From Hydractinia symbiolongicarpus (Eukaryota; Cnidaria; Hydrozoa; Anthoathecata; Hydractiniidae), in contig NC_079886.1 in assembly GCF_029227915.1 (NCBI RefSeq), forward strand, positions 16,096,501 to 16,160,500: a DNA stretch of 64,000 nt, written 5' to 3'. Both the position numbers and the translations under genes were made by a program. Below, one piece after another: positions 1 to 64,000 of this stretch. How positions within the stretch are numbered: the first letter of the stretch is position 1; each line of letters opens with the position of its first letter. Below the pieces are notes generated by a model, which was given only the letters and a program-made list of their open reading frames with translations, was not told the DNA's origin and searched no databases.

Positions 1-1164
1 TTTTTTTATTTCCGTCGGCGAAGGCGGAATCTTTAATATCGACTGGGAAGATAGAGAGAGAGATAGATAGATAGAGACAGCCCAGAGCCTGGACGCTTAA
101 AACTTATCCAGGCTAAAGCTTAAATCCTCGTTTTGACAGATTTTTTGCTGAGAACGAGGCTAAATTGAGTTTTAAGCCAATAAGAATCCTAACAGTGCAA
201 CAAATTGTTTTATTATCCAATGAACATTACTTTATTTTAAAGTTTATAATCGAAAGTTAAAGCTCGTGCAGTGTAGCATAATGAAGATCGCCTTATAATG
301 CGCCATCTTTGTTGTTATTAACGTCATTTCCCTCTGTACAATTTTGCAAGAACGTAGACTAAAGCTAATTATTCAAGAATTTTAATTTAGAGGAATTGTT
401 GAGGCTGAATATTTTTGGTGAAAGATTTATAGCTATAAAATCGTGACAATGTGTCATAAAAGAAAAAAATAAGAATATGTAGTCTGAAAATAAACTTTCC
501 TAACTGATTATGTAAAAAAAAAATATAAAAATGTTGTCACCTTTAAAGATATTTTCCTAGCTGTTTTTCAGAGAAAAAGAGAAAATAGATAAATTTTCAG
601 CCTTGCCGTTGTTCTTATTTTGTTTTTATTGTTCATCAATTTTCAGGATTATTATTTTTCTTTTAAAATTGTTCCTATAGAGAAATGAAGTTTATGTAAG
701 TTAAGTTAGCTATGATTTACAGTTACAATAATAATCAGAAATTGAATTTTAAAATTTTAGAATATACAATGATTTTGTTTCCCCAGTCCTCTTCAAAGTT
801 CAGTACTTTTTCAGATTATTGCTAATGGCAGAAATCTTTCAGCCACAGGGCTTCTTGTTTATATTTCTTTTTGCCTGGTTTCTACTAAGGTTAAGTATGG
901 TTTCTACCTTCCGTCTGAAAGTATCCCTGGATAACTTTCCTATATCACGTCATTTTAATTTACATCTAGAAACTTCCGAAATGAAGTCCAATATATCGAA
1001 CTCTAGTTCCAGTCAGGAAAGACTGTCGGTCATTATTTCAACTTACCGGTTGACGGTTTTATAATCAAAATATTACTAGCTCTTTCATATTTCAAAAAGT
1101 CAACATATCAACAACGAGGTTTTATAGCTAATCAGAAAAGTGTTTTTTCTCGGTACAATCAAGA
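1..1164. other. Gene-free 5' flank
   Basis: No convincing coding exon is seen here. A short GATA/GAGA microsatellite lies at about 49-78. The single longer open frame (819-1064) is low-complexity, hydrophobic and lacks family similarity, so it is not called. The stretch ends at the start codon of the VOPP1-like gene and should hold its promoter and 5' UTR, but no TATA box or other element is clear enough to name. Confidence 0.5.
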
Positions 1165-2255
1165 ATGACTTTAGGAAACCGCATTGGATTTATTCAAAAA
1201 GAATATTATGCTTTGTTAGGGACCATTTTTCTTAGCACGATGGGTCAGTTGGTAAGCTTTAACTTTTCACATGATTTTTTTCTGATCCGATAAACCTCTC
1301 TAAACTACTGTAGCTAGAAACAAAAAATGAGCTGTTGAATAAAAACTTTATCTATACTTCTAATTATTTCGTTCTAGGTGTCTGCAGATTACTGTGAATA
1401 CACGTGAGTAGCTTTTTACTTAAAATTATTTTGTGTGTGTTTGTATATGTATTTATTTTGTTTCTTTTTGATATGTTAGATGTGGATACAATAAATACTG
1501 TTGTGGAAACAATGAATGTTGCAGATATTCTTCCGTTTGGTCCTTATGGTATTTTTGGTAAGTAAAACTGATATTTATTACATACAAATGTTTTTTGCAT
1601 AGATTCACTATATCTCTTCGTATTTTAATATGTCTAAATACAACGTTGGCCAGCGGTTATTATATTTTTACATATAAATACATCTTCACCTCTCCATTCA
1701 GGTTCATTGTGGCAATATTGTTGCTGATTCTTCTCATATTTTGTTTATACTTCCGCAAGAGAAGGCTCCTCCAACAGCAACAGGTGTCAGGAATGATTGT
1801 TGCCGAAACAGGGGGTCGTGCTATTCAACAGCCTAGCATGGCATATCCTGGAGCATTGTTACCACCACCTTACAATGATGCAATGAAGACAGCACCTCCA
1901 TCATACGTATCAGCATGTGAGTCTTGTATTAATTATTTTCATGTTTTGTGTAGAGGCGGGATAGGCTTGGGGCAGGCAGTTTTCAAGAGCACTTAAATTT
2001 TTACTCCTCGTTATAACTTTATTTGTGGCAACATAGAAATCTCTATGATGTAAGATATTATTGCTTAGAATGTGTATAAGTTTGTTACTGTATTCATGTA
2101 TTATTAGCTCGCCCTCTTTAACGAGTTGTTATTTCCTAGGTCCATCCAACTCTCATCAAATCTACATGTATCCAGTCAGTCCACACGCTCAAGGCAATTT
2201 ATACACACCAGATCCAACTTTAATTCCATCCAATCAAGTGGGAACTATACGTTAA
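1165..2255 (+). CDS. VOPP1/WBP1-like single-pass membrane protein
   Basis: Five coding exons (1165-1251, 1378-1403, 1480-1557, 1702-1916, 2140-2255) join in phase to give 173 aa. Residues 1-30 form a signal peptide. A short extracellular domain is cysteine-rich (two CC pairs) and leads into an SLWYFWF motif and one membrane helix. The basic stop-transfer RKRR follows, then a proline-rich cytosolic tail with PPPY and PPSY. The CC...CC, LWYFWF, helix, basic stretch and PPxY order matches VOPP1 and its relatives WBP1/WBP1L. The length is close to human VOPP1 (about 172 aa). Family members sit in endolysosomal membranes and bind WW-domain proteins, including NEDD4-type ligases and WWOX; that function is transferred by family. 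The next landmark downstream is the virus-like relic. I cannot choose between VOPP1 and WBP1 orthology. Confidence 0.88.
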
Positions 2256-3229
2256 TTTAAGAATGGTATTTAAAGAAATATTAATAATAATACAATGACA
2301 AAAAATATTCTGTAAATATGTATTTTAGACTTGGACGAATTAAATAACCCTTATGTGCAAAAAAAAGATAAAAAATTCTCATCAATATTATTTATATTTA
2401 CGTTTCGTAAATGTTATTGTATCGTGTTAAAAATGTTCTTCTTACATTCCTAGTTTGTTGTTTTGTTTACAAACTTAATGACTTTGTTATTGTTATCAAC
2501 CTAAGTCACATTTTATGATGATGATGTCATAATTTGGTTAAAGTTTGGGAATATAAAACTGTGTAATGAAACTAGAAACAATTAGAAACAATCCCGTAGG
2601 AAAAATCTACAAGAATTCTCTCCCCGCGACTTGCAGCTACCATATTTGGTTCCGAAAGCGAACATTCCTGTCCGGCTCACTCTATTTTTTCCTTCTAAAA
2701 GCAGTGTGCTACTTAAATCTCTGAGCGTTTACTTTTTTTGAGAAAGATGTTTCAGTTTCAGAAAGTGCGTGTTCATTATAAATTCCAGGGAAAACGCAAA
2801 CAATACACTATGAATACACTTCAATGTAAGATTTTGACTCACTTTCAATTTCATAAACCGTTTTTTTTTTGCAAATCTGCATTGTGACAAAAGGCAGAGA
2901 TAGGGAAATGTTACTTCTGGCGCAGGCGCACGCGCACGCTACAATCAAGCACAACAAATCCCTGATAATCCAATACCATACGGTACCATGCGGTGTTGAG
3001 TAGAACAAAGTCCCTATCATACAGCAAATGAGTTAAAATTCTAGCGCAGAGGTAATTCCCTAATGATATTAATCATCAACGCATGCGCAATAAAGATGCG
3101 TTAATTTTGAGTAAGATAAAATCCTCTGACAAACAAAAAAATTCTATATAATAAAGAGAATGGATACAGTCATTAGGGAGAAGACATTTATTTTTAAATA
3201 TGTAACATCAAAATTCAAAACACAAGACA
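2256..3229. other. Gene-free stretch, 3' UTR then intergenic
   Basis: The start of this stretch is the AT-rich 3' UTR of the VOPP1-like gene. The rest is unassigned. The reverse-strand open frame at 2808-3020 is low in complexity and shows no domain. Nothing else could be supported. Confidence 0.5.
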
Positions 3230-3233
3230 TGTA

Positions 3234-3756
3234 ATAAGGAGTTTGAAAATAATTCCTACATATTCAGGTACATACCGGATCGGTTTAAGACACGATACAT
3301 GTGCAACTAGGCTTTCGAAAATAATTCCCCCATATTCAGGTATATACCGGATCGGTTCAGGACACGATACATGTGCAATAAGGCTATTGAGGGGGGTTCA
3401 TGGCTAATTGAGTATGTACCGGACCGGCTCAAGACGCGGGACATGTGTAATAAGGTTGTTGAAAGAGATCTCCGCATGCTAAGGCATGTCCCGACCGGTT
3501 CAGGACGCAGGACATGTGCAATAAGGCTGTCGAATGGAGGGCTTATATGCTGGAGTATGTGCCGGATCAGTTCAAGACACAAAACATGTGTAATAAGGTT
3601 GTTGCAAGGAATCCCCGCGCGCTTAGACATGTCCCGGACTGGTTTATCACCAATGACATATGGGATATAGTTGAGAATGAGGGGCTCGAACTACTCGAGG
3701 CCTGCTATTACAGGAAGATGAGAAAGGCCTGGATTAAGGGGATCTTCTTCCATTAG
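3234..3756 (+). pseudogene. 24-residue-repeat ORF of virus-like element, frameshifted
   Basis: Six units of 72 bp (one is 71 bp) run from about 3234 to 3665. In the coding frame each unit reads roughly MCNKxVE...(L)xxVPDxFKT, with a conserved Met-Cys-Asn-Lys and a Val-Pro-Asp-x-Phe/Leu-Lys-Thr. The first unit has an in-frame stop, and the 71-bp unit shifts the frame near 3490, so two overlapping ORFs (3371-3670 and 3514-3756) each hold part of the array. The second ends in a non-repeat segment with WDIVENEGLELLE. Repeats of this general kind (helix-pair repeats, like DUF4116) are known in large DNA viruses and in virus-derived loci of cnidarians. Their function is unknown. Confidence 0.6.
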
Positions 3757-3908
3757 CCTGGCATCCGGATAGGGTCTTCGATTGGTGCTTTTCGGAGGAT
3801 GAAAAGTTAGGCCTCAAAAAGTATTGGGGGTTGACCTGAAAACGTTATCTTACAGAAAAAGCTGTGGGATGATGTGAACTCTCATTGTAATCCCCGGACC
3901 CTGTTGGA

Positions 3909-4341
3909 ATGATATATAAAATGGTACTCTGTTACTGGTGCTCTATGGAACTGTACGATATCGTCAGGTGTCCCATGAGATACAATCCGCCGCAGGTTAG
4001 TACAAAACATAAGACGGAATCTGGATTTTTTTATGTGATGGAAAAGATGGCTGCTCATATGGGTGAATATGACGACGACGGGTATGTGTACGAGGGCTAC
4101 TTTTGTAGTAATGCGTGCTGTCTGGCTTATGTGGAAGAGCGAAAGGTGTATGACAGCGCGTACGAAATGTCGGTGCGGTTAGGATAATGAACGGAGGATT
4201 CAGGACCTAGAGGATCGTCTTGATGACTTGGAAATAAATGGATGTAAGGACTGCGAACGTATACTGAATGAATATAACCGATGTAGATGCGGGAGAAGGT
4301 TTGAAGTGGGCTGTAAAATCCTATGTTGGTACTGTTACTAA
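3909..4341 (+). pseudogene. Viral late transcription factor 2-like zinc-finger ORF, broken at 3' end
   Basis: An intact 92-aa reading frame (3909-4187) has Cys8-x2-Cys11, then a PMRYNPPQ-type loop, and a second knuckle Cys66-x3-Cys70-Cys71 followed by LAYVEE. This spacing and the FCS-like second knuckle match the small zinc-finger proteins (VLTF2-like) of nucleocytoplasmic large DNA viruses and relatives. After its stop a second open segment in the +1 frame (4183-4341) holds a short coiled-coil stretch and several CxxC pairs. This suggests that the original product was longer and has lost frame near 4180. Known family members act in late viral gene transcription; activity of this copy is unlikely. 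Confidence 0.5.
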
Positions 4342-4425
4342 GAATACATAATCTACAACGGGGGTGGCTGTGTATGTACAATGACATGGAATTCTCTTAA
4401 GTCGTTTGAATTACAATAAAAAAAG

Positions 4426-4775
4426 ATGCTTCAATTTGAGAATGAGCTTGTTAATCCAAAACTATTCTACAATTTTGCCGCTACGTTTACAGACATCAAC
4501 GATATTAATGTGGAATACCTAACGGTATCAGAAGCCAGGTCTGCCAATGGAGGTAAGGACAAACGATACGTGGTGGGGTATCATACACAGGACCTTGTGG
4601 TGGCCTTGAGGGTGAAAACACCGAAAATCTGGTCCCCACATGGGGTGAGCAAGTATAATGCAAATGCGTCACCGGTAATGAGCTGGATTTTGATGAGTAT
4701 CCGGATTGGATTGCGAAATATAGTCAAATCTGGTCCAAAATCGAAGGGTTAATTTTTCAAGTTAATTCAAGTTAA
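4426..4775 (+). pseudogene. Virus-like element ORF, unknown, C-terminal frameshift
   Basis: The 108-aa frame 4426-4752 carries an LVVALRVKTPKIWSPHGVS motif in its middle. Beyond about 4670 the same strand stays open in a second frame that is rich in acidic and aromatic residues and runs to about 4770, while the original frame turns into an unrelated tail. This indicates a single frameshift near 4675. I do not recognise a named domain. Spacing from the zinc-finger ORF is about 85 bp, as in densely packed viral genes. Confidence 0.4.
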
Positions 4776-4916
4776 TTTCATCTTTCCCTTCCTCTCTGCC
4801 TTTGGCAACCAACTGGGCCCTCTCCTGTTCATTGATAGCATTCACAATACGAATAAATCTCTGCCGCATTCGCTCCTTCAACAGCATATACCTTTCTTTA
4901 TAAGGCTAATTAGACT

Positions 4917-5377
4917 ATACTAGTGGTCACTGATCACACTATTTTCCATTACCTTGCTGATCAGGTCAACGATACTGTTCAATTTGGCCTCGGCAAGCAG
5001 TCTTATGCCCTCATGCTTTTTAGACTTAACGCGCAACCGTTTTGAGGCGTTCCGAAGACCGGCTTGCCCTATTCCGGCGGCAATCGCGAGTCCCCCATGG
5101 CACAAGCCAAGGCTACCCCCATACCCGAGACCATAGCTCCTATCCCAAGCCCCGACGTGATCACACTTACGCCAAGCAGACCACGGTCGCACATCCTGAC
5201 CCACGTGTTGTGCATTTTAAATTTTTTCGCCAATCTATTCCGCTCCTTTATTTCATCCCTTAGGTAATGTTCGATTTGCTTGATCTTCTTGAGCCTATAA
5301 ACCTGTCCCTCATCCTGATTGGAGCCTTGCGCGGTTGCACTCAGCAAACTCGGATAAAGTTTGCTGATATCGCTCAT
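4917..5377 (-). pseudogene. Virus-like element membrane-associated protein, frameshifted
   Basis: The frame begins at 5377 and runs to 5069, and a second frame (to 4920) continues it with a frameshift around 5130-5090. The N-terminal third is hydrophilic with an RLKKIKQIEHYLRDEIKER helix. A glycine-rich hydrophobic segment in the middle (GLGIGAMVSGMGVALA in one frame) looks like one or two membrane passes. A basic segment (KRLRVKSKKHE) and an amphipathic C-terminal helix follow. Intact relatives of this architecture occur repeatedly in cnidarian genomes beside other virus-like ORFs; that is recalled, not checked here. Function is unknown, and it could be a minor virion membrane protein. Confidence 0.45.
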
Positions 5378-5626
5378 CTTTATTCTATGAGAATGCGCAG
5401 TGTGATGTGAAAAAAAGTGACGTTCTTCTCGTGATGGTAGACGTCTGTCAGCATAAACTGTGGAGCCTTTTAATGGGCATTAAACAGGACTGTCAAAGGT
5501 CCAGGTTAACATATCTCCCCAGGCGTTTAACTTTTTGGTAGGAAGCAAGGCCAGAACCTTAGATTTTTTGCCATCCAAAAAGCAGTTGTCTTCATTAAAT
5601 TGTAGGTAAATAAGTATCAACCTATG

Positions 5627-5917
5627 CTAAACGTCGGTTTTATATATGACATCATAGTCGCCCTTCGTATAAAATTTTTTTGCGGGATCGTAGGGCAGGC
5701 CTAAAAGCTCCTGCAACGGTCTGTTAATAACCACCGTATAGCCATCGCTGACACGGAGTCTGCAGAGTCCATTTTTCAGGACAAAAAGCTTGATCTTATC
5801 TTGCGCTTGGCTGTCGACAATAGCCGCAATGTCCTCGATCCTATACAGGCCATTCATAATCTCAATCCTTGTAACCCTCATCAACAGTGTAGCACGTAAC
5901 AAACACATAAACAGCAT
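5627..5917 (-). CDS. Virus-like element small ORF with LLGLPYD motif
   Basis: This 96-aa frame has several in-frame Met codons near its start. The methionine of MNGLYRIEDI (about residue 21) is a likely alternative start because the preceding segment is hydrophobic and poorly conserved in style. The body is a short beta-rich pattern (LCRLRVSDGYTVVINRPLQELLGLPYD) followed by a KKFYTKGDYDV segment. It has no frameshift within this span. I do not recognise a catalytic domain. It resembles small structural-type proteins found next to the 24-residue-repeat ORF in other virus-like loci. It lies in the same orientation as the membrane-associated ORF. Confidence 0.4.
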   Translation of the reverse strand: MLFMCLLRATLLMRVTRIEIMNGLYRIEDIAAIVDSQAQDKIKLFVLKNGLCRLRVSDGYTVVINRPLQELLGLPYDPAKKFYTKGDYDVIYKTDV

Positions 5918-5930
5918 CTCGTATCAACTT

Positions 5931-7163
5931 CCTGAGATTTGGTTACCAGCCCTACAGAAGAAGTAGTTACCTACATCTAGGTCCGAAATTAACTGTAATT
6001 ATCAGCTCGTTTCTGATTGGTTAATTTTTATGAATTTCGATCCTCTGCAATTATATAAATACTTTGCCCGATGATGGGAAAAGGATCTCCCGAAGCGTCG
6101 CCTACTAAACTATCATGTTCAAGAAATGATAAACTTTCCACAGTAATCTAAACAAATAGTTAACCATCGACCTCGTGCCCAGGGCTTGTTAGGTGATTTG
6201 TATTGTACATTGTTGAAAAAACGTTAGCCATGCATTATTTTTTTGTTCATTTTGTACTCCATAGTTTTTCTTTTTTCACTTTTTTGAAAAATAGAAGATG
6301 GTCCTGTAAACGAGGTTGCTTCTTCAATTTTGAACAGACAAAATGTCAACTAACAGTGTGCGGAAATGTTAGAAAGTTTGGCAAAAGTATTTTGCAGATA
6401 AGCAAAATTTAGCGTGGGAAGTTGTCTGAAGAAATCGGCCTCAAACCAATTATCGAGTGATTGTGCTAGCTATTAACTGACAGTGGCACGCCATTATATT
6501 AAAATTTGCACCTGCTAGGTGAGCTTCCACGGAGGCCAAACTCAGGTGTGAAAAATACTGGTCAACAACAAAATAAAACAGGAGGCGCGAGAATGAAGAC
6601 AAATGAGGTAAGAACTTGTTATTATGAAAACGCGGCCAAGTATCGCCAGCTGAGATTCCTGTTTCAAATTCGTGCTAATATTGTATCAATAATGTTAGAA
6701 ATGCGTCGAAGTTCCATACACATAGAGATATAAAAAAATAGTTATTCTTTTGTTTTGTTGATTTTTACGAATCAGCAGAAAATTTTCGCACTGTTACGTG
6801 TAACATATATTTATACAGCAGTTTCTTCAACGTGAAAAAAAAAACTACACAACCTAACTCCTAAATCCGTTTAATATAGTCGTGTTTAGCAAACTAAAGA
6901 AAGGATTAGTGAACAAGCTGCACTTTATTTAACACTCGCGTGTTCATTATTGGCACAATATTGAAAATGACGTCAATAAACAAAGCGAATGAATGACGCA
7001 TGTTTTAGGTAAGTGCAAAGTAAATATCATTGATTTGTGTAGTTTATTAAACGTGAGTATATCACGAAGTTAACTTAGTTTTGTATACATCAAGGGAGTG
7101 AAAACACATAGCACACTAATTGGAAGACTTCACAGGAAAGTAGCATCGCCTTTTTAATATTAT
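5931..7163. other. Gene-free stretch between virus-like relic and next gene
   Basis: AT-rich sequence without a supported exon. A TGACGTCA octamer occurs at about 6967. The ORFs at 6203-6412 and 6506-6733 are low-complexity and have no domain. An isolated donor-like site (GAG|GTAAGA, near 6608) follows a short open frame, but no phase-compatible acceptor connects it to the next gene. Confidence 0.4.
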
Positions 7164-9617
7164 ATGGGTCACAACACGCAACAAAAAGATATTGTAGAAT
7201 ATTGCAAGTCAATGGTAAATACTGAGTTTTATGGTGAAGAAAAAACTGAAGAGGGAGAAAAACAAGTAAAGAGAAGAAAAATAAGTTATTATGACACAAA
7301 GGTAGGTTGTGAATAACCTGTTACAAGCTGAACCTTGGATCTTGATTAACTGACTGTGTTGTCTGTACAAGCCTTTGTGAATTAAGATTTTATGTACACA
7401 AGGTTTCGTGGGTGCCACATAAATTGGCGGGCACCTTCGTTCACGGCAACTTTATGCATGCAAATCCAGTGTTAATGCGCATCTTATCCATGAGAGATTT
7501 TTTAAATTAGGCTCTGATTCGTAATCGCGCATCATGTATTTAAATCATATAAGTCTTTGGATATTTTTTTTCTTGTCTAGGATACTATTTCTTATTTCGT
7601 GTACGCTGTTAGACCGTAACGTGTACGTTCGCCACCTTGCACGCATGCATAACTTAAAAGACATGAAAAAACATTTAGGACTCCCTCTGCAAGTCCCACT
7701 TTCAAAGAACAGAAAATATTAACCAAAATTAACTTGCAATTGTTTACAAACTTTGCGGGGTTTGTACATCCACACGCAATCTTAAGGTAAAAAAATTAGA
7801 CAATGTGACCATATTCATACGGAGTGTTTGGAAGCACGAGATTAAAAAGGCATTGAGATAAAAAAATACAGGAATGAGTGCGCATGTCCAACGCAAAAAC
7901 ATTACGTCACACGGAAAGTCGTCTATTATTGCAGATTGCCCAACCTCGTCCTTAGAACTTGTCAGTTATATTTCAACAGATTCCATTTGAATATAAAAAA
8001 ACTAGGCAGGAGGTTGCGTTATTTTACTGTTCCATTTACTTGTTACCCGTATTGGATTCCTGTAAGGTTTTTCTCTCTGTTGTGGCAAATTCGCACAGTT
8101 ATTACATATTTATTCCTACTGTAAAGATATGTTGCGCAAATAATGATAACTGACTTTTGCCAGAGCTATATACGACACCTTTTTGAATTCTTGTAGACAG
8201 AACACTAAAAGGTAGCGGTTGCGCTATGCCTCTAAGGAATAATTCAGAGTGTTTAAAAAATGAAAAAAACACTTAAAAAATTGTCGTAAATTTTCTTTAT
8301 TTAGGAATACCCATTAAATGAACATGTGACATCGCCCAGTCTTGGAAATCTTCTCAAACTTTTATATCATGTTTTGGTACATGCTGAAGCATCGAGAATC
8401 AGAAAATACGACGAAGACATCCGACAGTGTCTTTACTCGATCGCTCAACTGAGGAAAAAGCGAAGCGAAAATGGACGAGGTTGTAACAAAAGACTGAGAA
8501 ATGAATTTGCAGTTTTCTTGAAAAGATTTTTAGAGCGAAGAAGTAAGTTTCATTATCACATATTCGTTACACTACGTCATCATCTAGACTTTTTTGCATT
8601 TGTCACGAATTTGTACTCCCCCAGTTAAAGGAGCCTGGAAACTAGTTAAAATTGTTACGCTCATCTCCAGCGTTACTAAATAAACATATCAATTGTTTTC
8701 AACGATTTTTGTGACAGACAAAAAATCAAAATGTTTGCACCCAAATGTTGTTACGTGACTGCTTTGTTGTAATCATAATAGCAGTTTGGGTACAAAATTG
8801 GGGCCGTTAGTTATGATATGAAAAATAGGAACATGTTGTCTTATATCGTTTTAGCCTTTCCTTGTATTGAAAATGTCAGTGAAAATTATTGGGGAAGCAG
8901 GCAACAATTAAGAGCAGGAAAAGTGATTGCAGATCATATAGATATTCAAAACGGGGCGCTTGATCCTATCTATGGCGTGCTGTTATGTCCTTCTGCAGGT
9001 AAAATAAAATGTTTATCTTGTTTTAAGACAACTTCCAAAAGTGCGACCCAGGAATGGCGGTGATTCTTGTTCTCTTTTTATATTCCACTCAGGAAAACTG
9101 CTAAAAATGTATTGCAAAATTAAAGGTGATAATTTTTTATCTCGAATTAACGAAGGTTAAACCACTTTCGTACTGGCAAAAATGTTTGACATAGAAAGCC
9201 TTTAAAAGTAGTATTATCGCCTCAAGTATTTTTTAATCGAACTTAGCTTGAAACCCCTGTGACAGCGCTCCGGATATATAGAGTCCTTTTTTTTAAACCA
9301 AAGTGCATATTTGTTGTTTAGGTTTAAGGCATAGCGGAGATGAAAAGACAAAGTCAAGTCTTGACAGTTATCAAATTGTTGACAATTATTGGTGGAACTA
9401 CAGCGAGTTAACGAAATCCTATCACGCGATTATGTACGACTCGTTTCGTTATCTTAAAGAATATCACAACGAGGGGCCTGGTCCTGATTATTTAGCTTCT
9501 CATGCTCTGCTTTATTGGGAGCCTGTGTCAGAACAAACTACAAGTCTTTTGTTTTGGAAAAGAACAATAGATCGTATTGCGGAAGAAAACATATTTGTCG
9601 AAAAAAAAATTGTTTGA
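7164..9617 (+). CDS. Uncharacterised four-exon gene, 271 aa
   Basis: Exons 7164-7301, 8305-8542, 8855-8998 and 9322-9617 have good GT..AG borders and close in phase (816 nt including stop). I do not recognise the protein. The first 46 residues are charged and contain a KQVKRRK cluster that could be a nuclear localisation signal. Exon 2 is leucine-rich and helical, ending in arginine/lysine-rich segments (LRKKR, FLERR). Exons 3-4 are a compact aromatic-rich domain with YWGSRQQLRAGK, DNYWWNYSEL and GPGPDYLASHALLYW. There is no signal peptide or membrane segment, so a soluble cytosolic or nuclear protein is likely. A possible extra exon at about 7580-7722 holds an open frame, but its stop excludes it from this model. 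The gene is convergent with LEO1, and AATAAA occurs near 9894. Confidence 0.7.
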
Positions 9618-10311
9618 GCATTGCCTGCCGTTATGATTCGGACATAGACGGACTTTGAACCACTCTGAAAATCGAGCCAAAAATAAAACTAACGAGATTC
9701 AGGGCGGAATGATGTAGGAAATAACAAAATGCAGCCTTGAGAAATTTGATAGTAAACTATAAACCCTTTGATGATGTGAAGCGTTTCAAATTTGTGACGT
9801 TCAGAACTGGCGTGTAGATGGAAAATTTATATGTGTATATTACCGTAAGTATGCTAAATGCAAATATGAAGTGTAGATAGTTGTGACATTGTAAATAAAT
9901 ATCACATGACTTTGTAAAATAACTGTTTTCAAAATATTGTTGAAAAATTTGTCGCTATTAAATTGTCGTTATTAAATCTCTAATTTAAGCTACAGAATTT
10001 TATATTTCACACTTTTCTTTTTCCTTCATAATAATACCAATTGGTCTGCTAAACATTCTTAAGGGTGTGTTGTGAATCAATAAACACCCCTAAAAAGTAT
10101 AATCAACGCTGACTAAGATGAAATTTTGCAGCATATTTAACATAATGATATACTCTACAACTGCAGCGAAGTTATGTCTTTATTGTTTTATTTTCTTCTT
10201 TTTGTTATTTCATTTTCACTCGGTTTCGAGGAATCGGGTAACACGTGTGGCATTTCGTTCATGCCTAATGCAGCTGAACTTCATCAGGGGGATGCGAAAC
10301 CAATTTGTTGT
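9618..10311. other. Convergent intergenic region
   Basis: About 0.7 kb between the 3' end of the uncharacterised gene and the 3' end of LEO1. It is AT-rich and contains a candidate polyadenylation signal near 9894 for the plus-strand gene. The open frames at 10118-10315 and 10174-10356 are antisense shadows of LEO1's last exon and are not called. Confidence 0.5.
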
Positions 10312-13300
10312 TTAATCGCTTTCATCATCACTTTCATCGATCACTTTCCTTGCTGATTTCTTCTTTTTAGCCAGTTCTTCCCGCTTACGTTTTATCTCTT
10401 CATCGTCTTCATCACTGTCGATATCAAGTTTAGCGTTCTCCAGTTTGCTCTGTTCTTCGTAATCACTACCCTCGTCGCTGTATATGTCACTGAACGGTTT
10501 GTTTCTAGCGCCTGTAAAAGATGTGTTATAGCATGTAGAAAGCAATAAACAACAGTTCTTTCAGATACATCTCTATCCCTATGAATAACAGCCTCTCTAT
10601 TTCAACTTCTTTCACCGCGGTCAAAAATTGCCGATGCGAAATGCTGTTTGCCTGCCTGTTTTACTAACACTTCGGCCTTTGCCGAGTGCGTCTTAGAAAG
10701 GCTGAATAATAGCCGTATTCTGTCTCTCTGTCTACGAGAAAAAGACGCGCTGCGAAAAAGCAAATGCAATATATTCGTATTAACTTTGTTGAGATGAGCA
10801 AATTCCTGGGAATTTTAAGGACGGTCGAACCCGCGGTTTTTTTTATAAACAGGTTTCTCTCGCATTAGTAGTACAAAGAAATTAATTACTGTAGGGAAGA
10901 TTCGAAATAAAGCTGCGTGTGACCCTTTTGATCAGAGAACTATCATGGTAATATATTTAGTTATCCAATCGTTCTTTAAGTCGTAATATTTCGATCTGAC
11001 AAGTTAGCAACGTATTTTTTAAATTAAGAAGGTTAGGCACAACAAAATCGAGATTAACATAAAGACATAAACGTTAGTTTCGCCCCGCAAGTGTGAATCA
11101 AAGTTAGCCCTGGGTTCAGAAGAGCTAAAAAATTCTTGATATTTGTCCTGACGTGCTTAAATAAATTAGCTTATACGTGGCCAGATCGATCTTCTAAAAC
11201 GGCCAAAAACATTAAAATATTTTGCATTTAAAGTTCTTTAGATAATGTTTTCCTCAAACAAAAAGAGCGAAATCTATGGCATGGATTTAACGAGGTTTGG
11301 TAATGACACGAATTTCCTTACATAGTAAGGCTACAATGAGCCTTGCTGAAATCTATGATTGTCCTATCCACCATAGAAGCAAAAGATGTGTCAGAACGGT
11401 GAGAATGTAGTAAGGAATGAACTTTTAGACTTATAATATTTGAGTACACAACAACAAATCGTTCATTTTGAGCCCGATTGACACTAAAGCACCCATTATT
11501 ATTAATTAATCACCGGCTATTTTTACACTGCTGTTACAAAAATAGATGCCATCTGAGGACACCATAACAAGGGTAAATTGGGTGTAGAGTACAACGAACT
11601 TTTGACGAGTGTGGGCGAGCAGCACTTATCAGACTTTGCAAACACTTACTTTTAATGTCTTTTCCATACTTAGTTTTCAGAGCTGACAAGTTTTCATCTA
11701 AGTCTTCATCGTCGTCGTCTTCAAGGTAATTTGTACTAAGTCCTTTCAAATGTCGCTTTTCACGCATGCGCCTCTGCATGCTTTCACGACGATTGGCTGC
11801 GCGAAGACGCTCATCTTCTTTCTGGAATAAAAAGGCCCGTTTATATATTTCTGTATAGATTAAAGTAATAAGAATAATTAAGCTAAACAGTGACGTAGTA
11901 CGTACGTACTTTTCAAGTACGTGTAAAATCAGGGAATCGGGCAAAATGAAGAAAAATAAATAGCAATCGTTGAGAAGGAAAATATTATTTAATATTTTTC
12001 TTCTCACCAATTGGAGTCTTGTAATCATCAATATTTATTAGTTATTATAAAAACTAGTGGATTGACTTAAGTAGGAACAATATTGAAACATTCCAATAAA
12101 AAATAAGATGGTAGAAAAGCTTTCCGTTACATTTAAGGCCGGCGCAGTTTGGTGGATTTTGATGAAAGTTTTGATGCATTTGCGCCGGCCTTTAGTCGAG
12201 TTAAGGTTAATCAGATAAAATTATTAGTCAGTGAATAAGTTAGCGAGAGGAACTTTTAGTCGGTGGAAATTTTAGTCACCGATTCACAAATTTTTTCATT
12301 TTTCCCGGTGTGTTTCCCTAATAAGATATATGCGATTAAAATTATAGTTTAGTCTCAGTCATTTGGGGCAACAGTTTAACGGGAAAATAGGGAAATTCAA
12401 GGAAAATAATAAATTTGTTTCGCAGGACCTACCTATTACAAAATTGAATATATTTATTTCTGAAGTAGTCAAATATAAATCATATTGATAATAAACCGAA
12501 GCATTCCTACCTTTATCATCGATACACGCTGAGTTTCTGGATCACACTCCATCGCAGGCATCATTTTGATTTTTTGCGCTTTTGCCATCCTCTCAGCAAT
12601 AGACATTGTCATTTTTCGATGTGTTTGACTAGAGGTGGAATGTGGACGGAATGAGAGCTTGTTTTTAAACACAGCTTGTGCTTGTAAGCCAGTACCCTAC
12701 ATAACACAAGACACAACATTACAATGACGGTCAGGTGAGTATACAGAGTTAACGGAACTTGTCCTATTCTTTTCCTGACGTTGATCTTAAACTCTCTTAT
12801 TTTGGTTTAATATTTGTGTACTTAATAACTATTAAACAACAATTTTATGCATGATCTAGCGCCCTGTAGTTTACATCGCCCAGATAGCACGCTCACAGTC
12901 ACAGATGAAAGTACAGTTCGCATGTATTAGGCGTAGCTAATAAGTTTCCCTGTTTACGGTACAAAATCAGAATCTTCTATCCCCTTACACTAAATAATAT
13001 GTAAACAGTCATTTAAAAGCATAAAATATTTTACACCGACGACAAATGAAATATAGTTAAAACCGAAAGCTCACAAGGGGAGACTGGATAACATGCATTA
13101 TATAATCACAAGCTGAAAGTCCCCTGGTAATATTTCATTGCATTTTACATAAAATATAAATTTCCAGATTGCATAGCGAACTCTACATCGTGGAAGACGA
13201 ACAACGCCAAAAATGCAAAAAAATACCTGTTGTACAAAAAGATGATTTTGTTCTCCTTGGATAGGCATCTTAAACACGTCAAACACTTCGTTTCCCAGGT

Positions 13301-16300
13301 GCATAGAGATGGAACCATCCGACCACCGAACGAAACGACAGTTACTTTCTTTGATATCGTTTCCATCTTTGTCCTTAGAGTACCTCCAACGAATTGTGTT
13401 TTCGACCTAGAAAATAACATACATATAGACGCATACAGTAGATCAACTGAAAATCCTTTTTTAGACTTTTTTAATCAATTGCATTGCGCCGGACAACAAT
13501 TTCAAACAATCATTGAACTAGAGTATTCTTAATGAAAATTATCCCACCACAAATAAATGTCTATCTTGATGAGATTACTGCCACAGTCACAGTGACGTTT
13601 CGTCACAAACTTCACCACAAACTTCGTTATAATAACGAGGATAGGAATCAACCCGACACTAATATTTAGGATCATTATAGATCAAAGAGAATACAAACAA
13701 TTAATTTGTCACATTCAACTAGCTAATATTTGACTAGTGGTAATTCCTTCCGTGTTACTAATCAATGAATTGAGTGTGTACCGCAACAATTTTTCTAAAT
13801 TATTCATTACTTTGACCTACAATTACTGCTGGAACATTTAAGAAAGACTTGTAAAGAGCGTTTTTCATTCGCAAAATGTAGAAAACCCACCTTCAATTTT
13901 AATCGGGTTCTGCCCTCCTCATCCATAATCTCATCATCATCAATTTCATCCTCATAAAATTGGGAGTCGAATGGTTTTGTGTCCACGCTTAAAAAGTTGG
14001 GCAGCTTGATGAAGTACAATTCCTTCCCTAGTGATATGTTGCATCGTGGTAATTCAATGGCTATAGACAAGCCTTCCTCTTCTTCGTCTTCTTTTTCAGG
14101 GGTAGGAGGGCGTTCCTCTCTTTCTCTCGGTTCTGGTTTGTTCGATTGTTTTGCCGGTTCCTTAAAAAGTGGAGCTGTTATGCTACTACTAAAATATCAT
14201 TATTACGATTATTTACACAGGGTATAGCTTCTTCAAGTTCCTATTCCCACTGTAATCAACAAAGGTCCCTGCAAATTTAAACGCAAATTTCATAGTGGTA
14301 ATGTCTGTCTTGTGGGGCTCTATAGACACTTTTATCAAAACCACATAGAAAAAAAATCAAACCTCACGAGGTTCTTCATCTGAAGATACATCGAGTTCTT
14401 CACCAAATAAATCCTGTGTGGTTGGTAATACTTTGTTATCGTCATCGTCATCATTACCATCCCCATTGTCGTCATTTTTCACTTCCATCTGTTCTTTTTT
14501 AACATTTGGGCCAGCCTCTTCATTTTCATTACCACTGAAGTCTAACTAAAAAAAAAATATAAACAAAGTTTGAAGTCATACTGGCATAGATGCATTCTGT
14601 ACTGAGAGCACTGTGTTACAAGGTCGGCATTGTTTGCAACCAATTTAGCCCTTTCTCACTAACAGTTTTTCGCAAATCTCTTATACATAAAGCGAGACAC
14701 CAGAAAAAATTAAAACAACATAAAAACATGACTTCAAAGAGATTTAATTCACACTAACAAAAAATCTGTATAATTACATATATAGGTACTCCATTCGTTG
14801 ATGACTAGAAAACTTTTGACCATCTTTAAATTTGAGTCAACTTTGACAAAATTATAATTTCTCAGACTGAGAATGTGAAATTGATTAAACTCACATCGGA
14901 GTTGTCAGCTCCATCATTTTGAGCATTTAATGCTGACGGTTGAGCTACGTTATCATTGTCATCATCGTCATCACTGTCTTCACTACTGCTTCCACTGTTT
15001 TCTTCTAAAACAAAACGAAAGAAAACGAAAATAAACAGCAGAATATAGCAGCTCAGAAACGTATTTGAACATAAAGTCTACAACAGCTGTTATTATTTCA
15101 TAGCTTTAGTGAGTTTTATATTCCAAGCTAAATGGCAGTAATAAAAGTTTAAAAGCATTAGGTACAAATATTAAATCAAAAAAATCTTAAAAAAGTTCTC
15201 TACGTATATTTGATATTCATAATTTAACCTATATTATGCACTTTTAATTTGCTGTAAATCGATCTTTTTGATAGGAAATTTTTAAACTTTTTTGAACTGA
15301 TGAAACTGTATTCTTACACATTTTGCATAAATGTACAAGTTTTTTAGACATATTTATTACCTAAAGCTAGGAAACGTAAGAAACGCTGTATCATGTTAGC
15401 TTTTTCATCAAAATAAATTTATGTTTTTTTTAATTTTATATTGTATAGAAGATTGTAGTTGATTTGATTTACCACATAAAATCTTTGCGGTAAATAGTGT
15501 CCTTATTTTTATAAGATATAGCAATAAAAAATAGTAAATTTGTGTCTTGATAAAAAATGTTGCTTCTGATAAGTTGTTTACTTATTTATATATACTAGTC
15601 GATAAAGCTCGTGGAAAAATCCACTTAGGCAGAAGGGCAATGAAAAAATAGGTTTTTTAGATGTTTAGCTGACGTCAGCAATACAGATACAATAATCATT
15701 TAGTAAAAATTAGTTCATTCGTTGCCTGTAATAAATAGAGGATAGAACGCTGATCAAGAAAATGTATAGAACATGTGTTTTCGACGAAGAGATATTAGGG
15801 TTTGAAGTTTTTGGTGACGTCAATTCCACCCATTTCGAAACGGTTTTAAATTTTGATAACGTCAGCAAGGATCTGTCAAGAGACAAAATATTTTTTCCTC
15901 GAAATTTGTTTCCTTGTTGCCTCCATTGTGTAGAGCTTGAATAGCTGATTAAAATAATGTATAGGATCATTTGTTTTGGACAAACACCAAAAAATTTTGC
16001 TGACGTCAGCAGAAACGAATAAATATGCAAAAAAAATATTTTATGAAATTTGTATACCCGTTGCCCTCTTAAAACACTGATCAAGAAAATGTATAGGATC
16101 ATGTACTTTTGACAAACGGTTGCAGAGATATTAGGGTTTGAAGTTTTTTGATGACGTCAATTCCACCCATTCCGAAATGGTTTTGGGGACCCAGGTTTGG
16201 GAAAATTACCCAAATTGGTCCTAGGTGGTCCCTAGTTACCCACGCGGTGAAAAATTATTGACGTCACCACCTCGTTTCCAAATTATTTGGCCTCAAAGTT

Positions 16301-18814
16301 TTCAGTGCATTGTAATGGCTTCATTTTTTTAATATAGGATATGGACGTTAAAGTAGTGTTATTGACATCGCGCCTTAACGTCAGAAAATTTAACATTTGA
16401 GACATAACTTTTTCGGCAACATGAAAGGAAAATGAACACATCCACTTTGCCTGTCACAGACACAGAGACGGACACACTTAGCATATTATTATATAGATTA
16501 TATAGATTATTGCATATATTTGTTTTATCCACACTTTAGAGTTTGACATCCATAATGTATATGAGTATTATTATAGATTATTATAACAAGCTCGTGAGCT
16601 TGTATTAAAACGCAAATGTGTCCTACAAGAATGGAAATTTTTGCCTCTCTGAGCACCGACACGGGAGTCGTCGTGTGTTCGAATCTCATCTTGGTAACTA
16701 TTTTTACTTTTTTTTTCTTTTTTCTTTTTTAAAAAGATAAGACAAGTGTTCAAAACACTTGTTTAACTAACTAGTAAATAAAGGTGTTTCCACCAAACTT
16801 TTTAAAAGTGAATGTAGGCAGAATTAACTGAATTAATGAATTTCGCAAATTTTGAGTCGGTTCACCCAAGACGGACCCATCGAAAATTAAAAGTTCGAGG
16901 AATTTTCCGTTCAGGAAGGTCTCACAAATCAATTTTGAAAAATAAGTGTGTAACAAATATTATTTGGTATCTGAATAGTAAAATATGTCGTGTCTAACTT
17001 CGTAACAAAAATCCCAATTTGATAGACAGCTTTTTGTAAACTTTATTCGCGAGGTTGTTTGCGTATATCATACGTCTTGTATAGTTATAGTATTGCATTG
17101 CACTAATATAACTATAAAGGCCAAGTAACTTAAAAACGGGTAGACGTAAACTAACATCATCTTGTGCATGGGTAAGTAAGAGCCATTTAAGACTAAATTT
17201 AGTCAAACTCCTCAAGCTGGACGACCCACTCGTTTCAGAAGATAAAAAAACTTACACTATTTCTAGGTCCTTGAGTTTAAGTCCCTGAGTTCAAGATCAT
17301 GTAGGTGTGGAAAAAAATAAGTTCATGAAGCACCTTAAAGATGAAAGCCAGGTGTGGAGACAACTTAGTCTGAGATACTCCCAGAAGTTATTGCGAAAAT
17401 GGCTACAAAATGTCCAATCTGTGAAAAAGCTGTTGCAATATCTCATCGTTCTATTCAATGTGATGGTTGTAACATGTGGTGTCACATTAAATGATCAGAA
17501 AACAAATGAATCTTCAGTATAAACTATTGAAAAACAGCCCAAACAACACCCAAAGGATCCAAAGAGTGGAGTGATTACAAAAGATGCAGGGATTACTGCA
17601 CAAGAATAGTTCGTTTAGCTGAATCAGCTTACTGGAAAAAGAAATTTCATGGTCTTAAACCCTCAAGTAAAGAATTCTGGCACAGCATTAATGAATTTTG
17701 TGGAAATTCCAGAACAAACAAAATGTTTTTATTGACAGATCAAAAGGGAAATGTTATTACCAAGAACCAAATCACAGTTGTCGGATGCTATAGCTTTAGA
17801 CAGAGCAACACTCCCAAGTTTCTATTACAAAGCAGTAATACCGTCACCTATAATATTTCTGTTTGGGGAAATTGTTCTCCAAAAATGCTTGAAATACTTA
17901 ATGAAGTATACATGCTCAAGTGGCTCATGTTATCTATCGCCTGCCTAATAATCTTCTGACTAGTGATTGTTTTCATTCAGCTGGATGGTGGCACTCCATT
18001 TCACATGTGTACAAACGCTGGTTATTGTGCTTGATGCACAATATCTATTACAATAACATTGATGAAAGCATTCGCTCAAGATTCCATGTGAAGAAAGTAC
18101 AAATTGAAACATCTATTTTTTTGAATATAATACTTATAATATCGAGGAAGATTTTCTCTTGATTTGATTGTTTAAACTTCTAACTTTTTTACTTATATAT
18201 ATATACAATTTTTATTGTATCATGTATTTTGCCTTCATAGCTATATTGTTCATCATATTTATTAATTATTGTTTTTTCTAGCATGCAACAAGTCCTGAAC
18301 TAGTCCTCTCGTTTTGCAATTTTAGCTTACATTAGGCTCTACAACCTTCTATACTCCTATACATGAGTCGTTCTTATTACTTACGATTTTTAGTTAATTT
18401 TTAATATTTCGCTGTATAGGTCCACACCAACTTTTAGCTGCTTTTGTATTTTAACCTGCTTTATGAAATAATTAATATATATAGTAATCAATAGGTTATT
18501 AAGATCATTAGAAAATCTTTAAATCATTTAGCCATCCCAGAGAAGCACATGATCCTATAAGTACCTTCTTTGAATAAGGATGGTGTGATTGCTGACCATA
18601 GTGGTTGTTTATAACAGTTGTTCTAGAACATCAGATTGTATTTGAATTAAAGAAACTTACTATTTTGTTTGTCTTCATCAGATTCTCCAAACAATTCATT
18701 CATATGAGCTTGTGTAGATGGCAGTTCATCTTGTTCATCTTTTATACCAACAGATGGTTTCTTTTCGTCCTCACTGTTTTCACTATCACTGCCAAACAAA
18801 TACTGCATAGACAT
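10312..18814 (-). CDS. LEO1: RNA polymerase-associated protein LEO1 (PAF1 complex)
   Basis: Eight coding exons (18661-18814, 14895-15004, 14368-14545, 13891-14174, 13227-13406, 12511-12696, 11650-11821, 10312-10511) give 487 aa with all phases closing. The N-terminal half is acidic and serine-rich ([21 protein letters not shown]). The conserved LEO1 core begins near [23 protein letters not shown] and continues through [30 protein letters not shown] and [12 protein letters not shown]. The basic [19 protein letters not shown] segment and an acidic C-terminal tail complete it. LEO1 is a subunit of the nuclear PAF1 complex, which travels with RNA polymerase II and promotes elongation and H2B ubiquitylation. 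It is shorter than the human protein (666 aa) because the acidic N terminus is reduced. An AG acceptor about 20 nt upstream of the ATG suggests a spliced 5' UTR. For the third exon I chose the GTGAGG donor because it alone keeps frame. Confidence 0.95.
12134..12195. repeat. Short palindromic element in LEO1 intron
   Basis: A 12-bp arm AAGGCCGGCGCA is repeated in inverse orientation about 35 bp away, and the arms are strikingly GC-rich against the AT-rich intron. It could be the remains of a very small MITE or a hairpin-forming intronic element. Confidence 0.6.
15596..16500. repeat. Degenerate interspersed repeat with internal duplication in LEO1 intron 1
   Basis: The block contains three diverged copies of a segment with GATCAAGAAAATGTATAGRA and TATTAGGGTTTGAAGTTTTT. 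It ends in a small TATAGATTA tail repeat (16491-16510), which is typical of some non-LTR retroelement 3' ends. It carries five exact TGACGTCA octamers. I cannot assign a family with certainty. Nothing in it looks coding; the ORFs at 15710-16102 and 15762-15944 lie in repeated sequence. Confidence 0.55.
16580..16700 (+). repeat. tRNA-derived SINE fragment
   Basis: The segment contains a good Pol III B box (GTGTTCGAATC, about 16674-16684) preceded by a stem-like GACACGGGAGTCGTC, as in the anticodon and variable part of a tRNA. There is no complete acceptor stem or convincing A box, so it is a SINE fragment or tRNA relic and not a functional tRNA gene. A T-rich tract follows. Confidence 0.45.
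17280..18165 (+). pseudogene. Non-LTR retrotransposon remnant (PHD-finger and RT-ORF fragments)
   Basis: At 17398 a frame starts [13 protein letters not shown] and continues with [12 protein letters not shown], a C4HC3 PHD-type finger typical of LINE ORFs. It is cut off after the finger. From about 17525 to 17760 another frame reads like the linker between endonuclease and reverse transcriptase ([19 protein letters not shown]...FW). Near 17900-18110 a third piece resembles the cysteine/histidine-rich C-terminal tail ([23 protein letters not shown]). The catalytic RT core is missing, so this is an internally deleted and frameshifted copy of a CR1/L2/Jockey-like element lying in the first coding intron of LEO1. 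Confidence 0.6.
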
Positions 18815-19096
18815 ATCTATTTCTACCAGAGCTTTCTGTTATTGTGTATAACTATGATTTATTAAAAAGAAAATAATGATACAGTGCTGATTGCGAGTAA
18901 CTATACACAAGTATTAAATTATGGGAAAGAGTAATTTCTCCTGTGGGTATTTCATGAGTACGTGATGAGTATACTGTCTGTCAAGTATACTGCGTGTACG
19001 AGTACACCAAAAATACGTACACATTTTTGCTACTATACTTTCACAGTACTTGCTTGTGTGCAACAAAGGCAAACGGTATAATTAAACGAGCCATAG

Positions 19097-20324
19097 GCAT
19101 CCGCAAATTAGACTATCATGCCAAATTAGGATGGTAGCTCAGTTGGGAGATTTTCCATAGACTAAATAGTTAGAAGAGCATCTTCTATCTAGATTTATTT
19201 TTTTTACGATTATCTTGACAACCAGTCCAATCTTTTTTTAAAACTTTTGTTGCTCATAAGTCATTTTTTTCGAGTTTGCTATAGTTTGCTTCTCGCGACT
19301 AAAATTATGTGCAGAAAATCTTTGAATCGACTTTTAAAGTAGGCAAGAAATAGACCAGTTAGGCTATGTGCAGCTATGTTGAAAATATGCTGCGAAAAAT
19401 TTAGCCCTTTTCTAGAAGCCCTTTTCTTCATGGCTGCAAAACAAAATAGTTGTAACACATCACATGTGTTACATCTATAGCTTATACCAACCTAAAGCCA
19501 CCATAAAAATATGTTGTGTTCGCGTCCTGAAGACCCAGCAAAAATGAGTCAGGCAGGCGGTTGGGCGTATTTTTTCCCGGGATTTTTAGGTCAGAGTAAG
19601 CAAAATTAAATTAATTTTTCGCGAGTTTTTGTCAATTTTGCATGTTCTGGCAAAAACATTTTTCTTTTTGAAAAATATCTCATGAAGTTTTTTTCCCTTT
19701 TTTTTCCGACTTACCGACTCGGGTTTTTATTACCAAAAGTGGGTCGGTCGGAGGACCCGAACACAACATATTTTTAATGACGGCATAATTACGTGGTTAT
19801 CTAAACAAACATATCTAGTGATGATCTGACAACTCTGTTTGCCATATCACTTTATGGTTTTGACTATTATGAGCCATTCCTTGGTTTGTTTGATATTTAA
19901 TGAATGATTACAAGGATAATGATAGATTAAAATGTCATACCCCCAACACGCAACAATTTTCTGTGATCTTCTCATCAAAGTTTAGGCTGTCTGTTCTGTA
20001 AAATGCACATAATTTTCTGTGCTGGTGAAAATGGTACATGGTATATACATCACAGACGTAAGGTTCAGAATATCATGTCATAGCAATCCATTGTTGCCAG
20101 TAAAAGAGAAAGGTGAACCTATGGAATTAAGACGTTTGCATACTTTGGTCTGTATACGCTATATCTTCTGACAATGCTAATAATAAAGAAAAATATATTT
20201 GGGCTATCAAAGGGAGGTTTTATAAAATGTTTTTAGCTTATAAAATTGTTGTGACTATGCAACAGAATAGAACAGAGAGATAGGCAGCAAAAACCATCGT
20301 AGACTAAATAGCCTAATTTGTGGC
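19097..20324. mobile_element. Non-autonomous TIR element, about 1.2 kb
   Basis: The left end CCGCAAATTAGACTAT and the right end (inverted CCACAAATTAGGCTATTTAG) form imperfect terminal inverted repeats. GCCATAG flanks both sides (19090-19096 and 20325-20331) as a candidate 7-bp target duplication; the right copy is also the first bases of the adjacent SINE. The subterminal motif (AAATTAGRCTAT, TAGCCTAATTTG) is shared with the 3.77-kb element next to it. No transposase is encoded, and a smaller MITE sits inside. Confidence 0.5.
19504..19776. repeat. MITE with 19-bp TIR nested in the 1.2-kb element
   Basis: The inverted repeats TAAAAATATGTTGTGTTCG (left) and its complement (right, ending at 19776) are perfect over about 19 bp and continue imperfectly through a GTCCT block. 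The interior is pyrimidine/purine-biased and non-coding. Confidence 0.65.
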
Positions 20325-20459
20325 GCCATAGATTAGTGGTTATAGCTCTCGCACTCTGTGCGGGAGACCAGGGTTCGATTCCTTTTGACGGCGATTCAAC
20401 ATGGGCAAGTGAATGTTACCATAGCCCTGGGTTAACCCAAGACACATGTGAGGGAAATT
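20322..20459 (+). repeat. tRNA-derived SINE, 5' half
   Basis: This is a tRNA-like head with an A box (TAGATTAGTGGTTATAGC), an anticodon-arm-like stem (TCTCGCA...TGCGGGAGA) and a B box (GGTTCGATTCC). The SINE body with GTGAATGTTACCATAGCCC and GGGTTAACCC follows. The acceptor stem does not pair well, so this is not a tRNA gene. The SINE is interrupted at 20459 and resumes at 24228. Confidence 0.7.
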
Positions 20460-23400
20460 CAGTTAGGGACAACTGCAAATTAGACTATTTCTCCTAAATA
20501 AGCTAGTAGCTAAATTAGGAGATTTTTAATAGCTTAACTTAGAGAGAATAGTCTATTTAGGAGATGGAAATTTTTAATCGACGATATCTTCGCAATCTTT
20601 GTTGGTCGCGCGATTATTTTTACTGTACTACTTTCTGACTTAGTCATCTTTGCTTAGGTGAAATTTCATAGAATTTGCATGGCGGATATAAAAGTTATAC
20701 ATGAAAGCGTGCCCACCAACTAAACTCGTTTCCAATCGACTAGAAATTATATCTCTGTGACTAGAACAAGGTCCGGGGCGAGATTGTCCAAATAGCTTAT
20801 TTAGTCTATGATAGCGTAATTAGGACATCATAGCCTAACTAGCGTTTATCCCATCCGCCATCTTTTTTTAAATCAAAATAGTCTATTTGGGCGGTTTTTT
20901 AAAACACGCCGGAAAAAAACGTTGTGTACATGCGGATCAGTGGTATAACAAACTAAAAGCAATATCTTTAAAACACACCATAACATTTACGAAAATAATA
21001 CTTCTACGTCCGTGGGAGGTTTGTTAGATCATTTTTAACCTTAAAGATCGGTGCGACCACGAACCAGAAGGCTGTAACTAGAAATTAAAAAAAAGGTTGC
21101 GAAGCATTTCGCAAGTTGCAAGCAAAATTAAACTATCCAATACTTTGTCCCTAGCGCTTCTTGTTTAATTGGCGCTAACATCTTCCGAAATACATCAAAA
21201 TTAAATATCACATAGAAGAACCCTGGGGACGAGGTAGGAAAATGAACGCTCTGCGGAACAATTCGTTGCTCAAAAACAGTTTTTTTGCGAATAGACTGCG
21301 CGAGTATTTGATGTGCGTTGGATATTCTTTTCAAAATGTGCGAGAAAATTAGATTACGCGAAACTAACAAAAACGAATAACGCGTGTTAAAATTTTGTAC
21401 CGCCTTTTCCCACAGAATGGTAAAAGTAAAGAGCGCAATACAAAATTACACTTTTAGCAGTTTTCCGAAAGATATGTGATAAATCGAGTTGTACTACCCG
21501 CAGAAGTTGGTCCTAACGTTAACGATTTCGTAAATGACCTCACAACAAAACAGTATTTTTTTCACGTAAAAATACCGGCAGTAGAAGCCACAGAATCTGC
21601 TGGAACGAATTTCGAAAACTCACGGGAAACAATTAAAACAAAAACAAACAAATCAAAACAGTTTTTTAACTTTATCAAGATTTATTAAATAGCTTCAAAT
21701 TTGGGCAGAAAAACAATAACGGATTCGCCTTCTTTTCACCACACGCATTAGAAGATTACATCACTCACTCCCATTGTACACAATCTAAAAGAAAAAGAAA
21801 ACATTTTCATATAGTGAAGCTTCCAGTGCCTTTAAGGGATGGCCAAGTCAATGGAATTGAAAGCACTGTTTTTCATCTTATAAATAATTAAGGCTAATTC
21901 GGAAAAGTATAAAAGAAAAAAACTAAACAATTTGGCAACTTTACTAATTTTATACGCAAAGTTCCAACCATACCAACAGTTTCCAAATCTGACAAAATAA
22001 TTTTAGAAGTGTTTATTTTTTCAGAATTTGATTGATGCAAGGCCAAGGGAAATTAAATAAGTTTATTGTCCTAGACCCATTTAAAAACATATGCTTCTCA
22101 TCATTCGGTTTTTTTTCAACCAACATTAATGTAATCACCCAGAGGAAATTATAATGTCTCTTGTGTGTGTTTTAGAAGCTGAGTACACAAATACACAAAT
22201 ATTACAAGTGCTGAACTTTGGCAATCATATTTTGCAATCAGACCCTTTTAAAAACTATGCTGAACCATGTCAATTATTAAATTCAGCACTAATAGAAAAG
22301 CACCTTGGATAGGATTCTTTGTTGGGCGAATAAAATGACTGGCAAATGGTTTATCGTGAATGAAATAGTAATTTTTACACAAATAATTTAAAAAATAATG
22401 AACTTTGTTATGTGGGTTGTTCTCAAACATACGTGGGCGGTGGCCAAAAACTGTGATGTAATTTCTCTTGGTCTATTATTCCTGAGAATATTCTAAAATA
22501 AGAGGGTGTCAATAAGCTGCAAACAGCCACATATATAAGGGCGAGTTCGGGCAACTTTTCCAATTAAATTAGTGATTGTCTTCCAAAACCGCCCGCACTT
22601 TCCCGAACTTGCTTGGAGCATTTTCAAAATTCAATTTCTTGTAACATACCTTGTGGACGATAGTTGGAAAAAGATGCTTTAAGAGAAAGAAGTTAATAAA
22701 AATTAAAAGTTATTTATCAAGTAAATTTTATTAAAAACCATCAAAAACAGTTCTTTTAAGAACTTTACTACCACATAGTTTACTTTATGGTCTATGCAGG
22801 TTTTTTCGGGTGAATACTTCAATTTTTTTGCAAAACGCTAAACTTGCCCAAAAACGCCTGCACGTTATACAGCGTATGCAGCTTATCAGCACCCTTGTTC
22901 TAAAATTACAAGCAGTTTCGAAGATGCCCACGCGGTTTAGAGGACGTGGTGCGGCTTGGGCATCCTTGAAGTTCTGTTTAATGACAGTTTTAATGTTTTA
23001 ATGTCGTTTTAAACCTTGTTCTCAGGGAGGGTGTACGGAAAACTAATTCCTATTGACAATTACATTGCTGTTGGTTTGATAGCAAAAGTGGATATTTTTT
23101 TAATTACTGAAACAGGTTACTTATATAAAAATGATAAAAAACGGTTGGTCAGCTCACTCTAGCGCCCAGAGCTATTTGTTTTGTCTGCGCCCTAGCTACA
23201 GGTTTTCCTATATCTGGCTATCAGTTAGGTAGTAATACAGCTTCTCCATATGTATTCTACAAATTACTTTCAATTCTTTTATACAAAACTGAGCTCTAGC
23301 TAGCTACCTTTTGTGTGATTAAGCCTTACCTTGATTTGGATAAAGCCAATTAAAATTGATAATATTGTATTCTTACATCCTCTTAGAAACAATAAAATAA

Positions 23401-24227
23401 AACACAGCTCGGCGCGTTTTAATTGTACAAATTACTTCAATTTTTCTTTAGGAATGGGTACCTTACACAGGAGCTTTCCAATCCAACTAAAATCTCCAGA
23501 AAAAGTACAGCAACAAAAAAGCTTAAAATACACAAGTAAAGTCGATTAGAAACAGGACTAGCAATAAATTTTTTCAAAAGAAGAAAACCGTTTTAATACT
23601 ATTATGTTTCATTAAAATACAACTATAATAGTATTAGAAGCAAAATTGCAAAGTAATTAATTAATTATTTATACCATAATTAGCTATAATACAAAGAAAT
23701 AAGGCATATTTTGGGTCTGTAAAATATACGTGTCTAAAATGCCGACTACCGTTTCTTGTTCACGGCATATTCCTCTTTGTGTGTTCAAGTTCGGCGGACG
23801 TATAATCCGGACCAAAAGACGGGGGGGGGGGGGGGGGTCAAAATCCGGGGGTGGGGGGGTACGAGCCGTACTTATTGCATTTTTTACTAAACTTTTACTT
23901 TAACCCCTCGGTCCAAACTTATTTGTTTTATTAGAAAAAAAAATACCCTAGCTTTATGTGCAAAAATATCAGTCCTATTTCTTTACGCTGATTTTATATG
24001 ATTTTTTTTCTATCGAAATTTTGAGAATCTCAATAATTCTCTTGGTTTACTTCGCGTGTAGCAAACGTGCTCCGCAATTTCGCTTCGCTCGCTTCGCTCG
24101 CAAAGCTCAATTGCTTCGCAATAAGCAAATTTAGTGCTGATAGCCTAGTTAGGAGATAAATTTCGCCTAATTTGTCTATCATAGCCTATTTAGGCGGAAT
24201 AGTCTAATTTGCAGTTGTCCCTAACTG
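20460..24227. mobile_element. 3.77-kb TIR DNA transposon inserted in a SINE
   Basis: The element starts CAGTTAGGGACAACTGCAAA, and its right end is the exact inverse complement; the perfect terminal inverted repeat is 30 bp, then becomes imperfect. AAATT flanks both sides (20455-20459 and 24228-24232), and removing the element restores a continuous SINE, so the 5-bp target duplication is well supported. Subterminal regions repeat the motif TAGTCTATTTAGGAGA/GCCTAATTTG several times. The interior has only short ORFs (for example 21128-21370 on - and 21476-21688 on +), none with a recognisable DDE transposase. It is therefore probably non-autonomous or degraded. The superfamily is not determined. 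Confidence 0.8.
23821..23860 (+). repeat. Poly-G tract
   Basis: Seventeen consecutive G are followed within 25 bp by runs of five and seven G. This is an isolated G-rich island inside the AT-rich TIR transposon and could form a G-quadruplex on the plus strand. Confidence 0.85.
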
Positions 24228-24440
24228 AAATTGGGGGAGATGGCACACTGTGTGGGCCGTTGGATGTTGCCAGGAGTTGTCTAGAGTAAAGCGCGGGCCC
24301 TAATTGTGTCTGCGTAGCTCAAAATGAGCATTAAATACTCTAGGACTCTCCATCTAAGCCATGGCCCCTCCTGGAGATAATAGACAGGGTATAGCTATCC
24401 CTCGATATTTGTGAGGATAGCCATGTAAAATATGCACATC
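24228..24440 (+). repeat. tRNA-derived SINE, 3' half
   Basis: This continues the SINE broken at 20459, beginning with the duplicated AAATT. It contains GTGTGGGCCGTTGGATGTTGC and a tail with a TCTATCTATC microsatellite near 24440, which marks the SINE 3' end. Confidence 0.6.
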
Positions 24441-25127
24441 TATCTATCATGCAGTGAAATGGAATTAAAACAAAAAAACTTTCTGAAAAATAAGAAAAAA
24501 GCACTTTTAAAAACTAAATTAGCCAGCTATCTAACAAGCTACAAAAAATCATAGTCATAAAAAGACAACAACCAGACCAGAGCATAGCTTTGGCGGACAT
24601 TTTGAATAATCTGTTTTTCGACCATGGTAGACTTTTTCTGTTTGCCGTTTAGAAAGTGAAAGTGATTTTTGGCTACAGAGCAAAACACCGCCAGTGCCCA
24701 GGTATGAAAGGCAAAGTAAAAATAATATTTTACATGATACCAGACAAAATAAGTACAAGATATCAACATAAATAAGTTGTGTAGGTATTATCATAAAAGA
24801 CAACCCAGGGAATAGCTGTCTAGAGAGCTCAAAAAAGGTCAGGGCCCAGCTATTAAGTAGCCAGATTGTACCAGATCATTTTTTGTAGTATATATATTTT
24901 TAGTTCAACATGTAAAAAAGTCTTCCTCTCAAACTCCGAGGTTTATAGTGGGAGTTGCATCATGTGAGGCTAAATATCTTGGAAATGAGTAAAAAATATA
25001 CAGTTACTCCCATTTGGGTAACCAGGACCAGCCTGGGACCAAGTTTAAACAATTTCTATAATAGCTTAAAACTCAGAGTCCTTTTCTGCAAAAAGTGCAA
25101 AAGACTCTTGCACTTTTTTCAGAATAG

Positions 25128-25225
25128 GAAGTAGAAGACTAGGATTCAATACCCCTTGACAGGGATTTAATATTGGGCAAGTGAATGTTACCATAAGTCT
25201 GGGTTAACCCCAGCCATTATACAGT
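25128..25225 (+). repeat. Second partial copy of the tRNA-derived SINE
   Basis: GGGCAAGTGAATGTTACCAT and GGGTTAACCCCAG repeat the body of the SINE at 20322-20459. The tRNA-like head is eroded: only part of the B-box region (GATTCAATACCCC) remains. Confidence 0.6.
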
Positions 25226-25477
25226 AATATATTCTTTTTCCTTTTTAGTAAAAAATGGAAACACCGCAAAGAATACTGTATCCTTTAGAATTTTTAAAGT
25301 CAGGTTTGTATAATGCTTTACAATATATTTTCTGCTCCATTTTCTTTTAAAGGTTTTTTGTTTAAAATAAAAATTTAGTGTTTACTTGCATCTTGTACAC
25401 AAGTGAGGGAAAAAGCATGTATATAAATTCAACTAAAGTTGTCTTTTAGACAGTTTATCAATCTTTTAGGTGGGCCA

Positions 25478-25960
25478 ACCATTCCAAGTATCCCTAGTAT
25501 CCCTAGTATCATAACCATCCATAGTATCCTGAGTAGTTCAACCACCCTACTATCCTAACCTTCCCAACCATCCCAAATATCCGAACCATCCCAAGTAAAC
25601 CATTTCTAGTATCACAATCGTCCTAACTATCCCTAATATCATAACCATCCCTAGTATTCCACGTATCCCAAGCATCCTACCCATTCCTAGTAACCCAAGC
25701 ATTCCAACCATGTTTAGTATCCTAGCCATCCTAAGAATCCTAGCCATCCTAAGTCTCCAAACCATCACTAGTATCCTAACCATCATAGCCATCCATAATA
25801 TCCCAAGCATCCTAACCATCCCCAGTATCCCTAGTATTCTTATCATAAGTGGTTGGGTGGTAGAGATACTAGATCGCTACAACCCTGCCACCCTAACCAT
25901 CCCCATTATCCCAACAGTAGTCCCCAGTATTACAACCAACCCACCCATTCCTGCAAAAAC
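25478..25960. repeat. 9-bp minisatellite, ATCCYARST-type unit
   Basis: About 480 bp is built from a degenerate 9-bp unit close to ATCCTAAGT / ATCCTAACC. Because nine is a multiple of three, all six frames stay largely open and give artefactual repetitive ORFs (25550-25846 on -, 25710-25985 on +); these are not genes. Confidence 0.85.
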
Positions 25961-26935
25961 GATAAAAAAGGAGACTTACATGTGACCTTTCTCGCTTCTA
26001 TTACACAACTGTCTTCAACTAATAAGTACGAGTAAAGAATAGCAAAAGTAAAAATGTTACAATTCACGTGATAAACAAAAGTATAAATATAATACAAGTC
26101 TTTTTTTCACATCCCCCTCCCTTAGATAACGCAGGTCATTATTTATAATATGAAATGTCCTATTTCAAATAGTATCAGTTTCTGCTGAGGACCGAAACAC
26201 AAAACCAGCTTTTCTTGTTTTGACACTACATCCAATTTAGCCTAACGTAACCATTCCTTACTGTAACTAACTCGTCTAATTTACCTTTTCTTCATCTACT
26301 ACGGAATTTGGGTACATCGGGTATACTCACATCGTTCTGCTTGTTTTGGGGGTGCTGATAACCGTTTCCAACAATGATTAAGAGAAGGTATTAAACCACA
26401 TAATAAATGTTACTAAATGTCAAATAATTTTTTTTATTCACCTTATCACAACCTTTTTATTAAAAAATACCCTGCTCCCACCACCACTACCAGGATGCAA
26501 AAGTAAAAGAGAAAAATTGCCATCAAGAGAAACTTACAGTATGCAGTAATTTATCAGAAAAATACAAAATGAAAAAACGAATCCAGCTGGTTTACAACTA
26601 TCTCGCCTATTTCAGCTCAAGGGACTGTTCATATAGAGTCTTCTTATTCTTATACTGTATTTTATATTGTCTTAAAAGAGTTGAAACATTCGGTTTTAGA
26701 GCTTTAACGCATTCCTCAGATGTAAGTTGAAAGGCTGTTGTGTGGCGACCAGAAGTTGAATTACTGCAGCTCTCTACTCGGGTCTGTTTTTGTTACAACT
26801 TCTGATGCATACCGTTTAAAAGGTTGAAATATTGTGGGGTTATTTTAAGGTCTTATTTTAATCTGTCTCTGCGTTCACTGTATTGAATAATTACACATCC
26901 AAATCGGTTGTAAGACTTTTCCTATTTCAAAGTTG

Positions 26936-29900
26936 ATGTTTGACGTCATACTTATTTTTTTTACCCCATTTACCTCCAGTGTCCTAATAAGCGTTTGTAA
27001 GAAGTTAATTAGTAATGCGCAATTAAGAAGTTAAGTAGCAATTCAAGATATGCACTTTAATCTTATAGATGTTAAAATCCTGCTGCTTTTGTTGAACCAG
27101 CCACCTCAGCCAGAAAATGTTTTGGATAAACTCTGGAAGAACGGTATGCTAATTTCGCTTTGTTTTTCAGACTAGTTTTTTTCTGTTATTATTATCGTGA
27201 AATTTCATCCCACTAGCTTTGCGAGTTATTGATCTGGCGAAGAATTCCACCTCTTTTTGCATATATACGTATATTATTTTGAGCATAGTTGAGAAACTTA
27301 GTAAACCGTGGGTTAACGTATTGGAAAACTTTTTTGCAGCTGTCTTAAAGGTTTGTTGTGATGGTGGTGCGAACAGACTTTATGATACAAAGCATGGAGA
27401 CAGGTTTGTCACTTCTATGTTTTTCACAGTGTAAATATTTCTTAAATTTTACACCTGGTTGTTAGCTGTATTTGCTATGGCTATCCGGTATTTTAGAAAT
27501 CTTTGTTGAGATTCACTTGGGTTAATATGTGTTATCAATTTCTGGTTACCTTACGAAAGAAACTTTTGACAGGAAAATGATTTCGCAGATTTTTCTACAG
27601 TAAAATGTTTTAAATCTTTTTACTACACTTCTGCTGGCTTTATTTGTAGCATATATTCAAAACATCGTTTGGTCGTGACCGTAGTAAATTCAATGTAGCG
27701 GATGTTCGTTATCTTTGGTTATTTTTTTGTATGATTCTATTTTTTTATCGTAGATACGTTCCAGATTTTTTATGTGGAGATTTCGACTCCATACGAGACG
27801 AAGTTAAAGATTTCTTCGTTCAGAAAGTATGCACGTTGTTAGCAGTAGTGTTCTCCAAAAAAGCTATTCTAAAACCTAATTTTTGGTGTTGACAAAAAAT
27901 TACGTCTGTAACTCGTTCTGTTACATATTTACTTGACCACTTGAGGAACGAAATTTTGATATGCTATTATTGACTTACAAACGCAAAATAAAATTGATGC
28001 AATATGCGTAGAAGTAAAACCTTCTTTAATACGGGTTTCATGTTAACGGTTTGTAGTAAAAATATTGTATAAAATCAAAGTAAATGGTGAATAACTTAAT
28101 GAAAAAAGTTTATATTTGTACGAAGTTGAACTCCGTATGAAAGTTGGTAGTGGAAAAACTAAGTTGATCATACGAATAAAACCTCAAGAGTTGCGAATGT
28201 GCACATTTTTTGCGACGCTGCGAGCGTGTAACCATAAAAAAAATAAAAAAAGTCTTTCTTTCAGAGTTTTTTTTTAAGAGACAAAGTAACAAAACAAATT
28301 AAAATTCATATCTTCGTTCTTTTAAAAGAAGGGTTAGTCATACAGCGCAGTCAGGGAATATTTCGTAGAAAGCGCGTTTAAATGCCGGCGAGGAAGAAGC
28401 TCGGAGAGGAAACTCGAGGGTGTAAGTTGAAACTTGTTTCCATAATTAGCAAATGTGGCAAAAAATATTATTGTTTTGTTTGATAACAAAATCATCGTTT
28501 TAGCTATTATTTTTGTTGCTCGAGAGGTTGAGAAAGATTTTGTCTCGAAACGTGACATTTTTCTACCTATGACTGGTGTGGCTAAATTTTGCATAAATGT
28601 GACGTTTTTGCTTGCTAGCTATACATGACAGACCAACAAAATTTTAAACTTGTTAAGAAGTCACATCAGTTGTTTAGAACAATTGGAAGACGCATTTAGC
28701 TTCTCTGACTAAAACTATACTTTTTGAAGAGCACTTATTTTTTTAAGTAGAAAAATGAATAAAAAATAAGATTTTTATTTATTTAGTAATGGCTTATTAT
28801 GGCTGCCTATGTACATGTTAGCAAGATTACCTACCTATCTACATGTATTTTCTCACCCAGTTAAACTGCCACAGTCATGTTTTTTACTAAGCTTAAAGTA
28901 GAACCTTATTATCATTCAAAATGTCAACAATGGAAATCTGCCAAAATAACATTATTTGTGAAAATATTTAGTGTTTAGCTCACTCTTCTTTAGTCAATCT
29001 TTTTGAACATTCCTCATAATCTTTTGTTTTTGTAACAAAATCCGCCATCTTTATAACAAAATGTTGCATATATTATGACGCGCAATTAAATTATCTATGT
29101 CGGATGTAAGCCAATCGCATTACAGAACTCACCAGCCTGTACCAGGTGTAATTTCGCCGCCTGTCTGGTTGTCAAAAAGGCAAAAAAAACTGGGAACGAG
29201 GTTGATTTTTGCTCTATGCTAAATTAAATTTCCGCCAAAATTCATATACCTGTCAAATTTACTTTTCACTATTTTTTTTCCTGAAAAATAATCTGTCTTA
29301 TAAGGATGTTGGTGATTAAACTTGGATTTTTAGGGTAATTCAAGGTTCCAAATGTATGAAATTTTGACCCAAAGCAGGAGAAATGTCGCGAAAATGTCAA
29401 AAATGTCGGAAAGATAACGTTATATTGAATGAACAATCTGATAGCATATTTTGATGAGGGGAGAGTGTTGTCAGTCTTGCAACAAAATCAAACTTAATCT
29501 TCAACTAATTGTGGGTTTTTTTCTCTCAAGAAATCAAATGTTGTTGTTCTGGAAGATCAAGATTATACTGATTTCACGAAAGCTGCACGCTTTGCCGTCC
29601 AACACTGCAAGAATAATAACATTGAGGTAAGCCATGTATTAACGAATGTCAAAAACTCTAATCGCTTTTTCCTGAAAACTTAAAGTTGATGTTGCTTCAA
29701 CATGGACCAAGGCAGAAATGTTCCGCATTAGCAATTAGAGAAAAAAAATGTTATGTCTAAAAACAATATTAAAAGATTTATACATCTGATGTCCAACATC
29801 GTTTTTGCATGTTCTATAAGTTACATGAAATTCTCTTTTTTTCAAAATCTCCATTTTTTAGGTTGAAGCATTTTCTTTTTAGCGTAGTTAAAGGTTGTTT

Positions 29901-32900
29901 TTTTTGTTAAATAACTTGTGTTAAATGTTTGCTGGAAGAAATTAAGTAAGCTTCAATAAACTATTTAAGAAATAAACAGAAGAGTTCGCCTTTTGCTCAA
30001 TCTTCACTAGCGTAGTATTGATTAAGGAAAACGCTCAACGGTGGCAACGAGAATGCAGCCTTGCCTTTTGTTGAAGTTGTCTCCAGGTTCTGAAAGTCCG
30101 GCCTTGTAACTTCGTCATGCGCCTTTGTGCTGTTTTGTATAAGTTGCGTATCAAAAGTGTCATTCCTATCATCCAAAAGCTGCGTATAGCTAAATTTCTC
30201 CTGTTGTACTTTATTGTTAGAATATACATTGCTAAATTGATACGGTTCCATGTTGCTGTCTAGCGAATGATATGTGGTGGCTCCTTCATACTCATTCCCT
30301 GTCAAGCTGCTATTTGCTGCATTACCGCTTTGTTTTACCATTGTTTCAGAGTTATCCACGGTGCGAGGAACGTCAGAAGCAATTATATCATTATTGCTGC
30401 TTTGCTTATTAGAATCCACTGTATTTTGGACACCTGTAACAAATTTAGGGGTAAGGCCTGCAGACTGGGATGTCTGATTCGATGAAACATTAATCTCCTG
30501 TCTTACGCGAGGTTTCGTAATGTTTGGCGACTTTACAAGCAGAAATTTAGAAGGTGCAGTTGGTTGTTTTAATTTGCTAGTTTTGTCAGCAAGAACATTT
30601 GTTGTGGTGATGTAAATTTTGTCAGAATTGCTGTTAATGAGCATAATCGTTTTCCTGTTCGTGTTTATGTTACATAACATCTTGTTTGTCTTTTTTAATC
30701 CAGATAAGCAGGATGCTTTGTGTTGCTCTTTCGCTGCGTCCTGCTGTTCGTATGGTGTGTCTTGTATGCTTGTGTTTCTACTTTCGCGAACATTTGAAGA
30801 ATTTTCCACTAGAAACGTTTGTTTTTTCTCTTGTTGTTTCAGTTGGTTGTCGTTGGGATCTTTAAAGCTATGTCCAACGACAAGAGGGGACGAATTCTTC
30901 TTTAGTAAGGCATGATCGGCAAAAAATGTCAATGAACTTGTCGACAATCTTGTCTGTAACAGCAATTTCTCGTTATTGTCGTAGTTGTTGTCCGTGGTTC
31001 GCGGTGAGTATGAGGTTCTTAAACTTTTTCTTGACAATACATCGATTTCATCGTTAATACGTCTCTTACGGTTTAATGTCTGTTTATTCTCTATTTGACC
31101 TAATGGCATGCGGTTGCCTTGTTGATTTTTCATTCCGTTCACTACAGGAATCGAAATGCTTTTATTTTTCTCGCCACCTGCTTGATTGTGTTCAAGAGGA
31201 TAATACGCCCCAATTTGATCTGTTCTTGTTGGCCACACATAGGGCGCTAGTTTGGTTAAGTCACCCATATTGTACTTTGACAACCTCGAAATTATGTTCA
31301 TAAGATTTGCTTTCGCATGACAATCTATGCATCCCGCCGACATCAGATGACGTGTGAACTCTACGAGGCATGCGTTATATCCAGCGACGTATGATTTTTC
31401 ATCATCTGAAAACAATGACAAGCACAAGTTACGATCAGAATTTTTCCAAATATATATACTTTTATTATTTGATATACTTTTCCAGCAGTAACAATTCAAT
31501 TGTTAATTCTAACTGATCAAACGTTGTTAAAAAGGTGATGTACGGAACGCATTTCAATTTATGTTTGTGTATTGAGACAACTTTGAAAATGAAGTGATGT
31601 CCTGGAATACCTGAAATATCTGAAAATTACCCTAGCGATTGATTTTTCACTTTAAGGGAATTAATTTAAAAGTTTTTATATAAGAGACGTTTAAAGTTAA
31701 AATTCACATATGTACAGTCGACGCTTGATATCTCGAATGCCCGTTACTTCGAACTTTCGCTTTATCGAACTGTTTTTCCGGTCCCTTCAGCTCATTTTAT
31801 CACGTTATGTCGAACTTTCGCTTATTTTGAACAAAAACATTTGATTTTATAAAAAGTTCGATTGATACAAAAAAGGGACTTCCGAATATATAGAATCTCT
31901 CATTGTTGAAGATAATATAGCTTTGAGAAATTAGAGTAGTATTTTTTAAGCTTATTTGGAGAGAAGTAAGTTTAGTAACGAATACACCCTAATCCATATA
32001 TTCTGTCCTGTAGCTCGTTTTTGGCTAAACAATCTAATCAAGAGTTTTTTCACACAGGTACAGGTATATCGCTATGTTAAACTTTAAAGACCTTTAAAGC
32101 TGGATATCTCGACTATCGACTGTACTATAGTCGTTTTAGGTAAATCTGAAGAAAAAATCAGTGTCATCGTTTCCAACAATTTTCGCGAAATTAACAAAAA
32201 CTCGCGAAATTCGCGAAATTTAAACCCCTAAGGTAGAAGGCCCCTTTTGGTGATTTCCGCGTTCCGCAAGGAGTTGTTCAATAAATGTTGGAAAATTATT
32301 CTCATCTCCTTCTACTGCCGTCACTTAATAGTGCCCTCCTCCCACGTTAAAGCACGGCGAGAAGCTTCGCCCCTGCTTGGTGCAATATCGCCATAAAGGG
32401 TTAGTACAAGAATTTAATGCAACAAAATTTTCCCGCTTGTACCTTTTGCTTTTCATGTTCTTACCAACCCCAATCTCCGCCACCTAGAATCCTGGTTTGG
32501 GGCCATAAGACGATACGGGACAAAAAAGCAAACTTGTTTGCAGCTGATATCAGCCTTCCGCTTGAGGATTCGCATACGTTGCGTTTAGTGCACTCGTGTT
32601 ATGTGGGACACTCCGGGGACTGCAAAAATTCGTCCCACTTAACGAATGTCTCACTTAACCGAATCTCCCTCTGATCCTTTTTCAAAAAAGGCTTAAAATG
32701 TCCCACTTCTTATAACATCTTCTATTTTTCGGTAACTGATTTTATAATTATTTTTCGTTTTTGTCAACTTCTAACACCCCTTCACGGCTAGTGACTTTCA
32801 GACAGCATTAAAAGCTTATTTTCAACTCGTTTAGCAGTGTTTTTTTTTCTTCGTTTGATTTTTAACATTCGAATTTCATTCATTTAATTTCATTTGTTTT

Positions 32901-35900
32901 ACTTTTTTTTAGGAAGCCATTTCATCAGTGTCCCACTTAAGCGATTTTTTGGCTCAAGAGATCGGGCTCTTACTTAACGCGAATGTACCGCAATTACAAA
33001 GGATCTATGTGTGCGTGTAAGGACAGTGCAGTGGATGGCTTCTGACTGAGAAAAAAGGGAACTGGGTACTAGCATTGAAATTCGCGCGAAAAATAGTGGT
33101 GTAGTTTTAAAACCTAAAACACGTGGTGTACCTGCCATATTTTTTGAGTTCAACATCTTCACAGCTGATTCCAGAATTTCCACTTTATCGATTTTTCTGT
33201 GTTCTGTGATCTACAAAAATCAAAAGGACTTAAATTAATTAAACAGCCGTTATTTACCACAATTTAAATATGAGGCTGATTGTATTGCGTTAGATTGGAA
33301 TGACAAAACTGATGTTTAACTTAAGCGACGGAGTAGTTTTTTTAAATATCGTATATCTGCAGGTTTTTTTGTCCTTTGGCCGCTATCAACATTATCATAA
33401 AGGGGAAATAGCCCAGGGACGAGGTTAAGTATTTTTATATTGGTGCTACAACACTCTCTTCTTCTCACCTAACAATAATAGATCGTGGGTACTCAGTTGA
33501 TTAAGAATTTACCTGGGAATCATACAGGATATTTTTCAGTTCTTCCAACGAATTTGCAATCCTTTCTCGTCGTTTCCTCTCTTTCTCCAACTTGCGACAC
33601 TAGAATAGAAATTTTTAGTTTGTAAAGCGAAAAATTGCACGATGCCAGGAAAATTGAATGACAAAGTAAATCCATACTTTAATTTCTTCTTTTATAGTTA
33701 GTTTTTCCATCCTTCTTTCTTGCTTATTTTCTCATGAACGTTAAAACAGATTTCGTTCTTATCAAACTATTTAACACCTGACTCTTTTACACGCATATAA
33801 TAACTTGTGTAAATGTTATTACGTTTTTATGGACCTAGTTTCTACATGCATGAAATTAACTTTTTAACCGGCTAAACGCATTTTTAATGTTAAATCTATG
33901 TAAAAAGAAAATGTATAAAAAATGTATAAGATAAACCTTGTGGCTGCATATTTATATTATTGCAGGTTCTTCTAGCACTATGCTGCTATGTAAAATTAAA
34001 ATATGTTATGGTTATGGAAACCAGGTCATTTGAATGCGTGTTTTTATCTTCCATTGTACATTAAACAATAAAATAGGATAATTTGAAATGTGTGGCTATT
34101 CAATTTGTGTGTTGTGATAATTGCACGATTTTTTATTAGAGTACGGTGTATAAGAAGTGATTAGGCCACCCAAAATTTAGAAACTCACGGAACCACAACA
34201 GATTTAGCAACAGAAGAGTAAGAAAGAAATGCATTTTTCAATTGAAGACTTAGGTCAAACAGCTTTTTATAAGAACACTCAATTCGAAAGAAAAATGTTC
34301 ATAACTTTTTTTAATTTGGCGCCTCAAAGCGTTCTAAATTGCTCTAAATCTTATTTAGTCATTTTTCAAGGGGCATTTTGGTATTCACAAATCCTTATTT
34401 GTTCTTCACATGTTCTAAAGTTCTGGACCCCTGCACCCTGTTCTTATATTATTTGCTCTTTAAATAAAAAGATTGTATTGGATCAACCTCCCTAAAGCGA
34501 ACACCTTTTATGAGGAGAAATAAAGATTCCTCATAAAAATGTTCTAAAATTCTTTATGGTGACATCCACTTTTTTTAGAATATTAATTTTCTGTTATTAC
34601 GTTGATGTGCCAAAAAAGTGAGCATGTGCTTATCTTGCAACAGGAACGATGAATTCTGTTAGTTCTACCTCCATGATTCTCCTTACATAGTTGAGATTTG
34701 TGAATATAACGTCTGCTATTCTCCATCAAAAAAATCTCTGTATTTCGTCTGTCTGTTTGAAATGGTTGCACCGCAGCGCAAGTGGAGCAAGTTTAACTTT
34801 TAACTCCCGTTCTTGGTAGCCTGGCCCACATAAAGTGCTAAAGTGGAGAGGTTTTTTTAAGAGATTATTTTATATATATATCCACATTGAATTGTAGGCC
34901 TCCCAGGTCTTATCTTGTAGCAAAATTATATAAAGTTCCAAAACATGCCAAATCCAAAGTGGTTCGGTAATTTGCGAATTATAACACGATACAGGGCCTA
35001 GGGGTCTAGGATTTAATACTGATTCCCAAATGTAAGCAAAAACTAAATAAACTCTCAAAAGAAACCTCTCCATTTTAGCACTTTTTTTATCCTTCGCTAC
35101 CAAGACCAGAGGGTTCAAAGTCGAATTTTACCACTCGCGGGAACACTTTTTTGTGATTGCGCTAATACCAAAAAGGAGTATTTTATTTTTTTTATGCTCA
35201 GCCGAACAAGGATTAACAAAATATCGATGCGGAAAATTTATAGGACGATATAGATCCATGCCTAATACTGCTCGACGTTCCGCAAGATAAGTTAAATTTA
35301 CAACAGACAAGATGAATAATTATACTGTTAACTAACTTATTTTAATAGACTAATTTATTTATTTATCTTTCTTTATTGATTTGTCAAAAATACTTTTCTT
35401 TAGTATGACGTCATTGTGGCATTCAATGCAATCGGTGGACGACTAGATCACACGTTATCAAATATCAACACGCTCTACAGTATTCTTTCGTTGCAGAATA
35501 AACCGTGCTACTTGTTGTCAGACTTAGACTCGGTATGTCTTCTTAAGCCAGTGAGTATTTTTGATACTTTACTTTTCGATGTGCAGATAATGGAGTTATT
35601 TGTACGAAGATTATTAGTGGACGACGGGCCACGGAAATATTCGGGTGAAAACAGCCCTACAGTTGGACCGCCATAATTTCTGAGTAGCAAGATGTCATAA
35701 AAGTGCATTATAAAGAGTATGAATTTGGCTACTCAACAGTACCAAACATGAACCGTCTGTGTTTTATCTTCAGCTACCAATTGCGGCTCAAGTTTCAAGG
35801 GCCTATCATAACGTGAATTTTAAGATGTCTCCATAGTTTGTATTGACTTTGAAGTTTTAGTGTCATCAGCTACCTGACTATACGGCTTTTCGCATTTTCA

Positions 35901-37242
35901 AATTCAATAACGAAATTTAAAAATGGCCCGGATTTTTTGTCGTTTGAAGTGAAAACTTCTTTGAGAGAATTGAAGGAAGCGAATATTTTGGCAGATGAGG
36001 CATTTAATTATGTCTGAGCACCAAAAATTATTGAACTCAATGAGGTGTTTTGCGAGTTTTTGTGCCACACCATTTGAATTGTGGGACGAATGAAGCTAGC
36101 TCATTTGGAGCAAGATCAAGGCCGCTTTGATCTCTCAAAATTTCTGTAATTTTTGAGCCTCTCTAGAAAATTTTTAAACAATCTGCGTGCCACAATTTAA
36201 GAGTTAATTTTAAAGCGCTTTTGCAACAGAAAGTAGGTGAACATCTCAGCGCTGTTGTATGTTTTACTCCGTGTAGTTTTTGTTATATTTGAGGTTACAA
36301 CGAAGATTATTTGTGATGCGTCCTTAGAAGCAGGGTGGTGTGGATTAATACCAGTTGGAGAAACAGCAACCAACGTGACAACTTTCGGATTAAAATACAA
36401 TTTAGGTACGTATTACAGCCCATGAAAGCACACTCCAGAAGTCCCCAGTCTCTTTCGCTAAAGACGTATCACTTTCAGGTAACAAACTATTTTCGAAACT
36501 TATTTTAAAGATGAGTGGTCAGAAAGTGTTTTATAAGCTTTCAAAAATTAATTTCAAATGAACAACGAAGAACTCTACTCGCTTCAAAAATTAATTTTAA
36601 ATTAACAACGAAGAACTCTACTCGCTTCAAAAACTAATTTCAAATGAACAACGGAGAACTCTACTCGCTTACAAAATAAATTTCAAATGAACAACGAAGA
36701 ACTCCACTCACTTACAAAATTAATTTCAAATGAACAACGAAGAACTCTACTCGCTTACAAAATTAATTTCAAATGAACAACGAAGAACTCTACTCGCTTA
36801 AAAAATTTAATTTCAAATGAACAACGAAGAATTCTACTCGCTTAGATCTACAACAATCATACTAGGAAGGAATTTCTTATTTTTTTATTTGCAAAACTTA
36901 TTTTTGCGGATTTGAACCAAATCTGCAAAATATGTTACGCAAAATTTTTTTCCTCAAAATTTTGTACCCGTAAGGTAAAACGCAGGTATCAAATTTATTA
37001 AAAAATGCAAAATGCTCTGGGAAAAAGGCAACCACGCATGTAATTCAAAGCTGCAACCTTTCCTGCTAGCACTAAAGTTTAGGTTAATTAAACTCTGTAA
37101 TTATTTTTCAGACAATCAAGCCCTCCAGTTTGGATCATTAATAAGCACATCAAATTCTCTCGACAAGGACGTTGATCGTGTTACAGTTACTACGTCACAC
37201 CACTTATTGTGGAGTCTGGGCTATGACGCCAGTAAAGTGTAA
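26936..37242 (+). CDS. TPK1: Thiamin pyrophosphokinase 1
   Basis: Exons 27069-27143, 27340-27403, 27754-27826, 29531-29626, 35404-35550, 36294-36405 and 37112-37242 are firm. A first exon at 26936-26996 (ATG, donor T|GTAAGA) is tentative, but fits phase and brings the protein to 252 aa against about 243 in human. Hallmarks are [35 protein letters not shown] with the catalytic acidic cluster, [36 protein letters not shown] and [10 protein letters not shown] near the C terminus. The enzyme is cytosolic and transfers a pyrophosphoryl group from ATP to thiamine, making the cofactor thiamine diphosphate. The fourth intron contains an entire bHLH gene in antisense, and a 43-bp tandem repeat lies in the last intron. 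Confidence 0.93.
29997..33710 (-). CDS. bHLH-Orange (HES/HEY-like) transcription factor lacking WRPW
   Basis: Four exons (33678-33710, 33513-33599, 33132-33210, 29997-31405) close in phase to 535 aa. Residues 12-66 form the bHLH: basic region [18 protein letters not shown], helix 1, loop, and helix 2 [18 protein letters not shown]. Residues about 71-112 match an Orange domain ([21 protein letters not shown]). The long serine/asparagine/glutamine-rich remainder has no clear domain, and the protein ends ...NQYYASED, without the WRPW or YRPW that recruits Groucho. At the HES proline / HEY glycine position of the basic region this protein has leucine. Orange-domain proteins are nuclear repressors downstream of Notch or in patterning. 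The whole gene lies antisense in an intron of TPK1, so both could influence each other's transcription. Subfamily (HES, HEY, HELT) is uncertain. Confidence 0.85.
31715..32122. repeat. Tigger/pogo-like MITE
   Basis: Ends are CAGTCGACGCTTGATATCTC (left) and, inverted, CAGTCGATAGTCGAGATATC (right), flanked by TA on both sides. The ends resemble Tigger/pogo TIRs, and the TA duplication is that of Tc1/mariner elements. There is no transposase in its 408 bp. It lies in the TPK1 intron just upstream of the last bHLH exon. Confidence 0.6.
34811..35107. repeat. MITE with long imperfect TIR in TPK1 intron
   Basis: TCTTGGTAGC...AAAGTGCTAAAGTGGAGAGG on the left is mirrored by CCTCTCCATTTTAGCAC...GCTACCAAGA on the right, an imperfect inverted repeat of roughly 60 bp. 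The ORFs across it (34583-34771, 34870-35118) are chance frames. Confidence 0.65.
36540..36842 (+). repeat. 43-bp tandem repeat, about seven copies
   Basis: A 43-bp unit (ACAACGAAGAACTCTACTCG, then CTTACAAAATTAATTTCAAATGA) is repeated about seven times with few substitutions in the last TPK1 intron. The high copy identity suggests recent amplification. Confidence 0.9.
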
Positions 37243-37611
37243 CATGAATGATTCGTCTACTCCAGATTAGATACACGTGATTTATAAACAATCACGTTTT
37301 TATCTCCCGCTGATATGCTTGTGGTGAGTTACAAGAAAGTAGACAACGACAATGACATGGCTAGAGCAAAAAGCGTAGATGGAAGCCTTTTAAGAAATTT
37401 ATGCCCATTTTATATATTAAAACTATATATAAAAATGAAGTCATTCAAAATTCTAACTTAATCAATTTTCTCGAATTTTATCCTTACTAATGAAAATTCT
37501 TGGAAAGGTCAATTCGCGAAAATCTTTGCGAAATTACTTAAAATGAATTATTTTTTCTTCCCATTTTCTATTCTCTTGATTTACTCAGTATATTTTCTTT
37601 GTTGTAATCTT

Positions 37612-38155
37612 AGACCCCGTTTACACGCATTTTTTCACGCCGGCATGAGTTCACTTCGGTGTCTTCAGGAAACTCTATTGCTGTTCACACGTCAAAGCCG
37701 ACATGAAATTTCAAGCCGGCATGAGTTTCATGTCGATTTCGTGTAAACAGCCTCTTGATAGCCCTTACACAAAGTTTTATTTTGGGGCCGAAACGAAAAT
37801 TTCATTTCAGGCCCTTGTCTAGTCTTTGTCAATGTTTACATAGTTTCGGGCAAAATGAAAGTCATTTCGGTGTTGATTCCATTTCGGTCTAAAAGACGAA
37901 ACCGGAATTTTATTTTGCCTCCAAAATATTCATGTAAACACAATTTACACGAATTTAAACTATTGCGCATGCGTACAAAGTTATTGCGCATGTTAACAAA
38001 GTTATTGCGCATGTGTACAAAGTTATTGCGCATGTGCCGTTCACACAACTCTGGCATGAAAAACTCCATGCTTGGAGAAAGAAAGACAGGCTCCATATGC
38101 TCCATGTAAACAATGGGTTTTAAATCTGATTTTGGGTCCATGTAAAAGGCTACCT
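37612..38155. repeat. Two adjacent small TIR elements with a 21-bp microrepeat
   Basis: Element one (about 37612-37756) has CCGTTTACACG at the left and CGTGTAAACAG at the right. Element two (about 37757-38155) has ATAGCCCTTACAC and, inverted, GTAGCCTTTTACATGG. Inside the second, ATTGCGCATGTGTACAAAGTT is repeated four times (37972-38040). No transposase is present. Confidence 0.55.
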
Positions 38156-38921
38156 TAATGCATGGCTACTTTAACTCAATAATTACACCTAAAACAAATC
38201 AAAATTGCAATAAGCACATCTTTTTGCGAGCAACCTAATTCGCCAAAAAAAGGATAAAAACCTTAGTATAAAAAGTTAGAAATGTTATGGAATTCAAGGG
38301 TGTTTTGGAGCACCACGCGTATGTTGAAATAACGGGGAAAAGGGACTGATATAATAAACGGCGTTAAACTTTTTACAGGTAAATATTATATAGTGTTATC
38401 TGTTTTCAAAGTCGGATTAACACCATTTTAGATTTTACATCTGTTTCATAAGAATTTACTTAATGCTTGCGTAATAAAACAAATCTATTACCTTAAAAAA
38501 TAGACGCCTTAACTGGAATCTTAAAAACTTCAACGTTTGTTATCTTGTGCGATTTTCAGGAAATTTAAGCTCATTTCTTGGGATAGCTTTAACTTTTGAC
38601 ACAGAAAAACATCGAATTTATATTTCCTTCATTCTAATCAACTTGGACGTAAAGCGGAACTGTTCAATTTGCAAGAATATTATTCAGGCTTAAATTAAAT
38701 TAATCTCCCCTGATATATTAAAGGCTCAAGTTACGAGGAGTTGAATTAACGTACTAAAAGACGGCGAAAAAAATGAAAAATTGTTTTGTTCCGTCATAAG
38801 AAAGGGCATAAATCTTAAAAAAATCGAATTTAATTAAAATTAAAAAATGCAGGCATATTATATGCACTAAGCTGAAAAAAATTATAAAATATTTATTGAT
38901 TTACTTGTAAGCATTCTTTAT
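38156..38921. other. Convergent region downstream of TPK1 and P4H
   Basis: TPK1 (+) and the prolyl 4-hydroxylase (-) end toward each other. Between the small TIR elements and the P4H stop there is AT-rich sequence without exon or recognisable repeat. Confidence 0.5.
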
Positions 38922-41900
38922 TCACGCTAGTCCCTGCTTTATGTTATTATACTCAACTAAATGGTCATAGCCCCACTCGTCGTACCAACGGCACGATCCT
39001 TGTTCGTAGTAATCACATGAGATCTTTGGCTGTAAAAATTTACGTTTTGGTAAATCTGGTTCCATTGGACGTTTACCCAAAGCCATGAAGTTTTTGAAGT
39101 AATACCTGAATAAAGGTTAAATATTAGAGATAAAGGTTTTTGTTTCTGTTAACTAAATTTTAACGATAACATTATTTTATGTAAACAGTTACAAAAAAAA
39201 TGAAGATTTAAAAACACCCGCATTTGAGAAAATTGGGGACTTTACAAGAATTACCTCATTAAAGTACCTACCATCTCTGCAGGATATATTTCCGTCCCTT
39301 GATAACAGGTGCAGCTTCATGGACAGAAGTTTTATCACATTTTCCTTGTTTATTCATGTTAGTCCACACGATTAAGCGTCCTTTTCGTGGTGTCACACTT
39401 ACGCCCAATTTTGAAAAGACAGTCTCACCACCTTCTCTAACGTTTTGAAGATACACCAAAGCAGTAGCATATCGATCGCGCAACTCAGTGCTGTCTAAAT
39501 CACAGTCGGTATGACGTTTGTAACCTGCAGAAGAAAAGATTTTTGTCCTATAAATTTACAGTAACAATTATATACTTTAAGAGAACAAAATTGCGGGCAC
39601 AAACTAGGCAAAAAAATACGAACACAAAAAAAATTACGGATATAAACTTTTGCTAGTAGGAATAGGTGACATAAATTTTATACTTGGTCAATAATAAAAA
39701 TCATTTAAAAACGCACCAGGTTTAAAAGTGATGTTTTACATAGGTAAAATGCCTAATGTTAAAATATTAGGGAAACAAAGTTTTGCAAAAAAAGAAAGTG
39801 GAATATTTTAAAACAATAAATTTTCGCCAAAGATACAAAATTCGCGGGTCGTGAAAGTTTGCGCTCATAAGTATATCTACTAAGTAGACATAATTACGTC
39901 TGTTTACTGAATTTCGCACTCCAAAAGAACTACAAAGTAAATAAAATTATAAGAAATAGATTTCATAGTTGACGGAACAAAAGTGATATTTTCTTCGAGC
40001 AAAATCTTTTAATCTCTTTAATAATAGAGGTGTTCCGTCTTTTTGTGTGTCCGCGAAAGGCGCGTCCTGGTACGGAAACACGAAATGCGATATATAAAGG
40101 ACGGGCGACCCCGTGGAATCTGGGTAACCGACTAGTCTCTTTAATAATAGCCGTCGTTTGTCTGTGTTAGCCAAAGCGGCGTCCCGTAACGGAAACACGA
40201 AATTTTTAATATGCGCACGAGTATCAAATGCGATATATTTTTATCCACTTTGTTGCGACGGGTAAATTTAAAGGACGAGGGAACACGACGGGCGACCGCA
40301 TGGATTTTTCCAAGGGTTAACGACTATCTCTCTTGTGTCCCTACCTCAAGTAGGGACACACAAAATTCGGTATATAAAGGACGGGTGAACCGGTAGATTA
40401 AACAATGGGCCACCGACTAGGCTATATTATAATACCTGTATACTTCTGTCATGCAAAGTGGTACGGCCAGTAGCCAGATGCACCCAAACCGGTATAAAAT
40501 GGACTGGCGAGCCCGTGGATTTTTCCAAGGGCCACCAACAAGCATTAAAGTATTTGAAAAAACAATATGCACCTATCCTTTGAGGATACGACGTAATTTG
40601 AAACTTCCCGCCATGTGTTGAAGGTAATCCAGAAACCTTTTCAAACCTCCTCTCAAAAACTGAAGTAAATTTGCTTTCGCCAGGATAAAAAGCAGTGCTG
40701 TAGCTATATTTCAGTTTATCCTGCAATTGTCGAGAGAATGTGCTATTGATACAAGTTGTTTCTGGGGCAAAATCTTTCGGCGTTACTGTGTACGTTACAC
40801 CAGCATCTACGAGGTATTTTTGAAACGATATTATTCCAGAAAAACAAATTAGTGGTCCTATCTTATTTGATTTCTCGATAAATCTTAGGTGAGCTGCAGA
40901 CAAACCATCACATTCTTTGTCAGATAAAAAGTTATCTATCTGATAGAGCTGAACTGAGCTACCGTTTGACTTATATAACTCTTGCACATTCATGTTTAAC
41001 CCATCGATGGAGATGTTCCGCATAGATAAACCGGAACAAAAAGAAGGTGAGAAGACATTTGAGTGGACATCAGCGTGACCTAAAGGAAAACATAGAATAT
41101 ATAATTATCACACAGCTGCCATTTTGTTTGTTTTTGTCGAAGTTAGTGAGAATTGGAATTATTGTGTGAATGTAAAGGCGGATTTTAGGTAAAATCATAT
41201 ATATTTTTTTTATTTTCTTCTGTGTAAATAAATGTCACAATTGATGTGAACTACTTATAGGCTCCATAAAAAATAAGTGCAAAACTTAAAATCTACCTAA
41301 GTTGATGTTATTGCTGGTTAACTATAAAATTTAAGAATTAGTAAAAAATTAAAAACTTTTACCTTCATCTACACCAAGTTAGTGTCAAACAAAAATTACA
41401 CAATACCAGTCATTAATGCATTAGCTAAAGCACCGACACATCATATGTTGATTCTATTAAACATTACTAGCTAGCTACCTAAATTATAAGTTTGATAACA
41501 TTAATAAAAATACTTCCGTGTATCAACCTCACATAAATATATTAGTTACAAAAATGGTTAGCTACCTATATATACTGTTTTTTATGCTTTTTTTTCAGAA
41601 TTATTCAGCCTAGTAGCTAGCAGGCTATAGCAAAAGGTAGATAATGAAAATGGTAGTAAGCAAAATTACACCTAATTGGGCGTAAAGCTTTGGGTATACA
41701 CAAAAGTTGGTTGGTAAGCATTCAGCTTTACTTATATACCTTTGTTTTTGTCAGGGACGCTTTGCCTTTTCACTTTTGCTTTTTGGTGTTTTGGCTTGCT
41801 GCTGATGTTTGACTTGTTTGCTGCGTCATCCTCATAATATATGTTCCAACTAAAGTAAAATCCAAGTATTAATAAACTTGATACTAATAATATGTATTTA

Positions 41901-41998
41901 TTATTTTGCAGAATTGATTTTTTGGATAAAATTTTTCTGTTTACTTCTTTCCTTTTTTGAGGATTTGAATCACGTTTTTTGCGCAAGCTAACTGCCAT
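38922..41998 (-). CDS. Type II membrane prolyl 4-hydroxylase
   Basis: Exons 41740-41998, 40573-41079, 39272-39524 and 38922-39105 join in phase to 400 aa. Residues 1-30 are basic and cytosolic, and residues about 35-55 form a signal anchor (ILLVSSLLILGFYFSW). A basic stalk and the luminal 2-oxoglutarate/Fe(II) dioxygenase domain follow. Catalytic residues are visible: His260-Thr-Asp262 (HTD), the distal His324 (SVHEAAP) and Lys334 (KGRKYI) for 2-oxoglutarate binding. The C-terminal exon adds a cysteine/tryptophan motif (CRWYDEWGYDH) seen in animal and plant P4H-like proteins. Enzymes of this family hydroxylate proline in secretory-pathway proteins; the substrate here is unknown. At the third exon's 3' end TG|GTAGGT is used; reading through would hit a stop at once. 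The second intron contains a repeat array. Confidence 0.9.
40006..40560. repeat. Degenerate repeat array in P4H intron
   Basis: Units share TCTCTTTAATAATAG, CGGAAACACGAAAT, TATATAAAGGACGGGCGA, TGGATTTTTCCAAGGG and CCACCGACTAG, with at least three diverged copies between 40006 and 40557. The repeat reaches within about 15 bp of the acceptor of the third P4H exon block (ends before 40573) and is GC-richer than the intron. The unit is of unknown family. Confidence 0.6.
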
Positions 41999-42341
41999 TT
42001 TGTTTGTTTTTGCTGAAGTTAATGTGTATATTTTGCGGAATAGATTTTTTTATTACGGAGAATTAAACAAATATCATTTTGTGAAATATCGTAGTCATTT
42101 CCCGCTTGTCTTGTTTGCCCAGGCTGGGTTGTTTTTGTTTTCGTTGATGTTGTGTTTGTTTGTTTATTTGCCGTTGATGTTTTTCTTTGTTTCTTAGTTA
42201 TATCATGTAAATATTTTTTGCTTTCTGTTTAATCCTGACTTATTTTCCTTGTTTCGTTTTGATTTAAAATTAGGACAGGAGGCATACAAACATATGGTAT
42301 TATTGGGCCAATAATGGAAGAGTTGCTGTATTTTAACCTTT

Positions 42342-42377
42342 TTTAGACTAGCTAGCTAGCTGCTAGCTAGTCTAAAG
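42342..42377. repeat. Palindrome of GCTAGCTA repeats
   Basis: TTTAGACTAGCTAGCTAGC is followed at once by TGCTAGCTAGTCTAAA, an almost perfect hairpin with essentially no loop. Confidence 0.75.
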
Positions 42378-42492
42378 GGATCCCCTGGATCTAGGCATCC
42401 TGAGGGACCCCGACATAGACATTTTTCCCAAACCAGGGCTATTGAGTTTTTTTTGTCTTGTCAGCATCTGTTTGTTTAGTTCAAGCTTGGCT

Positions 42493-43000
42493 GTACGGGA
42501 TCTTTTCCCGATCGGGTGTCGGGTGAGTGTCCCTCGATTGAGTGAACCACTTGATCGAGTAAGTCGGAACTGGCGGCAATTTTTCACAACCACCCCATTT
42601 AGTGAGTCATAACTGACGGTAAAGTTTTAGCTAGTTAAATACATAAACAAACCGAGGGTGCTTGGGAGAGACTTAGTTCTTGCCTAGCACCCAGCCAGCT
42701 AAAGCTTTAGAGACAGCTAACTAGCTATGTTAAAGATATCAATATTTCTCTACTATATTTTGTGTCGGGTATGATGAAAAATATGCACATTTTTCTCTAT
42801 AGCTTGCTATACTGGCTTCTAACTAAACTAATTCCAAGCACATGTCTATAAGACAAATAAAATGAGCTTCAGAGGCACAACATGTGCAACCTAGACTGAT
42901 TCAGGTAAGTCTCTCCTGATCAGGTGGTTTGCGCACTCACTCGATCGGGTGATTTACCCGAATTGGGTGACAGACACCCGATCGGGGAATGATCCCGTAC
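42493..43000. repeat. MITE with 28-bp TIR
   Basis: The left end GTACGGGATC...CCCGATCGGGTGTC is the inverse of the right end GACACCCGATCGGG...GATCCCGTAC, with three mismatches in the spacer between the two blocks. The interior has further CGATCGGGTGA motifs. It is about 508 bp and non-coding. Confidence 0.75.
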
Positions 43001-43018
43001 CTTTGTTTTATTGTATTG

Positions 43019-43056
43019 TGGGCGCTGCTGTAGCTTAGTGGTTATAGCTATGCTAA
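43019..43056 (+). repeat. SINE head (A box only)
   Basis: GGGCGCTGCTGTAGCTTAGTGGTTATAGC matches the tRNA-like 5' end of the SINE at 20322. The B box and body are missing. Confidence 0.5.
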
Positions 43057-43655
43057 AACTTTTTTGCACTTATTTTGCTGCCTCAGTTAACCACAGACCC
43101 AAAATCACTTAAAACAAGCCAAAACTATCAAAAAAGGTTGCCATTAAATTACTATAGTAATTAATGTGGATGTTGACAGTCCTTGTACTTGGGAACCTCA
43201 GGTTGCCCCCCACCCCCCTACTGTTACTAAGAGTAGCCTACTTAAATGACTTCAAACTTTCCAAGTTGCCCTGGATCCACTTTTCTCACTTGCAAGGCCT
43301 TACCTAAATGGCTTTGGTAAGGTGGATATATTGAATGAAAAAAACATATGTATGGAAAATACTATTTCTATAACATAGCTATATATATTATGGGTAAATA
43401 GTTCATAAAATTGAAAAAATAGAATTTGTTAAAGCAATGTATATACCTCAAGAGAAGAAAAAAACGAATTTGTCAAGGCATTTTAATTTTAGAAAATCTT
43501 CCAAATTGGATTTATCGCTGAGGCAAAGTTTTTGAGACACACATTTTGTGTATATAATGCAATAAAATGTGAAAACCGTGAAAAGGATAAAAAGAAACAA
43601 GTATTTATATTGTGTTTGTACCGTAAAAAATCTTCTAAAATCCTCTAAATATTAA

Positions 43656-44682
43656 GGTGAAGGTATACCTTTTGAGCATGTTTTTTTTAAATTGCAATTT
43701 TTTCAGCGATAGTTAATCAAATTTTATTCATTCATAAATCACTAAAAAGCATTTTCAACCACCTATTAAATGGTATAAAAATAATTAAAACTTTTTAACT
43801 CATGAAAAGTACAGAGACATTTTTGAAACACACCCTGCCTTCAAAAAAGTGACTTCATTTACAAAACTACTTCTTTCCAAATCTCATTCGTTGTTCTATA
43901 GAATCGTGATAGATGTATGTAAAAACGTTTTTTTAATTATTTTCCACAAAGTCCCCGGTTTTTGATTTATTTTACTTTTTCTAAAAAAGCCATTTTTAAC
44001 TTAAAGATGTAATATCTAGAGAATCGTTGATTTTTGAAAATAAAAAAAATCGTTTTTAGATAAACACGTTGGCTACAGCACAGTAGCACTCTCCCTTGTA
44101 GATCTTCTGTAGTTTTGTAAAAGAGATTTGAAAAGTAATAGATGGTATACAGAAAAAAACACTCGAAAAAGTGTTTTAAAGATTTTTTAAAATATCACAC
44201 CTTTCAAGCATACTCATAATGATGGTGATACTTTCACACTTCCGAGGCGATGAATATTCAGAAGGTTGTCCTTTTAAATTTTATTATTCGCAAAGACGTG
44301 ACTGAGAATAGCATAGAAATAGAACTTTCTAAGTCGTTTAACATTTTTCTGTGACTTGCAGAAACAGAACAGGATGGCATACATTTTTAGAAATAAAAGT
44401 GTGTTTTTTTTCAGACAGTCATTTCTTTTCAGAAAGGAAATATAATTTATTTTTAAAAGTTATACTCAAGAGGATGATAAGTGTTAAAACATTCATTCTT
44501 AACTTAATTCAATTTATGGTGTGAAAGACCGATCAGAAAAAAAAAAGTTAGTTATTTGGATAAAGTCAATATTCCCCAAAAATAAATAAATAGTTTTACC
44601 ATTGGGAAGATTGTTGTTTTTTTAGTATAAATGGCTAATAAAAAAAATCAATTTTTTGATACAATAAAGGTATACCGTCACC
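43656..44682. mobile_element. TTAA-flanked non-autonomous element, about 1.03 kb
   Basis: TTAA lies on both sides (43652-43655 and 44683-44686). The ends GGTGAAGGTATACCTTT and, inverted, GGTGACGGTATACCTTT form a 17-bp TIR with one mismatch. TTAA targets point to piggyBac or Kolobok. There is no open frame of transposase length. Confidence 0.7.
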
Positions 44683-46022
44683 TTAAATAGAAGCAATAAA
44701 TAAATCTCTCTAAAATAATAAAATAATAATAATAAATATTTAAAGTGGCTAGCCCACAAAATCACAAAAACCTATAGTTAGTGGATTGTTTCCACTAGGG
44801 GCCACTAATAAAATTGAAACAAAAAAATTTCTTTAAAAATTAAATATAAACGAATAAATTTCGTATGAACCAAATACGACATTGTCACTGAAAATTTGAC
44901 ATTTTTTTAAGAAATGCTACCCATATGTTTAAATTCTTCTTATGCTCACACCACTTCATGTCATAATAAAGACCTATATAATATACAAATTCAATAGGAA
45001 AATTTTTTTTTTTCACTTTCTAAACCTTTTGTGATTACATGGACTAACTGCTATTTATTTGTTTCAGGTTGATTAACAATGCAACCAAAAATAATGATAA
45101 CTCTAAAAAACAAATAATCACTCAAACCGCAAACTTTTTGTAAGGCAGTAACAGAAGCCAATAGCATATATTTCATTTCATTTCAAACAATCATCCACAG
45201 AATGCAAATGCACATTTGCCACATTGCATCTTTCCTTACCAGTTTTAGGACATTTTTATTCCTGACGACCTTTTTTTTACTCACCTACTTACTTATAAAG
45301 AGACAACTAAAATTCTATGCAATTAAAATCTATTCTTTCTATAATTACCAGTTTCAATGAATTAGTAATATAAAATACTTGACTAAGTTCTTTCTTAAAG
45401 TATTTATTTATAATATGACAACCAAATAAATTTTCTAGGGAAAAAAATTACATATATACTAAATGTAATAAAACAGTCTAAAATTTGTTTAAATTATTTT
45501 TAAATGCCACTTTAAAATTTTGCACTGATTTTACTTTTTTTGAGACTGGGTAATTAACTAGAGAAGACTTTTGAGAAATATCTAAGAAAAAACAAAGCTC
45601 TACATATTACTACCGTGAATTGCTATCTGTAAACTATTTCTGGAATCATTTGTCTTAACTCTTTACAAAACATACTTTGGCATAGAACAGGACAACCTTG
45701 ACAATAAAAACATGGCAAAAATCATTTGAAACAGTAGCACAAATATGAACCCACAAAGACAAAATACAAATTATATACTTGTTGTTAATATATATTTGTT
45801 TCCATCAAGGGTCTTTCTACATAGATATAGAAAAGATATCCGGATTTTCTTTGCCATAGAAAAGGTCAACCTGGACACTCTGTTGTAAAACTTATATAAT
45901 ACTAAAGGGACATGCTCACATACTTTTCTGTGACGAGCTGCACACTATTACAAGTAGATGATATGCAAAAAAGAACCTTTATATATTTATTTTTTAAAAT
46001 TTTCTTATGCTTGCAGGTTATT

Positions 46023-46682
46023 ATGCATTTGCAAAGGCAATTTAAAGCATTAAAATCATTTGGTATAATAAATAGAAACAATAGTAACTGGGCACAAAAT
46101 TTAATGAATTACTTTCAAAGAGGAGGTCAAAAAACTATTAGGCAAGTTGGTGACCCAATACTTCGAGCACATGCTAAACCAGTTGAGTTGGCTTATTTAA
46201 TTGCTCCAGAGTTTAAAGAAATGGTAGATGAACTTGTTTCAACACTACGAAAAAAAAATGCTGCTGGAATTGCTGCTCCACAAATTGGCGTCTCCTTGCA
46301 GGTGATAGCTGCTGAAGTAACTGGGCACGATTTGAAATTAGCTATACAAAAGTATGGAAGTAAAGGAGTCACGAAAATGCAAATGACCCTCTTTCCATTG
46401 ACTGTTATGATTAATCCAAAAATTAAAGTTATCGATCCTACTACTGTAGCTTTTAAAGAAGGTTGTTTAAGCGTGGAAAATTTTACTGCAGTTGTCCCAA
46501 GGTCGCAGGAAATTGCTGTTGAGGCGTTGAATGTAGAAGGAGAAACAATTAATTTCACTGCGGTTGGATGGACTGCTCGTATAATTCAACATGAAGTTGA
46601 TCATTTGAATGGTAACCTATTTATTGATTGCATGTCATATAAGACTTTAACAAATGAAAAGTGGCGTTCATACAAATCATGA
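46023..46682 (+). CDS. Peptide deformylase, mitochondrial type
   Basis: A single coding exon of 219 aa. All three deformylase motifs are present: motif 1 GIAAPQIG at 82-89, motif 2 EGCLS at 146-150 with the metal-binding Cys148, and motif 3 QHEVDH at 189-194 with His190, Glu191 and His194. The enzyme removes the formyl group from Met at the N terminus of organelle-made proteins. The first ~35 residues are basic and free of acidic residues, as expected of a mitochondrial targeting peptide. The frame is open further upstream to 45912, but I chose the Met at 46023 because a splice-acceptor-like TTGCAG ends 5 nt before it, making the upstream part intron or outron. Confidence 0.93.
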   Translation: MHLQRQFKALKSFGIINRNNSNWAQNLMNYFQRGGQKTIRQVGDPILRAHAKPVELAYLIAPEFKEMVDELVSTLRKKNAAGIAAPQIGVSLQVIAAEVTGHDLKLAIQKYGSKGVTKMQMTLFPLTVMINPKIKVIDPTTVAFKEGCLSVENFTAVVPRSQEIAVEALNVEGETINFTAVGWTARIIQHEVDHLNGNLFIDCMSYKTLTNEKWRSYKS

Positions 46683-47795
46683 TATGTTACTACATATCCT
46701 ACTTCTATTCTAAAGGGTTTTATATTGAATTTGTGTGGAATACAATTGTTGGTTATCTTAGGTAATCAGTACTAGTTAATAGATGATACATCATGGTACC
46801 GGGTACATTATGGCATATAGTTTTCGAGTTCTGATATTTTTGTGCTATTATATTTTCAAGCTTTAGGCAAGGAAAGTGAAGACAAAAATATTACAACAAG
46901 AAAAGTATATGCCAGAGGTTTTCTTGTGATTATCATTATCATGAATTGATCGATTGTTTAATTTTGAAAATTCAGAATTAAATGTTCTTATATGAATTCC
47001 TTGTGGTCCTTTATTCAGTTGTATTTTTTCTTGCTATTCAAACTCGTAAAACTTTCATGCAGTCACGTGATATTGTATTTTTGTCCATCTTCTTATTCAA
47101 TCACATGCTAAATGCCGTAAGAAGGCAGAAGCCCTTTAGTTACAATATAATAAGGTTGCCTATATATAAGGTTTTTTAAAAATTGGTTCACCACTTATTT
47201 GGTGTGCACTGTATAGTACATAATGCATTTACTATTAATTATGTCTAGTTTTATTTCATATAGAACGCCAGCTCTTCTGATATCTACAAAATATTTTTTT
47301 AATATCTCAATTTAATCATTACATTTTTTACTAAACCTAGGGTATTTTTGACTTTTTTGAAATTTAATGATAATAATGTAGTTGTAATTCGTTAGCTGCA
47401 GTATGTATATATACCATTTACCACTGATACTAGCACGTTTATGTAGCTACACCTCATTAAGCATTTTTTACTAGAATTTTTTTTCAGGCTTAAGAATTTA
47501 AAATCAAATTTCTCTTTTTTTGAAAAAATAAAAAAGTAAGTATTTTTTTTATAGTGTGCACAGCATATCAGCCCAAAACGTTGGCCCAAATATGCACTGA
47601 TTTTATTTTAGAACTAATGTTGAAAAGGCCTTTACAGCTACGTATGACTGGGTGTATGCGTATTATTTTTTCATTTAGGGAAAGAGAATAAAAGTGGAAA
47701 ATAACATCAATAGTAAGAATTTGTTAAAATAAAGATTTATGAGCCAGTCAATAAAGATTTTTGGTTTTGCATTATGCTGTAAAAATGGTTTTTAA
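46683..47795. other. Gene-free stretch between PDF and B9D2
   Basis: AT-rich 3' UTR of PDF and 5' flank of B9D2. The ORFs at 46982-47179 and 47392-47589 are low-complexity and not supported. No repeat was recognised. Confidence 0.5.
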
Positions 47796-49133
47796 ATGGC
47801 AGAACTTCATGTAATTGGAGAGATCAAAGGTGCTAGTGGCTTTCCTTCTCACAGTTTGTATTGCAAATGGTCAGTGCATGTTGAAGGGTCATGGAAACTA
47901 TTGGCTGGATTAAAAGAAGGACAAACTCAAGTGGACAACCCGGAGATATATGATTATGCAGTATGGTCTCATCCATTAGACTTACATTTTGCTACAAAGG
48001 GTTTGAAGGGCTGGCCAAAATTACACTTCGAAGTTTGGCATCAAGATAATTTTGGGCGGAATGAGATTTATGGTTATGGCTTTTGTCACATCCCATCATC
48101 TCCAGGTAGGTTTGATATCACTTTTAAAAATTTTTTTATTTAATGTGAAAAATTGTGGCAGGAATTAGATTTACTATTTCGAATAATTAGCATTTTTGGC
48201 AGAAATTTAATATGATAGAAATCAAATTGATTGTAGTGAACATTAACTGTATGTGCAATAGTTTTAGTATGTATTTATTTAATTTAGTCAATCCATTTTT
48301 CTTGTCAAATTTTTTTTTGTCGAATAACTATTTTGCAATCCTTTTCTGCAACTAAATAAAATATGAAAATATTTTATTAACCTTGTGTCGAAATATAACA
48401 GCAGATATTAAATGAACTAAAAAATGTGTCAAAAAATGTTTAAAATATATTTCAATTAATGAAACCTTCTATAGTTACAAGAATCTAAACACTATAAATA
48501 TAAATATAACTATACTATAACTGCACAATCACATTCAACTTAGTTTAAAGTAAAACCAGAATTGTATGTTTTCGTGGGGACTTATTTCAGATCTGAGAGT
48601 ACTAATTTTCGCGGGTATTTTTTTCGCGCTTTTAGGGATTTTAGCCAAATTCGTAATAATTTTTATCTAGTTTATAAAAAGTGCCTAAAAACCAAACTTC
48701 TTTTTTACAATAATTTCTTGATCCTGTTTCCCAGGCAATTTAATTGAAAAAGCCATTCGAATGAATTGATTGCGCGTAGAAATACAAGTTTTAAATCCGT
48801 AGAACTACCCGAATATCTTTATATTTTTTCATATATAAGAACGATTGATCAGACAGAAATTAATAGGCAAGCATATACATGTAGCAGCTTGGAATTTTTT
48901 TTTTCTCTCCAGGTCACCACAAATTAACATGTGCCACATGGAAACCAACTGGAGATTGGAAACATCGGGTACGATCGTATTTTGTTGGTGGTGGACCAGT
49001 TCTGCGGAACTCTGACGTGATTTACACAGGACCCGACAGATACAGACTAACAACAATAGCTATGGGAACTATACATATTCAACTAGGGATTATTTTACGA
49101 AATTTTGATAAATTTGGTATTGAATGTGGGTAA
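47796..49133 (+). CDS. B9D2: B9 domain-containing protein 2
   Basis: Two exons (47796-48105 and 48913-49133) join in phase to 176 aa, matching human B9D2 (175 aa). The sequence follows the family from the first residue: [69 protein letters not shown], then exon 2 with [19 protein letters not shown] and [11 protein letters not shown]. The B9 domain is a C2-like fold spanning nearly the whole protein. B9D2 acts with B9D1 and MKS1 in the tectonic/MKS complex of the ciliary transition zone, which gates ciliary membrane proteins. The conserved length and absence of disruptions indicate a working gene. Confidence 0.97.
48106..48912. other. B9D2 intron
   Basis: AT-rich intron between the two B9D2 exons. 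Nothing beyond the donor (CAG|GTAGGT) and the pyrimidine-rich acceptor (TCTCTCCAG) could be supported. Confidence 0.6.
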
Positions 49134-49920
49134 AGAAATTAAATTATTTATAATTAATTGATTAATTGATCATATCAATTTTTGGTCCATGTTGTTCGGG
49201 TTTTAATTGCCATGCGATATGACAAATTACAAATTCTCCTTATAGTTTTAATTTTCTTGAGAATATGAGAAAAAACAGTAATTTCATTTTTAATGTCCTG
49301 AATTTCTTAACATATCCGTGAAGTTATTTGAAATGCTGTCTGTCAAAAGACTGGCTTTCATTCTTCACAAAAGTTGATCTACTGTTTTTGCGACGTAACG
49401 CAGAGTCGTCCAAGATCTTTGATTAGAAGTTCTCCCCAGTGCAAAAGATGACACCAACAAAAATTAACGGAGAAAGAGGGGTGGTTATTCGTTATCTTTT
49501 TTGTTTTTTTTCTATTTGTTTTGAACCATTTCTGACGGGAAGGAAATTCGTCGGAAATGTTTTTAGTTATATTAGGTCATATTTCTTTATTATTTTGTTT
49601 GTATATACATATATATTGTTTACTTGGACATGCTGGATACAGTTGGTCCGGGTGACGTCATCGTTTTTTATTATCTTTGTGTATAAGGAGGTTCGTTATT
49701 TATTTAAAGATGTTTTAAAATAGCTATTCATGTTTTTTGTAGTGGTCCCTTTATTCAGATTTATTTTTGTCAATTAAAGACAATATGGAAAATATTCTAG
49801 CGAATTGCAGCACGTCATTCAGGGTCGGATCCAGCTATAGGCAAAGTAGGCTAAAGCCTACATTAAAAAGTGCAATCAAAATCTCGTATATCATCAGATT
49901 CCTGTATCTGTCGATCTTAA

Positions 49921-50657
49921 CCCTATTCGGTCCGAGGGGGGCGGAATCCCCCTGACGGTTTTTTTTAATAACTCCTTATTGCTCTGTTATATGGCTATGA
50001 TACTTACTGAGTTTCAATATTTATCTATTTGACACCTGCATGCTAAATTTTTAGGTCACATACCTTTCAGAGGTTTTGATATTGGCCATTACTCGAAACT
50101 ACCCCTAAAAATCTCTATGAAATCCTTATAATGGGGAAAATATAATAACTCCTGTTAGGATTATCCTTAGAACTTGAAACTTGCAACAACACTTGTTTCA
50201 TTAAGAAGAATCATTTTGAATAATTTCGACACGTGACTAATTCAATTTCCCGATTTGATCGGATTATATCCAAAAATCGGAAAAAACCGGATTTTCGGGC
50301 AATTTTTGGCAATTTTTCATCAGATCCATGTAAAAACCGGAAGATATGTTAAATAACTTTTATTTAGCTTTCAGAAACTTCAAACAGAATGTAAAGATTC
50401 GCTCTAGAACAAAAGTAATTAAATTTTAAGCAGAAAGTGGCATTTTTAACAATTTTTAAGTTTCTGATGACGTCACAGAAAATGTGCTGACGCAAGCAAA
50501 AATTTATTGCCGCAATTTTGTTCCTTTTATGACGTACTATAAGTGTGCTAAGTTTGATTCAATTTGAACAATCCTATGAAAAGTTATTGAGGGGTGGGCG
50601 GAATCCGCCCCCCTCCCCCGGTCATAGTATGTTCGAAAAACCCCGGACCGAATAGGG
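49921..50657. mobile_element. TTAA-flanked piggyBac-like non-autonomous element
   Basis: TTAA lies at both borders (49917-49920 and 50658-50661). CCCTATTCGGTCCG at the left is exactly inverted at the right. The subterminal GGGGGGCGGAAT is also inverted, though it is not symmetrical in position. CCC-starting ends and a TTAA target are piggyBac hallmarks. It is 737 bp with no transposase. The ORF 50537-50794 (-) overlaps the right end and is a chance frame. Confidence 0.75.
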
Positions 50658-51373
50658 TTAAGTATCGCTGCTTTAAAGTATAATAAAGCAGCGCGAATGA
50701 TATACCGCCTGTTGCTTTTTTGCGTATTGGAAGCCTTGGGGTCGATGTTGCATTCGCCCCTTAACCATTTCGCCCAATTTTTTACAAATATCAAGCTCGA
50801 CCTTCAAAAAGAATTTAACTTGTCCCGGAACTCGCAAGTAGGCTCAAGCGCGGACAAATGTCTTTGGTAACCGATAACACTCTGTGAAATCTTATAGACT
50901 TGAAAATTCGGAAAAGTACTGTCTAGCTGCCTGCTCTTTTTTACTCGCAAGTAGGCTTAACCTTAACTCGCAAGTAGGCTTGAAACTTCAGTGAATGACC
51001 GTGGTTCTCTATCGTTTCATTCGTTGCGTTGCAACCATGGTGTTAGCAGTAGCAGCTTGGTAAGTTTTGGAACATATACTATCTCTATTTCTTGCTTCAT
51101 AAACTATAGGTATCACTGAGATGAGCATGTATAGCTAGTGTTAGCTAGCTATATCTATGCTGTCTAGCAGTAGATAAGGAATAAGAAAGAAAAGGCAAGC
51201 TAACTGTAGCTATAGCTATAGCTGCTGACTGCAGGATTAAGTAAAGATGCTGATGCAAAAATTTGCTGACGTGAATCAAGAATTTTTTTAATTGAATTGT
51301 TGAGTGCTGATGTGAATTAGAAAGGCTGTGTTAGTGCTTAAAAACATTAGTTTGTTGTCTGTGGGTCTGTGAA

Positions 51374-51643
51374 ATGCATGCATACCGGTATCCTTTTAGA
51401 ATGTCTCGTGACGGTAACTGTTTGTTCAGTGCAGTGTCTGTTGGTTTAGTTGGTAACCAGTCATTAGCGTATGATACTGATGATAATCCGCACTTTGATA
51501 ATATTGCAAATAAGTTCAACAGCAAAAATTCAAAAAATATGTTTGTAGCTACAAGCTTTGTCAGATCAGTGTTCACTTATTCAAAGTGTCGGATCACGGC
51601 TTTGAAAGAAGAAGCTGCGTATACTGCACAAAATTATAGTTAG
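51374..51643 (+). pseudogene. OTU-type cysteine protease fragment
   Basis: MSRDGNCLFSAVSVGLVGNQ includes the catalytic-Cys motif DGNCLFxA of OTU deubiquitinase-like domains. The later catalytic His region is absent; the frame ends after about 80 residues. Many transposons carry OTU domains, so it is best read as a transposon fragment. Confidence 0.45.
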
Positions 51644-51719
51644 TCTGCATTCATCTGCGTTATGGCATTCTGTAATGTGATTGAGGTAAAAAAATTTGCC
51701 TGTATACTTTAATCTTTGA

Positions 51720-51902
51720 ATGGAATTCATGAAGTTTTGCAATATGTTTTATGTACATATATATATGACAGAGGAGAGATTAAACAGTCTCTGTGCTATC
51801 ATGTTTATCCGTGATGTCAATGTGAATCCAGATCAAGTTGTAGATCAGTTTGCAGCAGCTAACAAATGTAGAATGTCATTCGCAAATATTTTCAGTAATT
51901 GA
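51720..51902 (+). pseudogene. hAT transposase C-terminal fragment
   Basis: EERLNSLCAIMFIRDVNVNPDQVVDQFA is the classic C-terminal end of the hAT dimerisation region as found in ZMYM6/TTF-type hAT proteins. Nothing upstream in the expected catalytic region is preserved. It may be an exon tail left after deletion, about 60 bp after the OTU-like frame. Confidence 0.55.
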
Positions 51903-52499
51903 GTTTAATAGTTCAATAATATTTTGATAAGCAGTTTTATTTTTTACAAACATTTTCTATAGAAATACAAGACAGTTCATATTCTATTCAGTTTAACTGA
52001 CAAATGTTTTCGTAGTAATAAGTTATTTGAGCATCATTTTTTATTGTTATTTCTTATTGCATTATTTGACAGCTCTCCTGTTTGGCTTATACTTTGCATT
52101 TTTTTCTACTTTTCGCGGCCCTGTACCGTGTAGTCGCCGTAATGCCGATGAAAGCGTCAGGAACGCGGGCTAACTACTAGCTAACAACCAGCTCTTCAGG
52201 GAAAGACAAACACCTCACGTATAAATCAATTTAATTATTGAGATAAATTTGCTTTATATCATGTAAAACTAAAAATTGTATCTTTTTTTAACATAGTTTT
52301 CAAACAAGCCTCCCTAAAGTTGATGCAAAACTTTTGCTGTTTTTTTATCTACTCCACAAACATAATAAATCGACCGCCATATTTCTTGTATTTTTGTTTA
52401 CATCAAACTCCCCCACAAAGCAGAAATAAATTTTTGCAGGCCAAAACTTTCATAAATAATTTTTCGGGAATAATTATCATAAATTATAAGCGATCATGT

Positions 52500-52630
52500 G
52501 ACCAGCCTGTTTCAGGGCCTTTTTGCCGCCATAAATTTCATCAACAGGGCAAAATGCCCTGGGAACGAGGTTGGGAAAAAAGAGTTGTGATTAAACCAAT
52601 AGTAACCTCGTTCCCATGTTTTTTTGGATT
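52500..52630. repeat. Short dispersed element with inverted CTGGGAACGAGGTT motif
   Basis: CCCTGGGAACGAGGTTGG at 52558-52575 and its inverse AACCTCGTTCCCATG at 52604-52618 flank about 30 bp. ACCAGCCTGTTTCAGGGCC precedes it, and a similar ACCAGCCTG...GCCGCC arrangement occurs at 29130-29205. Confidence 0.55.
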
Positions 52631-53402
52631 GAGACGAAAGCTTATCAAATAACATAACAAACCCTCAGAACTGGATTTCACCAATAGTACTCTTTTCCAT
52701 TGTTTATCTGGGACAGCCCCTTTTGTCCAATCATCTAATGATAAAAACGTGCATAAAAGCTATACATCTTGCCCGTGCAAATTTTGTGTAAAAATATCTT
52801 TTCAAAGTGGCTACTTATTGATATTCTTTTTACAACTACACTTTTTTATAAGAATCAGGGAAATGGCTTTGGTATGGTACGCTCCTATTTTTTAACATGT
52901 TCAGCCCAAAATTATACTGCAAATATTTGTGATGCAAAGTTTAAGTATAAGTTTCGCAAATTCGAAATAAATAATTCTGCGACAATGTCTGCCTTAGGAG
53001 ATCTATTTTTCCATGTTTTTTATGTTCTTATTTTGTTCTTATTTGTCAGCAGTTCTCAGCCTCATCTTTCTTATCAACTTGGTCTAATAAAAAGTGTAGA
53101 AAGTCCCCCTTATGTAACTTTAGGCAACCTCGTCCGCAGGTCTTTTTGTTTTGCAACAGTGCTCTAAGATAACAACTCTATGCAAAATTAAGACAATTTA
53201 TGTAATTTTTCAATATACGCTAAGGTGCACAAAAAAACGTCTCTTCCCCACGGGAAATTTCGTTCGGTTGAAAACCTCATCTCCAGACCTTTTTCTATTG
53301 GTGCCTGTTTATTTTATTGCGACACTGACAAACCACGTGATTATGAGATGTTATTGAACATATTAACAATAAGTGTAATAACACGCTTGTCAGTCGGTTC
53401 TT

Positions 53403-56400
53403 TCACTCCAGACTGTTATATGGCGGTGGAGGTTCACTTCTACCAGCTATCGTTGTCGGAGCGGTGCCGTTATTGGATGATGCATATTGCAATTGGTTGC
53501 CATTATCCCCTTGTGTCCTAGCTCCTTGCACAAGAAATATCTGGACATTATTTGGTGTAGTTTTGCTTTTACGATCGGATCGGTCGGTACGACTGTGGTT
53601 AATCCGCGATTTAATTTTCTTCTTTCGTTTTAAAAACCATCCGGCTCCACAGCAGAAAAGGATAGAGAGCACAAGGATTACCCTATAACAGTGAAAAGTA
53701 TGTTTCACACATTTGTTTTTAATAATAGTTGTCGTTTTGGTTTTACACACGAAAAGTGTTTTTTAGCTAGCACATGAGATATAAAAAAATGTTTAGGATA
53801 TTTTGCATATTGGATAGATTTTAACCAAAACAGCCGTTCGTCAACCTACAAACTTGTTTTAGAAAACTGCTGCCGTGTTGCTCGTTTTCTCATGCACAGG
53901 GAATCTTTTTGGTAAACAAGGGTTCCTTTCGCTTTGAAAGGTTAATTTTACCATTTTCTAATAACGCCTAATCCCCCCCCCCTATAATATTAATATAAAA
54001 TAGGCTAATATATCCGCCACATTTCCAGCGCTTCTTCTTCGCGCAATGTCTGATAAAAGGGAGTCCTGGAAACGAAGTCGATAATGTGTAAACTTAAAAT
54101 CAAAACCGCAAGAAAAAAATTCATCTCATTAACTATTTACGATCCTCTTGCTAAATTCAGCTGACCTGTTTTATCATATTATTTGATATTCTACAGCGCC
54201 GGGGCAAAACCGCGTGATTGAAGATAGAGAGGTGTTAGAGACAGTGCAAAACCTCGTTTAAAGTTGCTGGCCACCTTTGCTGACTGGCAAACTGTGCACG
54301 AATATCCTTTTCGCTCACAATTATGATTGGTTTAAACGATTTGCCGATCTATTTGGGGCGCAAATATTTATTTAATACATGTAAACTATTATCTTAGGCG
54401 AACTGCGCACGACACAACTGCTGGATTAAAGTTCATGATGACGGTGTTGATTTTGAAGACCAGATCGAATGGCTTGACCGATTGATTTATTATGGAGCAG
54501 ACCTCCATCATAAATCAATTTACATGTTACAGCTTTCAAAACAAAACAAAAAATGCTTTGATGCTGAGAATTTTCACAGAGTTATAAAATTTGTACTACT
54601 GAACTTACTGAACAAATTTGCGAGTAAAAAAGATAAAGAAAATAAAGATTCGCAAATATAGATGAAGCCCCATATTCCGCATTCGATATGTCGTTGAATG
54701 TTTCCGGTCTGTATATTTATTGGAATTTCGCGCCATCTCATGATAACAAACTTTATCGTTCGAAGTTGGCAGTATGTTGTGGAAGAGGGACTCAAAATAT
54801 GAAAAAACAATGTTGTTGTTGTTTATGACAGATATTTCTTTAGTTTAAACGAAGCTTACTGCTGTTATAGTACGTAAATTTTTTTTGGTTATTTTAAGTC
54901 GAAGATCTTATTCTTGATGTGTACTGGTAAGTACATCCAAAACCTACTAATTTTCACACGGTACAGCCATAAAACTTCTGTAAAATTGTTGCTAGGAAGA
55001 TATATGGATACTTAGTTTTGAAATGTAATTATTCATATGTTATTAGAGTGGCTATCTTGATAGATCTAAGGATTTTCTCTCCCTTAAATATTATTTTCTG
55101 GCTGCCACAAAATAATTTTTTGTTCGCCTTTTCTTTTAATGTACATCATGTTTTGATTAAAAAGTTTCATAAAAGTCACGGAAGGAATAAAAACAAGATT
55201 GCGTTCACGTACCACACGTACCAGACAGCGTACACTTTATCACAACATCCAGAACCGCAACACGTTTGATGTTTATCGCATCTAAACAATACATTGCTTT
55301 ATAGATAAAAACTTTTTGTCTCCGTTGCTATAAAAGTAAAATAAACGTCCCCTATCAATACAAGGTCATAATTTTGTTGAAGATATTCAATTGAATTTTA
55401 ATACACATTTATGTGTAAAAAAATTATTTTCTGCTTGGTGCGGAGACAAGATTTAGCAAAGTTCGCAAAATTATGTACCGCCAAAATCATTACAAAGGAT
55501 TATTAAAAATATAAAGTATACCTCATATTTAGTACAATTTAGGTATTCCACAATAATCTATATGTACTCAAAGAACTCTTACTTACGTGTAAGTAAATTT
55601 CCTGCTATACTTTGCAGTAGTTCCGCTACAATACACAGCCTGACATACCTGTAACATAATGAATATAAAATTAGTTGTGGCACATTTAAATGTTGTTATA
55701 ATATATGGAAGAACATTCTCGTCCCGAGAAATTCAATGAGATAAACCTGGAATGTATCTCAAAAAGTTCTAGGGACGAGAATGATGAAAAAATTAACAAC
55801 AACAACAACAACAACAAAAATAATAATGACAATGTTAGTTGTCCGTGAATTCATTTAATAAAGCAATTAAACTCAAGGTGGTACAAAGCCTGCCGCGGTA
55901 TTTTATTGTTTTGGGGCCTTGAAATAAAAAAAAATCTTAAAAAGTCTCCTTTTTATCGCCTTTAAAAGTAGTGAATCTTTACACCATTTTTGTTGATATA
56001 AACAGCGAAAAATGTTTCTTATGTTTCTTTTTTTCCAGAAAAGGGAGAATATTAGTAAAACTTCAGCCTTCATTTTTTTTTCTCATACGTAAAATAATTG
56101 AGTAAGGTAAGACCGGAAGTTTTAACGTCCTCGAGGCTTCAATCCTAACCCCTTTCCTGCCACTGTTACTATGTTACATTACCGTTTAGCAGTCAGTAGA
56201 TGCATCAAATATTCTGACAACACCACATTTAAATTGCACTGGAGCGGGGACTCAAACCTGAAATCTTATGATTGCGAGCCGAAAGCGCTACCACCACACT
56301 ATCTCCGCTGTTCAAGCAAATATTTTATTAAAGTTTATCAATGTAAAATTTCTAATACAAACTATAGTTCATCTTACATTTAATTATCCTTCTCAGAACA

Positions 56401-57183
56401 TTGAACTATGATGTTAAGACATTTTTGCATTATAAAAGCTTAAAATGTTCTTTAGGTTATGGAATTAACTATTTTTTTTATTGTTTGTTAATATTATTAT
56501 TTTACCATCATATATATAATATTCATATAGAAAAAACTATAAAATTTAAATAAAAATCCTCTTTTTTCATGTTTTTTTTTTTTCTAAAATGATAGATAGT
56601 AACTTATCTTTGCTATATATATGATTATTTGTCAATATTAAAACAAATCCTTACTTAGTGTACCACATTTTATGTTCATGAAATCTTTTTTAATAAGTTA
56701 ACCACCCAGAACAACAATCATGGTCAAAATATGTTGCGTCAAGTCAGCTAATTTCATATTTCGTCATGACAAGTAAGTGCGTAGGCTCTATTAGCTACAT
56801 TCACACATTTTGAACTCGAAAATTGGACTTAGAAAATTAATAAAATGCGCTAATTGTTGCTGACGTCACTGTAGTCCATATTTGATTGTAGCTACAATTA
56901 ACGAAAGCTAATCAGAGTATTGGTATATCGTATATATTTTATAAACTCGACAGGTTTTTCGGATAATTAGTCGGTAAGAAGTGACTAAATTTTGTGCAGG
57001 TGACTAATACTTTTATCGATCTTTTTTATGCCGAATTTTTTTTTTATGCTTTGCTATTTTCGGAAAAACACAAACAGGGAGCTCAAAAAGTGGAACAAGT
57101 CCTTCTAGCTTCACTTTATATGGACATACCTGAACGTTTACCATAAGAAACACCATAACCATCCAGTCGCTCAACGACGTCAT
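53403..57183 (-). CDS. Small single-pass membrane protein with C-terminal PPPPY
   Basis: Exons 57130-57183, 55587-55648 and 53403-53682 join in phase to 131 aa. Exon 1 is a short signal peptide (MTSLSDWMVMVFLMVNVQ). Exon 2 is a small ectodomain with two cysteines. Exon 3 opens with a membrane helix containing SILFCCGAGWFLKRKKK and ends ...RSEPPPPYNSLE. The CCGAG(W/F)F motif at the cytosolic face followed by basic residues is the same as in VOPP1, and the PPPPY tail should bind WW domains. I read it as a divergent member of the VOPP1/WBP1/Shisa-type group of single-pass adaptors; orthology is not resolved. The 1.9-kb second intron (53683-55586) contains another strand's open terminal-exon-like segment (54398-54661). 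Confidence 0.75.
54398..54661 (+). pseudogene. Candidate terminal exon, unknown protein
   Basis: A TATCTTAG acceptor is followed by 87 open codons and a stop. The frame begins ANCARHNCWIKVHDDGVDFE and contains LIYYGADLHHKS, which resembles the end of an ankyrin repeat, then a basic lysine-rich tail. It has no ATG near its start, and I found no upstream exon. It may be a retained exon of a broken gene or a transposed fragment inside the opposite-strand gene's intron. Confidence 0.3.
55697..55790. repeat. Hairpin-forming MITE-like repeat
   Basis: ACATTCTCGTCCC at the left is inverted as GGGACGAGAATGA at the right, with an inner pair GAGATA/TATCTC, so the whole 80-bp block folds on itself. A (AAC)n microsatellite follows at 55795-55817. 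Confidence 0.6.
56238..56315 (-). repeat. tRNA-derived SINE fragment, second type
   Basis: On the minus strand the segment reads AGTGTGGTGGTAGCGC (A box region), an anticodon-like arm and GGTTTGAGTCC (B box). The acceptor stem does not pair and no CCA position fits, so it is a tRNA-derived repeat and not a tRNA gene. It is a different lineage from the SINE at 20322. Confidence 0.5.
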
Positions 57184-58930
57184 TTTGTAGATTAACTTTG
57201 ACTTCAGTTCTTACAATAAAATTTTTGTGATATCATTCATAATTTTGATAATTCCACACAAACTAACGCTTTATAATAACTTCGAGCAACGTAAGTCGAA
57301 AATAATTCCCCACTAATTATACATGCACAGTTTCAACAAAGTTAAAATATATCTTACTAAAATTATGATATGTTAAAATGAAAACGTAAAGATATATTAA
57401 TCTTCACAGAATATTTCTTTTTTGTAATTATTTATTTACGAGTACTTTCGTTCCCATTCTAATATGTTAAAATATTCGATTGTAAATATTCAGTGATTGA
57501 TGTAACGAACCTCTTTCAACTTGAAAGGTCTGATTAATCCATTTATCCTTTCTTTGCGCACATAATGAATAATTAACTGCAGTATTCGAATCTTGCTGCT
57601 ATTTCTAACGCCTGACCCCAGTTATGGCTATCTATCAAATGATACACGAAGTTCCACCCATTTTATTTAATGGAGCAAAACATCATGTTAATTGATTTTC
57701 CTCGCCGGAATCTTTAAAAGGGGACCGGAGATGGCAAAAAACTTGGATGCCCTAGGCTTATTATGCTATTTAAGCTTAAATTCGACTAGTGTATACCTGT
57801 CAACAAAAATGTTGTTTTTGATTTTTTTAGCGAATGTATACATTAGAAAAATCTATGACCTTAGAACGGGACTAGGAGACAGACTCTTTCGATGGCTAAA
57901 CGTCTCTGTGGTAAAGATGGTAAACATCTATAGTGTGAAAGTGAGTTTGGTAGCAGCAGAGCGACAGTTGAAAGTTCTAAACATGTCACAACAGAGAAAT
58001 TTCTTAGTATGCTGTACTATTTAATTCAATTTTGAGTTCCTACATCTCTATTTAATTGAAAATATTTGAACTATTCAAAAAGTTCAGCAACCACCATATA
58101 AACAACCTCCAATTTATCTCGTGCAGTCTCCTCATTTTTTTTTTTTTTTTTGCATGACCACACTTACCAAAACGATATACAATGAAACGATACTTAGTTC
58201 TGTTAACCAGCCATAGCCAGCTATGTTGGAACAATTTATGCGTTTTTTTCGGCCAATCAGAGTGCGTGAATTGTACAATCCATCGCTTGTACCCGACGCT
58301 CTTATCTTTCCATTCATTTCTCGGCTATTAATATCGAAAAGATAAATAATAATTCGTTAAAAAAAGCCGTTTTAGGAATCTAAGAGCGTTTTCGGAATGC
58401 AAACCTAATAGTTCATTATAACCTATGTTGTCCTTCTTCTCTTGACTGTTAGAAAGCCACATATTTATGGAACTTTATAACTTGTTATGATGAGTGTACC
58501 CACAGCTTAAATAACCAAGTTAAACCTTCATAATATGTATTTTTATGTCAATTATGCTTCCTTAAAATGATTGTAAAATAAATATATCGCACCAGCATAA
58601 AAAGTGGAAATAGCTACAAAGAAAAATGTGACTAATTCTTTGCGTGCTGCCTGATTTCCCCTAGAAAATGCGGTACGCTCTGCGGGGGTATCGAAATTTG
58701 TCCCGACAAGTAATTTTTTTGTCCTGATTTTTAACTATGTGGCATATGAGAAAGTGGTATCTGATACCCTATATGATACCCGGTACTACATACGCTGCAT
58801 GACTTTATAACCGAAAGCCTTATATCGATGCCTGAGACCATGTTTTTTTTAATACTTTTTTAACAAACAGAAAAAAAATATTGTTTACCCTCCATGATTA
58901 GGGATCGCAAGATTTAATATGATTAATATT
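57184..58930. other. Gene-free stretch upstream of the transposase relic
   Basis: AT-rich. The 110-aa frame at 57692-58024 shows no domain and has mixed composition; I do not call it. The frames around 58052-58317 (-) run through an A/T tract. No repeat with clear ends was identified. Confidence 0.4.
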
Positions 58931-58944
58931 CCTAAATAAGTTTA

Positions 58945-59799
58945 TGAAAAAAAAGCATCGTGCAATTGGATGGCTTAAGATCAAGGAAAGTACAAATATT
59001 TGCGAGGTGCATTTTCCACTTTTGCAAGTATTAAAAACCCCTGGAGAGACAAAAAAAAATTAATAAATGGTGCCAAGCCTACACTGCTTATGACCTGGTG
59101 TTATCAATCAAGAGGTTAAGGAAGATTGAAGTTTCAGAAGGAACAATTACAAACACAGTAAACACTTGGGTTAATGATATTTACGCAAAATTTGTTCCAA
59201 TATGTATTTGGCCAACTAGCAAAGCAGTAACTGATACCATGCCTGAATCTATGAAGAAAAAATTTCCAAATGTGCCCTGCATAATAGACTGTGTAGAATT
59301 CAAGGTGGCAGTTCCTACATCTCTAGTGCTACACAAACAGATGTATTCTGAATATAAAAGTCACACAACAGTAAAAGTGTTAGTTGTCATAGCCCCAGAT
59401 GGTGGATTTACTTTCGTGTCTGCAGCTTACCCAGGAAACATATCCGATAAAAACATAGTTGTGGAAAGTGGTTTTTAAACTAAGGAGATGTGGCAAGAAA
59501 GTGACGGTGTCATGGCAGATAGGGGTTTTCTCATTGCTGATTATCTCAACCCATTGGATATTGAACTAATTATTCCTTCATTTTTACGAGGTAGAGACCA
59601 ATTGTCAGAAAAAGAAGTCACTCAAAGTCAACAAATAGCTTCAGAAAGAATACATGTCGAAAGGATGATTCAACGTTTAAAATGTTTCCACATATTTGAC
59701 AGAGTGGTTCCACTAAATATGCTTGGAAGTTTGAATCGAATTTTATCTGTTTGTGCGATGTTAACAAACTTACAGCAACCAATACTGAAGAAAACATAA
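58945..59799 (+). pseudogene. THAP/DDE_Tnp_4-type transposase pseudogene
   Basis: Near 58948-59017 a frame reads WLKIKESTNICEVHFP, the C-terminal half of a THAP zinc finger. From 59098 a DDE transposase follows. It has IIDCVEF (first Asp), SAAYPGNISDK, then after an in-frame stop (59476-59478) VMADRGFLIADYL (second Asp) and ERIHVERMIQRLKCFHIF (Glu region). The gene has only this one stop inside the DDE domain, but the THAP half is fragmentary. THAP plus this DDE pattern is seen in ISL2EU and related Harbinger-like elements. The AT-rich flanks did not reveal inverted repeats. Confidence 0.75.
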
Positions 59800-60302
59800 C
59801 ATATGTGCATATATAAAGTAATTATATAAATAAAATAGTATAGTCAAAGAAATTTCCTCAAAAAAATATTTACATGTATAACATTTGTTTGCTGAATCCT
59901 GAAGATGGAAATTTCTTTGATTATTCCTGTTTTAACATAATTTGTGGCAGCATATATACAAAAATCAAAATTTTTTTTTTTTTGAACTAATGTTTTCCAG
60001 TAATTTTGGTTAAAATAGACATGATCAATAACTAACCCTTTATTTCTGTGTATAAAATAAAATCGCACCATGTTTGACAATTTAATGCCACTTGCATTTT
60101 TATATTTGTATATAAAATGTGGCCAAAGTGATGGAGAGACAATTGCGCCATAATTAAAATACGGTATTGTAATCACCTCCTCAATAATCTACTCCTGCTA
60201 GTTACACAACAAACCCTCCGTACGACACAGTTCGTTAGAGAAAAAAAGTCACAACACTGGCCTCGTTTTGAGAAATGTTACGCAATAATTTACGAAAATG
60301 AG

Positions 60303-60888
60303 TATACTTACTGAGTTTCAATGTTTATCTAATAGACACTTGCATGCTAAATTTTTACGTCCCATATCTTTCAGAGGCTTTGATATTGGCTATTACTCGA
60401 AACTAACCCCTAAAAATCTCTATGAAACTCTTATAATAGGGAGAATATAATAATTCTTGTTAGGATTATGTTTAGAACTTGAAAGTTACAACGCAACTTT
60501 GTCTCTTTAAGAAGAACCATTGTGCATATTTTGATCACGTTGTTAATCCGATTTCCCTATTTTTTCGGATTTTACCCGAAAAAACACGGATTGTTGGGCC
60601 GTATTTGGCAATTTTTCATACGACCTATGTAAAAACCGGAAAATTTGTTAAATAACTTTTATTTAGCTTTCAGAAACTTTAAATAGAATGCAAAAATTCG
60701 CTCCAGAACTAAAGTTATTGAATTTTAAGCAGATAGTGGCAATTTGAAGAAATTTCAAGCTTTTGATGACGCCACAAAAAATGTCCTGACGCAAGCAAAA
60801 ATTTATTGCTGCCATTTTGTTCCTTTTGTGATGTACTATACGTGTGCCAAGTTTGATTCAATTTGGATAAGCCTATGAAAAATTATTG
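60303..60888. repeat. Truncated relative of the TTAA element at 49921
   Basis: TACTTACTGAGTTTCAATRT, ACTCGAAACTA.CCCCTAAAAATCTCTATGA, AACTTTTATTTAGCTTTCAG and TTGATTCAATTTG appear in the same order as in 50008-50575, with perhaps 15-20% difference by eye. The CCCTATTCGG ends and TTAA are absent, so this copy lacks both termini. Confidence 0.75.
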
Positions 60889-61124
60889 ATCTTGGGTACA
60901 AAAGTAGGTTTCGAGGCACCGTCCTGCTGAAATCAAAGTTTGACACATATTTTTTTATTTTTATGTTGGTGTTGTAACTATCCAGCTAGGCCTGGCTTAA
61001 AAGTGAAAGTAGCCAAATGCAGAAATCTTTAATTAATAATTCGCAATCTTAATGCAGTTAGGTAGCTACACTTTTTATTACTGTCGCTAAATAAAGTTAC
61101 TGAGTATTTTTTTTAGCTGGGCAG

Positions 61125-61725
61125 GATAACGACGGGCTGTTTCCTGTGTTATTTTATAAATCGAAGCTGCGATAAACTTTTTGTTTTAAAATGGTAGTAC
61201 GCCTATACGGATGTGCGACATGGTTTACCTGTACTAACCGCTCAGTCTGGTGTTAATGACGGGCTGTGTCATGTGTGTTTTATTTAAACGAAGTTGCGAT
61301 TTTGAAAAGGGTATTATGCCTTTACGGATGTGCAACATGTTTTACTTGTACAAAACGCTCAGCCCCGTGTCACGATTAACTTTTCAACTTTCACGGCAAA
61401 TTTTTTTGCAGAATAAAATAATATTATGAATTGTTTTTGCTATGACGGAATAATAACAGGCTGTAAACTTTTTTTATTTTTTTTATTCACCTAACGTGCC
61501 ATGATAGTTATATTTTGAAAAATATATTACACTTGAAACATTATATATACGGTTGTGTTCGCTTCACTAAATTTATGACATACTGTATACCTGCATTAAA
61601 GCGCTCCACTTGGATGTATGGCACAGTTCACGGCTCTTATAAGCCCTCAACCTGGTGCTTAACGCAGAGTCACACATCTACTTGTGGCTTAACTCGGCGT
61701 CAAGACAGTGGGTCCCCCGGCTAGT
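61125..61725 (+). repeat. Tandem array with unit of about 128 bp
   Basis: TGACGGGCTGT...GTGTTATTTTAT...CGAAG.TGCGAT, TACGGATGTGC.ACATG.TTTAC.TGTAC and CGCTCAG... recur at about 61129 and 61257, and a third more diverged copy spans about 61440-61620. The short ORFs at 61515-61724 and 61655-61852 fall in it and in the sequence after it, and are not called. Confidence 0.65.
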
Positions 61726-61859
61726 TCTTCTTTCTTTCTACTTTCACAGAGAAATTGTTTATGCCCCTTCCGCTCCGCTACACCTCTTCCTCCGACGCAT
61801 GCGTTCAACTCTGATAGTTATATTCTACTTTAGCACAACTCTTCCACGCTGAAATATAA

Positions 61860-64000
61860 CTTTCGCATTAACACTACGTTCCAGTCTGACCCATCTTTTC
61901 CACTCCCTTTCATTGGTAAAATTTAAGTGGACGTTAAAACAATAAATTTCAATACATTATTTGGGATTACCGACTACTATCTTTGTGCATAGCACAGGGG
62001 GAGGCAATTATCGAGGGGGGAGTGCACTTGAGGGAAATTATTCAAGGGTACACTTACCAAGAGGAATTGTCCAAGATGGGTTTTGTTCGGAGTAATTATT
62101 CAGAGGGCACAAGGAAAAATCATATTTGTAATTAAGTTATCTGTTTGTAATGTTGTTACAGAATTATTTTATAAAAGCAATTTTATGAGAATATAACCCT
62201 CAGATTTGGGCTAAAAAGGAAAAAAAAGAACATTCTCGATCCTAAATCTGAGTTTTGCCATGAAGTAAGGATAATCCTAGATGTAAACTCTCTTAAAATT
62301 CTTTCTCATGCTACCGATAATTGTTTTTGCGTGTGGTCACTTCTTCTTTGAAATTGAAATGAAAGCATGAAAAATCTTCACGTATCTGCGCGAAATTTCC
62401 ATTTGTAATCCAACATTAACGTCACGTTATCTAAATAATATACAAAAGTAGCAAAATAACAACAACAAAGACATATACGAAACACCAAAAGCCATGCTTA
62501 AACAGGGATGGAGCATCATTCCTTAAATTTTCAAGATTAAATTTTAAACTGCTGGTCGTCGTTCCTGTTACAGCTGTGAAGTCATTTGCTTTATGTTGTT
62601 AACTAATAAAATTATTTTGTCACTCTTCCCTGGTGTAATTGTGCAAGATTGCATTTTTTTCAGTTTTTCTTTTTGCGTCATTTTTTTATTATATTATTTT
62701 TTTGATTTGTCCATTTCTTATGACAATTAGTATTTTTTGCCAATGAATGAAGTTTTTTTATCAGGAATAGCAAAAATAACGAAAATAACCCCTTCTTGTT
62801 AGGTTGAAGATTCCACATTCTTCAGTGACGTAACCACAATTTTAATATTGGGAGGGGGGGCTATATAGAAAAATTACATATATAAAGTGCACTTTATATA
62901 GTGGCTACGCAAGGCTATGGTGGGCGCCGAGTGGGAAATTTTTAAATTTTACATGTCTAGATTAGCGGAAAATACTCTAGAAAAGCTGCATTGTTTCATT
63001 GGCATCAAAATTTCCATCAGAAACCAAAAGGTAGAAAAAGATATATACATATTTACATTACACTACTACAATAATGTAAAAAAATATAAGAACACTAAAA
63101 ACTTTAAGGGTGCTGGCACTTTTTAGAAAATGCGGTTCAAAGCTGATTACGATCGTTCGCTAACAGTATTTGTAGCAGGCATAACTAACATCAGTTTTCC
63201 CAAATTTATAACGTCAAACAAAAGTAGTTTTCATGGGTTATCTAACTTTTGGAAAAATGACACTAAATCTCTCTCTTTTTCTCTCTTTCTTGGTGGTTAC
63301 GGCACTGTTCTTCAAGTTAAAATACTTTGCGGGATCTTAATTAGCAGGTACAAAATAAATGTCGAGAAGAATGTGTCGTCGAAGAAATATTTTTGTCGGG
63401 AAATTATTTAGTTAGTGTATAGTGTATAGTTAGTATTTAGCATAACCTATGCTAAATCTAAGAAGATAGAAATATCTCTATTTTGATCCTTCTAGGCTAA
63501 ATATTCTATTTGCGTTTTTATATTTCGTATCTTAGAATTTGGCTGATTATTTAAGAAAAGTTCTTGTATCGTGGAACGAGAAAGTAAGGCACAAAACCCT
63601 TTTTTTTTAATTTTTTTTTTTAATAACACTAAAAATAAAGACCCCACATACTTCTGATATTAATTCGACCCCATATCTATCCATATTTTTTAATCATCTT
63701 GTTATGTTCTGTTGAAGATTCCCTTTCTTTTTTCCAGGCAGGTTTAGCTAAAAAAAGCCATGATTTTGAAGAAGGTTTCTAAACTTTTCACAAGAATTGT
63801 ATAGAATCCCGCTGACATTACTAAAAATTACCAAATAATGGCAATACCTTCTGCAAAAGAACTAGTGAATAGTGGATAAAGTTTGTTCAAAATAAAGTAC
63901 CCTGTTCAATTAAATAGAAAATTTCCGAGGGCAGTTTTCATCAATTGTTATTCATTATAGTATAACATACCGAATAGATAGAAACCTGCTATAACTCTAC
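61860..64000. other. Gene-free right end
   Basis: AT-rich sequence without recognised domains. The frames at 62917-63126 and 63130-63411 are not supported by splice signals or family similarity. A short GGAGGGGGGG tract occurs near 62850. Confidence 0.4.

What the first reader, a model, noticed from the sequence alone, without database searches (positions are those of the whole stretch)
3230..5930. Endogenous virus-like relic with a five-ORF core
A GC-richer, intronless, compact gene block with inward-facing ORFs stands out in an AT-rich intron-containing genome. It combines a 24-residue repeat ORF, a zinc-finger ORF of late-transcription-factor type and a hydrophobic frameshifted ORF. This combination does not match a typical retroelement and suggests a Maverick-, adintovirus- or large-virus-derived locus.
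Basis: partly seen in the sequence, partly recalled or inferred. Interest (0 to 1): 0.62.

Follow-up and report, generated by a model that had tools for sequence, protein, structure and literature searches.

The report
Broken end of a Maverick virus-transposon
This stretch is the decayed left end, about 3,000 bases, of a Maverick (Polinton), a virus-like mobile element with very many copies in this genome; it is real and viral in origin but ordinary.

Summary
In detail: a virus-derived relic with five recognisable genes lies here. Its limits are about 2896-5879, not 3230-5930. It is the truncated left end of a Maverick/Polinton: a terminal inverted repeat (2896-3168), a DUF4116-like repeat gene, a cysteine-rich ORF and ORF3 (+), then ORF4 and ORF5 (-). 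Four of the five genes are broken. ORF3, ORF4 and ORF5 each give 150 scored matches in the same genome, out of 917-1,125 first-look candidates. In longer copies the block continues into capsid, integrase, packaging ATPase and viral DNA polymerase genes; three copies checked at both ends have inverted ends 14-22 kb apart. None of those genes was found in the window. The right edge abuts an unrelated 268-bp repeat. The copy differs by 18-30% in DNA from its relatives, mostly with a coding-constraint pattern. Nothing found speaks for host use; RNA was not available. Mavericks are already known as sizeable parts of coral genomes (PMC12005156). Mildly interesting: a giant-virus-type capsid match and DUF4116 end genes. 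New member of a known kind; low interest.

The parts
2896..5879 (+). whole relic: left end of a Maverick/Polinton, cut off inside ORF5
   Evidence: homology limits; other element genes not found in the window
2896..3168 (+). left terminal inverted repeat, beginning AGAGATAG
   Evidence: 21 of 48 other rows start at window 2895-2897; same or nearly the same start in C9, C3, C2, C8 and C13 loci; in the C9 copy the corresponding stretches form a 230-bp inverted pair, 95.2% alike
3212..3836 (+). DUF4116-like repeat gene: about six units of 71-72 bases and a tail, in more than one frame, with a stop inside
   Evidence: DUF4116 E=2.1e-4 and 0.0045, under the cut-off; 72/143-base repeats; open relatives pass the Pfam cut-off (L016, L012)
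3891..4187 (+). cysteine-rich ORF, the only piece in one continuous open frame over its whole match; zf-FCS match too weak to name it
   Evidence: zf-FCS E=0.017, under the cut-off; (72% to residues 3-97 of a 129-residue relative)
4420..4760 (+). ORF3, first part only, in two frames; unassigned
   Evidence: residues 12-124 of a 216-residue open frame in L011
4774..5377 (-). ORF4, in three frames with one stop; has a glycine-rich hydrophobic stretch, possibly membrane-active
   Evidence: residues 1-202 of a 215-residue open frame in L011; best 21-residue hydropathy mean 1.74
5383..5878 (-). ORF5, first 86 residues lost against L013, two frames, two stops; better conserved than ORF4 between subfamilies; unassigned
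   Evidence: residues 87-254 of a 254-residue open frame in L013
5880..6147 (.). neighbour, not part of the element: interspersed repeat of about 268 bp that begins exactly at the break
   Evidence: 42 rows (40 of 1,050 candidates scored), 36 of 42 start at base 5880, none of the 41 others passes base 6154

Best explanation
The relic is the left end of a Maverick/Polinton, a virus-like element that copies its DNA with its own polymerase, inserts with a retroviral-type integrase and encodes capsid and packaging genes. One copy inserted here; all of it to the right of mid-ORF5 was later lost at a junction with an unrelated 268-bp repeat, and the remaining genes decayed. Shown: homology, gene order, terminal repeat, truncation, lesions, and hallmark genes in relatives. 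Inferred: how the right part was lost, that the ancestor made particles, and that the copy does nothing now. The roles of ORF3, ORF4, ORF5 and the DUF4116 gene are not known; I think ORF5 (well conserved) is a virion part and ORF4 a membrane-active virion part, while the DUF4116, cysteine-rich and ORF3 genes next to the terminal repeat are accessory genes.
For: Window pieces of ORF3, ORF4 and ORF5 give 150 scored rows each, the window's own included. Same-locus links to hallmark genes: L027 holds polymerase (DNA_pol_B_2, 48.9 bits, cut-off 25.8, with endonuclease VII), an ATPase relative, ORF5 (81%), ORF4 (61%), weak ORF3 (31%) and DUF4116 in 10 kb; L026 holds ORF4 (40%), ORF5 (80%), a 423-residue capsid frame (Capsid_N 27.0 bits, cut-off 24) and integrase pieces; L015 holds cysteine-rich, ORF3, ORF4 (74%), ORF5 (83%), capsid pieces and integrase (82%); L011, with ORF4 at 83%, holds ATPase pieces, integrase (5.9e-7), ORF6, ORF5, ORF4, ORF3 and DUF4116. 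Integrase in L018, beside L014, at 6.5e-13 and A32-type ATPase in L019, beside L013, at 1e-9. Inverted ends: C9 copy 230 bp, 95.2% alike, 14.2 kb from end to end; C3 copy 221 bp at 90.5% plus 61 bp at 87%, 21.8 kb; C6 copy 285 bp, 98%, 14.6 kb. C3 copy has a 6-bp target repeat CACAAA. Polymerase homology lies just inside the C9 and C3 right ends (L021, L023) and inside two further ends, L024 and L025. Truncation and lesions.
Against: No hallmark gene is in the window itself, so membership rests on relatives. The cysteine protease was not found. No capsid relative was found in L011, L012, L016 or L027, though each is only 10 kb long, and ORF6 was not found in L026. The target repeat is a clean 6 bp in one of three copies checked, with the end taken one base further in; the other two show 5 bp, one of them offset by two bases. 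Integrase matches in L011 and L013 fall just under the Pfam cut-off. The capsid match is to the giant-virus model Capsid_N, not to a Polinton-specific one, and in L014 it is under the cut-off. ORF3-ORF5 have no Pfam match of their own.
Confidence: 0.94

Rival explanations
1. A fragment of an integrated giant virus (Nucleocytoviricota).
For: Capsid_N and A32-type ATPase matches; an ankyrin-repeat frame beside one copy (L014).
Against: Three copies checked are 14-22 kb between inverted ends; relatives have a retroviral-type integrase and a DNA_pol_B_2 polymerase; many dispersed copies.
Confidence: 0.03
2. A host gene family with DUF4116 repeats that happens to be multicopy.
For: DUF4116 domains are not virus-specific (recalled); the cysteine-rich ORF is still open.
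Against: The block recurs beside capsid, integrase, ATPase and polymerase genes; the pieces here are broken.
Confidence: 0.02
3. A relic that the host has taken over, for example as a source of small RNAs or a small cysteine-rich protein.
For: The 3909-4187 frame is open; nothing tested speaks directly to RNA.
Against: Four of five genes are broken; stops occur inside some of the matches elsewhere as well, so a broken copy is not special.
Confidence: 0.05

Closest known systems
Maverick/Polinton elements (vertebrate set of PMC8097293; passages and section 7 read)
   Same: Retroviral-type integrase, viral B-family polymerase, packaging ATPase, capsid gene, terminal inverted repeats, size range, accessory genes at the ends, an end motif of AG repeats (the C9 right end reads AGAGAGATAG, the window AGAGATAG), and many degraded copies.
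   Different: Capsid recognised by a giant-virus model; extra convergent ORFs (ORF4-ORF7) among the capsid and integrase genes; protease not found; DUF4116, Fic and Rho_N genes in various copies.
Cnidarian Maverick-Polintons (PMC10120064, passages; Maverick repeats of coral genomes, PMC12005156, passages)
   Same: PMC10120064 says cnidarian capsid genes were the only metazoan ones outside the main Maverick-Polinton cluster; PMC12005156 lists Maverick as 1.41-6.74% of three coral genomes.
   Different: The host here is unnamed, so sameness of lineage was not tested; no sequence of theirs was compared.
'Meldvirus' chimaeras of PMC11071296 (passages)
   Same: The paper describes genomes uniting adintovirus-like polymerase and integrase with virion proteins like those of larger DNA viruses, and a class of membrane-active capsid core proteins (Macc), some with hydrophobic domains, that ORF4 recalls.
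   Different: No sequence comparison could be made; 'Macc' for ORF4 is a resemblance by hydropathy only.

Membership tests
Maverick/Polinton | retroviral-type (rve) integrase | tested here: met
   in relatives: L018:3-488 at 6.5e-13, 49.2 bits over cut-off 32.6; L013 and L011 just under the cut-off; not found in the window
Maverick/Polinton | protein-primed-type family B DNA polymerase | tested here: met
   L027:1176-2642 DNA_pol_B_2 6.2e-13; 16 matches in the genome (91 of 576 candidates scored); YMDTD motif in L018 and L019 frames (motif meaning recalled), although those two frames have no Pfam polymerase match of their own; priming itself not testable; not found in the window
Maverick/Polinton | packaging ATPase of the A32/FtsK kind | tested here: met
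   L019:9170-9766 Pox_A32 1e-9; relatives in L011, L018, L027; not found in the window
[quoted passage not shown]
   Capsid_N 27.0 bits over cut-off 24 in L026:2662-3930; by profile only, fold not tested, and no PDB sequence relative of note; not found in the window
Maverick/Polinton | minor (penton) capsid protein | tested here: inconclusive
   no frame scanned matched one; the window ORF5 piece folded poorly, mean pLDDT 54.9
Maverick/Polinton | Ulp1/adenain-type cysteine protease | tested here: inconclusive
   candidate L013:752-1162 gave only weak matches, none to such a protease family in Pfam
[quoted passage not shown]
   inverted ends in C9, C3 and C6 copies; 6-bp repeat in one of three, 5-bp in two; the window keeps one end only
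Adintovirus (as defined in PMC11071296) | OTU-like domain on the polymerase, hexon recognisable by BLASTp, chromodomain on the integrase | not tested
   no adintovirus sequence was compared; Pfam showed none of these domains in the frames scanned
Integrated giant virus | very large genome with many nucleocytoplasmic virus genes | tested here: not met
   inverted ends 14-22 kb apart in the three copies checked

The most novel reading that the evidence does not exclude
The family is a distinct animal (probably cnidarian) Maverick lineage that joins integrase and viral polymerase to a giant-virus-type capsid, and carries at one end a changing accessory cassette (DUF4116 repeats, cysteine-rich ORF, ORF3) that may act against the host or rival viruses; I found no description of such an end cassette.
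Probability: 0.3. Interest if true: 0.4.

Novelty: new member of a known kind. Interest (0 to 1): 0.15.

Why it matters
It correctly labels a decayed piece of a very abundant viral mobile element. The family as a whole bears on how animal Mavericks and giant viruses came to share capsid types, and on what the unnamed end genes do; the single relic in the window adds little by itself.

Tried and rejected
Giant-virus insertion: rejected because of the inverted ends and element size. Host gene family: rejected by linkage to hallmark genes. zf-FCS as the name of the 3909 ORF: E=0.017, under the cut-off, and the open relative L016:6051-6437 has no match, so left unnamed. IMG/VR relatives: five scans with ORF5, ORF6, capsid, ATPase and the window ORF4 piece gave none confirmed (they use short exact peptide patterns, so a miss is weak). 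PDB sequence searches with ORF6, two polymerase frames, ORF5 and two capsid frames gave no match or only E of 0.17-0.95. Host naming by the GFP family failed in the 14 controls too and says nothing. PHROGs gave no useful match for the window pieces, best E 0.016. Rfam (gathering scores) and tRNA scans of the window found nothing. Dating in years was not attempted for want of a rate.

Full report
What is there. The stretch holds five gene families in a fixed order: a DUF4116-like repeat gene, a cysteine-rich ORF and ORF3 on the + strand, then ORF4 and ORF5 on the - strand. Pfam gives DUF4116 at 2.1e-4 and 0.0045 for two overlapping pieces, under its cut-off, and a weak zf-FCS match that I do not rely on; ORF3-ORF5 match no Pfam family at E<=1. 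The repeat gene is built of units of about 72 bases. The relic is richer in G+C (0.434) than the window (0.345).

A very large family. In the window's own genome (481 Mb, 76 contigs) the pieces of ORF4, ORF5 and ORF3 give 150 matching rows each, the window's own among them, from 150 scored of 1,125, 1,055 and 917 first-look candidates; the cysteine-rich ORF gives 151 rows (191 candidates, 150 scored) and the DUF4116 piece 182 rows (1,733 candidates, 150 scored), several rows sometimes falling in one place. The order is kept: among listed matches on C1, C3, C5 and C12, 14 of 55 ORF4 places have an ORF3 match within 3 kb, all 14 convergent (0.12 expected from uniform placing), and 8 of 55 have ORF5 within 3 kb, all 8 just upstream on the same strand; of 47 ORF5 places 9 have ORF3 within 3 kb, 8 of them on the expected side. 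I used four contigs of the lists only, and the lists are cut at 150.

What the longer copies carry. In the stretches fetched, copies continue past ORF5, though not each of them in full, into ORF6 (opposite strand), ORF7, a capsid gene, ORF10, an integrase, an ATPase and, at the far end, a polymerase. Matches: rve integrase 6.5e-13 in L018 and Pox_A32 ATPase 1e-9 in L019, with a Fic-domain gene; Capsid_N 27.0 bits over its cut-off of 24 in L026, where the 423-residue frame is uninterrupted, and 18.6 bits, under the cut-off, in L014; DNA_pol_B_2 48.9 bits plus endonuclease VII in L027. A genome search finds Capsid_N over the cut-off at two places, one of them about 1.7 kb from a listed ORF5 match, and DNA_pol_B_2 at 16 places, one of them about 4.2 kb from a listed ORF5 match. 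Linkage inside one locus is direct in L027 (polymerase, ATPase, ORF5, ORF4), L026 (capsid, integrase, ORF5, ORF4), L015 (cysteine-rich ORF, ORF3, ORF4, ORF5, capsid pieces, integrase) and L011 (ATPase, integrase, ORF6, ORF5, ORF4, ORF3, DUF4116; no capsid match). These are hallmark genes of Mavericks/Polintons as listed in PMC8097293 (section 7 and passages read) and PMC11071308 (passages read). The cysteine protease of that list was not found.

None of this is left in the window. Eighteen frames of other loci (ORF6 to polymerase, Fic, Rho_N, and further capsid, integrase and polymerase frames included) find nothing in the whole 64 kb at E 0.01; the five window pieces find only themselves and, for DUF4116, its own repeats.

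Ends. A DNA search with 2300-3211 shows that homology begins at window 2896: 21 of 48 rows other than the window begin at 2895-2897, the earliest of all at 2887 (40 of 290 candidates scored). The same start, AGAGATAG or close to it, is seen in C9, C3, C2, C8 and C13 loci. In the C9 copy the two ends are inverted repeats of 230 bp, 95.2% alike, 14.2 kb from end to end; in the C3 copy 221 bp at 90.5% and 61 bp at 87%, split by an insert on the left, 21.8 kb; in the C6 copy 285 bp and 98% alike, 14.6 kb. The C3 copy has a 6-bp target repeat, CACAAA, with its end taken one base further in; C6 and C9 show 5-bp repeats, that of C9 offset by two bases on one side. PMC8097293 reports 12.7-24.6 kb, inverted repeats of 46-1,447 bp, 6-bp target repeats and an (AG)3 end motif among intact vertebrate Mavericks. 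So 2896-3168 is the left inverted repeat of the relic; no target repeat can be checked because its other end is gone.

How it is broken. Against open relatives: the DUF4116 gene passes between frames and has a stop; the cysteine-rich ORF is one open frame; ORF3 covers residues 12-124 of 216 in two frames; ORF4 covers 1-202 of 215 in three frames with one stop; ORF5 covers 87-254 of 254 in two frames with two stops. On the right, of 19 loci compared 15 (L002-L016; 14 places, since L008 lies in L011) match this part and 11 of the 15 end at exactly 5879; the others end at 5875, 5875, 5867 and 5522. At 5880 a different repeat of about 268 bp begins: of 42 rows 36 start at that base, and none of the 41 other than the window passes 6154. 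Either that repeat inserted and the rest was lost, or a break joined the two; the data do not decide.

Age. The best-scoring piece of each of these 15 loci is 70-82% identical in DNA to the window. For ORF5 and ORF4, third codon positions hold 0.60 of the differences between window and others (589 of 989 over 12 loci, and 614 of 1,016 over 12 loci), and 0.61 (4,310 of 7,069, 65 pairs) and 0.64 (2,289 of 3,583, 56 pairs) among the others. Equal decay would give 0.33. Most of the divergence thus looks as if it arose under coding constraint, before or apart from decay here. The control is soft: 13 of the 15 loci were used (L007, and L011 as the double of L008, were left out), ORF4 of L014 gave no alignment, pairs with 250 or fewer aligned bases were dropped, the other copies are partly decayed, L003 has both genes in one frame and so counts twice, and pairs are not independent. 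The family was active more recently elsewhere: the C6 ends are 98% alike, and L013 and L014 agree at 88-97% over ORF5, ORF6, capsid frames and ORF9, less (70-93%) over ORF7, ORF10 and Rho_N. I give no age in years.

What the host made of it. Nothing was found that speaks for use: four of five genes are broken, no tRNA or Rfam family lies in the window, and RNA data are not available here, so use is not excluded.

Roles. ORF5 keeps 89% identity to the more distant L013/L014 subfamily, where ORF4 has fallen to 41-42%, so I take ORF5 as a core, probably virion, gene; a fold of its window piece was too poor to use (mean pLDDT 54.9). ORF4 has a glycine-rich hydrophobic stretch (hydropathy mean 1.74 over 21 residues), which recalls the membrane-active capsid core class of PMC11071296 (passages read); this is a guess. 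DUF4116, the cysteine-rich ORF and ORF3 lie beside the inverted repeat; there L013 and L014 carry a Rho_N gene and no DUF4116 match, while L027 has both. I call them accessory.

Known or new. Mavericks make up 1.41-6.74% of three coral genomes (PMC12005156, passages read) and are among the elements enriched in certain regions of the Acropora tenuis genome (PMC12314368, passages read). PMC10120064 (passages read) states that cnidarian capsid genes were the only metazoan ones outside the main Maverick-Polinton cluster, which fits the giant-virus-type capsid match here. A search for DUF4116 in the library found two papers, neither about Mavericks by title and start of abstract, so a DUF4116 cassette in Mavericks was not found in print by that search. 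The relic is a new member of a known kind.

Noticed in passing
window 5880-6147: An interspersed repeat of about 268 bp, 40 places scored out of 1,050 first-look candidates, that begins exactly where the relic stops; its class is not known.
   Followed up: partly
L013:1171-2420 (-), L014:8085-9368 (+), L026:2662-3930 (+): The capsid region lies in one uninterrupted frame in L026 but in two or more adjacent frames in both L013 and L014, which may mean that those two come from one already altered lineage.
   Followed up: partly
L027:1176-2642 and L019:3412-6558: The viral polymerase frame also carries an endonuclease VII-like domain; whether this fusion is known was not looked up.
   Followed up: no
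L019:7384-8214: A Fic/DOC-domain gene (4.4e-14) lies inside the C6 copy near the polymerase frame.
   Followed up: no
L014:3225-3785: An ankyrin-repeat frame, with a stretch of 30 residues similar to window 3738-3827, next to a Maverick copy.
   Followed up: no
window 45912-46682: A 256-residue open frame with a clear peptide deformylase domain (6e-43), all in one frame.
   Followed up: no
window 29997-31499 (-): A 500-residue open frame without any Pfam match at E<=0.01.
   Followed up: no
window 36543-36844: A tandem array of seven 43-base units, 92% matches.
   Followed up: no
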